NCBI RefSeq assembly: GCF_019430945.1
Contig: NZ_JAHYCB010000001.1
Coordinates: 186,001 to 250,000 of the forward strand
Reading direction: 5' to 3'
DNA length: 64,000 bases
Origin: Neorhizobium populisoli
GTDB taxonomy: Bacteria; Pseudomonadota; Alphaproteobacteria; Rhizobiales; Rhizobiaceae
The translations under genes were made by a program, and so were the position numbers. This document shows, piece after piece, positions 1-64,000 of the stretch; positions within the stretch are counted from its first letter, which is position 1, and each line of letters opens with the position of its first letter. The notes beneath the pieces were generated by a model. That model worked only from the letters and a program-made list of their open reading frames with translations, was not told where the DNA came from and searched no databases.

Positions 1-1
1 A

Positions 2-751
2 TCGCGCTTCCTCGCCTCTATGTCGCATGAACTCAGAACGCCGCTGAACGCCATTCTGGGCTTCTCCGAAGTGATGAGTTCCGAAGTGCTCGGTCCGCTC
101 GCCAACCCGACCTACAGGGAATATTCGGGCGATATCCACCGCTCCGGCCAGCATCTCCTCAATCTGATCAATGAAATCCTCGATCTGTCGCGCATCGAGG
201 CCGGTCGTTATGATCTCAGCGAAGAGTCGCTGTCGCTGCTTGAGATCGCCGAGGATTGCATCGGCATGGTGCAGCTTCGTGCGCGCGCCAAGAACATCAC
301 CATCCGCGAGCAGTTCGAGCCGGCATTGCCGCAGGTCTGGGCGGACGAGAAGTCGATGCGCCAGGTGCTTCTGAACCTGCTCTCCAACGCCGTGAAGTTT
401 ACGCCACAGGGCGGCGAGGTGATGGTCAAGGTCGGCTGGACTGCCGGCGGCGGCCAGTATGTGGCGATCAAGGATAACGGACCGGGTATTCCGGAAGATG
501 AAATCCCGGTGGTTCTCTCCGCCTTCGGCCAAGGCTCGATCGCCATCAAGAGCGCCGAACAGGGTACTGGCCTCGGCCTGCCGATCGTCCAGGCGATCCT
601 CGCCAAGCACGACGGCCAGTTCATCCTGCGCTCCAAGCTGCGCGAAGGCACCGAAGCCATCGCCATCCTGCCCTCGACCCGCGTGCTGCAAAGCGTGCCG
701 GCGGTTGCCGATGCGCCGGCTGTGGAGCGGCGGCGGAAGAGTTTTGCTTAG
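2..751 (+). CDS. Sensor histidine kinase, C-terminal part (PleC/DivJ/PdhS-like)
   Basis: Only the catalytic end of a sensor kinase is visible; the frame is open to the left edge, so the ATG at 20 is internal. The dimerisation/phosphoacceptor H-box (SHELRTPLNAIL, histidine about visible residue 9) is followed by an N-box (NLLSNAVKF), a G1 box (DNGPGIP) and a G2 box (GTGLGLPI), so both HisKA and HATPase domains are intact. The H-box region with FSEVM and the GQHLLNLINEILDLSRIEAGR stretch resemble the alphaproteobacterial PleC/DivJ/PdhS group that phosphorylates DivK-type regulators in cell-cycle control; this subfamily call is inference. Any sensor or PAS domains lie outside the window. Confidence 0.9.
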   Translation, partial: SRFLASMSHELRTPLNAILGFSEVMSSEVLGPLANPTYREYSGDIHRSGQHLLNLINEILDLSRIEAGRYDLSEESLSLLEIAEDCIGMVQLRARAKNITIREQFEPALPQVWADEKSMRQVLLNLLSNAVKFTPQGGEVMVKVGWTAGGGQYVAIKDNGPGIPEDEIPVVLSAFGQGSIAIKSAEQGTGLGLPIVQAILAKHDGQFILRSKLREGTEAIAILPSTRVLQSVPAVADAPAVERRRKSFA

Positions 752-796
752 TAGGTAGCTCTTTTCCGGCTAGTGGTTTGCGTGCATAATGTGCGC

Positions 797-1015
797 ATGA
801 CCGCACTTCTCGATTATGCCATCAAAATGGCAAGCGCGCTTCCTGAAAGCCGGCAGGATGAAATTGCCGATGCGATCGAGCTGTATATTCGCGAAAAATT
901 AGGGCGGCCTTTCAACAGCGACACCGCCGAAGTCACTGGTGCAAACGAAGACAGAAAAAAGAAAGCCCGGGCGGCTCTCGTTGAACCTGGCTATTTAGAT
1001 GCCCCAAAAACTTAA
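797..1015 (+). CDS. Small antitoxin-like hypothetical protein
   Basis: A 72-residue acidic/helical protein starting MTALLDYAIKMASALPES. The N-terminal pattern (LPESRQDEIADAIELYI) resembles short antitoxin-type proteins that lie before RelE/ParE toxins, but no toxin gene is adjacent, so it would be an orphan. The ATG at 797 is preferred over a GTG at 773, although neither has a strong ribosome binding site. The end overlaps the 3' end of the convergent dgkA gene by 21 bases. Function is unknown; the antitoxin resemblance is weak. Confidence 0.5.
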   Translation: MTALLDYAIKMASALPESRQDEIADAIELYIREKLGRPFNSDTAEVTGANEDRKKKARAALVEPGYLDAPKT

Positions 1016-1399
1016 GCTTTTCACCACAACATAAAGCGCAAACAGTCCGTTCACACACAGCAGGCAGAACACCGCAAACGACCCCAGGTCCTTCGCGTGC
1101 CGCCCCACCGTGGAAATCTCCGGCGAAATCCGGTCGACCAGTTCCTCGACCGCGGTATTCAGCGCCTCCACGGCGAACAGGATCAGCATCAGGATCACGA
1201 AGATGAAGTGATCGAGGAAGGTCGCGCCGACCGCCGCAAACACGATAAGGCCGAGCGCGAAGGCATAGACCTCCTGGCGGAAGGCAGCTTCCCGCCAGAG
1301 CCTCTTCAGCCCCTGCATGGAATAGCGGAAAGACGCGACGATCCGCCGGAAGGTGGCGGCCTTTTCGATATTGCTGTCGAGCGGCGTCTTTTCGTCCAT
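995..1399 (-). CDS. dgkA: Diacylglycerol kinase DgkA
   Basis: A 134-residue inner-membrane protein of the small prokaryotic diacylglycerol kinase family, which phosphorylates diacylglycerol to phosphatidic acid using ATP and recycles lipid released during periplasmic glucan and envelope synthesis. The family signature EALNTAVEELVD followed by the KDLGSFAVF segment is present, with three hydrophobic helices around residues 45-65, 68-85 and 108-130. Length fits the family (about 120-135). It lies 7 bases downstream of cobT on the same strand and may be co-transcribed with it, though the functions are unrelated. Confidence 0.93.
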   Translation of the reverse strand: MDEKTPLDSNIEKAATFRRIVASFRYSMQGLKRLWREAAFRQEVYAFALGLIVFAAVGATFLDHFIFVILMLILFAVEALNTAVEELVDRISPEISTVGRHAKDLGSFAVFCLLCVNGLFALYVVVKSLSFWGI

Positions 1400-1406
1400 T
1401 CAGTCC

Positions 1407-2462
1407 TCAGTGGGTGTGGTTATGCCCATGATCGTGGTTGTGGTCGTCGCTCTTGGTGCTGACGCCCGCCTGTTCGAATGTGGCCATGCCGGAATGGCAG
1501 GCGGCAGCCGATTTGACGATGCCGGCGGCGAGCGCTGCACCCGTGCCTTCGCCCAGCCGCATGCCGAGCGCCAGAAGCGGCGTCTTGCCGAGCTTTTCGA
1601 TGGCACGCAGATGACCGGGCTCGCCGGAGACGTGGCCGATCAGGCAATGATCGAGCGCTGTCGGGTTGATGGCCTTGAGAATGGAGGCGGCAGCCGTCAC
1701 GACGTAGCCGTCGAGGAGGACCGGTATCTTCTCCATGCGGGCGGCCAAAATGGCGCCGGCGATCGCGGCAATCTCGCGGCCGCCGAGGCGACGCAGGATT
1801 TCGAGCGGATCGGACAGGTGGTCCTTGTGGAACGCGACGGCCTGCTTGACGATGGCGATCTTGCGCTCCAGCAATTCACCATGCGAGCCGGTGCCCGGAC
1901 CGACCCAGTCTTCCGCTTCGCCGCCGTAAAGCGCCAGATTGATGGCGGCGGCGACGGTCGTATTGCCGATGCCCATCTCGCCGATGCAGAGAAGGTCCGT
2001 GCCGCCGGCGATCGCTTCCATGCCGAAGGCCATGGTGGCGGCGCAATCACGTTCGGAAAGGGCGGCCTCGGTGGCGATGTCACCGGTCGGGTAATCCAGC
2101 GCCAGGTCGAAGATCTTCAGGCCGAGATCGTGGGTGACGCAGATCTGGTTGATCGCCGCGCCGCCGGCTGCGAAATTCTCGACCATCTGCTGTGTCACCG
2201 ACGAGGGAAACGGCGTGATACCATGGCGGGTGACGCCATGGTTGCCGGCAAAGATCGCCACCAGCGGACGGGTGACCGCCGGTGCGCGGCCAGTCCAGGC
2301 GGCAAGCCAGAAGGCGATCTCTTCGAGGCGGCCGAGCGCGCCCGGCGGCTTGGTAAGCTGCGCATCGCGTTCGCGCGCCGCCACCAGTGCCCGTGCATCC
2401 GGACCGGGAAGGTTCTGCAGGAGAACACGGAAATCGTCGAAAGGCAGGCCGCTCACGCTCAT
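1407..2462 (-). CDS. cobT: Nicotinate-nucleotide--dimethylbenzimidazole phosphoribosyltransferase CobT
   Basis: A 351-residue enzyme of lower-ligand activation in cobalamin synthesis. It transfers phosphoribose from nicotinate mononucleotide to 5,6-dimethylbenzimidazole, giving alpha-ribazole phosphate for CobS. The N-terminal KPPGALGRLEEIAFWLA segment and the C-terminal LGEGTGA motif, which carries the family's catalytic glutamate, are both present. The protein ends in a histidine/aspartate-rich tail (DHNHDHGHNHTH) that is not part of the catalytic fold and could bind metal. It is divergent from cobS, with only about 110 bases between the two start regions. No cobalamin riboswitch is apparent there, and the space is short for one. 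Confidence 0.95.
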   Translation of the reverse strand: MSVSGLPFDDFRVLLQNLPGPDARALVAARERDAQLTKPPGALGRLEEIAFWLAAWTGRAPAVTRPLVAIFAGNHGVTRHGITPFPSSVTQQMVENFAAGGAAINQICVTHDLGLKIFDLALDYPTGDIATEAALSERDCAATMAFGMEAIAGGTDLLCIGEMGIGNTTVAAAINLALYGGEAEDWVGPGTGSHGELLERKIAIVKQAVAFHKDHLSDPLEILRRLGGREIAAIAGAILAARMEKIPVLLDGYVVTAAASILKAINPTALDHCLIGHVSGEPGHLRAIEKLGKTPLLALGMRLGEGTGAALAAGIVKSAAACHSGMATFEQAGVSTKSDDHNHDHGHNHTH

Positions 2463-2562
2463 GGAAATCTCTTTCGTCTATCGATCGGTCGCGTGTCAGC
2501 CGGCCGCTTGTGTTTGTCGGCAAATCGCGCTTCTGTGCGACCTCTCATAATCGGGTAGAGAC

Positions 2563-2575
2563 GGAGGAACAACTG
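2563..2575 (+). promoter_or_regulatory. Ribosome binding site pointing to a CTG start for cobS
   Basis: A consensus GGAGG lies at 2563-2567, five bases before a CTG at 2573. No in-frame ATG lies between here and the conserved CobS N-terminus. The nearest in-frame upstream alternative is a GTG at 2510, which has no comparable Shine-Dalgarno and would add about 20 unconserved residues. The CTG start is an inference from spacing and homology. Confidence 0.45.
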
Positions 2576-3349
2576 CCAAACGCGACGGAATTCATTGCGG
2601 ACCTCGCCCGCTCGGTCGGTTTCCTCAGCCGCCTGCCGGTTCCGGGGCGGTTTTTCGAAGGGCATGACGGCTCGATCTCGCGGGCGGTGCAGGCCTTTCC
2701 GGTTGCCGGTCTGGTCATCGCCATCGTCCCTGCCTTTGCCCTTTTCCTGTTTTCCGGTCGTGACCCATTGCTCGCTGCCCTGATCGCGCTTGCGGTGATG
2801 ACGCTGATGACCGGCGCTCTGCACGAGGACGGATTGGCGGATGCGGCGGACGGGCTCGGAGGCGGACGCGACAGGGAACATGCGCTGACCATCATGAAGG
2901 ACAGCCGCATCGGCTCCTATGGCGTGGTGGCGCTGGTGCTGTCGTTCGGGCTTCGGGCCGCGGCTCTGGCGGCGATTGCCCGTCATGACGCAGGCACGGC
3001 GGCGCTGGCGCTTATCGCTACTGCCGCTGCCAGCCGCGCCGTCATGGTCGCCCATTGGCATGCCCTGCCCTCGGCCCGCCAGAACGGCGTTGCCGCCGGT
3101 GCGGGACAGCCGGAGGATGGCGCCTGCAACGTCGCGCTTTTCATCGGTATAGCCGTTTCGCTCCTGCTGCTGGTGCCCGCCCTTGGCCTGCCGAGTACAG
3201 TTGTTTCGCTTGTCGCCACCGGCATCGCCGGTTTCGGGTTCACCCGTTTCGTCCACAGAAAGCTTCAGGGCCATACGGGCGACACGATCGGCGCCACACA
3301 ACAGATCAGCGAGATCGTGATGCTTTCGGCTCTTGCTCTCATCGTCTGA
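2573..3349 (+). CDS. cobS: Adenosylcobinamide-GDP ribazoletransferase CobS
   Basis: A polytopic inner-membrane enzyme that joins adenosylcobinamide-GDP and alpha-ribazole (or its phosphate) in the last step of cobalamin assembly. Family motifs are HEDGLADAADG (which carries the metal-binding acidic residues), KDSRIGSYG, and GHTGDTIGA near the C-terminus, with about six hydrophobic segments between. From the proposed CTG start the protein is 258 residues, normal for CobS. The conserved part begins at TEFIADLARS, so a non-ATG start around 2573 is likely; a GTG at 2510 is the alternative. It is divergently arranged with cobT, its direct pathway partner. Confidence 0.9.
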   Translation: MPNATEFIADLARSVGFLSRLPVPGRFFEGHDGSISRAVQAFPVAGLVIAIVPAFALFLFSGRDPLLAALIALAVMTLMTGALHEDGLADAADGLGGGRDREHALTIMKDSRIGSYGVVALVLSFGLRAAALAAIARHDAGTAALALIATAAASRAVMVAHWHALPSARQNGVAAGAGQPEDGACNVALFIGIAVSLLLLVPALGLPSTVVSLVATGIAGFGFTRFVHRKLQGHTGDTIGATQQISEIVMLSALALIV

Positions 3350-3368
3350 AGCCCCGATATATTTCCCC

Positions 3369-3590
3369 ATGATTTCGCCCTGCACCCTCGTCTGCTCGAT
3401 CGACATGAAGACCGGTTATTGCTTCGGCTGCGGCCGCACGCGCGACGAGATTGCCGGCTGGATGGATTACACCGATGCCGAACGCCGCCGGCTGATGGAT
3501 GTGCTGCCGGCGCGCCTGGAAACGGTCGAACGGCGCCCGCGGCGGGAAACGCGGCGTCAACGCATCGCCAAGGAACGGGATAACGCATGA
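3369..3590 (+). CDS. DUF1289 domain protein
   Basis: A 73-residue protein with the Cys-rich signature of DUF1289: SPCTLVC at the N-terminus, then YCFGCGRT and the EIAGW stretch. The four cysteines probably bind a metal ion (inference); family function is unknown. The ATG at 3369 is chosen because the domain starts at the second residue; a frame from 3333 would add an unconserved leader. Its stop codon overlaps the start of the next gene in an ATGA arrangement, indicating translational coupling. Confidence 0.8.
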   Translation: MISPCTLVCSIDMKTGYCFGCGRTRDEIAGWMDYTDAERRRLMDVLPARLETVERRPRRETRRQRIAKERDNA

Positions 3591-4291
3591 ACGCCCTGAC
3601 GATCCTCCTGCTGTTTCTCGGCGCCGGATTGGCCTTCCTCGTCTTCAATCACGATGGCGGCCGCACGATGGGCATCGACAACGAGGATTTCGGCCGGCTG
3701 ATCTATCTCATTCCGATCGCAGGCCTCCTGGGTGCCGGCGTGCTAGCCGGCCGGCGCGGCAGCCTCAACGTGGTCTTCCGGCAATTGGCGATCTGGCTGG
3801 TGATCATCATGGGTCTGGTCGTGGCCTACCTTTATCGCGACGACGCCCGCGCAGTCGCCGGCCGCGTCACCGCCGGCCTGCTGCCCGGCACCGCAGTGGT
3901 GGTGCAGACGAGCGACGGCAGCAACGAGGTGATCATCCATAAGACCCGCGGCGGCCATTTCCAGACCAATGTCGGCATCGACGGCAAGGTTTTAGGCATG
4001 CTGGTGGATACGGGGGCCAGCACGGTGGTGCTATCCTACGAAGACGCCCGCAAGGTCGGGCTCGATCCGAAGGCGCTCACCTACAGCGTCACGGTCATGA
4101 CCGCTAATGGCCGGGCCCAGGCTGCTCCCGTCCGGCTCGACGAGGTGGCAATCGGACCGATCGTCCGCCGCAACGTGCGGGCCATGGTGGCCGAGGAAGG
4201 CCGGCTGGACGAAAGCCTGCTCGGCATGAGCTTTCTCTCGACGCTCGGCTCGCTGCAGATGCAGACCGATGAGCTGAGGCTGAGGGACTGA
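3587..4291 (+). CDS. Membrane-anchored retropepsin-like aspartic protease (clan AA, TIGR02281-type)
   Basis: This 234-residue protein has hydrophobic helices near residues 3-20, 38-55 and 66-85, followed by a soluble domain with the aspartic protease motif LVDTGAS around residue 145 and the partner segment LLGMSFLSTLG near the C-terminus. A single DTG motif means the active enzyme would be a homodimer, as in retropepsins. Related rhizobial and caulobacterial proteins are annotated as TIGR02281 family proteases; substrates are not established. It overlaps the DUF1289 gene by 4 bases and converges with the YCII gene, leaving only 5 bases between stops. Confidence 0.85.
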   Translation: MNALTILLLFLGAGLAFLVFNHDGGRTMGIDNEDFGRLIYLIPIAGLLGAGVLAGRRGSLNVVFRQLAIWLVIIMGLVVAYLYRDDARAVAGRVTAGLLPGTAVVVQTSDGSNEVIIHKTRGGHFQTNVGIDGKVLGMLVDTGASTVVLSYEDARKVGLDPKALTYSVTVMTANGRAQAAPVRLDEVAIGPIVRRNVRAMVAEEGRLDESLLGMSFLSTLGSLQMQTDELRLRD

Positions 4292-4296
4292 GGCAA

Positions 4297-4680
4297 TTAC
4301 GCTTCTTTGTTCGCCTCCAGCGAAGCGCCCGGAATGTAAAGCTGTACCGGCCTGATCTCATAGACTGCAGTCGGATTGGCCTGACGCAGTTCCCGTGCCG
4401 CATCGACTGCCTGATCCATGGATGGAAAGTCCACGACGTAGAGGCCGAGCAACTGTTCCTTCGTCTCGGCGAAAGGCCCGTCGGTCACCACGCCGGCTCC
4501 CGGGCCGCGCAATGTCACGGCGCTTCCGGTGGCGCCCAGCCGCGCGGCGGGGCCGAGCGATTTCTGCGCCACGAGGCGGTCGTTGACCTCCAGGAGTTTA
4601 CCCATCAGCACGGCGTCTTCCTCCTTGCTCCAGGATTGGACGATGCCTTCCTCGTGATAGGCCAGAATGGCGTAATACAT
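4297..4680 (-). CDS. YCII-related (YciI-like) domain protein
   Basis: A 127-residue soluble protein of the YCII/DGPF family. The MYYAILAYHEEG strand at the N-terminus and VTDGPFAETKEQLLGLYVV in the middle are the hallmark segments. Members are small dimeric alpha-beta barrel proteins; some are lyase-like or accompany ECF sigma factors, but no sigma factor gene is adjacent here. The ATG at 4680 is chosen because it starts the domain and has a purine-rich GGGAGGGG just upstream. Function is unknown. Confidence 0.85.
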   Translation of the reverse strand: MYYAILAYHEEGIVQSWSKEEDAVLMGKLLEVNDRLVAQKSLGPAARLGATGSAVTLRGPGAGVVTDGPFAETKEQLLGLYVVDFPSMDQAVDAARELRQANPTAVYEIRPVQLYIPGASLEANKEA

Positions 4681-4734
4681 GGGTTCCCCTCCCTGCAATC
4701 CTATATCGGCAACCGTCCTAAAGCGTGTCGCGAT

Positions 4735-4826
4735 CTTTCAGCTTCGCTCCGCACGCTTCAGGTCCTTGTTCTGTCGCATGTCGCGATCGCAAAACCACTG
4801 CACGCTTTTGCGCGACATGCTCTAGA
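4735..4826. repeat. Palindromic intergenic repeat (rhizobial REP-like)
   Basis: The sequence holds a hairpin with perfect 10-base arms, GCATGTCGCG at 4776-4785 and its complement at 4811-4820. It is extended inward by CAAAA/TTTTG separated by a four-base bulge. A second, diverged half (AGCGTGTCGCGATC) lies near 4721-4735. Elements containing GCATGTCGCG next to AAAACC and GCACGCTTTTGCGCGACATG are widely repeated between genes in Rhizobiaceae from general knowledge. It sits between the YCII and AraC genes and may act as a transcription or mRNA-stability boundary. Confidence 0.6.
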
Positions 4827-4848
4827 CGAGGCCGTTGACGAGTGCAAT

Positions 4849-5835
4849 TCAGCCGAAGTCCTGTACCGCCTCGGCGCCCTCACCCTTCTTGCGGAAATGG
4901 CTGGGCGGGTTGCCGATAATGCGTTTGAAGGCGCGGCTGAACGAGGCCTCGGCATCGTAGCCCAGTCTTGAAGCAACGGTTGCCACACGCATGCCGTCGC
5001 CAAGCCATCTGCGAGCCTGATGCATGCGCACCAGCGCCACATAATGGGCCGGCGTTTCGCCGACCACTTTCAGGAACCGTTCGGCAAAGCCCGAGCGCGA
5101 GGCGCCCATGATCTTGGCGAGTGCGGCGATATTCCAGTCGCGATCCGGCTCCAGATGGATGGCGGCCAGCACGCGGCCGACTTCCGGATTGCGCACGGCG
5201 GCGATCCAGCCTGTCGTGTCGCCACAGCCATGCTCGACCCAGGTGCGGATCAGCGTCGCCGTCAATACATCGGCCAGCCGGGCGAGAATGCCGCCTGCCC
5301 CGACCCGGTCCATTTCCACCTCGCGCGCCATGGCATCGAGCAGATGCGGGATGGCCGGTTCGCTTTTGGCGAGATCGCTGGTCAGCATCACATCGGGCAT
5401 CAGCTGCAGCAGCGGATGCAGCTTGTCGATGTTGAAGCGCATCGAGGCGGTCAGCGCCACCGTGGCGCTGCCGGCATCCGGACATTGGACATTGACGTCA
5501 TACACGCCCTGACAAACTTCCTTGCGGCCAAGACGCTCATAGGGCAGCGGCGGCAGGCCCGGTTTGCTGGCGATGATATGGGCGTCGCCGCGCGCCACCA
5601 GCGCCGCGTCGCCGGGCTTTAATTCCAGCCATTCACCGGACGGTGTCTGCAGCCAGGCCGCACCTGCCGATATGAAGTGGAAGCGCGCCCAATCCTGCGA
5701 CGGGAAGGACGTTGCCCAGGGTTCGGAAAGCCGGCAGCGGCCATATTCGACGCCATCGAGGCGCAGTCCGCGCAGCATCTCGCTGAGCGGATCGAAATTG
5801 TTTTCAGCATCTGATTTGGACGAACGGTCAAGCAT
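4849..5835 (-). CDS. AraC-family transcriptional regulator with cupin sensor domain
   Basis: A 328-residue regulator. The N-terminal half is a cupin-type domain (Cupin_6-like; WARFHFISAGAAWL, then KPGDAALVARGDAH). The C-terminal 100 residues form the double helix-turn-helix AraC domain (MGASRSGFAERFLKVVGETP and MRVATVASRLGYDAEASFSR). The start at 5835 (MLDRSSKSD) is preferred to 5889, which lacks similarity. It is divergently transcribed from the NepI-like exporter, a frequent arrangement for this subgroup, so it probably controls that exporter and itself from the 114-base shared upstream region. The ligand is unknown. Confidence 0.88.
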   Translation of the reverse strand: MLDRSSKSDAENNFDPLSEMLRGLRLDGVEYGRCRLSEPWATSFPSQDWARFHFISAGAAWLQTPSGEWLELKPGDAALVARGDAHIIASKPGLPPLPYERLGRKEVCQGVYDVNVQCPDAGSATVALTASMRFNIDKLHPLLQLMPDVMLTSDLAKSEPAIPHLLDAMAREVEMDRVGAGGILARLADVLTATLIRTWVEHGCGDTTGWIAAVRNPEVGRVLAAIHLEPDRDWNIAALAKIMGASRSGFAERFLKVVGETPAHYVALVRMHQARRWLGDGMRVATVASRLGYDAEASFSRAFKRIIGNPPSHFRKKGEGAEAVQDFG

Positions 5836-5949
5836 ATCGGATTTTCTAGCATGGAAAGTACAGCCTGTCACGCCTACCTCTGGCATCACCTTCCCGAGTC
5901 ATTTCCCGACTGGGGAGACTGTGCTTCCTCCCATCACAGGACGTGAACC

Positions 5950-7188
5950 ATGACAGACAGCACTTTCAACGAGGGCGAACAGACGCGCCATGCGTCCGGC
6001 ATCGATCCCTCGGACTCTTCATCCACCAAGCGTGCCAAGTGGGACGCGATCGTCTCGCTTACACTGGGCGTCTTCGGCCTGGTGACGGCGGAATTCCTGC
6101 CGGCGAGCCTGCTTACCCCGATTTCCGCCGATCTCGCCATCAGCGCCGGTGCGGCCGGCCAGACGGTGACGGTTACCGCCGTGGTTGCCGCGATCGCCGG
6201 CCCTGCTGTCGTGATCGGCACCCGCAGCCTCAACCGGCGCTGGACGCTGTTCGGCCTCACCGCGCTGCTGATCATTTCCAGCGCGCTTGCCGCCTTCGCC
6301 AGCGGGCTGACGCTTCTCCTGATCTCGCGCGTCCTGCTCGGCGTCGGGCTCGGCGGTTTCTGGGCCATGGCCGGTGCGCTGGCCATGCGTCTTGTGCCGA
6401 TGAGCCACCTGCCCCGCGCCATGGCGATGATCTTTACCGGCGTCTCCGTCGCGACGGTCACCGCAGCACCGCTCGGCGCCTATATCGGCTCGACGCTCGG
6501 CTGGCGGGCCGCCTTCGTCATCGCCGGCGCCGTCGGCGTCGTGGCGCTCTTGGTACAGGCTTTCACCATTCCCTCGCTGCCGCCTGCCGGCCATGCCGGG
6601 CTTGGCACGATGATCGCCGTCCTGAAACGTCCGAAAATCCGCGTCGGCCTGCTCGTCACGCTGCTGATCGTCGCCGGTCACTTCGCGGGCTTCACCTATA
6701 TCCGCCCGTATCTTGAGGAAATCCCGCGGCTCGGCGTCGAAATGGTGTCGCTCGTGCTGCTTGCCTACGGTATCGGCGGCTTCTTCGGCAATATCGTCGG
6801 CGGCATGATCACCGAGCGCAGCGCGACCCTGGGCGTCGTCTTCGCCTCCAGCCTGATTGCCGTCTCTGCCGCCATCCTGGTTATCGCCGGCCCGTCGGTG
6901 GCGATCTCGGCAACAGCCGTCACCCTGTGGGGCTTCGCCTTCGGCGCACTGCCGGTGAGCATCCAGAGCTTCATCACCCGTGCGGCTCCGGACGAGGCGG
7001 AAAGCGCCGGCGCCATGCTGCTCACCACCTTCCAGGTGGCGATCTCCAGCGGCGCGGTGCTCGGCGGCCTGCTGATCGACCTGCAGGGCCCGCTCGGCGT
7101 GATGACCTTCCTCGGCATTGCCGCAGCGCTTGGCGCCTCGGTCATGTCGGCCCGCGGTGGCAAGCAGATGCAGCTCAGCGAAGGCTGA
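5950..7188 (+). CDS. MFS exporter, NepI-like
   Basis: A 412-residue, 12-helix major facilitator transporter of the drug/metabolite exporter type. The first helix and loop (EFLPASLLTP) and the later LGGFWAMAGALAMRLVP closely recall E. coli NepI, a purine ribonucleoside efflux pump, and the overall layout with VTVTA in helix 2 fits. The actual substrate is inference. The N-terminal about 35 residues are polar and variable. It is divergent from the AraC-type regulator. Its 3' end converges on the ABC permease with a hairpin between them. Confidence 0.88.
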   Translation: MTDSTFNEGEQTRHASGIDPSDSSSTKRAKWDAIVSLTLGVFGLVTAEFLPASLLTPISADLAISAGAAGQTVTVTAVVAAIAGPAVVIGTRSLNRRWTLFGLTALLIISSALAAFASGLTLLLISRVLLGVGLGGFWAMAGALAMRLVPMSHLPRAMAMIFTGVSVATVTAAPLGAYIGSTLGWRAAFVIAGAVGVVALLVQAFTIPSLPPAGHAGLGTMIAVLKRPKIRVGLLVTLLIVAGHFAGFTYIRPYLEEIPRLGVEMVSLVLLAYGIGGFFGNIVGGMITERSATLGVVFASSLIAVSAAILVIAGPSVAISATAVTLWGFAFGALPVSIQSFITRAAPDEAESAGAMLLTTFQVAISSGAVLGGLLIDLQGPLGVMTFLGIAAALGASVMSARGGKQMQLSEG

Positions 7189-7202
7189 CCATTCGAGAAA
7201 CG

Positions 7203-7228
7203 CCGGCTGCGGTCAGTTCCGCAGCCGG
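7203..7228. terminator. Hairpin between convergent genes
   Basis: Perfect 10-base inverted repeat: CCGGCTGCGG at 7203-7212 and its complement at 7219-7228, with a 6-base loop. The loop includes the stop codon of the minus-strand permease. No T-run follows on either strand, so it may act as an RNA 3' stabiliser rather than a full intrinsic terminator. Confidence 0.5.
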
Positions 7229-7991
7229 TATCCGGTATGGAAGATCCAGCCGACGATCGACAGGCAGATGGCCAGGAACAGGCCGACCATGGCGAGGCTG
7301 ATCCAGGGATTGATGTCCGAGACTTCGTAGAAGCTCCAGCGGAAACCGCTCACCAGATAAAGAACCGGGTTCAGGTGGCTGACGGCCTGCCAGAAGTCCG
7401 GCAGCATCTTGATCGAATAGAAGCTTCCACCCAGAAACGTCAGCGGCGGCACGACCAACATCGGCACGATGTTGAGCTGTTCGAAATTCTTGGCCCAGAT
7501 GCCGATGATGAAACCGAGCAGGCTGAAGCTTATTGCCGTCAGCACCATGAAGAGCAGCATCATGACAGGGTGGGCGATCGAGATCGTTCCGAAGGCCGGG
7601 TTTATCAGCGACAGGCCATAGGCCGTGCCCAGGATGATCAACCCGATGATCAGCCCCTTGGTCGCCGCCGCCCCGACATAACCGACCAGGATTTCCGTCA
7701 TCGCAACCGGTGCCGAAAGGATTTCATAGATCGTGCCGGTGAATTTCGGGAAATAGATGCCGATCGAACCGTTGGCGATGCATTGCGTCAGAAGCGACAG
7801 CATAATCAGGCCGGGCGTGATGAACGAGCCGTAGGAAACGCCTTCGATGGTCGGGATACGCGAGCCGATCGCGGTGCCGAACACCACGAAATACAGCGAG
7901 GTGGTGATGACCGGCGAGATGACGCTCTGCATGAGCGTGCGCCGCATGCGGGCCATTTCGAACGTGTAGATGGATTTGATCGCTTCGTAAT

Positions 7992-7995
<4 letters not shown>
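7213..7995 (-). CDS. ABC-2 type transporter permease
   Basis: A 260-residue membrane subunit with six hydrophobic segments of the ABC-2 exporter type, similar to E. coli YadH. The first 20 residues include the [11 protein letters not shown] cytoplasmic segment, and later come [16 protein letters not shown] and the [11 protein letters not shown] motif typical of the family. The ATG at 7995 overlaps the stop of the upstream ATPase gene by 4 bases, so the two are translationally coupled and form one exporter. The substrate is unknown; family members export drugs, polysaccharides or lipids. Confidence 0.92.
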
Positions 7996-8918
<923 letters not shown>

Positions 8919-9040
8919 GTGGGAAGGGTCTTCCAGAGGAATCGATTTGCGGGATTTGCCGCAATATAGGTACGACCATCCTCGAAACCATCCCGTTTAG
9001 AAGAATATTGCGTTCGCTTTTGACGACCAATCGGCTGATA

Positions 9041-9862
9041 TTACAGAAAGACGGATGCGAAGAACTGTGCGGAGATGACGATCAGGAAGATGCCGAAGCC
9101 GGCTTCGAGCTGGCGCTTCGACATCGTATGCGCCAGCCGCGCACCAATCGGCGCGAGATAGAGCGTCACCGGGATGAGCAGCAGCACGGCCAGCCAGTTG
9201 ATATAACCGCTCGAAAACGGCGGCAGGCCGGCCACGCCCCAGCCACCCCAGATATAACCGACCAGCCCCGGCAGCGAGATCAGCACGCCGACGCCGGACG
9301 AGGTCGCGACGCCCTGGTGGATCGAGCGGCCATAGAGTGTCATGAACGTGTTGTTCAAGATGCCGCCGCCGATGCCCATCAGGCCTGAAGCCAAGCCGAT
9401 GCCGGTGCCGACCAGGAATTTCACCGGATTTCCCGGCAGGTCGTCGCCGAGCTTCCAGCTGGCGCGGTTGAAGATCATCCGGAAGGCGAGCACAAGAGCG
9501 ATGACCGCGAAGATCAGCTGCAGCTCGGTGCTGGAAGCCTTGGCGGCGATGACGGTGGCGATCAGCGTGCCGAGCGGTATCGCAACGATCCAGCCTTTCA
9601 GGAGATCCGTATCGACTGCACCGCGCTGTCGGTGCGCCATGAAGGAGCGGATCGAGGTCGGCACGATGATAGCAAGCGATGTGCCGAGCGCCAGCTGCAT
9701 GCGCACGTCCTCCGGAATGCCGAGAAGCCCGAACACGTGGAAGAAGATCGGCACAAGGATGGCGCCGCCACCGATGCCGAACATGCCGGCGAGAATTCCA
9801 GCCAAAGCACCACCGGCAAGCAGTGCCAGAACGAAGGGCAGGAGTTCCATTATCGGGGGCAT
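9041..9862 (-). CDS. TauE/SafE-family permease
   Basis: A 273-residue membrane protein with seven to eight helices and the duplicated TauE/SafE motif: GMFGIGGGAILVP in the first half and GLMGIGGGILNNTFM in the second. Members export or import sulfite, sulfoacetate and other small anions; the substrate here is not shown by context. The ATG at 9862 has GGAG about eight bases upstream and begins just before the first helix. A further upstream ATG at 9898 would add 12 polar residues. Confidence 0.88.
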   Translation of the reverse strand: MPPIMELLPFVLALLAGGALAGILAGMFGIGGGAILVPIFFHVFGLLGIPEDVRMQLALGTSLAIIVPTSIRSFMAHRQRGAVDTDLLKGWIVAIPLGTLIATVIAAKASSTELQLIFAVIALVLAFRMIFNRASWKLGDDLPGNPVKFLVGTGIGLASGLMGIGGGILNNTFMTLYGRSIHQGVATSSGVGVLISLPGLVGYIWGGWGVAGLPPFSSGYINWLAVLLLIPVTLYLAPIGARLAHTMSKRQLEAGFGIFLIVISAQFFASVFL

Positions 9863-10089
9863 AAAAATCTCCGGCGGATGCGCCGGAAGCGAAATCACGC
9901 CCGGCCCTTCGGCCCGGAATCCCTTGGCACAACTGTCATTTTTCCGTGACGTTCATACAGCATTGTGCCGGCCAGGCAAGCAACGGTCCCGCATCATCCG
10001 CCGCACGCATCCTGCGCGACCGTCATGACCAAAGTCATTTCAGGCCACTTATTTCCGCTTGCCGCAGAGATCCAGTAAAGCGTTCTGTT

Positions 10090-10182
10090 TTGTGTATGCG
10101 TTTATGTTTCCGGAGACCGGGCTACTCCCCGCGAGCCCACCTCCGCCCTCGCCGGCCGCTTGGCCGGCTTTTTCTTTTTTTT
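10090..10182 (+). ncRNA. Candidate trans-acting small RNA
   Basis: A stem-loop is formed by CGGAG (10111-10115) with CTCCG (10141-10145) and, inside it, GGGCT (10119-10123) with AGCCC (10134-10138). The apical loop ACTCCCCGCG exposes a C-rich stretch complementary to Shine-Dalgarno sequences. It is followed directly by a strong intrinsic terminator. This layout of stem-loop with anti-Shine-Dalgarno loop plus terminator is typical of rhizobial Hfq-dependent small RNAs. The 5' end is a guess, and I found no good promoter match. No particular Rfam family is claimed. Confidence 0.5.
10151..10182 (+). terminator. Rho-independent terminator
   Basis: A perfect 7-base GC stem, GCCGGCC (10151-10157) and GGCCGGC (10162-10168) with loop GCTT, is followed by a run of 13 T in 14 bases (10169-10182). 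It is a textbook intrinsic terminator on the plus strand. No plus-strand protein gene ends nearby, which supports a short non-coding transcript upstream. Confidence 0.85.
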
Positions 10183-10319
10183 AAGAAGCAATTATGATGC
10201 TCTGCCGCCCTTAAACTTATGGCTTTCGATCCAAGAAACCATAACGTAGATTTCCATTCTCTAATCGGTTCATTCTACGAACGAGGAAATCTCAATTTTA
10301 GACGAGCAGAGGCTTATCC

Positions 10320-11534
10320 ATGTTTGAAAAAGCGCTGTTGCGGAAAGGCGCAAACCTGCCAGCAATGGATGTTGGCTTGTTGGCAGAAACGCTGTTATTT
10401 TATCAGGATACGCACGTTATCGTGGATCCAGGAACAACAATTGAGCTAATAAAAAGCATAGGCATTGAAGATCTTTCTCGTTTAGTTGAAGAAAATCACA
10501 TCACGCTTGGCTACTATAGAAATTATATGGCTGCGCATACGAGTCGCGAAAACGGTGTTGCTATACATAGCCTCATCGAATTTCATCTAAGAGGGAAAGA
10601 CAGCGAACCAACTCTTAAATGGGATAAAGAACGCGAGCTTGATGAACTAATAAGAAGACAAGGTTTCGATAAACAAGAATCGGGTAGATTAGCGCGGCGT
10701 ATTTTAAAATTATCGTCCACCGAGAAAATGACGCTATCCGGCACGAAATTAAATTTAATAACAATGGCTAACGATGATTTAAGAGATAAAAAATACTCTG
10801 AAATATCAGCAAAAATTATAGTAGAAAGCAAGGTTCCCGGCTTCAAAATACCAGATCACTGGCGTTTTATTGTCCACCATCTAGATGCCGAGAATCAATT
10901 CTATGTTGAGACAAACTTTGATTTTGGCGATATAAATCGTCGTTATCAGCAGTTGGCTAAGGATGATTTTCTCACAGAAGCACACCTAATTGCAGAAATT
11001 TTCGAAGCGCGCGCAGATATGGCGTTTGCGTCGAAGCATATGGCGGAGGTGGTAACCAGTCCGGCACGCGGGCAAATTATGCAAGCAAAATTTGATCTAA
11101 TGAATTTAAGACGTGATCGGAGTAAAGCCGACATCGAACTATTTCAAAATATTCACTTTGAAGGAAGGCAGCTTCGCGAAGTTATGAACAGCGGAGAACG
11201 GACATTTGCTGAGTTTCTTAATCTTTTGGATGACACAAGGAAATTCAAACAATGGCTAAAAGGGGCCAACCCTGAAATAGGTTTAGTTAAAGAATATCAC
11301 CAAGCAGCAACGAGGGATTCTTGGCTTGATAAGCTGCCAAATAAGAGTTTTAGGTTTGGCGTGATGACTGGAGTTGGAGCCTTACTTGATGTATTAGCAA
11401 CAGGCGGTATTGGAACTTTAGGCGCATTGGCACTCGGTGCTGCCGACACATTTTTGGTCGATAAAATGCTTAAAGGCTGGAGACCAAATCAGTTCGTCGA
11501 AGATGATCTTCTAAAATTTATCGGCAAAGACTAA
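10320..11534 (+). CDS. AT-rich orphan protein of unknown function
   Basis: I do not recognise this 404-residue protein. Its codon use is AT-rich, unlike the flanking genes, which suggests recent acquisition. Residues 1-330 look soluble and largely helical with many charged residues. Near the C-terminus lies a Gly/Ala/Leu-rich hydrophobic stretch (FGVMTGVGALLDVL, then GIGTLGALALGAADTFL; about residues 345-385) that could form a helical membrane hairpin. The ATG at 10320 has a weak AGAGG upstream. It stands alone, just after a terminator, with no mobility gene. An anti-phage or stress effector is possible, but that is speculation. Confidence 0.75.
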   Translation: MFEKALLRKGANLPAMDVGLLAETLLFYQDTHVIVDPGTTIELIKSIGIEDLSRLVEENHITLGYYRNYMAAHTSRENGVAIHSLIEFHLRGKDSEPTLKWDKERELDELIRRQGFDKQESGRLARRILKLSSTEKMTLSGTKLNLITMANDDLRDKKYSEISAKIIVESKVPGFKIPDHWRFIVHHLDAENQFYVETNFDFGDINRRYQQLAKDDFLTEAHLIAEIFEARADMAFASKHMAEVVTSPARGQIMQAKFDLMNLRRDRSKADIELFQNIHFEGRQLREVMNSGERTFAEFLNLLDDTRKFKQWLKGANPEIGLVKEYHQAATRDSWLDKLPNKSFRFGVMTGVGALLDVLATGGIGTLGALALGAADTFLVDKMLKGWRPNQFVEDDLLKFIGKD

Positions 11535-11807
11535 ATTGCTTACACCAAATTGGCTGTAACGATGGTTGGTGGTATCGCCCAGCGGACTGCTGTTCAAATC
11601 GAGACCCGGCGCCACCATGGGCATGGCTCTCGCGCCGGGTCTCTGCCGCAGGTGGGGTAAGTCGGGGGACGGACACTGCGGCGGAGGAAGTCTTGCGCCC
11701 GTCGCGCTTATGGTTCCAGTTTGGTTGTCGGACATGGTTGACGGGAGATTAATGTCCACAGGGTGGACAGCCGAGGCAATCCGGCCGACGCAGTGGAATA
11801 GCCGGTA
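11535..11807. other. Intergenic stretch after the orphan gene
   Basis: I see no gene in this 273-base stretch. GC content returns to the chromosomal level within about 40 bases of the orphan's stop. The only structure I can support is the 12-base inverted repeat at 11601-11643. Confidence 0.5.
11601..11643. repeat. 12-base inverted repeat
   Basis: GAGACCCGGCGC at 11601-11612 is perfectly complementary to 11632-11643, with a 19-base spacer. It lies between the ends of two convergent genes (orphan gene and yjbR-like gene). It has no T-run, so a processing or boundary role is more likely than classical termination. Confidence 0.55.
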
Positions 11808-12128
11808 TCAGGAACGCCGTTTGCCAGGACCGGCGTGTTGCCATGCCAGTTCCAGCGCAGCACGCAGATCGGCTTCGTTGAGCATGGAGAGCGTCGCAAC
11901 CGTCCAGCCTTGCGCGCCCCAGGCATTCGGCAGGGCAAAGGCGTGCGGCAGCATTTCACATTTTATCTGCTGGTCGTCCGGGGAAAACCGGATATTGGCG
12001 GTCAGGCGATCCGCGGCGATCGTTGCGTAGATGCGCTTGACCTTGAAGGCGATGCGGTCGAAATGCGGCGTTTCCATCGTGCCTTCAAGCGAAAGAGCGA
12101 TGCGGCGCAGCGTTTCGGCATCCACCAT
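11808..12128 (-). CDS. MmcQ/YjbR family DNA-binding-like protein
   Basis: A 106-residue protein of the MmcQ/YjbR (DUF419) family, a small CyaY-like fold also seen fused to regulators. The pattern is recognisable from ALSLEGTMETPHFDRIAFKV at the start through the RFSPDDQQ middle to the C-terminal WQHAGP. A DNA-binding role has been proposed for the family but not shown for this protein. It lies 23 bases downstream of the extensin-like gene on the same strand. Confidence 0.8.
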   Translation of the reverse strand: MVDAETLRRIALSLEGTMETPHFDRIAFKVKRIYATIAADRLTANIRFSPDDQQIKCEMLPHAFALPNAWGAQGWTVATLSMLNEADLRAALELAWQHAGPGKRRS

Positions 12129-12151
12129 GATCGATCCTCTATTGACTGGCC

Positions 12152-13654
12152 TCAGTCGCAGTAGCGCTTGCCGCCGTTGCGGGAACGCAGGTCGAAGTGG
12201 AAATGGTTCCAGTGTTCGGCATTGCTGCCGGGGCCAAGCACCGTGTTGAAGTATTTGCAGCTATCGCTGCGCACCGATTTCAGCAGCGCGCCTTCGCGCA
12301 TCGAGAAGAAGCCCTTCTTGCGCACATCGATATCGTGACCGTCCTTCAGGGTGATCGCGCCGATATCGATCGCATTGCCCTTGGCGTGTTCCGACATCGG
12401 GTTGTAGCGCTGGCTGGAATTGTTCATGCGGCGGCAGGAATAACCGCCGAGCGGGGTGATCCGCTGAACGCCGGTGAGGTAACGCAGGCGGGCCGATGGG
12501 GCGAGTTCGTTCTTTACCCATTTGGCGAAGGCGAGCGTCGTCTGGCAGTTCAGGGTCACGGCCGGCTTCACATCGATATTGCCGGACAGGCCGGACAATT
12601 TCACCGGATAATCGATGCCGCAGCTGCCGCCCGGCGCGATGCGCGGACGGTCTTCGAACTCGACGCCCAGGCGGCGCAGTTCGGCGCGGCAGCTGACTTC
12701 CGATTGCGGCATGACGCCCCTGATCCAGGAATCGTCGCGCTGGCTCATCGGGCCGTCGGTCATCGAGGGGGCAGGATTATTGGGGCGGATCATCGCCACT
12801 TCCTGCATGCCGCCGCGGTTGGTCGGAACGCGCGAGGGTGCCGCGACACGCGAACCGTCACCCCAGGTCATGCCGCCATTGGCGTAATCGCCCTGAATGC
12901 CAGCGCCAGAGCGCTTCGGCGGAACGATGACGCGGTCGTCGGCCATCGGAGCCGCCATCTGCTGATATTTCGGCTGCGGCTGATAGGGGGGCTGGGCACC
13001 GCGACGCGGCGCAAGAGCCCGCGGACTGTCGGTGCCGATGCCATCGACCACCGGCTGATTGCCGACGCCTTCGGCGATATCGGTATCCTGCTCTTCCGCA
13101 AGGCCGGTAATGTCGCTTTCGTCCGGACCGAAACCGAGTTCGGAATCCATGTTGACGCCTTCGTCCGGAATGCTCGTCCGGCCGATGCCGGCCATCTGCC
13201 GCTGGTTCTGCGGCCCGGGCTGGCGACCCTGCACCTGCATCGCCTCATCGCTGTCAATCATTGGCAGGCGGCCTTGGCGCGACGCCATCTGCTGCGCGTT
13301 CGCCGGAGCCGCCATCGGCGCGCCGAGCGGTGCGTTCTGAACCTGATCGGGCGCGCGCAGATAATGACCGCTGTCGCCGGTATAGGCATCGTTACGCGGG
13401 CCGTTCGGCGTCGAGCCGAGATAACCGCTGCTCGCCTGCGAGACCGGTGCGGAATTCATCGGATAGGGCTGCTGGCCGATCGGCTCGCGCGGCAGGCCGC
13501 GAACCGGAGAAATGGCGCCCACCTGAGTGCCGCTGTCGATCGAGTTGGGCGGCACGAGATCGCCTGAAGAGCAGGCGCTCAGCATCGTGGTGATCGTCAG
13601 CGCGAGCAAGGACTTCCGAGAAAGAGCCCGCCGGGAAAGGGAAGCATACGCCAT
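12152..13654 (-). CDS. Extensin-like C-terminal domain lipoprotein with LAS-type peptidase motifs
   Basis: A 500-residue protein. From the chosen ATG at 13654 it starts with a basic then hydrophobic leader and a lipobox ending LSAC, so it is predicted to be a lipoprotein in the cell envelope. Residues about 30-310 are low-complexity, rich in Pro, Gln, Asp and Met. The C-terminal 190 residues match the extensin-C family and contain SEHAKGNAID (residues 421-430) and HWNHFHFD (481-488). These resemble the zinc-ligand motifs of VanY/MepA-type peptidoglycan peptidases. An ATG at 13783 would bury the signal sequence and is rejected. A cell-wall hydrolase role is inference. Confidence 0.85.
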   Translation of the reverse strand: MAYASLSRRALSRKSLLALTITTMLSACSSGDLVPPNSIDSGTQVGAISPVRGLPREPIGQQPYPMNSAPVSQASSGYLGSTPNGPRNDAYTGDSGHYLRAPDQVQNAPLGAPMAAPANAQQMASRQGRLPMIDSDEAMQVQGRQPGPQNQRQMAGIGRTSIPDEGVNMDSELGFGPDESDITGLAEEQDTDIAEGVGNQPVVDGIGTDSPRALAPRRGAQPPYQPQPKYQQMAAPMADDRVIVPPKRSGAGIQGDYANGGMTWGDGSRVAAPSRVPTNRGGMQEVAMIRPNNPAPSMTDGPMSQRDDSWIRGVMPQSEVSCRAELRRLGVEFEDRPRIAPGGSCGIDYPVKLSGLSGNIDVKPAVTLNCQTTLAFAKWVKNELAPSARLRYLTGVQRITPLGGYSCRRMNNSSQRYNPMSEHAKGNAIDIGAITLKDGHDIDVRKKGFFSMREGALLKSVRSDSCKYFNTVLGPGSNAEHWNHFHFDLRSRNGGKRYCD

Positions 13655-13999
13655 ACCAATTGCCACTCTTGCAGTCCCAACACCGGGCGCCCCGAAGGAC
13701 GGTGCCGAAATGACACACGCCAGGAGTTTAGGCAAAGTCGGTAAATGAAACCTTGAGGAATCAAGGTCTTTTCTGGGCTTCATGGTGTCGAATTGGAGCG
13801 GTGCCTGCAGTCGATAACAGGCGTCCGCCGGTCGGTTTCAGTCGCGACTGGAAGGAATGTCCGGTTGCTTACAGATTGCGATGAATTTGCCTGTACCCGC
13901 GGCAGGCGTCGTCTTACCATGACAAACTGGATGGAGAGCCTCTTGCTCAATACGCAGATGAAATGATCACCCTGCCCGCTTTAAAAGGACTGCTGCGCC
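13655..13999. other. Divergent upstream region
   Basis: A 345-base gene-free stretch between the extensin-like lipoprotein and the DUF1801 gene must hold both promoters. A small hairpin, ACCTTGA (13750-13756) with TCAAGGT (13761-13767) followed by CTTTTCT, is the only clear structure. It could end a short plus-strand transcript, but no gene precedes it. Confidence 0.4.
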
Positions 14000-14419
14000 A
14001 TGACGAGTACGCTTGTTCCCGGACACATCAACGAAACGCTGGAGCGCTATGCGGAGCCGGTACGGATACGACTTCTGGAAATCCGTGACCTCATTCTCAC
14101 CACCGCCGCGCAGACCGAAGGTGTCGGTGTGCTGACTGAGACGCTCAAATGGGGCGAGCCGGCCTATCTGACCGAGGCAAGCGGCAGCGGCACGACAATC
14201 CGGCTTGGCACCATCAAATCGGCACCTGATGCCTGCGCGGTGTTGTTCAACTGCAAGACCACACTCGTCGATACGTTCAGAGCCCAATTTTCCGAAGAAT
14301 TCGTCTTTGACGGCAATCGCGCGCTCCTCGTCCCCACGACCGGAGCCCTGCCGCGCGAGGCGCTGGCGTTATGCCTGCATGCAGCGCTGACCTATCACCG
14401 GCGAAAGCTGGCTGCCTGA
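14000..14419 (+). CDS. DUF1801 domain protein
   Basis: A 139-residue protein of the DUF1801 family (YdhG-like fold). Typical features are the helix RLLEIRDLILTTA, the LKWGEPAYLTEASGSGTTIRLG core and the C-terminal LTYHRRKL. Family function is unknown. AAAGGA lies about a dozen bases before the ATG. The gene stands alone and ends at a hairpin shared with the chemoreceptor gene. Confidence 0.82.
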   Translation: MTSTLVPGHINETLERYAEPVRIRLLEIRDLILTTAAQTEGVGVLTETLKWGEPAYLTEASGSGTTIRLGTIKSAPDACAVLFNCKTTLVDTFRAQFSEEFVFDGNRALLVPTTGALPREALALCLHAALTYHRRKLAA

Positions 14420-14425
14420 AACGCA

Positions 14426-14459
14426 GAAGCCCGCCGGACGAGGACATCCGGCGGGCTTC
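14426..14459. terminator. Bidirectional hairpin between convergent genes
   Basis: A perfect 13-base stem, GAAGCCCGCCGGA (14426-14438) with its complement at 14447-14459, has an 8-base loop. It lies between the stops of the DUF1801 and chemoreceptor genes. T-runs are absent or short, so termination strength is uncertain, but position and stem strength fit a shared terminator. Confidence 0.7.
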
Positions 14460-14478
14460 AATAGCGGAGATAGGCAGA

Positions 14479-16311
14479 TCAGGCCGCGCGGGACTGCGCA
14501 CCGTAGCCGGCGCCCCTGCCCCGGTCGCCGAGCTGGAAGGCAGCCAGCAGGCCCTGCAGATGCAGGCTTTGTTCGGCGAGCGTCTGGCTGGCGGCGGTCG
14601 TCTCTTCCACCATCGCGGCGTTCTGCTGGGTCATCTGGTCCATGTGGTTGACCGAGGAGTTGATCTCCTGCAGGCCGGTCGCCTGTTCGCGGGCGGCGGT
14701 GGCGATCGTGTCCACATGAGCATTGACCCGCTCGACCAGCGTGGCGATCTCGACCAGCGCATCTCCGGTGGAGCGCACCAGCGCGACGCCGCCTTCGACT
14801 TCGCGGGCGGAGTTGCTGATCAGCGTCTTGATCTCCTTCGCAGCATTTGCGGAACGCTGCGCCAGTTCGCGGACTTCCTGGGCGACGACCGCAAAACCGC
14901 GGCCGGCTTCACCGGCACGCGCTGCCTCGACACCGGCGTTCAGAGCAAGCAGGTTGGTCTGGAAGGCGATCTCGTCGATGACCGAGATGATCTGGCTGAT
15001 CTTGACCGAAGAACCCTCGATCCGGCCCATGGCGTCGATCGCGTTGCGGACGATCTCGCCGGAGCGGCCGGCGCTTTCCTTGGTCTCGCTCACCATGGTG
15101 CGTGCCTCATGGGCACGATCCGAGGCGGTGCGGACGGTCGCGGTGATCTCGTCGAGCGCTGCTGCAGTCTCTTCGAGAGCCGCGGCCTGCTGTTCGGTAC
15201 GCTTCGACAGGTTGCCGGTGGCGCTGGAAATGTCCGACGCGCTGTCGCGGACGACAAGGCTGGTTTCGGAAATGTCCTCGATCGCCTGGCGCAGCGCGCC
15301 GACGGCGGTGTTGAAGTCGTGGCGCAGCTTGGCATAGTCCTGGCCGATATCGGCAAGCGAGACGGACAGGTCGCCGGCGGCGAGCGCTTCCAGCGCGCGG
15401 CCGAGTTCGCCCATGGCGCGACCCTGACGATCGGCGGCAGCGGCGAGCGTGCGTTCGTTGCCGGAGCGTTCGGTGGCGAGCGCCCGGGCCTGCTCTGCCT
15501 CGCGGGTCTGCAGTTCGGCGCGTTCCTCGACCGAGTCACGCAGGACGGAGAGCGCGCGGGCCATCTCGCCGATCTCGTTCTTCTGTTCGGCGCAGGGAAC
15601 CACGACGCCGGTGGCGCCCGAAGCGATCGACTGCAGCGCCTGGCGGATCTTGCCGATCGGGCCGGTGACGGTGCGGACGAGGAAGGTGGCGACGCCGACG
15701 AGAACCAGCGCACAGACGCCGAAGATCGAGGCGAAGTTGATCGCATCGCGGCGGAACATGGCGTGCAGGTCGTCGACATAGACGCCGGTGCCGACGATCC
15801 AGCCCCAGGGCGCAAAGCCCGCGACGTGCGAATATTTCTCGACCGGCTGGTCGAAGCCCGGCTTCGGCCAGTAATAGTCGACGAAGCCCTTGCCGGTCGG
15901 GCTGGCCTGAACCGTCTTGACGAATTCGACGAACAGCGCCTTGCCGTTCGGGTCCTTGTCGTTCGACAGGTCCTTGCCGACCATTTCCGGCTTGATCGGA
16001 TGCATGATCATCCGCGGCAGCATGTCGTTGATCCAGAGATAACCGGAACCTTCGGCATAACGCATGACGGAGATCACCGACTTGGCTTCGGTCTGCGCCT
16101 GTTCGCGCGTCATGGCGCCGGAGGCTTCGAGCCCCTGATACTTCTTCAGAACCGTCAGCGCGGCATCGTTCATCTGTGCGAGACCGGCCTTGCGCTCGCG
16201 CTCCGACGAGGCATAGCTTTGGAACAGGCTGAAGGTCATGGCGCCGCCCAGGATGATGAGCGACAGCAACACGAGCCCGTAAAGCCGCCAGGAAATTGTA
16301 AGACGTTGCAT
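14479..16311 (-). CDS. Methyl-accepting chemotaxis protein with single Cache domain
   Basis: A 610-residue chemoreceptor. TM1 lies at about residues 11-30. A periplasmic single Cache domain spans about 35-190 (YLWINDMLPRMIMHP, then the YYWPKPG and APWGWIVGTGVYVDD segments). TM2 is about 193-213 and a HAMP follows. The signalling domain contains the highly conserved hairpin tip EIAFQTNLLALNAGVEAARA. The C-terminus ends GAGYGAQSRAA and lacks a CheR-docking pentapeptide. sCache_2 sensors often bind small organic acids, but the ligand is unknown. No che genes are nearby. Confidence 0.93.
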   Translation of the reverse strand: MQRLTISWRLYGLVLLSLIILGGAMTFSLFQSYASSERERKAGLAQMNDAALTVLKKYQGLEASGAMTREQAQTEAKSVISVMRYAEGSGYLWINDMLPRMIMHPIKPEMVGKDLSNDKDPNGKALFVEFVKTVQASPTGKGFVDYYWPKPGFDQPVEKYSHVAGFAPWGWIVGTGVYVDDLHAMFRRDAINFASIFGVCALVLVGVATFLVRTVTGPIGKIRQALQSIASGATGVVVPCAEQKNEIGEMARALSVLRDSVEERAELQTREAEQARALATERSGNERTLAAAADRQGRAMGELGRALEALAAGDLSVSLADIGQDYAKLRHDFNTAVGALRQAIEDISETSLVVRDSASDISSATGNLSKRTEQQAAALEETAAALDEITATVRTASDRAHEARTMVSETKESAGRSGEIVRNAIDAMGRIEGSSVKISQIISVIDEIAFQTNLLALNAGVEAARAGEAGRGFAVVAQEVRELAQRSANAAKEIKTLISNSAREVEGGVALVRSTGDALVEIATLVERVNAHVDTIATAAREQATGLQEINSSVNHMDQMTQQNAAMVEETTAASQTLAEQSLHLQGLLAAFQLGDRGRGAGYGAQSRAA

Positions 16312-16627
16312 GGGACCCCCCGATTATGTGCAATTCGCGACAAATTGTAATGGATGATCCTTACTAGGTAGTGAAGTAACGCAATAACCAGATATACGCG
16401 AATTAGACTCGACTAATTATTTGAATTGTTATCGCTTTTGGTAAGCGAAGCATGACCTTGCCGCTCAGGCGTTTCTACTCAGGGCCGATAAAACTGTTCG
16501 AAAATGCCAAGGATCGGGTCTTGCGCGTTCTTGTTTGTCGATCGCCTTAAAAGCGGTTCACACTGGCGCATGAGATGTTCTAGTTTGTCGGCAGGAGGAT
16601 TCTTCCTCGATCTTGAAGGACGACCGA
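16312..16627. other. Divergent promoter region
   Basis: 316 bases without a gene separate the chemoreceptor and thioesterase starts. The first 120 bases next to the chemoreceptor are AT-rich, as expected for its promoter. I cannot name a specific operator or promoter with confidence. Confidence 0.4.
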
Positions 16628-17029
16628 ATGACCGACACGACAGCCAACGCCCCCAGGCCCACCGGTGAACTGACGCTGCGCACGCTCGCCATGCCGGCCG
16701 ATGCCAATGCGGCCGGCGATATTTTCGGCGGCTGGGTCATGGCACAGATGGACCTGGCAAGCGGCATCCGCGCCGCGGAGCGGGCCCGCGGCCGCGTCGT
16801 AACCGCGGCGGTCAAGGAAATGGCCTTCGAACTGCCGGTCAAGATCGGCGATACACTCAACGTCTATACTGAGATCACCCGCGTCGGCCGCACGTCGATC
16901 ACGCTGTCGGTCGAGGCCTGGGCGCACCGCGCTCGCTTCCGCATCCTCGAAAAGGTCACGGCCGGCACGTTCATCATGGTGGCGCTCGACGACGACGGCA
17001 AGCCGAGCGCCGTCCCGGCCGACGAATAG
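16628..17029 (+). CDS. Acyl-CoA thioesterase, YciA-like
   Basis: A 133-residue hotdog-fold thioesterase that hydrolyses acyl-CoA esters. The MPADANAAGDIFGGWVMAQM segment carries the catalytic Asp/Asn region of the YciA/BACH group and is followed by the AFELPVKIGDTLNVY strand. The start ATG at 16628 has AAGGA seven bases upstream; the in-frame TTG at 16613 lacks this. The enzyme is cytoplasmic. The downstream membrane protein gene begins 22 bases later and may be co-transcribed. Confidence 0.9.
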   Translation: MTDTTANAPRPTGELTLRTLAMPADANAAGDIFGGWVMAQMDLASGIRAAERARGRVVTAAVKEMAFELPVKIGDTLNVYTEITRVGRTSITLSVEAWAHRARFRILEKVTAGTFIMVALDDDGKPSAVPADE

Positions 17030-17051
17030 GATCTAACGAAGGATCAGGACC

Positions 17052-17639
17052 ATGGACGCGCCCACCGCCGCCGAGACCTTCACGCATATCAAGGTGGTCA
17101 TGGGCATGGTGGTGAGCCTCAGCCTGGCGCGGCTGCTGAACGGACTTGCCGGCATCGTCCAGCATCCGCGCGCCGTGCGCATCTATCCGGTGCATCTCGG
17201 CTGGGTGGCCTTCCTGTTTCTGTTCCTGGTGCATTTCTGGTGGTGGGAATACCGGCTGCATGTGCTGCCGGTGATCGGCTTTGCCGCCTATCTCTTTCTC
17301 ATCCTGTTCTGCGCGCTGTTCTTCTTCCTCTGCGCCCTGCTCTTCCCGACCTCGATGCAGGATTATGACGGTTACGAGCACTATTTCCTGTCGCGGCGAA
17401 AATGGTTCTTCGGCTTTCTCGCCGGCCTGCAGGTCACAGACCTGATCGATACGGCGCTGAAGGGCGGCGACTATTTCGCCTCGCTCGGCCTCGAATATCC
17501 GATGCGCACCTCGCTCTATATCGGGGTGTCGGTGGTCGCGGCCTTTACGGCGGACCGGCGGTTCCATGCAGGCTTCGTGATCTTCGCGCTGGCCTACCAG
17601 TTCTACTGGATTTTCAGGGTCTATGATTTGTTGACGTGA
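17052..17639 (+). CDS. Hypothetical polytopic membrane protein
   Basis: An unrecognised 195-residue membrane protein with about five or six hydrophobic segments: residues 15-35, 48-62, 70-100, 120-135, 150-165 and 172-190. It has many aromatic residues (VHFWWWEY, FFFL). AAGGATCAGGACC precedes the ATG, a good ribosome binding site. It follows the thioesterase gene closely, so the two may form an operon. No catalytic motif is visible. Its 3' side carries a tandem palindromic repeat. Confidence 0.75.
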   Translation: MDAPTAAETFTHIKVVMGMVVSLSLARLLNGLAGIVQHPRAVRIYPVHLGWVAFLFLFLVHFWWWEYRLHVLPVIGFAAYLFLILFCALFFFLCALLFPTSMQDYDGYEHYFLSRRKWFFGFLAGLQVTDLIDTALKGGDYFASLGLEYPMRTSLYIGVSVVAAFTADRRFHAGFVIFALAYQFYWIFRVYDLLT

Positions 17640-17697
17640 AACCGCACGTCGTCCGGCGCGGCTATGCGGGCTTGCCGGTCACAGCAAGGCGGACTGA

Positions 17698-17859
17698 TCG
17701 CCCGGCCTCTCGCTAAGGCTCGAGGCGTTCATCGCTGTGATCGATCCACCGGATCGATCACTCAGGCTTTGCAGAATGGTCCGGTCGCCCGGCCTCTCGC
17801 TAGGGCTCGAGGCGTTCGGCGCTGCGATCGATCCACTGGATCGATCGCTCAGGTTTTGC
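17698..17859. repeat. Tandem pair of 75-base palindromic repeats
   Basis: Two direct copies (17698-17772 and 17785-17859, period 87) differ at seven positions. Each ends in an 11-base perfect palindrome with a 3-base loop: arms 17737-17747/17751-17761 and 17824-17834/17838-17848. One stem pair changes from T-A to C-G between copies, so pairing is preserved. The same architecture (CCCGGCC..TCGCTAGGGCTC..GGCGTTCG then a palindrome with core TCCACTGGA) recurs at 29720-29888. It lies between convergent gene ends. Confidence 0.85.
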
Positions 17860-17870
17860 CTGACCGCGCC

Positions 17871-19049
17871 TCACCCCCTCAGATATTGCGACGAAGCGTC
17901 GAAGCTCAGGCCCGGAAACACCTTGCCGGTCAGGTTGTCCGGCTTGATGCCGAATTGCTTGTAGAGCATGGCGGCGGCAAGCTCACGCACGTCGCCGGTC
18001 GGCATCAGGTCGCGGCTGTCGAGCAGTTTGTCGTCGGCAAGGCCCGGCCACTGACCGAGGATTTTTCCGCCCGGGATCGCGCCGCCTGCCAGAATGGCGA
18101 GGCCGCCGGTGCCGTGGTCGGTGCCCTTCGAGCCGTTCTCACGGGCCGTGCGGCCGAACTCGGTCATGGCCAGCACGACGGTATTCTTCCAGGCATCACC
18201 ACCCAGCGACTCCTTCAGCGTGACGATCGCCGTGGCGAGATCGCCGGCCGCCTTTTTGAACTGCGCCTGCTGGCCGACATGGGTGTCCCAGCCATTGATC
18301 GAGAAGCTCGCCACCCGATAGTTTTCACGCAGCATGCCGCCGGTGAGCCGTGCCATGTCGGCAATGCCCGCTCCGCGCTTGGTGTCACCATAGAGTGAAT
18401 CCGCCGAAAGGTCGGTTTCCTTGGCTTCGGCCATGGCTTTCGAGAATGCCGGGTCACGGGCGTAAAGCCGTTCAAGGAAAGCAATCTCGTCGTCGGCAAG
18501 CGTGAAATTGCTCTGGCTCGACCAGGAATCGGCGGCATTCGGGCCGGTCAGGATCAGTTCCATCGAGGTGTTGATGTCGATCGCCTTGCGGCTGTCGGAG
18601 CGCGGCATCACGGCCAGCGCCCGGTTGAGCCAGCCGGTGCGCTGGCTCGTGTCGCTGCCGCCGCTTTCCAGCATGTCCTGCCCGTCGAAATGGCTGCGCT
18701 GGTTGCGATAGGGCGTGGAAACGGCATGCACGAAGGAAAGCTCGCCTGCCTGCCACAGCGGCGCCAGCGCGGAAGCCGCCGGGTTCAGTCCGAAAAAGCC
18801 GTTGAGATCGATCAGTCCCGTCTCGGGCGTCCGGCCGAGCATCGGCCTCAGTGCCGCGAAGGCCGGGTCGCCATAGGGCTGGACAAGGTCGAGCCCATCC
18901 ATGGCGCCGCGCAGGATGATGGTGACGAAGCGTTTTTCGCCCGGCATGGCGGCAAATGTCACCGGCGTCAGGATCGGCGCGGCGGCGGCGCAACAGGCTC
19001 CGGCCAGGAAACCGCGGCGGGACAACAGGAAGCGTTCCTGAAGGGTCAT
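17871..19049 (-). CDS. DUF1501 protein, Tat-exported
   Basis: A 392-residue protein with a twin-arginine leader (LSRRGFLAGACCAAAA), so it is likely exported folded. The body matches DUF1501, a family with an alkaline phosphatase/sulfatase-like fold. Typical segments are RFVTIILRGAMDGLDLVQPYG, FSINGWDTHVGQ and MTEFGRTARENGSKGTDHGTG near the C-terminus, where acidic and histidine residues could bind metal. Family function is unknown. The start is two bases from the stop of the upstream DUF1800 gene, so they are coupled; the two families are commonly paired. Confidence 0.9.
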   Translation of the reverse strand: MTLQERFLLSRRGFLAGACCAAAAPILTPVTFAAMPGEKRFVTIILRGAMDGLDLVQPYGDPAFAALRPMLGRTPETGLIDLNGFFGLNPAASALAPLWQAGELSFVHAVSTPYRNQRSHFDGQDMLESGGSDTSQRTGWLNRALAVMPRSDSRKAIDINTSMELILTGPNAADSWSSQSNFTLADDEIAFLERLYARDPAFSKAMAEAKETDLSADSLYGDTKRGAGIADMARLTGGMLRENYRVASFSINGWDTHVGQQAQFKKAAGDLATAIVTLKESLGGDAWKNTVVLAMTEFGRTARENGSKGTDHGTGGLAILAGGAIPGGKILGQWPGLADDKLLDSRDLMPTGDVRELAAAMLYKQFGIKPDNLTGKVFPGLSFDASSQYLRG

Positions 19050-19051
19050 GG

Positions 19052-20536
19052 TTATCTCCTGTTGAATTCGGGGGATGCGAGAACCATCGTGATGCCATGC
19101 ACGCGATTGGGCGCCTGGGAGATGATGGTTTTCGTCTCGGGATTGACGGCATCCGCCAAAGCCATGTCAAGGAATTGGGCCGGCTCCAGTTTCTGACCAA
19201 AGATGCGAGCCACCATGCGCGACCAGGCGATGCGCTCGCTGAGCTGGCTCGGCGCCAGCCAGACACTTTCCTCGTCGGCAAACCCTGCAGGGCTCGGCGG
19301 CTGCCAGATGGGCTGGCCCATGCGCTGCAACGCGCCGAGGGTCAAAGCATTGGCGCGGCCGGCCGCTTTCTTGCGGGCGCCCTGCGGATCGGCGCCGGCC
19401 ATCTCCATCGCCTTGCTGGCAAGCCCTTCGTCTTCGTCCTCGCCATCCAGGTCGCGCACCAGATTGGCAAAATTGCGCTCCGGCAGGTTCAGTGCCCGGA
19501 AGCCGGACACCACGAATTCGAACGGCTTCTTGATCTTGCGGCCGGGCTCCGTCCAGGCGGCCGGATGGGTCAGCATGGCGCGGTAGACTTCAGTCAGATT
19601 GCCCTGGCTCTTCGACCATGCGTCGACCATCGCCTGGACGATCTCGTCCGGCGGGCTGTCGGCGATGAAATGACGGGCGAGCTTGCGGGAAATATGCAGT
19701 GCCGTCTTCGGATTGGCGGCCAGATCCTCGAGCATCAGGATATGATCCTGCCCCTCGCCCTCGTCATCCCGATAGGTGCGGCCGAGCACGCTGATCGGCC
19801 CCTCCTCGGCGATACGCGGCCGGTAGACGACTTCCAGCGCTCGGTTGTCGACCGCAAGCCCGGTCAGCACCAGGGCTGCGGACCGGACATCGTCCTGCGT
19901 ATAACCGCTGCCGGCGCCGAGCGTGTGCAGTTCCAGAAGCTCACGGCCGAGGTTTTCGTTGAGGCCGCGCTTGTCGCGCCGCCCAGCGATCGAATCGGGA
20001 CCGACGCTCTGGTTCTGATCGAGATAGATCAGCATGGCCGGATGCAGGATTGCTGCCTGCAGGAGCCGGTTGAACGGACCGCCGAGATTGGGGCGAATGA
20101 CCTGCGCTTCATAGAGCGGCACGATCATCCGCATCGGCAGGGATTTCAGCACGCTGGTGGAGAAGTGATCGACCCAGAAACTGGCCAGACGCTCATAGAA
20201 GCCGAGCGGCGAATGCACCGCCTGGGCGATGCGCGCCATGGCATCTTGCCGGTAGATGCGGCGGGCCTCGCGCTGGGTTTCCTTGCGGATGTCGTCATTC
20301 GGTTTGCCGGCCTGACGCGCCTTGGCTTCGGCCGCGCGGACGGACAGGACGCGGGTTGCGGTTTCCTGACGGCCGGTCAGGCCTTCACGCGGAAAACGCG
20401 GCTTCTGCGCCACGCCTTTCTTGATCTGCGCCAGCAAGGCATCCGCATCGCCCGGCAATTGCTCGCCCGGACGCAAACCATAGCCGAAGCGGATTGCAGC
20501 GAGGGTCTGGTTCGCAATGGAGCCCGAAAGAGCCAT
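19052..20536 (-). CDS. DUF1800 protein
   Basis: A 494-residue protein of DUF1800, a family of unknown function found beside DUF1501 genes in many bacteria. Recognisable parts are the N-terminal RFGYGLRPGE, LASFWVDHFSTS, NENLGRELLELHTLGAGSGYTQDDV and ISRKLARHFIADSPP. No signal peptide is evident, so it may be cytoplasmic or travel with its DUF1501 partner; this is inference. It is the first gene of the two-gene unit. Confidence 0.9.
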   Translation of the reverse strand: MALSGSIANQTLAAIRFGYGLRPGEQLPGDADALLAQIKKGVAQKPRFPREGLTGRQETATRVLSVRAAEAKARQAGKPNDDIRKETQREARRIYRQDAMARIAQAVHSPLGFYERLASFWVDHFSTSVLKSLPMRMIVPLYEAQVIRPNLGGPFNRLLQAAILHPAMLIYLDQNQSVGPDSIAGRRDKRGLNENLGRELLELHTLGAGSGYTQDDVRSAALVLTGLAVDNRALEVVYRPRIAEEGPISVLGRTYRDDEGEGQDHILMLEDLAANPKTALHISRKLARHFIADSPPDEIVQAMVDAWSKSQGNLTEVYRAMLTHPAAWTEPGRKIKKPFEFVVSGFRALNLPERNFANLVRDLDGEDEDEGLASKAMEMAGADPQGARKKAAGRANALTLGALQRMGQPIWQPPSPAGFADEESVWLAPSQLSERIAWSRMVARIFGQKLEPAQFLDMALADAVNPETKTIISQAPNRVHGITMVLASPEFNRR

Positions 20537-20959
20537 TCGTCAATCCTCGTTTCTAAACAGCCTCGTTTTGAAAAGGCCCTGTTTCCAAAGGTTTCCGAAT
20601 CGAAGCACGTCGTTTCGGATACCAGTCAGCCGGCCTTATTCCGTGACCGCCAGCGTCCGCGACAAATATGGTGGAAGCGGTGGCAAAATGCGGCCTTTCG
20701 ATGACATGGACGAACTGTAATTCAAGACCGGCTTTCCTGTTCCAACACTTTTGAACGAAAAAAGTTGATCGGAACGGCGGCGATAGCGGCTTGCCAGTAT
20801 CCGATTTACTTGCCGGCTAAACATTGATTTGCAGAGGAATTGAATTTTCGTTCAGCATATCCGCGCTGATTGCTGAAAAACCGCTGAAAAAGAAAGACTT
20901 TCTTATTGCGGTGCAGCGATAGTCCGCCGGAACGATCAGCTCAAGCCCCGGCCAATTTA
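20537..20959. other. Divergent intergenic region
   Basis: A 423-base stretch between the DUF1800 and GGDEF-EAL starts. Short open frames here (a 67-codon plus-strand frame at 20517-20720 and a minus-strand one at 20636-20824) have no recognisable sequence or clear ribosome binding site. The part from about 20750 is AT-rich and probably carries the promoter of the GGDEF-EAL gene. I see no repeat or terminator. Confidence 0.4.
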
Positions 20960-22957
20960 ATGGAAGCGGAATTCACGACCGGTCAGACAGATCCAGCCCT
21001 GGCGCTGGACGTCAAGCGCGCCCAGGCGGAAACCATGCTGGAGCGGCTGGGATCGACGCTGGTGACCAATGCCTTCGTGGCGGCCTCGGCGCTGTTTGTG
21101 TCCACGATCGATCGCGGCCTGACATTTGCCGCCGCCGCCTGGCTCGGCGCCATCCTGCTCAGTCTCGTCCTGCGTATCGCCATGGCCTCCGTGCTGAGGC
21201 GCTGGGAAACCATCGAACATGCTCCGGATCAGGCGCTGCACGTGATGACCGTCGGCGCGCTGATCAGCGGCTGCGCCTGGGCCACCCTGCCGCTTGCCGT
21301 CGACGGGTTCGACGCGATGGGCGCCGATAGCGGGCTTTACCTGATGATGTGCGGCATGGCGACCGGCGCCGTGCTGATGGGCGTCGGCCACAGCCCGATT
21401 TCGCTCGCCTTCGCGCTTCCCCCGCAGATCGCCGTCATGGTCTCGCTCGCCACCAATGGCGGCGCCGGCGGCTGGCTGATGACGATCAATGTCGTCGCCC
21501 TGACCGGCGTGCTGGTGCGCAGCAGCCGGCGCAGCGAGGAAGTGTTCGTCGGCAATGTCACCGGCACGCTGAAGGCGACGGCGCTTGCCGATTCGCTGTC
21601 TTCAGCCAATGCCGATATCCTGCGCGCCAATTACCGGCTGGAAGTGCTGGCGAGCTGCGATCCCTTGACCGGGCTTGCCAACCGCGCCGCCTTCAACGCC
21701 GCACTGCATACGGGCATTTCCGAAGCGCTGGCCGCCGGGCAGCAGCTTGCGCTGCTGATCCTCGACCTCGACCGCTTCAAATCGATCAACGACACGCTTG
21801 GCCACAGCGCCGGCGACACGCTGCTTGTCGAGGTCAGCGAAAAACTGCGCGGCGTCATCGGCGAACAGGGCACGATTGCCCGTCTCGGCGGCGACGAATT
21901 CGCCATCATCCTGGGCGGTGCGGACGCGCCGGAAGCCGCCCGCGAGATCGCCGGACGCATTCTGGAGCGCAGCCGCCAGCCGGTGATGCTGCAGGGCCAG
22001 CCGACCGTCGTCGGGACGTCGATCGGCTTCGCGCTGTTTCCGCAGCATGCCGATACCGCCGAGGACCTGTTCGTATCCGCCGACATGGCGCTTTACCGCG
22101 CCAAGGATGGCGGGCGCGGGCAATGGTGCGAATTCCAGCCGGCCTTCCGTTCGCAGGCCGAACGCCAGCACCAGATCGAACAGGAACTTGCCGATGCGCT
22201 TGCCACCGGCGAGATCGAGGCCTGGTTCCAGCCGCAGGTGGACCTGCCTTCCGAAGAAATCACCGGTTTCGAGGCGCTGGTGCGCTGGCACCACCCCTAT
22301 CTCGGTCCCATTTCGCCGCCGGAAATCGTCGCCGCGGCGCAGGCCGTGCAGCTTTCCGACAAACTGACGGCGCGGGTCGCCGAAGACGCCTGTCGCCTGC
22401 TCACCCGCCTGCCGATGCTCGGCCTGCCGCAGGCGACCGTCGCCATCAACGTCTCGCCGCGCGAATTCGACCTCTATTCGGTCACCGACGTGCTCGACCG
22501 CATCACCCAGGCTCATGACATCGATCCGGCGCTGTTCGAGATCGAGATCACCGAGGAGGCGATCCTCGACACGCTGGTGGCCGGCGAACAGCTGAAGCGC
22601 ATCGAACGCTCCGGCTACAAGCTCGCCGTCGACGATTTCGGCGCCGGGCATTCGTCGCTCGCCTATCTGGTGCAGCTGAAGGTCGACCGCCTGAAGCTCG
22701 ACCGCCGTTTTGTCACCGGCATCCAGGCAAGCCGCCAGAACCAGGAAATCGTCGGCGCCATGGTCGGCCTCGGCCGCTCGCTCTCCATGGAAGTGGTGGT
22801 CGAGGGCGTCGAGAGAGAGGAAGAGGCGGCCGCGCTGCGCAATCTCGGCGTCGGAACCGCCCAGGGCTATTTCCTCGGCCGCCCGATGCCCTCCGAACGC
22901 ATCGCCGGCTGGATCGAAAGCCACCGCAATCTGCAGCAGCAGCGCGCGGTGGCCTGA
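20960..22957 (+). CDS. Membrane GGDEF-EAL cyclic-di-GMP enzyme
   Basis: A 665-residue protein with several hydrophobic helices in the first about 200 residues (a MASE-like integral sensor). A GGDEF domain follows with intact RLGGDEF (about 309-315), then an EAL domain beginning FEALVRWHHP (about 436). EAL catalytic elements are visible: INVSPREF, EITEEAILD, DDFGAGHSSLAYL, KLDRRF and VVVEGVE. Both synthesis and breakdown of c-di-GMP are therefore possible. The RxxD product-inhibition site five residues before GGDEF is absent (GEQG there). The ATG at 20960 is chosen, although a TTG at 20906 is possible and the ribosome site is weak. Confidence 0.92.
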   Translation: MEAEFTTGQTDPALALDVKRAQAETMLERLGSTLVTNAFVAASALFVSTIDRGLTFAAAAWLGAILLSLVLRIAMASVLRRWETIEHAPDQALHVMTVGALISGCAWATLPLAVDGFDAMGADSGLYLMMCGMATGAVLMGVGHSPISLAFALPPQIAVMVSLATNGGAGGWLMTINVVALTGVLVRSSRRSEEVFVGNVTGTLKATALADSLSSANADILRANYRLEVLASCDPLTGLANRAAFNAALHTGISEALAAGQQLALLILDLDRFKSINDTLGHSAGDTLLVEVSEKLRGVIGEQGTIARLGGDEFAIILGGADAPEAAREIAGRILERSRQPVMLQGQPTVVGTSIGFALFPQHADTAEDLFVSADMALYRAKDGGRGQWCEFQPAFRSQAERQHQIEQELADALATGEIEAWFQPQVDLPSEEITGFEALVRWHHPYLGPISPPEIVAAAQAVQLSDKLTARVAEDACRLLTRLPMLGLPQATVAINVSPREFDLYSVTDVLDRITQAHDIDPALFEIEITEEAILDTLVAGEQLKRIERSGYKLAVDDFGAGHSSLAYLVQLKVDRLKLDRRFVTGIQASRQNQEIVGAMVGLGRSLSMEVVVEGVEREEEAAALRNLGVGTAQGYFLGRPMPSERIAGWIESHRNLQQQRAVA

Positions 22958-23047
22958 TCCGCTTCGGGCAAATTCCGTTTCCCTTTTGTACCCGTTTTGT
23001 GACGCTCGCCTCTTCCATTTCGCGTGGACTCTCTCCATATTCGCGGC

Positions 23048-26062
<3,015 letters not shown>

Positions 26063-26259
26063 TGGTCACGCGCTAACGCGGTTCTCTTTGCGACAGTATA
26101 CCAGGCTGAAAAACTCGCGATGGATCCAGATAGGTAATTTTTTATTGGACGGTTTCTACCTTAGAGTATCTGTGCATACGTGAATTTTCTCTATTGAAGA
26201 AGGCGAACTTCAAAATATATTGTTCCGTTTAACAGAAACACTGGTGAAAGATTTGCACT
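26063..26259. other. Composition boundary before the AT-rich ATPase gene
   Basis: Between the uvrB stop and the next gene the sequence changes from GC-rich to AT-rich at about 26100. No terminator with a T-run, direct repeat or mobility gene is visible. The AT-rich half presumably carries the promoter of the following gene. Confidence 0.45.
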
Positions 26260-27729
26260 GTGGTTGCATTGTCAGAGCGCTATTTTGGAGACCTTGAAGC
26301 CTTCGACGAGGCAAACCAGAACGATTCCTTTTTTGGAAATACGTTTGTTGTCCCGAGTTCCCTGAGTTTAGACTCACTAAAAAACAACAAGAAATTTATA
26401 ATTGTAGGAAGAAAAGGGTCAGGAAAAACATCTGTTCAAATGCACCTTGCTGAACGAGTAAAAAAACAGGGATATTTTACTCATCATTTTAGATTTTTCT
26501 ATGATTTGAGAACAGACGACTATGCGGATATTGCAAAAACTCAAAATGAGGTTTCATTCGCGAGTGTAACAAACCAAAGATCATTATTTCTACATTATGA
26601 TTTCAGAGACATCTGGGAGAGAGTATTTTTTCAAAAAATCGCGAACACTTTAATATACGAAGGGCATAACAACAAATTCACGGATTTTATTTCCCCCTCC
26701 TCCTCTCTTCTCTCGAATATTTTTGAAGGAATAAGTAAGACACTCACTGTGAAGATCAAGCCTCAAATGGGACCAATTGCCGCTGAAGTCGGTATAGATC
26801 TCACCAAATTAGACAAGCCAGATGAATTGTCCTTGAAAGTATACAACAGAATATCTCGTGAATTATTTTCACGACACTGCATACAATACCAGATGTATTT
26901 CTTTATAGACGAGCTGGTATTCTCGCGATTAGACGCTAAAGAAGATGAGATAACGCTTCGAGCAGCGATGGTTCGCGATATCGTTCGAACCGTCTGGGAG
27001 CTAAATTCTTACAGCTATAAAAATAAAATGGAATTTCATTTTATCTGTTCGATGCGGCCAGAAGTTCGCAATATGATTAACGATCTCGATTCAGAATCTG
27101 GAAAGTATCTTGATGGAAAAGATGTTGAATTAAATTGGATAATACGTTCATCTAAAAACAGGCCACTTATAGTTGACGTATTAATGCGCAAAGTAGAATA
27201 TAGTTTTCATAAAAAAACTCCATTTCATAATTTTTTCGCTGAGAAAGTTAGTTTTGGCTCGAGATCCTACAGTGTTGAACAGTTTCTTCGCGAGAACACA
27301 TGGGGGAGGCCGAGAGATGTGGTTCGGCTACTAATTGCGATTCAAAAAAAATCACCGAACGCCGAAATTATATCGGAAACCGAAATAAAAGCGGGACTAG
27401 ATGAATACTCTAGAATGTCTCTAAAAGAACTGGTAGATGAACTTGGGGTCACGTTCGGGCATCAGGTTATCGAGACACTGAGATATGGGGTAAGAAAGAA
27501 AAACTATAAAAGCATCGAGGAATTTTGGACTGCAATCAGCACAACCAAACTGAATGTTAATAAAGAAAGATTTCTGAAAGAGCTTTTTGAACTTGGGTTT
27601 ATTGGCGGCCATGTGCCATCTCAAGGCAGGTATTTTTGGAGCCATCGAGGAGAAAATTATTTGAAGCCCGACCACCAAGTGCTGATACATCCGGGATTGT
27701 GGAACGAATTGAGCATTCGCAGCTCTTGA
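26260..27729 (+). CDS. AT-rich P-loop ATPase of unknown function (Sll1717-like)
   Basis: A 489-residue protein with Walker A GRKGSGKTS at residues 50-58 and Walker B FFIDE at 214-218, followed by CSMRPEV, resembling the P-loop ATPase Sll1717 group of STAND/AAA-like proteins. The C-terminal 120 residues look like a winged-helix region (SLKELVDELGVTFGHQVIETL, then FLKELFELGFIGG). Codon use is strikingly AT-rich relative to the uvrB side, which indicates transfer. The start is GTG at 26260 with a moderate GGTGAAAG upstream; a TTG at 26269 is possible. It stands alone. A defence or regulatory role is conceivable but unproven. Confidence 0.78.
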   Translation: MVALSERYFGDLEAFDEANQNDSFFGNTFVVPSSLSLDSLKNNKKFIIVGRKGSGKTSVQMHLAERVKKQGYFTHHFRFFYDLRTDDYADIAKTQNEVSFASVTNQRSLFLHYDFRDIWERVFFQKIANTLIYEGHNNKFTDFISPSSSLLSNIFEGISKTLTVKIKPQMGPIAAEVGIDLTKLDKPDELSLKVYNRISRELFSRHCIQYQMYFFIDELVFSRLDAKEDEITLRAAMVRDIVRTVWELNSYSYKNKMEFHFICSMRPEVRNMINDLDSESGKYLDGKDVELNWIIRSSKNRPLIVDVLMRKVEYSFHKKTPFHNFFAEKVSFGSRSYSVEQFLRENTWGRPRDVVRLLIAIQKKSPNAEIISETEIKAGLDEYSRMSLKELVDELGVTFGHQVIETLRYGVRKKNYKSIEEFWTAISTTKLNVNKERFLKELFELGFIGGHVPSQGRYFWSHRGENYLKPDHQVLIHPGLWNELSIRSS

Positions 27730-27891
27730 TCCTCTCATGCTTTTGACGAAGTTACGCAAGCCAATAAGCTTGAATATTCGAGAATATCGGGAAAGATCAC
27801 CCCCGCACAAAATCTCACCCCCTCCGCATTAAACCTCCCTCAACCTCCTCATGGCATTGACGAATGTGCCAGAGCAGAAAAGGAGAGTCGG

Positions 27892-28104
27892 ATGGCGCTG
27901 ATCGGTTTTAAGAACACTCACAATCAGTCCGTTTACGTCAATCCTGTGCAGGTGGCCTATGTCACGGCCTTCGAGGAAGACGTGACGATCATCGCGCTGG
28001 CGGTGACCGGGGCCGGCGGCAAGCCGGTGGCGCTTTATGTGCGCGGCCATGTCGACATGATCCAGCACAAGCTCGGCGGCGTCGCGCCGCGTCCGGCGGG
28101 TTGA
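27892..28104 (+). CDS. Small conserved hypothetical protein
   Basis: A 70-residue beta-rich protein (MALIGFKNTHNQSVYVNPVQ). It vaguely recalls the short FlbD-type domain with a VNP motif and alternating strands, but flagellar genes are absent and the match is weak. It has a very good ribosome binding site (AAAAGGAG about six bases before the ATG), which is the best support that it is real. Codon use is chromosomal rather than AT-rich. Function is unknown. Confidence 0.65.
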   Translation: MALIGFKNTHNQSVYVNPVQVAYVTAFEEDVTIIALAVTGAGGKPVALYVRGHVDMIQHKLGGVAPRPAG

Positions 28105-29116
28105 GACGCGGTCGGCTTTGCCGACGGGACGATCCGCTGGGATCGGTTCAAGTTTCGAACGCCTGAAGCGCCAGCGGAAGGCCGGGTGGTGCGATATCCC
28201 GCTCTGGCTCGATGCGTTGATCACTGTGCGAGATAAAGCAGCACCGTCGCATTCCTGCAGGTCGGACTGGCGCCGCGTTTTCCTGCGCGGCCAAAACGGG
28301 CATGATTGCCGGTGAAATTTTCTGTTTCCCGCCTCCTCGCCCTTCACCCAAGCGTTTGAAATCCCTCATGTCGGCCCGGCTTCACCGGCCTGACCGGAGA
28401 TTTCTTGCGTTCTCGTTTTCCCCGCTCCTGCCCGCCGGTGCCATACTGGCCGCGTTCCGCATCGGATACGCTGCCAGGCGTGGCAGTCATGCGGAGCCGG
28501 CGCGGATGGTCGAGGGTGAGACGCAAAACCTCGTCATCCGGGTCCGTGGAAAATGGTCTCCCTCCGGCGACCGGGAATGACAAGGCAAGGCCGTCGGACC
28601 GGCTCCTCGTCATTCCCTCAGAGCGCGTCCGGGCGTGCCTGTGAGGCATTGGAGGGTGGCGGGCGGCGTCCTGCGGCGTTCGAGGGTCTTGATCGATCCG
28701 GGCCGCGTGGCGCAGGTGGCGGAAGGTGCCCCCGGTCGATCGGCAACGATCGTCGGGAGAGGCGGTCATGGCCGGGCACTGGAGAGTATGGCGTGCATGA
28801 TCCTCTTTGCAAAAAGAGAGGCGCCGCATAGCCCACAAAACCCGTCGTCGCAGAGGGATCGAAGTCGCGGATAAAAACAGCCGAACGGGGCACTGAGAGG
28901 TGTCACTTATTACTTTATTTACGAGGCAGCTTTCAGCGCCCCGTCCGACCCTCGGCTTAAACCCGAGAGCGAAAATGACGAGAACCGCTTCATCCTCCCT
29001 GGGAGAGCGAAGCGAAAACCCGAGATCGCCAAGGGAGACGTGTGTCCGGCATCCGCCGCCCGCCCTAAGGCCCCACATTCAGCCTGTCCCTCAATTGCAG
29101 CCGAAAGGAGAATTTC
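28105..29116. other. 1-kb gene-poor stretch with scattered inverted repeats
   Basis: I find no convincing protein gene here. A minus-strand open frame (28344-29078) encodes Arg/Pro/Ser-rich sequence typical of a non-coding shadow. The stretch contains GGGAATGAC (28573-28581) complementary to 28609-28617, and CTCGGCTTAAACCCGAG around 28953-28969, fragments of the palindromic repeats common in rhizobial intergenic DNA. It could be a graveyard of repeats or a decayed gene region. Confidence 0.55.
28573..28617. repeat. Inverted repeat in gene-poor stretch
   Basis: GGGAATGAC at 28573-28581 pairs perfectly with GTCATTCCC at 28609-28617, with a 27-base spacer that itself contains GTCGGACCGG. This is a short mosaic palindrome with no adjacent gene end. 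Confidence 0.5.
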
Positions 29117-29605
29117 ATGTCCGGTTCGAATTGGTTCCTCCAGGATCTGACGCCCGAGCGGATTTGCGCCGTGAACGCCCGGATCAGTCGCTCCGCCGCC
29201 GATCTGTTCGACATGCCGTCCCGCTGCCGGCGCCGCTCCTGTCGCCGCGGCCAGTGCTCCGCCGCGTTGTCTGCGGAAAGCCATGGCGGCGGCGAGCCGG
29301 AATGTGTCGCCCTGCTGGGGGATCACGACCGCGCGTTTTTCGGCATGCTTACGGAAAATGGCCGCCTCGTTTTCAGCCTCCTGCGCGACTGGCAGGTCCT
29401 GCCGGTGTTTGACGACAAGGAGATGGTATTCCTGTTGCGGGAGGCAATCAGTCTTGCCGTCCTGGCGCTGTACCGGGAGCCGGCGACGAGGCTGCTGGCA
29501 CGCGTCTGGCTGCGACGCATTGATCTGCCGCCAGCCGTGGCGCCGACATTGGCGCTTGCGCGGGTTTATCGGCGGTTTGGTGAGGAAGTGGATGTAGTGG
29601 GGTAA
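29117..29605 (+). CDS. Hypothetical protein with Cys/Arg-rich segment
   Basis: A 162-residue protein I do not recognise. Residues 35-48 form a basic cysteine cluster (CRRRSCRRGQC), and the C-terminal half is helical with Leu/Arg-rich segments (MVFLLREAISLAVLALY). A strong AAAGGAG lies about eight bases before the ATG, so translation is likely. The cysteines could bind a metal or nucleic acid, but no known zinc-finger spacing is evident. It lies between the gene-poor stretch and a tandem palindromic repeat. Confidence 0.65.
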   Translation: MSGSNWFLQDLTPERICAVNARISRSAADLFDMPSRCRRRSCRRGQCSAALSAESHGGGEPECVALLGDHDRAFFGMLTENGRLVFSLLRDWQVLPVFDDKEMVFLLREAISLAVLALYREPATRLLARVWLRRIDLPPAVAPTLALARVYRRFGEEVDVVG

Positions 29606-29719
29606 GGGGGCCGGCGTTGTCGGGCTTAGGCGTGCGGTTCTTGAAACGATTCACCTTCGCCCGATAGGGAGGCGTGGAGATGTGAGGCGAAGTAAGGGGT
29701 TGAGGGTGACGCGCCGCCC

Positions 29720-29888
29720 CCCGGCCCTTCGCTAGGGCTCAGGGCGTTCGATGCTCAAAATGCTCCACTGGAGCATTTTGCCGGCCGAAGGCCGTCGCAT
29801 CTCTCCCGGCCGCTCGCTACGGCTCGCGGCGTTCGATGCTCAAAACGATCCACTGGATCGTTTTGCCGGCCGAAGGCCGTCGCATCTC
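29720..29888. repeat. Tandem pair of 84-base palindromic repeats
   Basis: Two direct copies (29720-29803 and 29805-29888) each hold a perfect 11-base palindrome around ACT: arms 29756-29766/29770-29780 and 29841-29851/29855-29865. Two stem pairs differ between copies and both changes are compensated (T-A to C-G, and C-G to A-T). The front halves match the element at 17698-17859. The second copy overlaps the fpr stop codon by two bases. Confidence 0.85.
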
Positions 29889-30699
29889 ACCCCACAAACG
29901 CCCTTTCGATCACGAATTCGCTCGGCTTGTTGTTCGCACCCTCGTTCAGCCCTGCCTTCTCCAGCAGCGCCTTGGTGTCCTTCAGCATCGCCGCCGAGCC
30001 GCAGATCATGCCGCGGTCGGTTTCCGGGTTGAGCGGCGGCACGCCGAGGTCGGTGAACAGCTTGCCGCTTTCCATCAGGTCGGTGATGCGGCCGCGATAG
30101 GTGAAGTCTTCGCGGGTGACGGTCGGGTAGTGCTTCAGCTTGGTGCCGACGATCTCGTGCAGGAATTCGTGGTTGTTGATCTCATGCACCAGGTCGAAGC
30201 CGTATTTCAGCTCGGCGACATCGCGGCAGGTATGCGTCAGGATGACCTCGTCGAACTTTTCGTAGGTCTCCGGATCGCGGATCAGGCTGGCGAAGGGGGC
30301 GATGCCGGTGCCGGTCGAGAACATGTAGAGCCGCTTGCCCGGCGTCAGCGCGTCGAGTACCAGCGTGCCGGTCGGCTTCTTGCGCATCAGCACTGTGTCG
30401 CCCGGCTTGATCGCCTGCAGATGCGAGGTCAGCGGGCCGTCCGGCACCTTGATCGAGAAGAATTCCAGCTCTTCGTCCCAGGCCGGGCTGGCGATCGAAT
30501 AAGCACGGTAGACCGGCTTCTCGCCGACCATCAGGCCGATCATCGCGAACTCGCCGGAGCGGAAACGGAAACCGGCCGGCCGCGTCATCCGGAAGCGGAA
30601 CAGGCGGTCGGTGTAATGCTCGACGGAAATGACCGTCTCGGCATAAACGCCATCCGGGATTTTGACCGCAAATTCTTCTGTCTTGGCTGGAGCGTTCAT
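29887..30699 (-). CDS. fpr: Ferredoxin--NADP(+) reductase
   Basis: A 270-residue flavoprotein of the bacterial Fpr type, exchanging electrons between NADPH and ferredoxin or flavodoxin. The FAD-binding RAYSIASPAWDEELEFFSIK and the NADP-binding STGTGIAPFASLI are present, and the C-terminus ends EFVIERAFVG, close to the usual aromatic/valine end of subclass I Fpr proteins. The start at 30699 (MNAPAKTEE) is preferred to 30732. It lies 131 bases after the sulfite reductase genes on the same strand and may supply their reducing power. An oxidative stress role is also known for the family. Confidence 0.93.
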   Translation of the reverse strand: MNAPAKTEEFAVKIPDGVYAETVISVEHYTDRLFRFRMTRPAGFRFRSGEFAMIGLMVGEKPVYRAYSIASPAWDEELEFFSIKVPDGPLTSHLQAIKPGDTVLMRKKPTGTLVLDALTPGKRLYMFSTGTGIAPFASLIRDPETYEKFDEVILTHTCRDVAELKYGFDLVHEINNHEFLHEIVGTKLKHYPTVTREDFTYRGRITDLMESGKLFTDLGVPPLNPETDRGMICGSAAMLKDTKALLEKAGLNEGANNKPSEFVIERAFVG

Positions 30700-30830
30700 G
30701 CCTATCGTCTCTTCAGTCTTCGTTCTTCGCAAAAGCGAAATATACCATCATCCGGCAGATTTGAAGGCATCCGCGTTCTTAAGTCGCGGATGCCGGAAAA
30801 ATATGTGCCGGAAAGTCAGCTTTTCATTCG

Positions 30831-31340
30831 TCAGGCCGCAACCGTGCGGCGGCGCCAGCTGTAACCGCCGGTCTTTTCCGCGTCGCGGGCGGTCGGCTGG
30901 TAATGCTCGGCAATGCCCGGCAACCTGCCCTCCTCCAGCCGCTTCAGCGCCGTGGCGTTCTTGACGGCAAAGCTGTCGATGCCGCAACGGAGCATCAGCG
31001 GGATCTGGTCGATCAGCACGTCGCCGACGGCGCGGACTTCGTTCCGGAACGCCAGCCGGTCGCGCAGCAGCGAGGCATGACTGAAGGCGCGGCCGTCGTT
31101 GAAGGCCGGGAACTCTACCGCGACGATCTCGAGGCGGTAGAGATAGGGTTCGAGCTTGCGCACGTCGTCGCCGGGCTTGATCAGCACGCCGAGGCCGACA
31201 TCATTGCTGGCCTCCGCCTTGTCGATCAGGTCTGCGAGCGGCAGAAGCGGCTTCTGCTCTTCGGTCGCCTTCACCTCTTCGGTCTCGACCACCCAGGCGT
31301 CGTTCTCGACGAAACCGGTCTCTCTCCAGATACGGGTCAT
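30831..31340 (-). CDS. DUF934 protein of the sulfite reductase operon
   Basis: A 169-residue soluble protein of DUF934, a family regularly located immediately after cysI in alpha- and gammaproteobacteria and thought to assist sulfite reduction. Key segments are LGVLIKPGDDVRKLEPYL, FPAFNDGRAFSHASLLRDR and the DQIPLMLRCGIDSFAV block. Its start overlaps no gene but follows the cysI stop by one base, showing tight coupling. Exact biochemistry is unknown. Confidence 0.88.
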   Translation of the reverse strand: MTRIWRETGFVENDAWVVETEEVKATEEQKPLLPLADLIDKAEASNDVGLGVLIKPGDDVRKLEPYLYRLEIVAVEFPAFNDGRAFSHASLLRDRLAFRNEVRAVGDVLIDQIPLMLRCGIDSFAVKNATALKRLEEGRLPGIAEHYQPTARDAEKTGGYSWRRRTVAA

Positions 31341-33014
31341 TTATGCAGCCTCCGCCTTGGCGTCACCATAGAGCGCAGTCTTGAACGGCTGCGGTCCGAC
31401 ACGGCGATAGGCATCGAGGAAGATTTCGTCCTTCGACAAACGCAGGCCGAGATAGGTGTCGACGATGGTTTCGATCGCATCCGTCACTTTGGCCGGCTCG
31501 AAGCCGCGACCGATGATTTCGCCAATCGAGGTATTTTCATCCCCGGAGCCGCCAAGCGTGATCTGATAGAGCTCGGCGCCCTTCTTCTCGACGCCCAGGA
31601 GACCGATATGGCCGACATGGTGGTGACCGCAGGCATTGATGCAGCCGGAGATTTTTATCTTCAGCTCGCCGATATCCGCCTGCCGTTCCGGTGCGCCGAA
31701 GCGGTTGGAGATTTCCTGGGCTACCGGGATCGAACGGGCGTTCGCCAGGGCGCAGTAGTCCAGGCCGGGACAGGCAATGATGTCGGTGATCAGACCGGCA
31801 TTGGCGGTAGCGAGGTTCTGGGCGACCAGCGCGCGGTAAAGCGGCTCGAGATCGGCCAGCGCCACATGCGGGAAGATGACGTTCTGCTCGTGGCTGATGC
31901 GGATTTCGTCGTGCGCGAACTCTTCGGCCAGATCGGCGATCAGCTCCATCTGCACGTCGGACGCATCGCCCGGAATGCCACCGATCGGCTTCAGGGAGAT
32001 GGTCACCATGCCGTAATCGGGATGCTTGTTGGGCTGGACGTTCTGGTTCACCCAGCGGGCAAAGTCCTCGTCCTGCTTCTTCCAGCCGGCCAGCTGCGCC
32101 CAGCCCTCGGCACGGTCCGGCAGTGCCGGCGGCGCGAAATAGTTGGCGATGGCCGCCACATCGGATTCCGGCAGCTTCAGCTCGGTGCCCTGCAGATGCG
32201 CGAACTCTTCCTCCACCTGACGGGTCAGTTCCTCGACGCCGGTTTCGTGGACGAGGATCTTGATGCGCGCCTTGTACTTGTTGTCTCGGCGGCCGTGCAG
32301 GTTATACACGCGGATGATCGCGGTCGTGTAGGACAGCAGGTCCTCTTCCGGCAGGAAGTCGCGGATCTTCTTGGCGATGAGGGGCGTACGGCCCTGCCCG
32401 CCGCCGACATAAACGGCAAAGCCGATTTCGCCGGCCTCGTTCTTCTTGAGATGCAGGCCGATGTCGTGCACCTGGATCGCGGCGCGGTCGCGCTCGGCGC
32501 CGGTGACGGCGATCTTGAACTTGCGCGGCAGGAACGAGAATTCCGGATGGACGGACGACCACTGGCGCAGGATTTCCGCATAGGGCCGCGGATCGGCGAC
32601 CTCATCGGCGGCAGCACCGGCAAAATGGTCGGCGGTGACGTTGCGGATGCAATTGCCCGAGGTCTGCAGCGCGTGCATTTCGACAGTCGCCAGCTCGGCG
32701 AGGATATCCGGCGTGTCGGACAGCTTCGGCCAATTGTACTGGATATTCTGGCGGGTGGTGAAATGGCCGTAACCGCGGTCGTATTTGCGGGCGATATGCG
32801 CCAGCATGCGCATCTGCTTTGCATTCAGCGTGCCATAGGGAATGGCGACACGCAGCATATAGGCATGCAGCTGCAGATAAACGCCGTTCATCAGGCGCAG
32901 CGGCTTGAAGGCGTCTTCCGCCAATTCGCCGGACAGGCGACGGGTCACCTGATCTCGGAACTGTTCCACACGGCCATGAACGAAGGCGTGGTCGAACTCG
33001 TCGTAACGGTACAT
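31341..33014 (-). CDS. cysI: Sulfite reductase, siroheme/4Fe-4S hemoprotein subunit
   Basis: A 557-residue hemoprotein that reduces sulfite to sulfide with six electrons. The cluster-siroheme cysteines are visible in CPGLDYC and CINACGHHHVGHIG. The duplicated nitrite/sulfite reductase repeats lie in the N-terminal (GTLNAKQMRMLAHIARKY) and central parts. No CysJ flavoprotein gene is adjacent, so electrons may come through ferredoxin and the nearby Fpr (inference). The gene lies between DUF2849 and DUF934 genes in a compact minus-strand operon with cysG. Confidence 0.93.
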   Translation of the reverse strand: MYRYDEFDHAFVHGRVEQFRDQVTRRLSGELAEDAFKPLRLMNGVYLQLHAYMLRVAIPYGTLNAKQMRMLAHIARKYDRGYGHFTTRQNIQYNWPKLSDTPDILAELATVEMHALQTSGNCIRNVTADHFAGAAADEVADPRPYAEILRQWSSVHPEFSFLPRKFKIAVTGAERDRAAIQVHDIGLHLKKNEAGEIGFAVYVGGGQGRTPLIAKKIRDFLPEEDLLSYTTAIIRVYNLHGRRDNKYKARIKILVHETGVEELTRQVEEEFAHLQGTELKLPESDVAAIANYFAPPALPDRAEGWAQLAGWKKQDEDFARWVNQNVQPNKHPDYGMVTISLKPIGGIPGDASDVQMELIADLAEEFAHDEIRISHEQNVIFPHVALADLEPLYRALVAQNLATANAGLITDIIACPGLDYCALANARSIPVAQEISNRFGAPERQADIGELKIKISGCINACGHHHVGHIGLLGVEKKGAELYQITLGGSGDENTSIGEIIGRGFEPAKVTDAIETIVDTYLGLRLSKDEIFLDAYRRVGPQPFKTALYGDAKAEAA

Positions 33015-33023
33015 GAGACGTCC

Positions 33024-33338
33024 TTAAACTGCGATAAAGGCCGGATCGGCGGGGCGATAACCGGCGGCATATTCCATGGTCGGGCCCTGGGCCCGGATGC
33101 GTTCGCGAAGGCGGGTCGGCCAAAGCTTGCCGTTCTGCTCCTCGACATCGACGACCGCCACGTCCACCACCCTGTTTTCGGCGAAGTCGCGCTTGCCGAT
33201 GGCTTCCAGCGAGGCGACAGCCTCCGCATGGCGTGCCACCAGCGAATCCTGCAGATCTTCCACCCACTGGCCATTTGCATCGAGCCAGACGGCGATGCCA
33301 TCGGACAGGCGGTTGGCGGTGAGAACCTTGTCGGTCAT
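33024..33338 (-). CDS. DUF2849 protein
   Basis: A 104-residue protein of DUF2849, found between cysG and cysI in Rhizobiales. It contains the VLTANRLSDGIAVWLDANG start and ends MEYAAGYRPADPAFIAV. It is probably an accessory factor of sulfite reduction, but no activity is established. It is 9 bases from cysI and 12 bases from cysG, within one operon. Confidence 0.88.
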   Translation of the reverse strand: MTDKVLTANRLSDGIAVWLDANGQWVEDLQDSLVARHAEAVASLEAIGKRDFAENRVVDVAVVDVEEQNGKLWPTRLRERIRAQGPTMEYAAGYRPADPAFIAV

Positions 33339-33350
33339 TCCTGTCTTCCC

Positions 33351-34796
33351 TTATCGTACGCTGTCTTCACGAACCTTGCCTGCCTTGCTCTTGAAGGCGG
33401 ACAGCGGCTCGGACTTCTCGAAATTCGCACCGGCGACGGCTTCGCCGATGATCACCATCACAGGGCCGGCGAGATCGTCGCGAGCTTGCAGATCCGGCAG
33501 TTCGCTCAGCACGCCGTGCAAAAGCTTGCGGTCGGCCCGGCTGGCATTCTCGATGACGGCAACCGTCGTGTCGGCGCTCAAGCCCGCGCCCATCAGCCGC
33601 TCGGCGACCGAAGCTGCAACAGAGCTGCCCATATAGACGGCGATCGTTGCACCGGAAATGGCGAGGCTTGCCCAGTCCGGGAGAACCTTGCCGGTCAGGT
33701 CATGGCCGGTGGTGAAGATCAGCGACGAGGCGACGCCGCGCAGGGTCAAAGGCAGATCAAAATCGGCGGCAGCAGCGAAGGCCGAGGTGATGCCCGGCAC
33801 GATCTCGTAGGCGATACCGGCTTCACGCAGCGCAGCCATCTCTTCGCCCGCACGGCCATAAACCAGCGGATCGCCGGACTTCAGGCGCACGACGCGCTTG
33901 CCCTGGCGGCCGAGCTCGACCAGCAGCTTGTTGATCTCTTCCTGGCTCTTGGAATGGCAGTTCTTGCGCTTGCCGACCGAGAGGCGCTCCGCATCGCGGC
34001 GACCCATATCGACGATCGCCTGCGGCACCAGCGCGTCATAAACGATCGCGTCGGCTTCCATCAGCACGCGCTGGGCACGCAGCGTCAGCAGGTCTTCGGC
34101 ACCCGGGCCGGCGCCGACCAGCCAGATCTTGCCTTCGGCGCGACCGGTGGTGGAGAGCAGCGCATTGGCGGAACGGCGGGCAGCGGCCGTATCGTTGGAG
34201 GCGACCGCATCGGCGACATCACCGGAAAAGAAGCGGCGCCAGAAGATTCGGCGGGACACGCCGCGCGGCACGAGCCGTTCCGCAGCACCCCGATAATCGG
34301 CGGCAAGGCTTGCGAGGCGTCCAAGCGACGGCGACAGCATCTGGTCGATGCGGGCGCGGATCATCTGGGCCAGAACCGGGCCGGCACCCTCCGTGCCGAT
34401 GGCGATGGCGACCGGGGCGCGGTTGACGATGGCCGGCGTGTAGAAATCGCAGAAATCCGGCTGGTCGACCGCATTGGCCGGGATCTTTTCCGCACGGGCG
34501 GCAGTAGCGATGGCCTGATCGAGCGCGGCGTCACCGGTGGCGGCGAAGATCATCGTGGCGCCGGCGACCTGCTCCGGCGAAAACTCGGCGCGGACGGTCT
34601 CGATGTTCTCGGCGGCAAGCCAGGCAGCATAGTCGGCTTCCGGCTCGGCGGCATAGGCTATGATCCGCGCATCGGTGTTGCGCAGCAGCCTTGCCTTCGC
34701 ATAGGCCTCGTCACCATTGCCGAACACAAGCACGTTCCGTCCGCTCACACGGAAGAAGGCCGGGAAGACCGACAGGCGTTGTTGGCTGGGAGACAT
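33351..34796 (-). CDS. cysG: Siroheme synthase CysG
   Basis: A 481-residue multifunctional enzyme that makes siroheme for CysI. Residues about 1-200 are the precorrin-2 dehydrogenase/ferrochelatase part (VLVFGNGDEAYAKARLL, an NAD-binding fold). Residues about 215-470 are the uroporphyrinogen-III methyltransferase (VGAGPGAEDLLTLRAQRVL, LKSGDPLVYGRAGEE, VPGITSA). The start at 34796 has CAGGA about eight bases upstream; upstream in-frame ATGs at 34814 and 34919 add unconserved residues. It is the first gene of cysG-DUF2849-cysI-DUF934, so its 237-base upstream region should carry the operon promoter. Confidence 0.92.
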   Translation of the reverse strand: MSPSQQRLSVFPAFFRVSGRNVLVFGNGDEAYAKARLLRNTDARIIAYAAEPEADYAAWLAAENIETVRAEFSPEQVAGATMIFAATGDAALDQAIATAARAEKIPANAVDQPDFCDFYTPAIVNRAPVAIAIGTEGAGPVLAQMIRARIDQMLSPSLGRLASLAADYRGAAERLVPRGVSRRIFWRRFFSGDVADAVASNDTAAARRSANALLSTTGRAEGKIWLVGAGPGAEDLLTLRAQRVLMEADAIVYDALVPQAIVDMGRRDAERLSVGKRKNCHSKSQEEINKLLVELGRQGKRVVRLKSGDPLVYGRAGEEMAALREAGIAYEIVPGITSAFAAAADFDLPLTLRGVASSLIFTTGHDLTGKVLPDWASLAISGATIAVYMGSSVAASVAERLMGAGLSADTTVAVIENASRADRKLLHGVLSELPDLQARDDLAGPVMVIIGEAVAGANFEKSEPLSAFKSKAGKVREDSVR

Positions 34797-35033
34797 GCTT
34801 GTATCCTGAATCATATGACAGGAATATCCCACAACGCCCCCCTCGAATTGAAGGAATGGATATGCGAAGTGAATTGCCTGCCGGTATTTCTGTTTCGCAA
34901 TCAACCGGTTCTTGAGCAAAAGCCACCAAAGGCGATATTTCTCCAGTATTTCAGTAGACTAAAGTGTTTTATGCCCCGATCCATTCGTTCGACGCTATAA
35001 ACTGCCTAGACACCTTATCCAGGAACAGCATCC

Positions 35034-35612
35034 ATGACTATCGCCGCCCGCCTTCTCGACGTCATCGAAAACGACATTCTGCCGCTTACGGAACAGGGTG
35101 TCGCCGCCGGAAACAAGGTATTCGGCGCGGCGATCCTGAAGAAATCCGACCTGTCGCTGGTGATTGCCGAAACCAATAACGAGCTGGAAAATCCACTTTG
35201 GCACGGCGAGGTTCATACCTTGAAGCGCTTTTACGAAAAGACTTCAGGACTTTCCACCAAGGATCTGATTTTCCTGTCGACTCACGAACCCTGCACCATG
35301 TGCATGTCGGCAATCACCTGGGCTGGGTTCGACAATTTCTACTCTTTCTTCAGCCACGAGGATTCGCGCGACGCCTTCGCCATTCCGCACGATCTGAAGA
35401 TTTTGAAGGAAGTGTTTGGATTGGAGCCGGGCGGCTATCGGCGATCCAACGCTTTCTGGAACTCCTATTTCATCACCGAACTGGCCGAGAGCGAGGACGA
35501 GCCGTCGCGCGGCAAGTTGCTGGCGCAGATCGCCCGGATCAAGGCCGCCTATGGCCGACTTTCGGAAAACTACCAGTCCGGCAAATCCGAGAACAATATT
35601 CCGCTCGCCTGA
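35034..35612 (+). CDS. Nucleoside deaminase family protein
   Basis: A 192-residue zinc-dependent deaminase of the cytidine/guanine deaminase superfamily. The zinc and catalytic residues are in HGEVHTL and HEPCTMCMSA. The C-terminal 70 residues (after the FYSFFSHEDSRDAF segment) are specific to a subgroup of unknown substrate. AGGA lies nine bases before the ATG. It is transcribed toward mazG, 33 bases away, so the two may form a nucleotide-housekeeping unit. Confidence 0.85.
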   Translation: MTIAARLLDVIENDILPLTEQGVAAGNKVFGAAILKKSDLSLVIAETNNELENPLWHGEVHTLKRFYEKTSGLSTKDLIFLSTHEPCTMCMSAITWAGFDNFYSFFSHEDSRDAFAIPHDLKILKEVFGLEPGGYRRSNAFWNSYFITELAESEDEPSRGKLLAQIARIKAAYGRLSENYQSGKSENNIPLA

Positions 35613-35645
35613 GCGACGACACATCCTCTTCAGGGAATTCAGACA

Positions 35646-36479
35646 ATGGAAGCATCCAAGGATATTTCGCGGCTGATCGAGATCATGGCGGCGCTGCGCA
35701 CCCCGGTGACCGGCTGCCCCTGGGACCTCGAACAGAATTTCATGACCATCAAGCCCTATACGATCGAGGAAGCCTATGAAGTGGGCGACGCGATCGAGCG
35801 CAACGATATGGACGATCTTTGCGAGGAACTGGGCGACCTGCTGCTGCAGGTGGTGTTTCACGCCCGCATGGCCGAGGAAGCCGGGGAATTCGCTTTCGGT
35901 GATGTTGTCGAAGCGATCACCCGGAAGATGATCCGCCGGCACCCGCATGTGTTCGCCCTCTCCGACGCCGATACGCCGGATGCGGTGAAGGCGCAGTGGG
36001 ACGATATCAAGATGGCGGAGAAGCGCGAGCGGGCCGAGCGCCGGGCAAAGCGCGGCATCACGGAAGACTTCAAGGCCGGTTATCTCGGCGCCGTACATCG
36101 CGCCCAGCCGGCTCTGACCGAGGCGCTGAAGCTGCAGCAGCGGGCCGCCAAAGTGGGCTTCGACTGGTCGGAGGCCGAGCCGATCCTCGACAAGATCGAG
36201 GAAGAGGTCGGCGAATTGCGCGAGGCTCTGCGCGGCGGCCGTCAGGACAAGGTGGCGGACGAGCTCGGCGACCTGATCTTCGCGCTGGTCAATATAGGCC
36301 GGCATGTGAAGGCTGATCCGGAAGAGGCACTGCGCGGCACGAACACGAAATTCCGGCGTCGATTCAACTATATCGAGACGGAGCTTGAGAAATCGAGTCA
36401 GACGCTGGAGGCGGCGACCCTCGATGAGATGGAAGAGCTTTGGCAGGCGGCCAAACAGACCGAAAGGGCCGGTGACTGA
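35646..36479 (+). CDS. mazG: Nucleoside triphosphate pyrophosphohydrolase MazG
   Basis: A 277-residue all-alpha house-cleaning enzyme that hydrolyses (d)NTPs to monophosphate and pyrophosphate. Two MazG folds are visible: the first with GCPWDLEQNF and ELGDLLLQVVFHARMAEE, the second with KIEEEVGELREAL and ELGDLIFALVNIGRH. The acidic metal ligands are retained in both. Length is typical for the tandem form. The methyltransferase-like gene follows after about 5 bases. Confidence 0.95.
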   Translation: MEASKDISRLIEIMAALRTPVTGCPWDLEQNFMTIKPYTIEEAYEVGDAIERNDMDDLCEELGDLLLQVVFHARMAEEAGEFAFGDVVEAITRKMIRRHPHVFALSDADTPDAVKAQWDDIKMAEKRERAERRAKRGITEDFKAGYLGAVHRAQPALTEALKLQQRAAKVGFDWSEAEPILDKIEEEVGELREALRGGRQDKVADELGDLIFALVNIGRHVKADPEEALRGTNTKFRRRFNYIETELEKSSQTLEAATLDEMEELWQAAKQTERAGD

Positions 36480-36484
36480 TCGTG

Positions 36485-37261
36485 ATGGCGGTTCTCACCC
36501 GTTTTCCGATCCTCGCGGCGGCGCTGGCGCAGACCGTTGCTGCGGCGGTCGCCGCTGTGGCCGCAATAGCCTTGCGCGACATCCTTCACGGAGCCGTTGG
36601 TTCGACCATCATCCTTCTCGTCCAGTGTGCGATAGCCGTCGCGGTGACGATGCTGCTGAGACTACCGGTCTGGTGGGTCTGGATTGCGGCAGGATTTCCG
36701 ATCGCCCTGCATCTCGCCCTGCAAGTGGATCACCTGCCGGCCTGGCCTTTCGGCGTGGCCTTCGTGCTCCTGTTTCTCGTGTTTTCCAACACGGCCAAAG
36801 AGCGGGTGCCGCTTTATCTCACCAACCGGTCGACGGTGACGGCGCTGCGATCGCTGATGGAGGAGAAAAAAGCCACCCGCTTCCTCGACCTCGGGTCTGG
36901 GCTTGGCGACGTAGTGCGCGGCGTACACGGCGATGGCCGCGTGGCTCGTGGCGTCGAGACGGCGCCGCTTTCCTGGCTGATCTCCTGGGGCCTTTCCAAA
37001 CTTCAGGGGCGCGGCACGATCCTGCGCCAGGACATCTGGCAGACGGATCTTTCCGGCGAAGATGTCGTCTATGCCTTCCTGTCGCCGGAACCGATGCCGC
37101 GGCTATGGCAAAAGGCCAGCCGCGAGATGAAGGCGGGAGCGATCCTGGTGTCCAACAGCTTTGCCGTGCCGGATGTCGAACCGACAGAGGTCTGGGAATT
37201 GTCGGACCGGCGCAAGACACGCCTTCTCATCTATCGCATGGCGGGCAGCCATGAAGCTTGA
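36485..37261 (+). CDS. Membrane-anchored methyltransferase-like protein
   Basis: A 258-residue protein with three or four hydrophobic helices in the first about 105 residues, followed by a Rossmann-type SAM-binding pattern (FLDLGSGLGDVV near residue 135) and an SPEPMPRLWQKASREMKAG segment. It resembles membrane-linked class I methyltransferase-like proteins annotated only as hypothetical. GTG at 36482 directly precedes the ATG at 36485; either could start. The end overlaps the FAD monooxygenase gene by 11 bases, so the two are co-transcribed. The substrate is unknown. Confidence 0.78.
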   Translation: MAVLTRFPILAAALAQTVAAAVAAVAAIALRDILHGAVGSTIILLVQCAIAVAVTMLLRLPVWWVWIAAGFPIALHLALQVDHLPAWPFGVAFVLLFLVFSNTAKERVPLYLTNRSTVTALRSLMEEKKATRFLDLGSGLGDVVRGVHGDGRVARGVETAPLSWLISWGLSKLQGRGTILRQDIWQTDLSGEDVVYAFLSPEPMPRLWQKASREMKAGAILVSNSFAVPDVEPTEVWELSDRRKTRLLIYRMAGSHEA

Positions 37262-38450
37262 AGCTCTCCAGATCGCCATTGCAGGCGCCGGTATCGGCGG
37301 CCTTTCACTGGGCGCCATGCTGGCGCGGCGCGGCGCCAGGGTGGTGATCTACGACCAGATGGCGGCGCCGCAGCCGGTGGGCTCCGGTTTCGTATTGCAG
37401 CCGACGGGAGCGGCGGTGCTGGACGAGATGGGATTGCTCGACCAGGTGCGGGCACGCGGCGCGGTCATCAACCGGATGCATGGCAAGCTTGCGGGCAAGG
37501 GTATCGGCGAGCCGGGTAAGACGGTGCTGGAGGTCGGGTATCGCGACGGCGAGCATGGGATTGCCATCCAGCGGGTGGCGCTGTTCGACCTGCTGCTGGA
37601 CGCGGCGGTTTCGGCGGGTGTGAGTTTCCAGACCGCTTCGAAGGTCACCGGTTTTGCCGAAGGCAAGCGGGCGGCGATCGTGCTGGAAGGTGGCGTGGCG
37701 ACGGCGGCCGCCGATCTGGTTGTCGATGCCATGGGGGCGAGTTCGCCCGCCGGGCATGATGCGACCAAGGAGCTAGGCTATGGCGCGCTCTGGGCGACCG
37801 TGCCTTGGCCGGAGAACGGACCTTTCCACGCCAACGAGCTTGAACAGCGTTACGAGCGGGCGAGCCGCATGGCGGGCGTGCTGCCGGTAGGCACCGCGCG
37901 AGACGGTGCGGCCCCCATGGCGACCTTCTTCTGGAGCCTGCGCAACCGGGATGTCGATGCCTGGCGCAAGGCGGGCCGCGAGGCCTGGATCGACGAGGTA
38001 CGAGCCATGTGGCCGGAAGCGGCGCATTTTGCCGAGATCGCCGAGCCGGTGCATGCCCGTTACCGGCACCACACGCGCCGGCCGATCGCCGGGCATGGCG
38101 TGATCCGCATCGGCGACGCGTGGCATGCGACGAGCCCGCAGCTCGGCCAGGGGGCCAATATGGCGCTGCTGGATGCGACGTCGCTGACGCTTGCCTTGGA
38201 GAGAAGCGGCTCGGTGGACGAGGCGTTCGCGCTGCATCTCAGACAGCGTCGGATGCATATCCGGCTCTACCAGACGCTCAGCCAGGTGCTGACGCCGTTC
38301 TACCAGTCGGACAGCCGGGTGTTGCCGATGATGCGCGACGTCATGATCGGGCCGACGACGCGGCTGCCGATGGTGCGCTACGTCGTCAGCCGGCTGGTGA
38401 CGGGGGATTTTCTGGATCCGGTGGGGAGGCTCGGGATCGGTCGCGAATGA
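37251..38450 (+). CDS. FAD-dependent monooxygenase (PHBH/UbiH-like)
   Basis: A 399-residue class A flavoprotein monooxygenase. The N-terminal Rossmann motif is AGAGIGGLSLG, and the second FAD motif is RIGDAWHATSPQLGQGANM. Such enzymes hydroxylate aromatic or related substrates with NAD(P)H; the specific substrate is unknown. The ATG at 37251 lies inside the end of the upstream gene (11-base overlap), so translation is coupled; an upstream frame start at 37161 is rejected because it has no similarity before the Rossmann fold. It converges on a small membrane protein gene 10 bases away. Confidence 0.88.
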   Translation: MKLEALQIAIAGAGIGGLSLGAMLARRGARVVIYDQMAAPQPVGSGFVLQPTGAAVLDEMGLLDQVRARGAVINRMHGKLAGKGIGEPGKTVLEVGYRDGEHGIAIQRVALFDLLLDAAVSAGVSFQTASKVTGFAEGKRAAIVLEGGVATAAADLVVDAMGASSPAGHDATKELGYGALWATVPWPENGPFHANELEQRYERASRMAGVLPVGTARDGAAPMATFFWSLRNRDVDAWRKAGREAWIDEVRAMWPEAAHFAEIAEPVHARYRHHTRRPIAGHGVIRIGDAWHATSPQLGQGANMALLDATSLTLALERSGSVDEAFALHLRQRRMHIRLYQTLSQVLTPFYQSDSRVLPMMRDVMIGPTTRLPMVRYVVSRLVTGDFLDPVGRLGIGRE

Positions 38451-38460
38451 GTGAAGCGGC

Positions 38461-38796
38461 TCAGACGCCGGAATGGTAGCCCAAGGCCGAGAACTGTTGC
38501 TGCAGCCACCAGTAACCCGCCGCGGTTAAAATGACGACGATGGCGAAGAGCACCCAGCCGGTGGCGGTCAGGCTCTTGTGATCGGCATTGCGGTATTTCA
38601 GGCCATCGCCTGCGAGGAGAAAGCCGAGCCCGAAGACGAGGCAGGCCGGGACGATGACAAAGGCCTTCAGCTGGTAGTGGATTTCCGCCACCCCGGCCTG
38701 CGCCTCCTGAAGCGGGCGAAGCAGGAAGAACCACGCGATGGCGGCGCCGACCAGAAGCAGCAAAAGGCCGCCGGCGCGAGTCTTGAGAGAACTCAT
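38461..38796 (-). CDS. Small hypothetical membrane protein
   Basis: A 111-residue protein with three hydrophobic helices: residues 9-25 (GGLLLLLVGAAIAWFFLL), 45-60 and 80-97. I do not recognise the family. The start at 38796 (MSSLKTRAG) is preferred to 38880, whose leader is unconserved-looking. The large inverted repeat at 38918-39058 separates it from hflX on the same strand. Confidence 0.65.
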   Translation of the reverse strand: MSSLKTRAGGLLLLLVGAAIAWFFLLRPLQEAQAGVAEIHYQLKAFVIVPACLVFGLGFLLAGDGLKYRNADHKSLTATGWVLFAIVVILTAAGYWWLQQQFSALGYHSGV

Positions 38797-38917
38797 GTTT
38801 TCAAATCCAATAATCGAAAAATCCGGAAGGCACACGAACGCGGCCGAGCGGTGAATTGGAGCGAGACGAGAGATCGTCAAGTGGCTGTGGGCAAAGGGCG
38901 TTCGGCGGTGCCGCAGC

Positions 38918-39058
38918 CTCCCGTCTTCCCCCTTGCGGGGAAGATGTCGCTGGAAGCGACAGATGGGGGTGGTGCCACGAACCCGACGGTGGAATATGCT
39001 GAACCACCCCCATCTGTCAGCTCCGCTGACATCTTCCCCGCAAGGGGGAAGACGGGAG
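38918..39058. repeat. Large palindromic element with 31-base perfect arms
   Basis: Positions 38918-38948 and 39028-39058 are perfectly complementary over 31 bases, and the match resumes over 14 bases further in (38960-38973 with 39003-39016). The whole element is a 141-base imperfect hairpin containing the core CCCCTTGCGGGG. Related cores occur inside uvrB (25664 region), at 57387-57412 and at 60016-60036. It lies just after the hflX 3' end. Confidence 0.85.
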
Positions 39059-39072
39059 TGCGCCGCGCCGGT

Positions 39073-40446
39073 TTACCGGTCCCAGTCTTCCTTGGCGGCT
39101 TTCGGCCCGTTGCCGAGCTTGCGCTCCAGTTCCGCGGCCTGCGCTTCCGACATCCGCACCTCGAAGGTCACCGAACCGTCCTCGTTGTCGGAGCGTTCGT
39201 CGACGATGGCATTGTCGTAGACCCAGGAGACGAGCCCGAGCTTGGCCGGCGGCAGGGTGACCGAGGTTTCGGTTAGGACGCCGGAGAGCCGCTGGGAAAT
39301 CTCGTCCATCAGGGCATCGACGCCCTCGCCCGTGACGGCCGAGACTGCCATGATGTTCTCGCGGCCCCTGGCGCGGTCGGCCATGGCGTCGTGGGCTTCG
39401 GGTTCGAGCCGGTCGATCTTGTTCCAGACCTCGATGATGCGCTTGTCGGCCTCTTTCTCGTCGATACCGAGATCGGCCAGGATGCGCATCACGTCGTTCG
39501 ACTGGGCGGCGTTGTCCGGGTCGGACATGTCTCGCACATGCAGGATAAGGTCGGCCTCCAGCACCTCTTCCAGCGTGGCGCGGAAGGCGGCGACCAGATG
39601 GGTCGGCAGGTCGGAGATGAAACCGACGGTATCGGAAAGGATGACGGTGCGGCCATGCGGCAGCTTCATGCGGCGCAGCGTCGGGTCGAGCGTCGCAAAC
39701 AGCATGTCCTCGGCCAGCACGCCGGCGCCGGTGATGCGGTTGAACAGCGTCGACTTGCCAGCGTTGGTGTAGCCCACAAGTGCGACGATCGGATGCGGCA
39801 CCTTGCGGCGTTTGGCGCGGTGAAGCTGGCGGGTGCGGACGACCTGTTCCAGCTCCTTTTCGAGCTTGACGATACGGTCCTGCAGCAGCCGACGGTCGGC
39901 TTCGATCTGGGTTTCACCCGGACCGCCCATGAAGCCGCCACCGCCGCGCTGGCGTTCAAGGTGGGTCCAGCTGCGGACCAGACGGCCCTTCTGATAATTG
40001 AGATGCGCCAGATCGACCTGCAGCGTGCCTTCCTTGGTGGAGGCGCGGCGGCCGAAGATTTCGAGGATCAGGCCGGTGCGGTCGATGACCTTGGCGCCGA
40101 GTTCCTTTTCCAGATTGCGTTGCTGCACCGGCGTCAGCGGATGGTCGACGATGACGAGGCCGGCATTGTGCTCCTCGAGCAGCGCCTTGATTTCCTCGAT
40201 CTTGCCGGAACCCATGAGAGTGGCCGGGCGTGGCTGGCTGACCGGCACGATCAACCCTTGCACGATCTCAAGATCGATGGCTTTGGCCAAACCGATCGCC
40301 TCTTCGAGGCGCGCCTCGTTGGAGCGGGGTGCTGCCGTTACGGCCGGCGAATCGCCCTGCCCGGCTCTTGCCCGCGCCTGTTTGAGCACCGGCACGATGA
40401 CGGCCGCGCGCATATCGTCCCGGTGCTTTTCAGCCTCCGGGACCAT
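39073..40446 (-). CDS. hflX: Ribosome-associated GTPase HflX
   Basis: A 457-residue GTPase with the HflX-specific N-terminal domain (LAHLNYQKGRLVRSWTHLERQRGGGGFMGGPGETQIE is the conserved linker region, quoted only by its key residues GGGGFMGGPGETQIE). The G domain follows with G1 GYTNAGKSTLFN, G3 DTVGFISDLP and G4 NKID. It splits stalled 70S ribosomes in other bacteria. It lies 41 bases downstream of hfq on the same strand, the classic hfq-hflX order. The start is taken at 40446 (MVPEAEKHRDD). Confidence 0.93.
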   Translation of the reverse strand: MVPEAEKHRDDMRAAVIVPVLKQARARAGQGDSPAVTAAPRSNEARLEEAIGLAKAIDLEIVQGLIVPVSQPRPATLMGSGKIEEIKALLEEHNAGLVIVDHPLTPVQQRNLEKELGAKVIDRTGLILEIFGRRASTKEGTLQVDLAHLNYQKGRLVRSWTHLERQRGGGGFMGGPGETQIEADRRLLQDRIVKLEKELEQVVRTRQLHRAKRRKVPHPIVALVGYTNAGKSTLFNRITGAGVLAEDMLFATLDPTLRRMKLPHGRTVILSDTVGFISDLPTHLVAAFRATLEEVLEADLILHVRDMSDPDNAAQSNDVMRILADLGIDEKEADKRIIEVWNKIDRLEPEAHDAMADRARGRENIMAVSAVTGEGVDALMDEISQRLSGVLTETSVTLPPAKLGLVSWVYDNAIVDERSDNEDGSVTFEVRMSEAQAAELERKLGNGPKAAKEDWDR

Positions 40447-40487
40447 GGATTCATTCGAGGTATCGCGATTTGAAATACGAGTTGTCC

Positions 40488-40730
40488 TTAAGCCGCGTTT
40501 TCTTCCGTCTCGAACATCTGCATCGGCTGACCCGGCATGATGGTCGAGATCGCGTGCTTATACACGAGCTGGGAATGTCCGTCACGGCGAAGCAGAACGC
40601 AGAAATTGTCGAACGAGGTGACAACACCCGTCAGCTTGACCCCGTTGATCAGGAATATCGTCAGGGAAATCTTCTGCTTGCGTACGGTATTGAGAAATAA
40701 ATCCTGAAGGTTCTGAGAACGTTCCGCCAT
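40488..40730 (-). CDS. hfq: RNA chaperone Hfq
   Basis: An 80-residue Sm-like protein that pairs small RNAs with mRNAs. Sm1 and Sm2 are visible ([20 protein letters not shown] and [12 protein letters not shown]), and the Q8-type residue is in [13 protein letters not shown]. The start at 40730 (MAERSQNLQ) matches all Hfq proteins; upstream ATG codons at 40778 are not used. It precedes hflX. Rhizobial Hfq acts with many trans small RNAs, such as the candidate reported at 10090-10182. Confidence 0.96.
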
Positions 40731-40838
40731 AGCGCCGCTTCTTTCTTTCTTGCCGGCGAGACGCCGGGACATGATCACGCAGATATAGAGATCTCCGGGA
40801 AACGCCCGCGAGCTTCCCTTCCCCCAATTGTCTGGTTA

Positions 40839-41702
40839 TCAAATCGCCGTCTTTTCCGCAATGTCGAAAAAGGCGTCACGAATATTGCCGGAGACGGTGC
40901 CGGGATGGCCGTTGGCGATGGGCTTTCCGTCCACTTCGATGATCGGCACGCAGATGCCAGTGGCGGAGGTGAAGAAGACTTCGCGCGCGGCCAGCATTTC
41001 CTCGGTCCTGAACTCCCGCTCGACGACTTTGAGGCCGAGCTTGGCGGCAACGTCGATGGCGGTCGTGCGGGTGATTCCCTTGAGGATGCCGTGCTCGGCG
41101 GGACGCGTCACCATTTCGCCATCGGGCGTGACGATCCAGACGTTGGAGGATGCGCCTTCCATGACGATGCCGTTGCGATCGACAAAGATCGCGTCATTGG
41201 CGCCGGCTTCCTTGGCCTGCTGTTTGGCAAGCACGTTAGGCAACAGACCGACCGTCTTGATATCGACGCGGTCCCAGCGGTTTTCCGGCAGAGTGATCAC
41301 CTTGATGCCGTTGGCGTACTTCTTGGCAGCAACCGACGGATCGACACTTTTTGCCGTGATGGTGATGGTCGGCGGCGTGCCTTCCGCGGGAAAGAAATGG
41401 TCGCGGCGGGCGGCACCGCGGGTGACCTGCATGTAGAAGATGCCGTTCTTCACGTGGTTGCGGCGCAGCACTTCGCGGATCACGAAGGTGAGCGCGGCAC
41501 GGCTCATCGGCGCTGCCATCCTCAATTCCGACAGCGAACGATCGAGGCGGTTCAGGTGCCGCGTCAGGTCGACGATCATGCCTTGGCGCACTTCGCAGAC
41601 TTCGTAGACGCCATCGGCGAACTGGAAGCCACGGTCCTCGATATGCACGGCGGCGTCTGAATGGCGGACATATTGTCCGTTCACATAGGCAATTCTCGAC
41701 AT
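40839..41702 (-). CDS. dat: D-amino acid aminotransferase
   Basis: A 287-residue fold-type IV PLP enzyme that interconverts D-alanine and D-glutamate with their keto acids. The PLP lysine is in DIKTVGLLPNVLAKQ, and the phosphate-binding segments VMEGASSNVWIV and GITRTTAIDVA follow. The start at 41702 (MSRIAYVNG) has AGGGGG upstream; upstream frame residues are rejected. The gene lies between trkA and hfq in the conserved alphaproteobacterial order. A repeat separates it from trkA. Confidence 0.92.
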   Translation of the reverse strand: MSRIAYVNGQYVRHSDAAVHIEDRGFQFADGVYEVCEVRQGMIVDLTRHLNRLDRSLSELRMAAPMSRAALTFVIREVLRRNHVKNGIFYMQVTRGAARRDHFFPAEGTPPTITITAKSVDPSVAAKKYANGIKVITLPENRWDRVDIKTVGLLPNVLAKQQAKEAGANDAIFVDRNGIVMEGASSNVWIVTPDGEMVTRPAEHGILKGITRTTAIDVAAKLGLKVVEREFRTEEMLAAREVFFTSATGICVPIIEVDGKPIANGHPGTVSGNIRDAFFDIAEKTAI

Positions 41703-41726
41703 CTTGGCCCCCTGGGAATGTTTAGA

Positions 41727-41779
41727 GCATTGACGCAATTCCGGACGCGAAACCGGTTTCCACTTTCGCTGGAATTGCT
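41727..41779. repeat. Short palindromic repeat after trkA
   Basis: GCAATTCC (41735-41742) pairs with GGAATTGC (41771-41778), and inside it GCGAAA (41747-41752) with TTTCGC (41764-41769). Elements with the pattern GAGCATTGACGCAATTCCGGACGCGAAACCGG recur widely between rhizobial genes from general knowledge; only its core letters matter here. It ends at the trkA stop codon and could serve as its 3' boundary. Confidence 0.6.
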
Positions 41780-43155
41780 TAGAAATACTGAATGGAAACG
41801 CGAAACAGCTGCTCCACATCGCGCACGGCATCGGCTGTCGCGAAGAGCACGACCCGGTCGCGCGCCTTGATCTTTGTGTTGCCGTCCGGCCGAATAACGG
41901 AGTCACCGCGATAGATGGCGCCGATACGGATGCCATCCGGCAAATCGAGTTCGCGAAACGTCCGGCCGACCAGCGGCGAGGTTTCCAGCGCCTCGGCCTC
42001 GATCACTTCGGCAGCGCCGTTCTGCACGGCGTAGACCGAGCGGATGCGACCCTTGCGGACATGCTGCAGCACGCGCGAGATGGTCACCGCCCGCGGATTG
42101 ATCTGTGCGTCAATGCCGACCGAGTCGGTGATCTGGTGCAGGGACGTCGAGTTGATGAGCACGAGGTTGGACTTGCAGCCGAGCGACTTGGCCAGCACCG
42201 CGCCCAGGATGTTGATCTGGTCGCTGTTGGTCAGCGTGATCATCAGATCGGTATCCTGAATATCGGCCTGGGTGAGGATATTCTGGTCGAGCGCCGAACC
42301 ATGCAGCACGATCGTGTTGCGCAGTTTTTCGGAAATCGCGATCGCCCTTTCGCGGTCGCTTTCGATGATCTTCAGCCGCATGCGCGGCTGCTGTTCCTCA
42401 ATCGTCTTGGCGACGTAATAGCCGATATTGCCGCCACCGGCGATGATGATGCGACGCGCCTCCTGCTCCTCATGACCGAACAGGCCGAGCGTGCGGCGGA
42501 TGTGTTCGCGCTGGCAGATGACATAGGCAAGGTCGCCGACCTGCAACTGGTCGGCGGAGCGGGCGACGATCAGCAGATTGTTGCGGACGATGCCGACCAC
42601 CGTCGCCATCAGGTCCGGAAAAAGTTCGGACAGCTGGTTCAGCGGCGTCGAGACGACCGGGCAATCCTCCATGCACTCGATCGCCACCATGGCGATATGG
42701 TCATCGGCGAATTTGACGACATCGTTGGCGCCGGGAAACGAGATGCGCCGCAGCACCATCTTGCCGACCTCGACTTCCGGCGAAATCGTCACGTCGATCG
42801 ACATGTTCTGGCGGCTGAAGAGATCGGCATATTCCGGCTTCAGATAGTTCTGGGCACGGATGCGGGCGACCTTGGTGGGCACCGAGAAGAGCGCATGCGC
42901 CACTTCGCAGGCAACGATATTGACCTCGTCGTAAAGCGTCACGGCGATGATCATGTCGGCGTCTTCGGCACCGGCCTTTTCCAGCATGTCCGGATGGGCG
43001 CCGTGGCCGACGTAACCCTTGACGTCCAGCGTCTCCGTCATCGCGGCGATCAGCGATGCCGAAGTATCGATGACCGAGACGTCATTGTCTTCCTGCGACA
43101 GCCGTTCGGCGATGCCGTAGCCCACCTGCCCCGCGCCGCAAATGATCACTTTCAT
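41779..43155 (-). CDS. trkA: Trk potassium transport regulatory protein TrkA
   Basis: A 458-residue peripheral membrane NAD-binding subunit that gates the TrkH potassium channel. It has two tandem RCK units: GAGQVGYGIAERLSQEDNDV at the N-terminus and GGGNIGYYVAKTIEEQQP at about residue 235, each followed by an RCK_C domain. TrkH is not encoded in the window. Its position after ntrX is the usual alphaproteobacterial arrangement, 37 bases separating the two. Confidence 0.95.
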   Translation of the reverse strand: MKVIICGAGQVGYGIAERLSQEDNDVSVIDTSASLIAAMTETLDVKGYVGHGAHPDMLEKAGAEDADMIIAVTLYDEVNIVACEVAHALFSVPTKVARIRAQNYLKPEYADLFSRQNMSIDVTISPEVEVGKMVLRRISFPGANDVVKFADDHIAMVAIECMEDCPVVSTPLNQLSELFPDLMATVVGIVRNNLLIVARSADQLQVGDLAYVICQREHIRRTLGLFGHEEQEARRIIIAGGGNIGYYVAKTIEEQQPRMRLKIIESDRERAIAISEKLRNTIVLHGSALDQNILTQADIQDTDLMITLTNSDQINILGAVLAKSLGCKSNLVLINSTSLHQITDSVGIDAQINPRAVTISRVLQHVRKGRIRSVYAVQNGAAEVIEAEALETSPLVGRTFRELDLPDGIRIGAIYRGDSVIRPDGNTKIKARDRVVLFATADAVRDVEQLFRVSIQYF

Positions 43156-43192
43156 CTATCAAGACTTTCGGGCATCGGTCAGGACTTTCGGG

Positions 43193-44557
43193 TCAGACGC
43201 CGAGCGACTTCAGCTTGCGGTGCAGAGCGGAACGCTCCATGCCGACAAACTCCGCCGTGCGGGAAATGTTGCCGCCGAAACGGTTGATCTGGGCGATCAG
43301 GTAATCGCGTTCGAACATTTCGCGAGCTTCGCGCAACGGCAGCGTCATGATGTGGTAATCGCCCTTGGCGGAAACCTTCGGCAGCATGTCGCCAAGATCG
43401 GTCGGCAGCATGTCGGCGGAAATCGGCGTGTCCGGGCCATCGGTGCGGGCAAGGATCATCAGCCGCTCGATATTGTTGCGCAACTGGCGGATATTGCCCG
43501 GCCAGTCATGCGCCTGCAGAACCGCCATGGCGTCCTCGCCGATCCGGCGGGTCTTGATGCCGGCCTGTTCGGATATCTGGCGCATGAACATGTCGACCAG
43601 GAACGGAATGTCCTCGCGACGTTCGGCGAGCGCCGGCACCTTGACCGGCACCACGGCCAGACGGTGATAGAGATCTTCGCGGAACGAGCCTTCCGAGATC
43701 AGGCTCTCGAGATTATAGGCCGTCGAGGAGATGATGCGGACATCGACCTTGACGCGCTTGGAACCGCCGACGCGTTCGAACTGCTGATCGACCAGCACGC
43801 GCAGGATCTTGTTCTGCGTCTCGCGCGGCATTTCACCGACTTCGTCGAGATAGAGGATGCCGCGATGCGCCTCTTCCAGCGCGCCGATCTTGCGCGGCTG
43901 GCCCGGGCCGCCTTCGGTGCCGAACAACGCGACTTCCATACGGTCCGGCGTGATCGTTGCGGCATTCAGCGCCACGAACGGGCCGGTGACGCGGGTCGAA
44001 CGCTTGTGGATCATCCGCGCCACCAGTTCCTTGCCGGAACCGGAGGGGCCGAGGATCATGATGCGGCTATTGGTAGGCGAGACCTTTTCGATGTTCTGGC
44101 GAAGCTGCGAGACGGCGACCGAGGTGCCGACCAGTTCGGCGGCGTCGCCGGTGCGCTTCTTCAGTTCGGTCACTTCGCGCTTCAGCTTGGAATTTTCCAG
44201 CGCACGCTCGGCGATCAGGATCAGACGGTCGGCCTTGAACGGCTTTTCGATGAAGTCGAAGGCGCCGCGCTTGATGGCGGAAACCGCCGTCTCGACATTG
44301 CCGTGGCCGGAGATCATCACGACGGGCAGATCCGGATGGCGGGTCTTGACCTCATCCAGCAGCGCCAGGCCGTCGAGCTTCGATCCCTGCATCCAGATAT
44401 CCAGGAAGACCAGGCGCGGCACGCGATCGGAAATCGCCGCCAGTGCGCTGTCGCTGTCATGGGCGGTGCGGGTCTCGTGGCCTTCATCGGAGAGGATGCC
44501 CGAAACGATCTCGCGAATATCCGCCTCGTCATCCACGACCAGAATATCAGACGCCAT
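43193..44557 (-). CDS. ntrX: Response regulator NtrX
   Basis: A 454-residue regulator with receiver domain (DIWMQG carries the phospho-aspartate region), AAA+ domain (GPSGSGKELVARMIHKRS) and C-terminal Fis-type helix-turn-helix (FGGNISRTAEFVGMERSALH). Where NtrC has GAFTGA, NtrX reads EVALFGTEGGPGQPRKIGALE, so the sigma-54 contact loop is missing. The protein may therefore act independently of sigma-54. It is the partner of the sensor NtrY, overlapping its gene end by 11 bases. Confidence 0.95.
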   Translation of the reverse strand: MASDILVVDDEADIREIVSGILSDEGHETRTAHDSDSALAAISDRVPRLVFLDIWMQGSKLDGLALLDEVKTRHPDLPVVMISGHGNVETAVSAIKRGAFDFIEKPFKADRLILIAERALENSKLKREVTELKKRTGDAAELVGTSVAVSQLRQNIEKVSPTNSRIMILGPSGSGKELVARMIHKRSTRVTGPFVALNAATITPDRMEVALFGTEGGPGQPRKIGALEEAHRGILYLDEVGEMPRETQNKILRVLVDQQFERVGGSKRVKVDVRIISSTAYNLESLISEGSFREDLYHRLAVVPVKVPALAERREDIPFLVDMFMRQISEQAGIKTRRIGEDAMAVLQAHDWPGNIRQLRNNIERLMILARTDGPDTPISADMLPTDLGDMLPKVSAKGDYHIMTLPLREAREMFERDYLIAQINRFGGNISRTAEFVGMERSALHRKLKSLGV

Positions 44558-46877
44558 AAGCCAATTCCTTGTTATTATCGGTTCCGGGCAAGGCCTGCTG
44601 CTGATGCGGCAATACCACCCTGATCATGGCGCCCTTGCCATGATCGAAATCGGCAGGCGCATCGTGCAATTCGAGCTGCCCGCCGTGTTCTTCAATGATC
44701 TTCTTGACGATCGCGAGACCAAGGCCAGTGCCCTTCTCGCGCATCGTCATATAGGGTTCGAGAATGCGATGACGGTTCTCGACCGGCAGGCCGATGCCGT
44801 TGTCCATGACGTCCACGACGAAAGCGTCGCGTACCGCATCAAAACTCGAACGAACCTTCACCTTGCGGCCGTCCCGCTCCTGATCGCTCGGCACCGCCTC
44901 GATCGCCTCTACGGCGTTCTTGACGAGATTGCCGAAGGCCTGGCCGAGCATGCGCGCATCGAACATGCCCTTTTGCGGCTCGTCGCCGAACTCGCGGGTG
45001 AAATCCACATGCGTCGTGCCCATTTCGCGCAGGAAGATGGCGTCGCGCAGGATATCGCGCAGGTCGGCCTGCTCCTTGGCCGGTTTCGGCATGCGGGCGA
45101 ATGACGAGAACTCGTCGACCATGCGGCCGATATCACCGACCTGGCGGACGATCGTATCGGTGCATTGGTCGAAGACGGCCCGGTCGTCCTCGGCGATCTG
45201 CTTGCCGTAGCGGCGCTTCAGGCGCTCGGCTGACAGCTGGATCGGGGTCAGCGGGTTCTTGATCTCGTGGGCGATACGGCGGGCGACATCGGCCCAGGCG
45301 GTCGAGCGCTGGGCGATGACGAGATCGGTGATGTCGTCGAGCGTGATGACGTAGGAATCCTGCGCTGCACGCTGCTCCTCGCGGGTGACCTGAACCGACA
45401 GCGTCCGCTCCTTGCCGCCGCGCATCAGGTTCACTTCCTTGCGGAAGTCGCTGCGGGCACGCGCCCTCGCCTCGGTCAGGACCTGCTCGATCTCCGGCGC
45501 CACATCCTGCAGCTTCTCGCCCATCAGCTTGTCGGCCGGAATGCCGAGGAAATGTTCGGCAGACGGATTGACGATGGTGATGCGCCGGTCTTCCTCGACG
45601 CCGATGACGGCGGCCGTCACACCCGACAGCACCGCCTCGATGAAGCGGCGGCGATCATCCACTTCGTCCTTGGCTTCGAGGATCTCGTCGCGCTGGCTGC
45701 GGATTTCGGAAATCATCCGGTTGAAGGTGCGCGACAGGTTGCCGACGTCGCCATCGGCGGCGCGCACCGGAACCACGACGTTGAGATTGCCGGTACCGAC
45801 GCTGTCGGCTGCGCTGATCAGCAGCCGGATTGGCCGGACGATACGGTCGGCGACGGCGATCGCTGTCCAGATCGCCGCGAGCAGCACGATCAACGCGAAG
45901 CCGAGATAAAGAACCGCGAAGGCGAATTGCAGCGAACTGCGCCCCGCCTCCATCGCCTTGTATTCGGCGGAGTTCTCTTCCATCAGGTGCATCGCGCCGA
46001 TGACCTTCGGATCAACGGCACGGATCGTGTAGAGGAAGGCGCCGGAAATGCCGTCGAGCTTGATGACGGCACCGACGAGGTTTGTGACGCCCGGCGGGAT
46101 CAGCGTCGGCTGGCCGGCGGCCGCCGTCTTCAAAGCGTCGGCGGGAATGGCCGGTAGCGGCTTTTCCGTCTTGATCTCAGCCTGAACCATCGCCTGCCCG
46201 TCCTCCTTGACGAGGAAGGCGCCGAGCATGCCGCGGCCACGGGCCTGACGGGTCATCAGATCGACGAAACCGGTGCGATCGAGATAGAACATCGCGCGGT
46301 TGCGCTCGAGGTCGTTCGCCATCGACACCGTCTGGCCCTGCAGATAGCTGGCGTTCTCCAGCATATAGGCTCGAGCGACATCCTGCGACGACTGGACGAT
46401 CGACTGGGTGCGCAGCGAGAACCAGCGGTCGAGACCGACATTCAGTGTCAGACTGGCGAAGATCGCCACCAGAACCGCCGGTGTGATTGCCACGATGGAA
46501 AACAGCACGACGATGCGCACATGCAGGCGGGCCGCGGCACGGCCACGATTGCGCGCCTTCACCAGCCGCAGGACCTCACGGCAGATGAGATACATCAGGC
46601 CGAGGATGAAGAGCGAGTTCAGGACGGCGGATGTGATGACGACATTGGTCGTCGGCGCAATCGGCGTGACGCCCAGAAGGATGAACAGTGTCAGCGTGGC
46701 GCAGACAAGCGCTCCGCCGGCGAGCAGAAGGCCCGGAAGCGCGAACGACGCACGCCGATCCTGCACCGAAACCGCCGGCTCATGGCCTGACGATTCAATG
46801 TCGGACAGCTCCTGGCCGGGCAGTTCATCACCGGACCGCCGATTATCGGCGACCGGCGCTGTCACGCCTTCCGTCAT
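44547..46877 (-). CDS. ntrY: Sensor histidine kinase NtrY
   Basis: A 776-residue inner-membrane kinase of the NtrYX system, linked to nitrogen, envelope and redox control. Features are a hydrophobic N-terminal region with several helices (to about residue 150), a periplasmic section, a HAMP after the second transmembrane block, a PAS domain, an H-box [21 protein letters not shown]-box FGNLVKNAVEAI and GTGLGLAIVKKI. The start at 46877 (MTEGVTAPVAD) is preferred to 46955. It overlaps ntrX by 11 bases. The 242-base gap to ntrC may carry its promoter. Confidence 0.95.
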   Translation of the reverse strand: MTEGVTAPVADNRRSGDELPGQELSDIESSGHEPAVSVQDRRASFALPGLLLAGGALVCATLTLFILLGVTPIAPTTNVVITSAVLNSLFILGLMYLICREVLRLVKARNRGRAAARLHVRIVVLFSIVAITPAVLVAIFASLTLNVGLDRWFSLRTQSIVQSSQDVARAYMLENASYLQGQTVSMANDLERNRAMFYLDRTGFVDLMTRQARGRGMLGAFLVKEDGQAMVQAEIKTEKPLPAIPADALKTAAAGQPTLIPPGVTNLVGAVIKLDGISGAFLYTIRAVDPKVIGAMHLMEENSAEYKAMEAGRSSLQFAFAVLYLGFALIVLLAAIWTAIAVADRIVRPIRLLISAADSVGTGNLNVVVPVRAADGDVGNLSRTFNRMISEIRSQRDEILEAKDEVDDRRRFIEAVLSGVTAAVIGVEEDRRITIVNPSAEHFLGIPADKLMGEKLQDVAPEIEQVLTEARARARSDFRKEVNLMRGGKERTLSVQVTREEQRAAQDSYVITLDDITDLVIAQRSTAWADVARRIAHEIKNPLTPIQLSAERLKRRYGKQIAEDDRAVFDQCTDTIVRQVGDIGRMVDEFSSFARMPKPAKEQADLRDILRDAIFLREMGTTHVDFTREFGDEPQKGMFDARMLGQAFGNLVKNAVEAIEAVPSDQERDGRKVKVRSSFDAVRDAFVVDVMDNGIGLPVENRHRILEPYMTMREKGTGLGLAIVKKIIEEHGGQLELHDAPADFDHGKGAMIRVVLPHQQQALPGTDNNKELAYGV

Positions 46878-47119
46878 CTGATCCACTCCGATCCCCAATT
46901 CCTCGCGGGAGATCGTTTCAACCGGGGCACCGCGGCCCGAGCGAAGCGATAGCAAGTTTCCCGGAACAGGCCTCAGCGCACCCCTTCGACGGCCGCCACT
47001 CCGTCGACTGTTTCACTGACACCTGCGTGACCTTTAAGCAACGCTTTGTGGCGAAAATGCAACGATGCATGGCAGGTGTCAAGAAGCCGGGAACATTGTC
47101 CCGCACTCTTGAACCCGCG

Positions 47120-48571
47120 TCAGGCGCCGCGGGAGCTGCGATAGACGGAAACGCCGAGTTCGCGGATTTTCTTGCGCAGCGTATTGCGGTTGAGGCCGAG
47201 CAGATCGGCGGCCTTGATCTGGTTGCCGCGGGTGGCGGTCAGGGCCGCGAGAATCAGCGGGTATTCCAGCTCGGTCAGGACCCGGTCGTATAGGCCGGGT
47301 GGCGGCAGGTTGTCGCCAAAGCTCGCGAAATAGGTGCGCATGTTTTCTTCCACCGCCTGTGCGATGGTCAGCGAACCGGAACGGGCGCCCATCTTGTCGA
47401 TCGGGCTGTCCGGCACGTCGGAGCGCAGCTCCGAATCGATGATCTCGCGGGTGATGACATCCTGCGGATAAAGCGCGGTCAGGCGGCGGATGAGGTTTTC
47501 CAGCTCGCGGACGTTGCCCGGCCAGGCGTAACCCTTCATCAGGTCCAGCGCTTCATTGTCGAAACGCTTCGAATCGAGGCCTTCCTTTTCCGCCATCTGC
47601 ATGAAGTGGCGGACGAGATCCGGAATATCCTCGGCGCGGTCGCGGAGCGGCGGCAGGCGCAGCGGCACGACGTTGAGACGGTAATAGAGGTCTTCGCGGA
47701 ACAGGCCCTGATTGATGAGCTGCTTCAGGTCCTTGTTGGTGGCGGCGACGATGCGGACATCGGTGCGAATGGGGGTGCGGCCGCCGACGGTCGTATATTC
47801 GCCCTGCTGCAGGACGCGCAGAAGCCGCGTCTGGGCATCCATCGGCATGTCGCCGATTTCGTCGAGGAAGAGCGTGCCGCCTTCCGCCTGTTCGAAACGG
47901 CCGGTGGAGCGGTTCTGGGCGCCGGTGAAGGCACCCTTTTCGTGACCGAACAGTTCCGACTCGATCAGGTCGCGCGGGATGGCGGCCATATTGATCGCCA
48001 CAAAGGGTCCGTTGCGGCGTTTGCCGTAGTCATGCAGCGCACGAGCGACGAGTTCCTTGCCGGTACCAGACTCGCCAGTGATCATCAGCGTCAGGTCCGT
48101 CTGCATCAGGCGGGCGAGAACGCGATAGATTTCCTGCATGGCGGCGGAACGGCCGACCAGCGGCATGCCGTCCTGCATGTCGTCTTCGAGGCGCGGCGGC
48201 TTGCGCTTCGGCTCGGACAGCGCGCGGCCGATGATGGCGATCAGCTCGGTCAGGTCGAAGGGCTTCGGCAGATAGTCGTAGGCGCCCTTTTCCGACGCCT
48301 TGATGGCCGTCATGAAGGTGTTCTGGGCGCTCATCACCAGAACCGGCAGCTCCGGCCGGGACTTCTTGATGCGCGGCAAGAGATCGAAGGCGTTCTCATC
48401 GGGCATGATGACGTCGGTCACCACGAGATCGCCCTCGCCGGCCGAAATCCAGCGCCAGAGGGTCGCCGCATTCGAGGTGATGCGCACGTCGTAGCCTGCC
48501 CTGGTCAAAGCCTGGTTCAGAACGGTGCGGATGGCCGCGTCGTCGTCGGCGACAAGGATCGTGGCAGTCAT
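47120..48571 (-). CDS. ntrC: Nitrogen regulator NtrC
   Basis: A 483-residue sigma-54 activator. Receiver aspartate lies in the [10 protein letters not shown] segment, AAA+ domain with [15 protein letters not shown] and an intact GAFTGA loop ([15 protein letters not shown]), and a C-terminal Fis-type helix-turn-helix ending in VYRSSRGA. It activates nitrogen-limitation genes when phosphorylated by NtrB. Its start overlaps the ntrB stop by 4 bases, so the two are translationally coupled. The next gene, ntrY, starts 242 bases later. Confidence 0.97.
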
Positions 48572-49725
48572 TGTTCACTTCCTGTGGAATGCAAGGAACG
48601 GCCGTCGGACGCCTCTTCCTTGTGCATGGGCATAAGAACGCGGAAAATGGTACGGCGCGCCTGGCTGTCGCATTCGACGATGCCGCCATGGGCACCGATG
48701 ATCTTTGCGACCAGCGCCAGGCCGAGGCCGGAACCATTGGTCTTGGTGGTGATGAAGGGATCGAAGAGATGCGGCACGAGATCGGACGGCACGCCCGGCC
48801 CGTTGTCGATGACGCAGAATTCCAGCGGCAGCGAAATCTTTTCGCGCGTGCCGGAAACCGAGAGCTTGATGCCGGGACGATAGGCCGTCGTCAGGACGAT
48901 TTCTGCATCCGGTTGATCGTGGACCGCTTCGGCCGCGTTCTTGATGAGGTTCAGGAAGACCTGCACCAGCTGGTCGCGATTGGCATAGACCGGCGGCAGC
49001 GACGGGTCGTAAAGCTCGGTGATCTTGATATTGCGGGCAAAACCGGCCCGGGCAACCGCTTTCACATGGTCGAGGACCGAATGGATGTTGATCGGCAGCC
49101 GATCGACCGGCCGTTCGTCGGAGAAGACTTCCATGCGGTCGACCAGCGAAACGATACGGTCGGTCTCGTCGCAGATCAGCTGCGTCAGCGGACGGTCGTC
49201 GTCCGGCACCACGGTTTCGAGCAACTGGGCAGCACCACGGATGCCCGACAGCGGGTTCTTGATCTCATGCGCCAGCATCGAGGCAAGACCGGTCACCGAG
49301 CGAGCGGCGGCGCGGTGGGTGAGCTGGCGGTCGATCTTGTCCGCCATCGACCGTTCCTGGAAGACGATGACGACCGAGCCCGGCTCGCTGACGACGGGCG
49401 CGACATAGAGATCGACCAGTTTGTCGGAGCCGAGACGCGGTGATGACAGGTCGACACGGTATTCGTTGACGGGCGCCTTGCGCTCCCGCACCTGATCGAT
49501 CAGCGCCAGAAGCGGGCTGCCGAAGGGAATGAAGGTCGAGATCTTGTTCTTGGCGAGATAGGCGGCGCTGGAGCCGAAAAAGGCTTCCGCCTCCCAGTTG
49601 GCGAATGCGACCTTGCCGGCGGCATCGACCAGCACGACCGGGTTCTGGACAGAGTTGAGCACGGCCATGGCGAGCGCGTTGCTGGTGGCGTCCTCGCCGT
49701 TGTTTACCCTTGGAGCCTTGCTCAT
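48568..49725 (-). CDS. ntrB: Nitrogen sensor kinase NtrB
   Basis: A 385-residue soluble histidine kinase. N-terminal PAS domain, H-box [21 protein letters not shown]-box [13 protein letters not shown]1 DNGPGVP and G2 [12 protein letters not shown] are all present. It phosphorylates NtrC under nitrogen limitation and is inhibited by PII. It sits between dusB and ntrC with 4-base overlaps on both sides, as in the rhizobial nifR3-ntrB-ntrC operon. Confidence 0.96.
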
Positions 49726-50738
49726 GCGGCGTGCCTCCTTGGAGCGAACTCGCCGGAAAGCGCGTCCGTCATCCGGCGGGACACATCCGCCGGGTCTTTC
49801 GATATCATGATGGTTGCCTTTTCATCGGTCGGCAGGTCCGGCGCATACCGGTCGAGATACCAGCCGAGTTGTTTGCGGGCGTGGCGCAAGCCGGCCTCGC
49901 GGCCATAAAGTTCCAGCATCGCCTCGTAATGTTCGACAGCGAGGCCGGGGATTTCTTCGGGTGCCGGCCCCGCATGGCCGCCAAGCCAGCCGACATGCCA
50001 GGGACGCCCCTGCGCGCCACGGCCGACCATGACGGCATCGGCGCCGGAGCGCTTCAGGATTTCGGCGGCATCTTCCGGTGTCTCGACATCGCCATTGGCG
50101 ATCAGCGGAATGGAAATGGCTTCGCGGACCGGACGGATGGCATCCCAATCCGCCTTGCCCTCGTAGAACTGCATGCGGGTGCGGCCGTGGATGGTCACCA
50201 GCTGGATACCGGCCTGTTCGGCGCGGCGGGCGATCTCCGGGGCGTTGAGGGAATCATGATCCCAGCCGAGCCGCATCTTCAGCGTCACCGGTACCTTCAC
50301 CGCATTGACGGTCGCTTCGATCATTGTCAGCGCATGATCGGGATCGCGCATCAGCGCCGAGCCGGAATAACCGCCGGTGACCTTCTTGGCCGGACAACCC
50401 ATGTTGATGTCGATGATATCGGCGCCATTGGCTTCAGCGATCTTCGCCGCCTCGGCCATGGCGCCTGCTTCACGTCCGGCGAGCTGCACCATATGCGGCG
50501 TAATGCCGGTGCCCCTCAGCCGCGCCCAGGATTCGCCGCGGTTCAGGATGAGTTCGCCGCTCGCCACCATTTCCGTGACGACGAGCCCAGCGCCATAACG
50601 CCAGGCAAGCGTGCGGAAGGGCAGATCGGTGACGCCGGACATCGGCGCGAGCACGACGCGGTTGCGGATGGCGACTGGCCCGATCTGGAATGGCGATGCA
50701 AGATCTGGGAATTGCAAATGATGATCTTTCGGGCACAT
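49722..50738 (-). CDS. dusB: tRNA-dihydrouridine synthase DusB (NifR3)
   Basis: A 338-residue flavin enzyme that reduces uridine to dihydrouridine in the tRNA D-loop. The catalytic cysteine is in [10 protein letters not shown], with the FMN/substrate segments [16 protein letters not shown] at the N-terminus and [11 protein letters not shown]. It is the first gene of dusB-ntrB-ntrC, historically called nifR3. The start at 50738 (MCPKDHHLQ) adds about 14 residues before the conserved core, and a later start is possible. Its promoter shares 165 bases with divergent ispDF. Confidence 0.94.
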
Positions 50739-50903
50739 GAGTTTGTTGCACTATTTTTATTCAGGTCTCGGGCATTTGCCAAGAGCAATTCCGGAACTGC
50801 GTTATTTTTAAGCGGGCTGCTGGAAACGGGGCTTTTCATTCTATAGTTCTCCGCCTGTCAATCGGCGAACGCGGTCGAGTTAAGCGCTAGGAACGACAAA
50901 TCC

Positions 50904-52097
50904 ATGACAATCGGTGTTGTTATCGTCGCGGCGGGCAGAGGCGAACGGGCGGGTTCGCCTGAAGAGGGTCCGAAGCAATACCGCCGAATCGGCGGCAGGC
51001 CGGTGATCGCCCGCACGCTGGAGCGGTTTTTATCCTGGCCGCGCAGCGGGCCGGTGGTGGTCGTCATCCATCCGGACGACGCGGCGCTTTATGCCGCAGC
51101 CGTAGCGGATGTAGACGGTGCCGCCGATGTCATCACCACGTTCGGCGGCGAGACGCGGCAGCGCTCCGTCTATGAGGGGCTGACGGCGCTCTCCGGCACC
51201 GGGGCCACGCATGTTATGATCCATGACGCCGCCCGCCCGTTCGTCGATCACGACATGCTGGATCGCGTGGCGGCCGCACTTGATGCCGGTCATGACGGCG
51301 TGCTGCCGGCCATGCCGGTGACCGACACGCTGAAGCGCGGCGGCTCGGACGGGCTGGTACACGAGACCGTGCCGCGCGCCGGGCTTTATGCCGCACAGAC
51401 GCCGCAGACCTTTTTGCTATCCTCGATCCGCACCGCGCATGAAAAGGCGGCGGCGCTGCGCCGCGAGGATTTCACCGACGACGCCTCGATCGCCGAATGG
51501 GCCGGATTGCCGGTCGCGCTGGTCGAAGGTTCGGTCGACAACGTCAAGCTCACCGTGAAGCGGGATATCGCCATGGCCGACGAAAAGCTCTCGCAAATGT
51601 CCTTCCCCGATGTGCGGACCGGCAACGGTTACGACGTACACCAGCTGGAGCCCGGCGATGGGGTGACGCTGTGCGGCGTATTCATTCCGCATGATTTCAA
51701 GCTTTCCGGTCATTCGGACGCGGATGTGGCGATCCATGCGCTGACGGACGCCCTGCTCGCCACCTGTGGCGCAGGTGATATCGGCGATCATTTTCCGCCA
51801 TCGGACATGCAGTGGCGCGGTGCTGCGTCAAAAATCTTCCTGGCGCATGCGGCGAAGATCGTTCGCGAGCGCGGCGGGATCATCACCAATGCGGACATTT
51901 CGCTGATCGCCGAGGCGCCGAAAGTGGCGCCGCATCGCGACGCCATGCGTCAGAACCTCGCCGAGATTCTCGGGATCACTGTCGACCGCTGCTCGGTGAA
52001 GGCGACCACCAACGAGAAGATGGGCTTTGTCGGGCGCGGCGAAGGGATTGCCGCGATCGCTACCGCTACCGTCATCTATCGCGGGAGCGTGGCATGA
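50904..52097 (+). CDS. ispDF: Bifunctional IspD-IspF enzyme
   Basis: A 397-residue fusion of two MEP-pathway enzymes of isoprenoid synthesis. The IspD cytidylyltransferase occupies about residues 1-230 ([25 protein letters not shown]), and IspF 2,4-cyclodiphosphate synthase about 235-397 ([32 protein letters not shown]). The fused form is typical of alphaproteobacteria; the intervening IspE step is encoded elsewhere. It overlaps cinA by 4 bases at its 3' end. Confidence 0.95.
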
Positions 52098-52591
52098 CGT
52101 TTTTCCCTGCCGATATCATCGAACAGACGCAGCGCATCATCACCGATTTTTCGGCACGCGGGCTGATGGTCTCGACCGCCGAATCCTGCACCGGCGGATT
52201 GATCGCCGGCGCGCTGACGGAGATTTCCGGCTCCTCCGCCGTCGTCGATCGCGGTTTCGTCACCTATACGAACGACGCAAAGATGGACATGATCGGCGTA
52301 ACCACAGCGACGCTGATCGCGCACGGTGCCGTATCGAGGGAAACGGCGCTGCAGATGGTACATGGCGCCCTGTACCGCTCGCAGGCAGCCGTAGCGGTCG
52401 CCGTGACGGGCATTGCAGGTCCCGGCGGCGGGTCGACGGACAAGCCGGTCGGTCTGGTGCATCTGGCTGCGAAAAGCCGGTCCGGGAAGATCATTCATCG
52501 TGAAATGCATTACGGCGACATCGGCCGAACGGAAGTCCGGCTCGCGACGATCAGGACCGCACTGGACATGCTGGTAGAGGCGGCTGATTAA
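52094..52591 (+). CDS. CinA-type nicotinamide-nucleotide amidohydrolase
   Basis: A 165-residue protein containing only the CinA C-terminal (PncC) domain, which deamidates nicotinamide mononucleotide to nicotinate mononucleotide. The catalytic serine region [17 protein letters not shown] and the later [17 protein letters not shown] are intact. Start and the ispDF stop overlap by 4 bases. Its stop overlaps the convergent secreted protein gene by 4 bases. Confidence 0.9.
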
Positions 52592-53415
52592 CCGGGATCG
52601 GGGCAGGCCGAGAGATCCGGCCCGAAATCGGCTCGGGTAAAACCGTCACGCTCCGTCCAGGTTTTGCCGCCCGTGGCATAGATCGTCGCCATCCACTGGT
52701 CTCCGGTTTCGCGCTGCTTTTTGGCGGCCGCCTGAAAGTCGGGTTTCGCGCGCATCTCCTCAAAACACTTCACCACCATGGGCAGGTGAGGCACGGCGCG
52801 CGTAAAATACAGCGCCTGGAAATCGGCTGTGCTGCGCGCCTCGCCCGTCTCGATGGCCGCGACTTCCGCCGCATCGGCAGCCGACAGGTCGGCATCGAGG
52901 GTCTCGATATAGACCCGCTGCCCGGCGTCGCGGTCGGGAATGCCGAACCAGTCGCCATCGACGCCATAATGACGACTGACGATATCGATGTCCTGCAGTT
53001 TGGACTGAACGACGCTGATCGTCGTGAAGGCGAACGGCTTCGTCTCCTGCGACGAGGAGAAACGGCTGGTCTGCCTGATCTGGGCGACCTTGCCGACCGG
53101 CAGCGAGACGGGGTCCGGCTCATAGGCAAATTGCACATTGATGAACATGTCGAACTGCGCCATCCGGCGCGGAAACAGTTCCCGATCGACATAGGTCACA
53201 AGGGCGGGCGATGCATCGTCTTCCGAATGAATGACAATCTTCAGGTCCGGCGAAAGCCAGTAACCGCCGGTGATCGCCTTGCCGCCCTTGTCGGAGAGAA
53301 TGACGTATGACCCGGCCTTGCGGATTTTTGAAAGATCGGCATCCGCTGCAGCCGTCATGTCACCGGAGAGCGAAAGCGCAGCCGCCGATATCATGCACAT
53401 GAGATGTCTTACCAT
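52588..53415 (-). CDS. Secreted hypothetical protein, paralog A
   Basis: An unrecognised 275-residue protein with an N-terminal signal peptide (MVRHLMCMISAAALSLSGDM, cleavage likely after TAAA), so probably periplasmic. It is clearly related to the next gene: AGSYVILSDKGGKAITGGYW, followed by SPDLKIVIHSED and DRELFP, aligns with AGDYVLFLDKNKKPVAGTYW, SPDVRAVAHAS and DREFFP. The ATG at 53415 has GGGAGG upstream, six bases away. The two genes form a tandem pair separated by 72 bases. No catalytic motif is evident. Confidence 0.75.
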   Translation of the reverse strand: MVRHLMCMISAAALSLSGDMTAAADADLSKIRKAGSYVILSDKGGKAITGGYWLSPDLKIVIHSEDDASPALVTYVDRELFPRRMAQFDMFINVQFAYEPDPVSLPVGKVAQIRQTSRFSSSQETKPFAFTTISVVQSKLQDIDIVSRHYGVDGDWFGIPDRDAGQRVYIETLDADLSAADAAEVAAIETGEARSTADFQALYFTRAVPHLPMVVKCFEEMRAKPDFQAAAKKQRETGDQWMATIYATGGKTWTERDGFTRADFGPDLSACPDPG

Positions 53416-53487
53416 GTGAACCTCCCTGCGCCCTCCCGACGATCGGAAAACTATCCGTCGGGGCGAGACGCTTCGCAAGCGTGGGCG

Positions 53488-54324
53488 CTATTTGCTCGGC
53501 GGGCACATGTCGAACATCAGGAACTCGATTGTGCGGGGCATGTCCACCCTCTCCCACCAGCCGATATCCTCGTTCAGGAAATCCCTCGCCATGACGGTGT
53601 CGACCTTCTCATGATCGCTGCGTATTGCGGCCTTGTATTCTTCCGTCTTGCGCTTCTCGCGGATGCATTGGGTCAAGCTCGGGATGACGTCCGCCATCTC
53701 GGTAAAGATCACGTGGAAGTCGCCGGCGCTATCGGCCTTGCCCACCGTAAGACTGTCGACGCGCGCGGCGAGTTCCGAGGACAGATCGATGCCGAAAGGC
53801 TGCACATAAATCCGTCGACCCCATTGTCCCGGCGGGTCCTTCACATCCGTCTCTTTGAAGTAAACCAGGCTCGTGAGATTATAGCCGTTGATCGTGGAGG
53901 CGATCTTGGCGCGGATCGTCAGCTTGAACGGCGTGTCGCGCGGTTTGACCTGATCGGCAAGCAGGCCGACCTGCCGCCGGTTTTCGACCATGTCCCGCGA
54001 CTGCCCGACATCGAGCGCGAGCGGATCGGTGGAATAGCTGTATTCGTAATTGAGGAAATAGACCGGCGCCGCGACACGCGTTGGGAAAAACTCGCGATCG
54101 ACGAAGATCAAATTGCTCGGAGAACCGCCGGGCATGGATGCATGAGCAACGGCGCGCACATCAGGTGAAACCCAATAGGTGCCGGCAACCGGCTTCTTAT
54201 TTTTGTCGAGGAACAGGACATAGTCGCCCGCCTCACCGATCTTGGCCGGTTCGGCCGATGCGGGCACGGCGCCCAGAACGCATGCGGCAAAAAACCATGC
54301 CGCCAGCCAGAGATGCCTGCTCAT
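53488..54324 (-). CDS. Secreted hypothetical protein, paralog B
   Basis: A 278-residue protein with a clear signal peptide (LWLAAWFFAACVLGAVPASAE). It is homologous along most of its length to the downstream neighbour (DREFFPTRVAAPVYF, then STDPLALDVGQSRDM, and a matching RRIYVQPFGIDLSSE). Both proteins end in a C-terminal helical region with a conserved cysteine (FDMCPPSK versus DLSACPDPG). Periplasmic location is inferred. The function is unknown, and the pair is probably co-transcribed. Confidence 0.75.
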   Translation of the reverse strand: MSRHLWLAAWFFAACVLGAVPASAEPAKIGEAGDYVLFLDKNKKPVAGTYWVSPDVRAVAHASMPGGSPSNLIFVDREFFPTRVAAPVYFLNYEYSYSTDPLALDVGQSRDMVENRRQVGLLADQVKPRDTPFKLTIRAKIASTINGYNLTSLVYFKETDVKDPPGQWGRRIYVQPFGIDLSSELAARVDSLTVGKADSAGDFHVIFTEMADVIPSLTQCIREKRKTEEYKAAIRSDHEKVDTVMARDFLNEDIGWWERVDMPRTIEFLMFDMCPPSK

Positions 54325-54385
54325 GCCGATCTCTCCCGTTCGGCAGGACTATCCTCCAGAACGGCCTTGGCGGCAAGGGTTGGGC

Positions 54386-54841
54386 TCAGGCGTAGATCTT
54401 GTCGGCCCGTTTCTCGAAAGCGTCGGTGAACATGCGGAAGGCGCGGTCGAACATCGAGCCCATCAGCGCGCCGAGGATCATGCTCTTGAATTCGTAGTCG
54501 ATGAAGAAATGCACCACGCAGGCATCCGGCGATCCATCGGCCGCCGGCTCGAAACGCCAGCGGTTTTCGAGGTATTTGAACGGGCCCTCGATATATTTCA
54601 CATCGATCGCCTGTTCTGCCGGATTGAGCAGGACCTGGGTGGTGAAGGTCTCGCGGATCGCCTTGTAACCCACGGTCATATCGGCCATCAGCAGCGCCTT
54701 GCCGTCGCGCTCCTTGCGGGAACGGATGCTCAACGCTTCGCAGAGCGGCAGGAATTGCGGATATTTCTCGATGTCGGCAACCAGCGCGTACATCTGTTCG
54801 GCGCTGTGCTTGACGGGGCGGCGGATTTCGAACTTGGGCAT
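54386..54841 (-). CDS. Coq10/RatA-like START-fold protein
   Basis: A 151-residue SRPBCC (START-like) protein of the polyketide-cyclase/Coq10 group. VKHSAEQMYALVADIEKYPQ and the IEGPFKYLENRWRFEP strands are the hallmark. Homologues bind ubiquinone-like lipids or, as RatA, inhibit 70S ribosome association; it is often annotated as ubiquinone-binding. It is located near lipA and the pdh genes in rhizobia. The assignment of a physiological role is uncertain. Confidence 0.85.
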   Translation of the reverse strand: MPKFEIRRPVKHSAEQMYALVADIEKYPQFLPLCEALSIRSRKERDGKALLMADMTVGYKAIRETFTTQVLLNPAEQAIDVKYIEGPFKYLENRWRFEPAADGSPDACVVHFFIDYEFKSMILGALMGSMFDRAFRMFTDAFEKRADKIYA

Positions 54842-54872
54842 GTTCCGCAGTTAAGCGCCGATGCCGCGAAGA

Positions 54873-55421
54873 TCAAGCCCCGAGAAGGGTCAAGAGGTGG
54901 CGCATTTCGCCGCGCGATTTGATGACGAGAACCGGGGTGTGCCTGGCATGGATTTCGAGACCTGACACTACGCGTGGTCCATAGACCTTCTCCCAGGTCC
55001 AGACGAATCGCAGGAAATCCAGATCGATCTTTTCCGGGCAACCGGGCGCCATCTCCGGACGGGTATCGCCCCTGTGTTTCAGCCAACGCCCGACGACACC
55101 CCAGATGCAAAGCCAGCGCGGCATCCTGACCCAGAGGACAATATCGCTGCGCGGCACGCGAATATCGAAAGTCGAGGTGTTGGTGCCGTCCATGATCCAA
55201 CGCTCGCCGGCCGTCAGGATGCGGGTAAGCTCCAGTTGCTCCGCCTTGGGCCGCAGCACCCAGCCCGGAAGCCAGATGACGTCACGGTCGAGAGAAATAT
55301 GGTCGAGGCCGAAACGGCTTGCGATTCGTCGCGACAGCGTCGACTTGCCGCCGCCGGAACAGCCGATGACGAGGATCCGATCTGCCTGCCGCACCTTGTC
55401 GGCAGCCTCCTCTACCCTCAT
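54873..55421 (-). CDS. P-loop kinase-like protein
   Basis: A 182-residue protein with Walker A GCSGGGKST near residue 20 and a mononucleotide-kinase-like layout (DVIWLPGWVLRP, DGTNTSTFDIRVPRSD). It resembles adenylate-kinase-like proteins called DNA topology modulation proteins, whose function is not established. The ATG at 55421 has AGGTGA six bases upstream; one at 55457 would add 12 residues. It lies upstream of the Coq10-like gene on the same strand. Confidence 0.72.
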   Translation of the reverse strand: MRVEEAADKVRQADRILVIGCSGGGKSTLSRRIASRFGLDHISLDRDVIWLPGWVLRPKAEQLELTRILTAGERWIMDGTNTSTFDIRVPRSDIVLWVRMPRWLCIWGVVGRWLKHRGDTRPEMAPGCPEKIDLDFLRFVWTWEKVYGPRVVSGLEIHARHTPVLVIKSRGEMRHLLTLLGA

Positions 55422-55750
55422 GTAATTCACCTGGCCGTCGCCGGATCCGGTGTTCATCTTCGTTTCCCCGACTTCAAAGGTTCCCACGATCGTGAACGCC
55501 ACTATCTACAACCGATGACAGGAGGATTTCATTCTCGCGCAGAGGGTATTATAGAAGACCGATAATGTTATGCCGCATTGCGGCCGACGACTCGCAAAGC
55601 CGCTGGCCGTTTGTCGATGTTGGATAGCATTCGAGATTAATAAAATTTAATGTTGGATTCATGTGGTTGTAATGATCCATGCACGCAATCGCGCGTATAA
55701 GGGACTCAATTCAACCACCAGCAGACCGGTCTCACCGGAAAGAAGCATCG
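55422..55750. other. Intergenic region before a small protein gene
   Basis: About 330 bases without a gene. The part around 55610-55680 is AT-rich and probably holds the promoter of the small plus-strand gene. An imperfect palindrome GGATTCAT..ATGATCC lies at about 55655-55678. No terminator or repeat family member is obvious. Confidence 0.4.
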
Positions 55751-55936
55751 ATGGACGACTTTGCACAGATGATCAAGCTGCTCGAATCTGCAAGGCAGCT
55801 TGCCGATATGAACCAGCTCCCCATGCTTGCCTATCTCATTGAAATGGCAAAGGGAGAAGCGCGCGGACACCGCTTCACGCTGCGGGAAAGACGGCGCGGC
55901 CAGGACAAGCCCGAGAAGGTCCAGGCGGCGGAATAA
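55751..55936 (+). CDS. Small conserved hypothetical protein
   Basis: A 61-residue helical protein (MDDFAQMIKLLESARQLADM, then MLAYLIEMAKGEARG), ending in a basic tail. Similar short proteins occur in other rhizobia as conserved hypotheticals. GGAAAGAAG lies just before the ATG. A longer frame from 55679 is unlikely because the leader has no similarity. It converges on lipA. Confidence 0.65.
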   Translation: MDDFAQMIKLLESARQLADMNQLPMLAYLIEMAKGEARGHRFTLRERRRGQDKPEKVQAAE

Positions 55937-55959
55937 GGATTTGGGATAAGGGCTGCCGC

Positions 55960-56934
55960 TTATTCGGCGGCAGCCAGCAGCTTCTTTTCGCGATTGGCCT
56001 TGAGGCGCGCGAAATCGTCGCCGGCATGATGCGACGAACGGGTCAGCGGGCTCGACGACACCATCAGGAACCCCTTGGTATAAGCGACCGTCTCGTAGGA
56101 CTTGAACTCCTCCGGGGTGACGAAGGCTTCCACCTTATGGTGCTTCTTTGTCGGCTGCAGATACTGGCCGATGGTCAGGAAGTCGACATCGGCGGTGCGC
56201 AGGTCGTCCATCAGCTGCAGGACTTCATTCCGCTCTTCGCCAAGGCCGACCATGATGCCGGACTTGGTGAACATGGTCGGATCGAGTTCCTTCACCCGCT
56301 GCAGCAGGCGGATGGAGTGGAAATAGCGTGCGCCGGGACGAACCGTCAGGTAATTGCCGGGAACGGTTTCCATATTGTGGTTGAAGACGTCCGGCTTGGC
56401 GGCGACAACACGTTCCAGCGCACCGGGCTTCTTCAGGAAGTCCGGCGTCAGGATTTCGATCGTCGTATTCGGCGAAGCGGCGCGGATCGCCCAGATCACC
56501 TTTTCGAAATGTTCTGCGCCGCCGTCCTCGAGGTCGTCACGGTCGACGGAAGTGATGACGACGTGTTCGAGACCCATCTGCTTGACGGCCTTGGCGACGT
56601 TTTCCGGTTCGGCCATATCGAGCGCATTCGGCTTGCCGGTCGCGACATTGCAGAAGGCGCAGGCGCGGGTACAGATCTCGCCCATGATCATGAAGGTGGC
56701 GTGTTTCTTGTCCCAGCACTCGCCGATATTGGGGCAGCCCGCTTCCTCGCAGACCGTTACCAGCTTGTGTTCCTTCACGATCGACCGGGTTTCCTGATAA
56801 CCCTTGGAAACCGGCGCACGCACGCGGATCCATTCCGGCTTGCGCATCACTTCCTGGTCGGGGCGATGCGCCTTTTCCGGATGGCGGACGCGCTTTTCAT
56901 CCGAGAGCACCGTCCTGTCGAGAATGTTGACCAT
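55960..56934 (-). CDS. lipA: Lipoyl synthase LipA
   Basis: A 324-residue radical SAM enzyme that inserts two sulfur atoms into octanoyl chains to make lipoyl groups for PdhC, PdhB and other lipoyl proteins. Its auxiliary cluster cysteines are in [12 protein letters not shown] and the radical SAM cluster in [10 protein letters not shown]-terminal RSSHH motif is present. A TTG immediately upstream at 56937 is not needed. It lies downstream of the pdh genes and lpd, whose products need lipoylation. Confidence 0.96.
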
Positions 56935-56973
56935 CAAAAACCTGCCTTCAACCGCGAATCCCGCGGGATTTCG

Positions 56974-57219
56974 TCAACGCCTGACGAGTTTGGCGACGAA
57001 TAGCAAAATGCACGAGCCGATGAAACCCGTCACCAGGTAACCCAGCCATCCGCTGGCGACATAGATGCCGGCGCGGGAGAAGATCGCATTGGCAAGAACC
57101 GCGCCGACGATGCCGATCACGATATTCATGAAAATGCCGAAGCGGATATCCATCAGCTTGCCGGCCAGCCAGCCCGCGAGGCCGCCAATGATGATTGCTG
57201 CAATCCAACCCACGCCCAT
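56974..57219 (-). CDS. GlsB/YeaQ/YmgE family stress membrane protein
   Basis: An 81-residue transglycosylase-associated-type membrane protein with three hydrophobic helices (IAAIIIGGLAGWLAGKLM, NIVIGIVGAVLANAIF, LVTGFIGSCILLFVAKLV). Family members are linked to general stress responses; molecular function is unknown. It lies between lipA and lpd on the same strand, separated from lpd by a repeat element. Confidence 0.9.
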   Translation of the reverse strand: MGVGWIAAIIIGGLAGWLAGKLMDIRFGIFMNIVIGIVGAVLANAIFSRAGIYVASGWLGYLVTGFIGSCILLFVAKLVRR

Positions 57220-57288
57220 GTGATACCCCGTTTAAAATCTCTGCGAATGATATGGGCGGTCGCCCAGGCAATCGCAATATGTCGAGAT

Positions 57289-57426
57289 GCCCCTCATCCG
57301 GCTGCCGCCACCTTCTCCCCGTCTGACGGGGAGAAGGGATATGCCGCGCCGTTTACCAAACTCTTGAACGTCAGGTTGGGCACGTTCCCTCTCCCCGCCT
57401 GCGGGGAGAGGGTTAGAGTGAGGGGC
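57289..57426. repeat. Composite palindromic repeat
   Basis: Outer arms GCCCCTCA (57289-57296) and TGAGGGGC (57419-57426) enclose two hairpins. TTCTCCCCGT (57313-57322) pairs with 57326-57335. CCCTCTCCCCGC (57387-57398) pairs perfectly with 57401-57412 through a 2-base loop. It is a typical mosaic element between lpd and the stress membrane protein gene. Confidence 0.75.
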
Positions 57427-57470
57427 AAAGCTCCACACGCAATGCCAACCCACTAAAAGCAGACTTCAGA

Positions 57471-58916
57471 TCAAGCGTTCAGCACACGCCCATAGGCATC
57501 CAGCACGCTTTCCTTCATCGTTTCCGAAATGGTCGGATGCGGGAAGATGGTGTGCATCAGGTCTTCCTCGGTCGTCTCCAGGTTCATGGCGACGACGAAG
57601 CCCTGGATGAGTTCGGTAACTTCGGCACCGACCATATGGGCGCCCAAGAGTTCGCCGGTCTTCTTGTCGAAGATGGTCTTGACCATGCCCTGGTCTTCGC
57701 CGAGCGCCACGGCCTTGCCGTTGGCCGCAAAGGAAAAACGGCCGACGCGGATGTCGCGACCCTGTTCCTTGGCTTTCGCTTCCGTCAGGCCGACCGAAGC
57801 GACCTGCGGGTTGCAATAGGTGCAGCCCGGAATCTTCAGCTTGTCCATCGGGTGGACGTTCGGCAGGCCGGCGATCTTCTCGACGCAGATGACCGCCTCA
57901 TGCTCGGCCTTGTGAGCGAGCAGCGGCGGGCCGGCGACGTCGCCGATCGCGTAGATACCGGGTACGTTGGTCTTGCCGTAACCGTCGATCACGATGAAAC
58001 CGCGATCGGTCTTCACGCCGACGGCTTCGAGGCCGATGCCTTCGACATTCGCCTGCACGCCAACGGCCGAGATCATCCGGTCGGCGGTGATGGTTTCCTT
58101 CGAGCCGTCCTTCTTTTCGATCGTCGCGGTCACCGAATTGGCGCCCTTCTCGACCTTGGCGACCTTGGCTTCGAGCAGGATCTTCATGCCCTGCTTGTCG
58201 AACTGCTTCTTGGCGAAGGCGGAGATTTCCGCGTCCTCGACCGGCATGACCTGCGTCATGATCTCGACGACGGTCACATCGACACCCATGGTGCGGTAGA
58301 ATGAGGCGAATTCGATGCCGATGGCGCCGGAGCCCATGACCAGCAGAGACTTCGGCATTTCTTCCGGCTTCATCGCCTCGAAATAGGTCCAGATCAGCTT
58401 GCCGTCCGGCTCAATCCCCGGCAGCGCGCGCGGACGGGCGCCGGTGGCGACGATGATATGCTTGGCGGTGTAGGTGCCCTCGCCCAGCGTATTCTTCGGC
58501 ACGGGACCCTGCGGCTCGACAACCGGCTTGGTCGACTTGCCGACAACGATCTCACCCGGTTTGGTGATCTTGGCTTCACCCCAGATGATATCGACCTTGT
58601 TCTTCTTGAACAGGAAGCCGACGCCGTTGTTCATGCGTGCGGCAATGCCGCGCGAGCGGGCGACGATCGCCTTGATATCCGGCTTGATCGAACCTTCCAG
58701 CACGAGGCCGTAATCCTTGGCGTGCTGGGCCGAATGCATGACGTCGGCGGTGCGCAGCAGCGCCTTGGTCGGGATGCAGCCCCAGTTGGAGCAGATACCG
58801 GCCAGATGTTCGCGCTCGACGACGGCAACCTTCATGCCGAGCTGAGCCGCGCGGATGGCCGCGATATAACCGCCCGGGCCGGAACCGATAACGATGAGGT
58901 CGTAGGATTGAGCCAT
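57471..58916 (-). CDS. lpd: Dihydrolipoyl dehydrogenase
   Basis: A 481-residue E3 flavoprotein that reoxidises dihydrolipoyl groups of the pyruvate dehydrogenase complex using NAD. The FAD motif GSGPGGYIAAIRAAQLG, the redox-active CSNWGC pair (CxxxxC), and the C-terminal HPTISE histidine of the active site are intact. It lies in the same orientation as pdhA-pdhB-pdhC with two small genes and an SGNH hydrolase gene between. Confidence 0.96.
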   Translation of the reverse strand: MAQSYDLIVIGSGPGGYIAAIRAAQLGMKVAVVEREHLAGICSNWGCIPTKALLRTADVMHSAQHAKDYGLVLEGSIKPDIKAIVARSRGIAARMNNGVGFLFKKNKVDIIWGEAKITKPGEIVVGKSTKPVVEPQGPVPKNTLGEGTYTAKHIIVATGARPRALPGIEPDGKLIWTYFEAMKPEEMPKSLLVMGSGAIGIEFASFYRTMGVDVTVVEIMTQVMPVEDAEISAFAKKQFDKQGMKILLEAKVAKVEKGANSVTATIEKKDGSKETITADRMISAVGVQANVEGIGLEAVGVKTDRGFIVIDGYGKTNVPGIYAIGDVAGPPLLAHKAEHEAVICVEKIAGLPNVHPMDKLKIPGCTYCNPQVASVGLTEAKAKEQGRDIRVGRFSFAANGKAVALGEDQGMVKTIFDKKTGELLGAHMVGAEVTELIQGFVVAMNLETTEEDLMHTIFPHPTISETMKESVLDAYGRVLNA

Positions 58917-58975
58917 TGCTTGTCCTGCCTTCTTTCATGGGGCGGTCAACGTTCAGGACCGCCGCTGGAACCTAA

Positions 58976-59623
58976 CTAGAGACCGAGCATCATCCGGACG
59001 ATGGGCTCGAGGCCCCGTCCGATGGCACGGGTATTTTCGGCATCGAGATGAATGCCATCGACCGGCGTCGCTCGGGCAACCGAGCCGGCGTCAAAGAAAC
59101 CGCATTCCACTTCATCAGCCAGATCGCGATACAGCGAGGCCAGCATTTCCGATTCCGGTATCCCGCCGCGGAAAGTCGCCCCGGCAATCACATTGGCCGT
59201 CTCGCACAGCGACGGCGGCGCGACGATGAGGATTTCCGGCGTCTCGTAATCGCGGCCCCAGTCATGGAAGCGGATGAGGCTGACGAGCTTCTTGACGCCC
59301 TGCCGGGCGCCGATCGCCGTGCCATGGATCATCGGCTTCATGTCATTGGTGCCGAGCAGGATAATGACGAGATCGAGCGGGCCGTGGGTATGCAGCACGG
59401 TCGGCAACAGGCGGGCACCATTACGGTCGCAATCGGCGAGCCCGTCGTCATAGGCCGTTGTGCGGCCGCCGAGTCCTTCGGCGATCACCTGAACAGATGG
59501 ACCGAGTGCGGCCTGCAGGACGCTTGGCCAGCGGTCTTCGAAAGCGTGCCGGTCGCCGGAGGCGGCATCGGTGCCCCAGGTGAGACTATCGCCGTAGCAG
59601 AGGACGGTTTTCATTTGGCTCAT
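58976..59623 (-). CDS. SGNH/GDSL-family hydrolase
   Basis: A 215-residue esterase-like protein with all blocks: CYGDSLTWG (nucleophile Ser), GTND (block III) and DGIHLDAEN (Asp-His of the catalytic dyad). Without a signal peptide it appears cytoplasmic. Related rhizobial proteins are annotated as arylesterases or acyl hydrolases; the substrate is unknown. A weak hairpin GGCGGTC/GACCGCC (58941-58963) follows its stop. Confidence 0.88.
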   Translation of the reverse strand: MSQMKTVLCYGDSLTWGTDAASGDRHAFEDRWPSVLQAALGPSVQVIAEGLGGRTTAYDDGLADCDRNGARLLPTVLHTHGPLDLVIILLGTNDMKPMIHGTAIGARQGVKKLVSLIRFHDWGRDYETPEILIVAPPSLCETANVIAGATFRGGIPESEMLASLYRDLADEVECGFFDAGSVARATPVDGIHLDAENTRAIGRGLEPIVRMMLGL

Positions 59624-59678
59624 GTGGCGATTATTCCCTGCGAAACCCTTGCAAGCCCATCATGCAGGCCGAGTTTAA

Positions 59679-59912
59679 TCACTTGCCTTTGGCCAGCGAT
59701 TCAACCTTACGCTCAAGTTCGAATATCCGTTCTTCAAAATCGCCGGTAACGAATTTCGACATCATCGTATCAGCCGTCAGTGCCTGACGAATGGTTTTCT
59801 GACCGCTTTCGAGTTTATCCAGACGCTGACGAATTTCGGTGAACTGCTCCTGCATCTCGCTTCGCATTTCACGGAGCAAAGGTAGGATCATGTTGTCTGG
59901 TTCTTTAGCCAT
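59679..59912 (-). CDS. Small coiled-coil hypothetical protein
   Basis: A 77-residue, strongly charged helical protein (FTEIRQRLDKLESGQKTIRQ, then FELERKVESLAKGK), predicted coiled coil. GGGAGG lies seven bases before the ATG at 59912. A conserved-hypothetical family with similar layout is found in other rhizobia, but no function is known. It is 135 bases after pdhC on the same strand, with a small hairpin (60016-60036) in between. Confidence 0.65.
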   Translation of the reverse strand: MAKEPDNMILPLLREMRSEMQEQFTEIRQRLDKLESGQKTIRQALTADTMMSKFVTGDFEERIFELERKVESLAKGK

Positions 59913-60015
59913 CAAATACCCTCCCTCACGGCCGCCGATCGTTGCGCTCTCTCCATAATATGGAGACCAGGCGGCCAAATGTCACGATGTGCGGAAACCG
60001 CTAACGACGCGGACA

Positions 60016-60036
60016 CCCTCCCCGCAAGGGGGAGGG
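60016..60036. repeat. Short C/G-rich hairpin after pdhC
   Basis: CCCTCCCC (60016-60023) pairs with GGGGAGGG (60029-60036) through loop GCAAG. This is the shared core of the palindromic elements at 38918-39058 and 57387-57412. It lies 12 bases beyond the pdhC stop and may stabilise or end its transcript. Confidence 0.65.
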
Positions 60037-60047
60037 AGAGACCGGTG

Positions 60048-61412
60048 CTAAACCAGCATCGCCATCGGGTTTTCGATGTAGCGCTTGAAGGCGGACGCAA
60101 GTTCCGCACCGAGCGCGCCGTCAATGACGCGATGGTCGAAGGCGAAAGTGGCGGTCATGACCGTGCCGACTTCGATCTTGCCGCCACGAACGACCGGCTT
60201 TTCGACGCCGGCGCCGATCGAGACGATCGAGGCCTGCGGCAGATTGACGATCGAGGTGAAGCTCGAGACGCCGAACATGCCGAGGTTGGACACCGAGGTG
60301 GTGCCGCCCTGGTATTCATCCGGCTTCAGCTTCTTGTCGCGGGCGCGCTTGGCCATGTCCTTCACCTCGTTGGAGATGACCGACAGGGTCTTGGTTTCGG
60401 CCTTGCGGACGATCGGGGTAATCAGACCGTCCGGGATCGACACGGCAACGCCGACGTCCGAATGCTTGTGCAGCACACGGGCGGTCGAGGTCCAGGAGGC
60501 GTTCGCCATCGGGACTTCGCGCAGAGCCAGCGCCATGGCCTTGATGATGAAGTCGTTGACGGAAAGCTTGAAGGCCGGGACCTCGCCCTTCTCCGTCTTC
60601 TTCACCGGCGCCGAAGCGTTGATTTCGGCGCGAAGCTTCATCAGCGCGTCGAGTTCGCAATCCATCGAGATCGTGTAGGCCGGAACGGTCTGAGTCGACT
60701 CGGTGAGGCGCGCGGCGATCGTCTTGCGCATGCCGTCATGCGGCAGAAGCTCGTAGGAGCCTTCTGCGAACAGCTTGAGCACGTTGTCGTCCGACGGACC
60801 CTTGGCGAGAGCCGGGGCAGCGCCGGCGGATGCAGCCTGCGGAGCGGCAGCCGGGGCAGCCTTGGCACCACCGGAAGCAACGGCCTTCTCGATATCAGCC
60901 TTGACGACGCGGCCATGCGGGCCGGAGCCGGAAACTGCGGAAAGATCGAGACCGGCTTCCTTGGCGAGGCGACGGGCGAGCGGAGACGAGAAGGTCTTCG
61001 CGCCACCCGACGATGCTGCCGGGGCAGCAGCCGGCGCAGGTGCAGCGGCAGCTGGCGCCGGAGCGGGCTCGGCAGCCTTCGGAGCCGGTGCGGCTTCGGC
61101 CTTGGGAGCAGGAGCAGCTTCGGCATTTGGTGCGGAACCGGCGCCGGCAGCAGCGGCCGAAACATCTTCGCCATCGGCGGCGAGGATGGCGATCAGGGCA
61201 TTGACCTTGACCGCTTCCGTGCCGGCCGGCACGACGAGCTTGGCAACGGTACCCTCATCGACGGCTTCCACTTCCATGGTCGCCTTGTCGGTTTCGATCT
61301 CGGCGATCACGTCGCCGGACTTGACCTTGTCGCCTTCCTTGACCAGCCACTTGGAGAGGTTGCCCTCTTCCATGGTCGGTGACAGGGCGGGCATGGTGAT
61401 GTTGATCGGCAT
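60048..61412 (-). CDS. pdhC: Pyruvate dehydrogenase E2, dihydrolipoyllysine acetyltransferase
   Basis: A 454-residue core subunit of the pyruvate dehydrogenase complex. One lipoyl domain (residues 1-80; lysine in [15 protein letters not shown]) is followed by an Ala/Pro-rich linker, a peripheral subunit-binding domain ([17 protein letters not shown]) and the catalytic acetyltransferase domain ending with [13 protein letters not shown]. The start at 61412 ([12 protein letters not shown]) has GGAGG upstream; the frame reaching 61538 is longer only because of unconserved residues. A 97-residue gene lies directly upstream. Confidence 0.96.
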
Positions 61413-61413
61413 A

Positions 61414-61707
61414 TTAATCCTCCGCCCAAACAAGTTCAAACTGGGCAAGTTCTTCGGGACTTTCCATGATCCGGGTAGCTTGCTCAGGAGGCACTTCGAT
61501 ATATCCAGCCACGTCTTCGAGCCAACCGTCCACCGCACCGATCACACCGATCTCTTCCCTCGGAACACCGACTATCACTTCGGTGTCCTCGGTCTTGATC
61601 AAGGCCCAAAACACGATTCTTTCAAGAACCGGCTTATCTTGCGATCCGATCACTCTGAACCACGAACCCGAAACGGGAAGAATCTGCTTCACAGAGGCTT
61701 TCGGCAT
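61414..61707 (-). CDS. Hypothetical protein between pdhB and pdhC
   Basis: A 97-residue acidic protein ([34 protein letters not shown], and a [12 protein letters not shown] segment). I do not recognise it. It is moderately AT-richer than the flanking enzyme genes. Its ATG is 11 bases after the pdhB stop and its TAA lies one base before the pdhC start codon, so it is translated within the operon. It could be a small regulator or an inserted gene. Confidence 0.7.
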
Positions 61708-61718
61708 GAGCCAGCCCC

Positions 61719-63104
61719 TTACTTGTAGCAGACGGTCTTCACCGCCTGGACCACTTCGCCGACATTCGGCAGAGCGAGCTTCTCAAGGTTCGCCGCGTAA
61801 GGCATCGGAACGTCCTTGCCGGCGATCGTCAGGATCGGCGCGTCGAGGTAATCGAAGGCCTGCTGCATGACGCGGGTGGCGATTTCGGTACCGACCGAGT
61901 TCTGCGGGTAACCTTCCTCGACGGTGACGAGGCGGCCGGTCTTCTTGACGGATTCGATGACGGTCGGAAGATCCATCGGACGCAGCGTGCGCAGATCGAT
62001 CAGCTCGACATCGATGCCTTCCTTCTCGAGTTCGGCTACCGCCTTGGTCGCATAGGACATGCCGATACCGAAGGAAACGACGGTCACGTCCTTGCCCTTG
62101 CGGTGGATGCGCGCCTTGCCGATCGGCAGGACGAAATCATCGAGCTTCGGCACTTCGAACTGCTGGCCGTAGAGGATTTCGTTTTCGAGGAAAACGACCG
62201 GGTTCGGATCGCGGATCGCAGCCTTCAGCAGGCCCTTGGCGTCGGCAGCCGTGTACGGCATGACGACCTTGAGGCCCGGGATCTGGCTGTACCAGGAGGC
62301 GTAATCCTGGCTGTGTTGCGCGCCGACGCGGGCAGCAGCACCGTTCGGGCCGCGGAAGACGATCGGAGCGCCCATCTGGCCGCCGGACATGTAGAGCGTC
62401 TTGGCAGCCGAGTTGATGATCTGGTCGATCGCCTGCATGGCGAAGTTGAAGGTCATGAATTCGACGATCGGCTTCAGGCCGGCCATCGCAGCACCGACGC
62501 CGACGCCGGCAAAGCCGTGTTCGGTGATCGGGGTGTCGACGACGCGACGGGCACCGAATTCCTGCAGCAACCCCTGGGTGATCTTGTAGGCGCCCTGGTA
62601 TTCGGCGACTTCCTCACCCATGACGAAGACGTTTTCGTCGCGGCGCATTTCTTCGGCCATCGCGTCGCGCAGTGCTTCGCGAACGGTGGTCATCACCATT
62701 TCGGTGCCGGCCGGAATATCCGGATCGGCGGCCGCCTGGGCGATCGGCTGGGCCGGGACAGCTGCGGCAACGGCCGGGTCAGCAGCCTTCGGTGCTTCTT
62801 CGGCCTTTGGAGCCTCAGCGGCAGGCGCCGGGGCAGCAGAGCCGATTGCATCAGCGCTTTCGCCATCCTGCAGAAGCACGGCGATCTTGGTATTGACCTT
62901 GACGTTTTCGGTGCCGGCTTCGACCAGCAGCTTGCCGATCACGCCTTCATCGACGGCTTCCACTTCCATGGTCGCCTTGTCTGTCTCGATTTCAGCGATC
63001 ACGTCGCCGGAGGTGACCTTGTCACCTTCTTTTTTCAGCCACTTTGAGAGCGTGCCTTCTTCCATGGTCGGAGAAAGGGCGGGCATCAGGATATCGATTG
63101 GCAT
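61719..63104 (-). CDS. pdhB: Pyruvate dehydrogenase E1 beta with N-terminal lipoyl domain
   Basis: A 461-residue subunit. Residues 1-80 form a lipoyl domain ([20 protein letters not shown], lysine in ETDKATMEV), then a linker rich in Ala/Pro/Glu. The E1-beta thiamine diphosphate enzyme domain starts near residue 135 ([16 protein letters not shown]) and includes [19 protein letters not shown]. Alphaproteobacterial E1-beta subunits often carry this extra lipoyl domain. It sits between pdhA and the 97-residue gene. Confidence 0.96.
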
Positions 63105-63122
63105 TGGGTTCCCTCCCCGCGA

Positions 63123-64000
63123 TCAGAGCAGAATGTCGGTGTAGAGCTCGGACGCATCCGGCTCCGGATCGGCCTGGGCGAAATCGGCCGAATCCGAGAC
63201 GATGTCGCGGATGTCCTTGTCGATCGCTTTCAGCTCGTCCTCGGTGGCCCAGCCCTTTTCGACGAGGCGCAGACGCACCTGTTCGATCGGGTCGTGCTCG
63301 GACCGCATCTTCTGCACTTCGTCCTTGGAGCGATATTTCGCCGGATCGGACATCGAGTGACCGCGATAACGGTAGGTCAGCATTTCGAGAATGATCGGGC
63401 CCTTGCCGGAACGGCAATGCTCGAGCGCCTCGTCAGCCGCAGCCTTGACGGCGCGCACATCCATGCCGTCGACCTGGATGCCCGGGATACCGAAGCCGGA
63501 ACCGCGCAGCGAGTAGTTCGACTGGGCGGTGGCGCGGGCGGTGGAGGTGCCCATGGCGTAACGGTTGTTCTCGACGATATAGACGATCGGCAGTTTCCAG
63601 AGGGCCGCCATGTTGAAGCTCTCGTAGACCTGGCCCTGATTGGCCGCGCCGTCGCCGAAATAGGCGACCGAGACGCTATCGTTGTTGCGGTACTTGTTGG
63701 CGAAGGCGAGACCCGTGCCAAGCGACACCTGGGCGCCGACGATGCCATGGCCGCCGTAGAAATGCTTTTCCTTGGAGAACATGTGCATGGAGCCGCCCTT
63801 CCCTCGGGAATAGCCGCCCTTGCGTCCGGTCAGTTCCGCCATGACGCCACGAGCGCTCATGCCGGTCGCCAGCATGTGACCGTGGTCACGATAGGCAGTG
63901 ATGACCTGGTCGCCTTCCTGCTGGGCCATCTGCATGCCGACAACGACAGCTTCCTGACCGATATAGAGGTGACAGAAGCCGCCGATGAAGCCCATGCCGT
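63123..64000 (-). CDS. pdhA: Pyruvate dehydrogenase E1 alpha, partial
   Basis: The C-terminal 292 codons of E1-alpha are visible; the gene continues past the right edge. The thiamine diphosphate motif GDGAANQGQVYESFNMAALW is intact, followed by VENNRYAMGTS and a phosphorylation-loop region TYRYRGHSMSDPAKYRSKD. It decarboxylates pyruvate together with PdhB. It is first in the pdhA-pdhB operon order, and 18 bases separate it from pdhB. Confidence 0.95.
   Translation of the reverse strand, partial: GMGFIGGFCHLYIGQEAVVVGMQMAQQEGDQVITAYRDHGHMLATGMSARGVMAELTGRKGGYSRGKGGSMHMFSKEKHFYGGHGIVGAQVSLGTGLAFANKYRNNDSVSVAYFGDGAANQGQVYESFNMAALWKLPIVYIVENNRYAMGTSTARATAQSNYSLRGSGFGIPGIQVDGMDVRAVKAAADEALEHCRSGKGPIILEMLTYRYRGHSMSDPAKYRSKDEVQKMRSEHDPIEQVRLRLVEKGWATEDELKAIDKDIRDIVSDSADFAQADPEPDASELYTDILL

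What the first reader, a model, noticed from the sequence alone, without database searches (positions are those of the whole stretch)
52588..54324. Tandem pair of related secreted proteins without known domain
Two adjacent proteins with signal peptides share a scaffold (AG.YV....DK......G.YW.SPD....H, DRE.FP) and a late cysteine, yet are strongly diverged. A duplicated periplasmic binding or inhibitor pair would fit. They lie beside cinA in an otherwise housekeeping region.
Basis: seen in the sequence. Interest (0 to 1): 0.5.

Follow-up and report, generated by a model that had tools for sequence, protein, structure and literature searches.

The report
Swap-prone secreted protein gene pair
Two neighbouring genes make distantly related exported proteins of an undescribed family; in related soil bacteria the same spot between two core genes is empty or holds one of several very different versions, so it looks like a gene slot whose content can be exchanged, with a function still unknown.

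Summary
X1 (52588-53415, -) and X2 (53488-54324, -) look exported, share 31% identity end to end (E 6e-39) and have two conserved mature cysteines. No Pfam, NCBIfam, PHROG or PDB-sequence match identifies them. "Tandem duplicate" is only partly right. Both genes sit exactly between convergent coq10 and cinA. In 25 of the other 29 same-genus loci examined that junction is empty (stops -10 to +20 nt apart); 4 hold one X1-type gene. In Shinella 10 of 21 genomes carry one copy, of two types only 28-34% identical although the flanking proteins are 86-96% identical. X2 is about as far from X1 (32%) as from the other types (29-36%), so the pair is not a recent duplication. The models (pTM 0.78, 0.80) show a beta-rich domain and a helical tail; the top solved-structure match, GfcB/YmcC, is weak and sequence tests for that family fail. 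I infer an exported, non-enzymatic binding protein in a slot whose occupant can be replaced. Ligand unknown; an ancient pair with differential loss remains a serious rival.

The parts
52588..53415 (-). X1: exported protein, 275 aa, ATG start, SD AGGGAGG; signal peptide about residues 1-24; Neorhizobium-type member
   Evidence: relatives at 60-76% identity in four same-genus genomes
53488..54324 (-). X2: exported protein, 278 aa, ATG start, SD GGGAGAG; signal peptide about residues 1-24; a deep lineage of the family with no close relative found
54386..54841 (-). coq10/SRPBCC-like core gene on the upstream side of the slot (name recalled, no family call made on it)
   Evidence: matched in 57 of 57 genus genomes
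52592..54385 (.). the slot: 1794 nt between the coq10 and cinA stops here; -10 to +20 nt in 25 of the 29 other genus loci examined

Best explanation
The locus is a fixed chromosomal slot between the convergent core genes coq10 and cinA. It can be empty or hold a gene for a member of an undescribed family of exported two-domain proteins. SHOWN: homology, position, empty sites, several deep types in the same slot, purifying selection within types, two conserved cysteines. INFERRED: types are gained, lost and exchanged by recombination in the conserved flanks, so the window's pair is two deep types side by side rather than a fresh duplicate. INFERRED, weaker: the proteins act in the periplasm or at the envelope as non-enzymatic binders; the beta-rich domain, with its conserved segment around D(R/Q)..P..R, contacts a ligand or partner, and the C-terminal helices are stapled by a disulfide. 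The partner may differ between strains, which would favour exchange of types.
For: Junction empty in 25 of the 29 other genus loci, X1-type in 4. By genome, the window's included: 5 of 57 in the genus (one search lists 6; G199 dropped as spurious), 4 of 199 in the family draw (one search lists 5; G005 dropped), 3 of 397 in the order draw (one search lists 4; G259 dropped); 10 of 21 Shinella. Same slot in the 10 named records and the 10 Shinella loci. Shinella types A and B: X 28-34% while COQ10 is 88-96% and CinA 86-93% (21 pairs) and IspDF 90-94%. L078 (A) against L084 (B): DNA identity 83-94% through most of coq10, 37-69% over X, 74-85% in cinA; L078 against L076 (both A): 76-87% in the same part of coq10, 85-95% in X. 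dN/dS within types about 0.09-0.26. Models pTM 0.78 and 0.80.
Against: The type-B genomes form one clade on the flank tree (support 0.743), so a single switch, or differential loss of an old pair, explains Shinella; frequent exchange is not shown. In the L078-L084 profile the first 500 nt of the locus, on the far side of coq10, also fall to 40-65%, so X is not the only dissimilar stretch. On the trees X2 lies with X1 on one side of a well-supported split from type A and R. alarense (0.989; 0.997, where type B and the distant members lie on that side too). No mobile-element gene is next to the slot by inspection. GC of X1/X2 (0.606/0.590) is like the window's (0.613). Binding is inferred from fold class and lack of enzyme-family matches; no ligand or expression data. 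The conserved segment lies where the X2 model is least confident (block pLDDT 51-53), and its DR reads DQ in two of three type-B sequences. Three of five AlphaFold models in each run were poor.
Confidence: 0.45

Rival explanations
1. Ancient tandem duplication: the Rhizobiaceae ancestor had two (or more) copies in this slot, and most lineages lost one or all; the window genome kept two.
For: The types of Neorhizobium, Shinella and R. alarense share one slot, and coq10-X2-X1-cinA could be an ancestral order. Differential loss would also give types A and B in Shinella. X2 and X1 fall on the same side of a supported split.
Against: Needs loss in 52 of 57 genus genomes and in most of the 199 family genomes drawn. 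The L078-L084-L076 comparison, where coq10 and X disagree on kinship, fits exchange better.
Confidence: 0.35
2. A GfcB/YjbF-like envelope accessory protein for polysaccharide export, working with other exported proteins.
For: Both models rank GfcB/YmcC (2in5) first in Foldseek (E 8.3e-3); VIA Z 4.9 (rmsd 4.8, 123 aligned) for X2 and 4.1 (rmsd 5.5, 125 aligned) for X1.
Against: Z under 8 may mean only a common arrangement, and galectins (X2, Z up to 4.7) and a LolA (X1, Z 4.2) are tied with it. No PF11102 match listed in 10 members, hhalign probability 0.2%, no gfcC/gfcD-like neighbours by inspection.
Confidence: 0.1
3. An inhibitor or immunity protein: it blocks an incoming enzyme or toxin (lysozyme, protease, bacteriocin, phage protein), and types differ because attackers differ.
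For: Exported, patchy, deeply different types at one slot, two conserved cysteines. Such turnover is usual for immunity genes (general knowledge).
Against: No partner gene seen, no convincing PADLOC match (best E 0.049 in 1 of 10 members), and within-type selection is purifying, not diversifying.
Confidence: 0.2
4. A Lol/RseB/YceI-type carrier that binds lipid or acyl chains in a half-barrel or barrel.
For: LolA (9azz, Z 4.2), YceI (3q34, Z 3.6), RseB (3m4w, Z 3.1) and LolB (3wjv, Z 3.0) are among the weak matches of X1.
Against: Z values under 5, tied with unrelated rows; no sequence match.
Confidence: 0.1

Closest known systems
GfcB/YmcC and YjbF (PF11102), E. coli; 2in5
   Same: Exported, all-beta main domain; top but weak Foldseek match for both models. 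Passages of PMC8592465 describe the GfcB crystal structure as a homodimer of an 11-stranded beta-sandwich and report that GfcB binds GfcC.
   Different: No PF11102 match, hhalign 0.2%, an extra helical C-terminal part with two cysteines, different neighbours; GfcB is annotated a lipoprotein and this family shows no conserved lipobox.
Variable genes at fixed core-gene junctions (integration or replacement hotspots; a known kind, recalled)
   Same: Fixed flanks, variable content, empty sites.
   Different: One or two genes only, in every occupied site seen the same protein family, no mobility gene seen beside it in the window.
LolA/LolB/RseB-type periplasmic folds
   Same: Beta-rich exported proteins among the weak matches of X1.
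   Different: Z under 5; no sequence relation found.

Membership tests
GfcB/YjbF (PF11102) | match to the family profile | tested here: not met
   no PF11102 match listed at E <= 10 for 10 members; no match over the cut-off in the window's genome
GfcB/YjbF (PF11102) | profile-profile relation to E. coli GfcB and YjbF | tested here: not met
   hhalign probability 0.2%, 26 columns; the template had only two sequences, so the test is weak
GfcB/YjbF (PF11102) | same fold | tested here: inconclusive
   Z 4.9 and 4.1, rmsd 4.8 and 5.5 A
GfcB/YjbF (PF11102) | operon with gfcC/gfcD-like genes | tested here: not met
   neighbours read by inspection as ispDF, cinA, coq10, an adenylate-kinase-like gene and lipA
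Periplasmic solute-binding protein | match to a solute-binding family | tested here: not met
   no such Pfam match listed for 10 members
Periplasmic solute-binding protein | adjacent transporter genes | tested here: not met
   none among the ORFs of 49000-58000, by inspection
Lol/RseB-type carrier | half-barrel fold with lipid pocket | tested here: inconclusive
   weak matches only
Inhibitor or immunity protein | binds and neutralises a target enzyme or toxin | not testable with these tools
   needs an assay

The most novel reading that the evidence does not exclude
The coq10-cinA junction is an allele slot in Rhizobiaceae: an exported recognition or immunity protein whose deep types are exchanged between species through homologous flanks, and the window's organism stacks two types to widen its repertoire.
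Probability: 0.2. Interest if true: 0.65.

Novelty: new variant of a known kind. Interest (0 to 1): 0.42.

Why it matters
It points to an exported protein family that the Pfam, NCBIfam and PHROGs copies searched do not cover, with a natural set of empty, type A, type B, Neorhizobium-type and double sites on conserved flanks. That makes function and exchange directly testable by deleting or swapping a single gene in soil bacteria.

Tried and rejected
Rejected weak hits: G005 (L008, a helicase/HD frame that I read as Cas3-like); G199 (L018, a frame without the family scaffold; its coq10-cinA junction L044 is empty); G259 (L070, a pyruvate-dehydrogenase-like frame); PF01505 Vault at E 0.03-0.04 in one member; an SppA profile at 0.038; phrog_27832 at 0.37; a PADLOC helicase model at 0.049 in one of 10 members.

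Considered and rejected: antisense ORFs over X1/X2 as genes; a lipoprotein reading (a cysteine in the signal region of some members, not at a conserved lipobox); an RNA element (no Rfam match at gathering score in 50000-58000); mobile origin (no match in plasmids with X1; none in viral contigs with A1). The viral fold search, run with the X1 model only, gave nothing usable. PDB sequence searches: 0 matches for X2 and for profile A4. The promoter/terminator scan was at chance level. A class-wide profile search matched only the window's genome (1 of 385).

Literature: five searches listed nothing recognisable on this family, judged from listings; only passages of PMC8592465 were read. This does not prove that it is unpublished.

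Full report
What is there. On the minus strand, coq10 (54386-54841) is followed by X2 (53488-54324), X1 (52588-53415) and, convergent and overlapping X1's stop by 4 nt, cinA. The gaps coq10-X2 and X2-X1 are 61 and 72 nt. Both genes have a Shine-Dalgarno-like sequence and an N-terminal hydrophobic stretch. X1's start is corrected to ATG at 53415. The proteins are 31% identical over their length, E 6e-39. Names of neighbours are by inspection and recall.

Family. Neither protein has an identifying match in Pfam, NCBIfam or PHROGs, nor any match in PDB sequences (X2; a ten-row profile). A profile found distant relatives in two other families of the order, G432 and G407, beside other genes than coq10/cinA. 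They keep two C-terminal cysteines (14 of 14 sequences), but within their own families only the source genome matched (1 of 28; 1 of 12). The family is therefore probably old and rare.

Slot. Named carriers (10 records) are Shinella (five), Rhizobium alarense, R. terrae, Rhizobium sp. CF080, Neorhizobium galegae and N. vignae; that scan went by one short pattern, so it is not a census. All 10 have X between coq10 and cinA. Contig lengths tie several of them to G handles, which puts the window's genus with N. galegae, N. vignae and R. terrae and makes g75 Shinella. In the window's genus 5 of 57 genomes carry X (a single-sequence search with X2, lists 6; one is spurious). Of 30 coq10 loci retrieved, the closest to the window's out of 57, 25 have no X, 4 have one X1-type gene, and the window has both. 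In the empty sites the stops are -10 to +20 nt apart: 12 at -10, one at -4, 12 at +3 to +20.

Deep types. In Shinella 10 of 21 genomes match, one copy each. Seven are type A, three type B. A-B identity in X is 28-34%, against COQ10 88-96% and CinA 86-93% (21 pairs), IspDF 90-94%, and the more variable adenylate-kinase-like gene 62-86%, where values under 78% come from a 53-residue match and one genome had none. The DNA profile of one A-B pair, L078-L084, runs at 83-94% in most of coq10, 37-69% in X, 74-85% in cinA and mostly 84-93% beyond. Against this, the outer 500 nt on the other side of coq10 also fall to 40-65%. L078 shares its X type with L076 (85-95% in X) but is less like it in coq10 (76-87%) than like L084. 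I read this as recombination at or next to the slot, on one trio examined closely. The type-B genomes are one clade (support 0.743), so the minimum is a single switch in Shinella.

Place of X2. X2 is 32% identical to X1, 29-32% to the other genus members, 33-36% to Shinella and R. alarense types. On the trees X2 and the Neorhizobium type lie on one side of a supported split from type A and R. alarense (0.989); with type B and the distant members added, these join the X2/X1 side (0.997), and X2's nearest branch is unresolved (0.632; 0.918 with G432 alone in another alignment). So X2 may share older ancestry with X1, but it split before the Neorhizobium-group genomes diverged.

Selection. Within types dN is well below dS: window X1 against R. 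terrae 0.133/0.752, Shinella pairs 0.02-0.04 against 0.20-0.28. These are working genes. Composition does not mark them as foreign.

Structure. AlphaFold models of mature X2 and X1, each from 12 sequences, reach mean pLDDT 76.6 and 79.3, pTM 0.78 and 0.80; three of five models in each run were poor. About residues 10-172 are mainly strands, the rest mainly helices. The two cysteines are in the C-terminal part; a disulfide is inferred, not measured. In X2, 8 of 30 invariant columns of 12 sequences lie in residues 41-70, which hold the least confident part of that model; this may be a binding loop or an effect of a thin alignment, and type B, not among the 12, changes DR to DQ in two of three sequences. 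GfcB/YmcC is the top Foldseek hit for both, but with Z under 5, tied with galectins for X2 and a LolA for X1, and without sequence support. It is a lead for fold class, not membership.

Interpretation. Exported, without enzyme-family match, patchy, with deep types at one slot: the most economical reading is a non-essential envelope or periplasmic binder whose partner varies between strains, kept or replaced by recombination in the flanks. Position, empty sites, types and selection are shown. Exchange is supported by one detailed trio and the identity contrast. Binding is inference. An ancient pair with differential loss remains a serious rival.

Noticed in passing
L036, L038-L042, L044, L046, L054, L056, L060, L062 (coq10-cinA junction): In 12 of 25 empty sites the convergent coq10 and cinA reading frames overlap by 10 nt at their stops, so gain or loss of X happened at a very tight junction.
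   Followed up: partly
L030:2626-3201 (-): Upstream of the distant X homologue in G432 lies another exported-looking ORF of about 190 aa.
   Followed up: no
L034:1840-2199 (-): In G407 the X homologue sits next to a CpdR-like response regulator (recalled name) rather than coq10/cinA.
   Followed up: no
L081:2823-3811 and L082:2873-3809 (-): Two successive matches to the adenylate-kinase-like neighbour (window 54873-55502), suggesting that this gene is duplicated in some Shinella.
   Followed up: no
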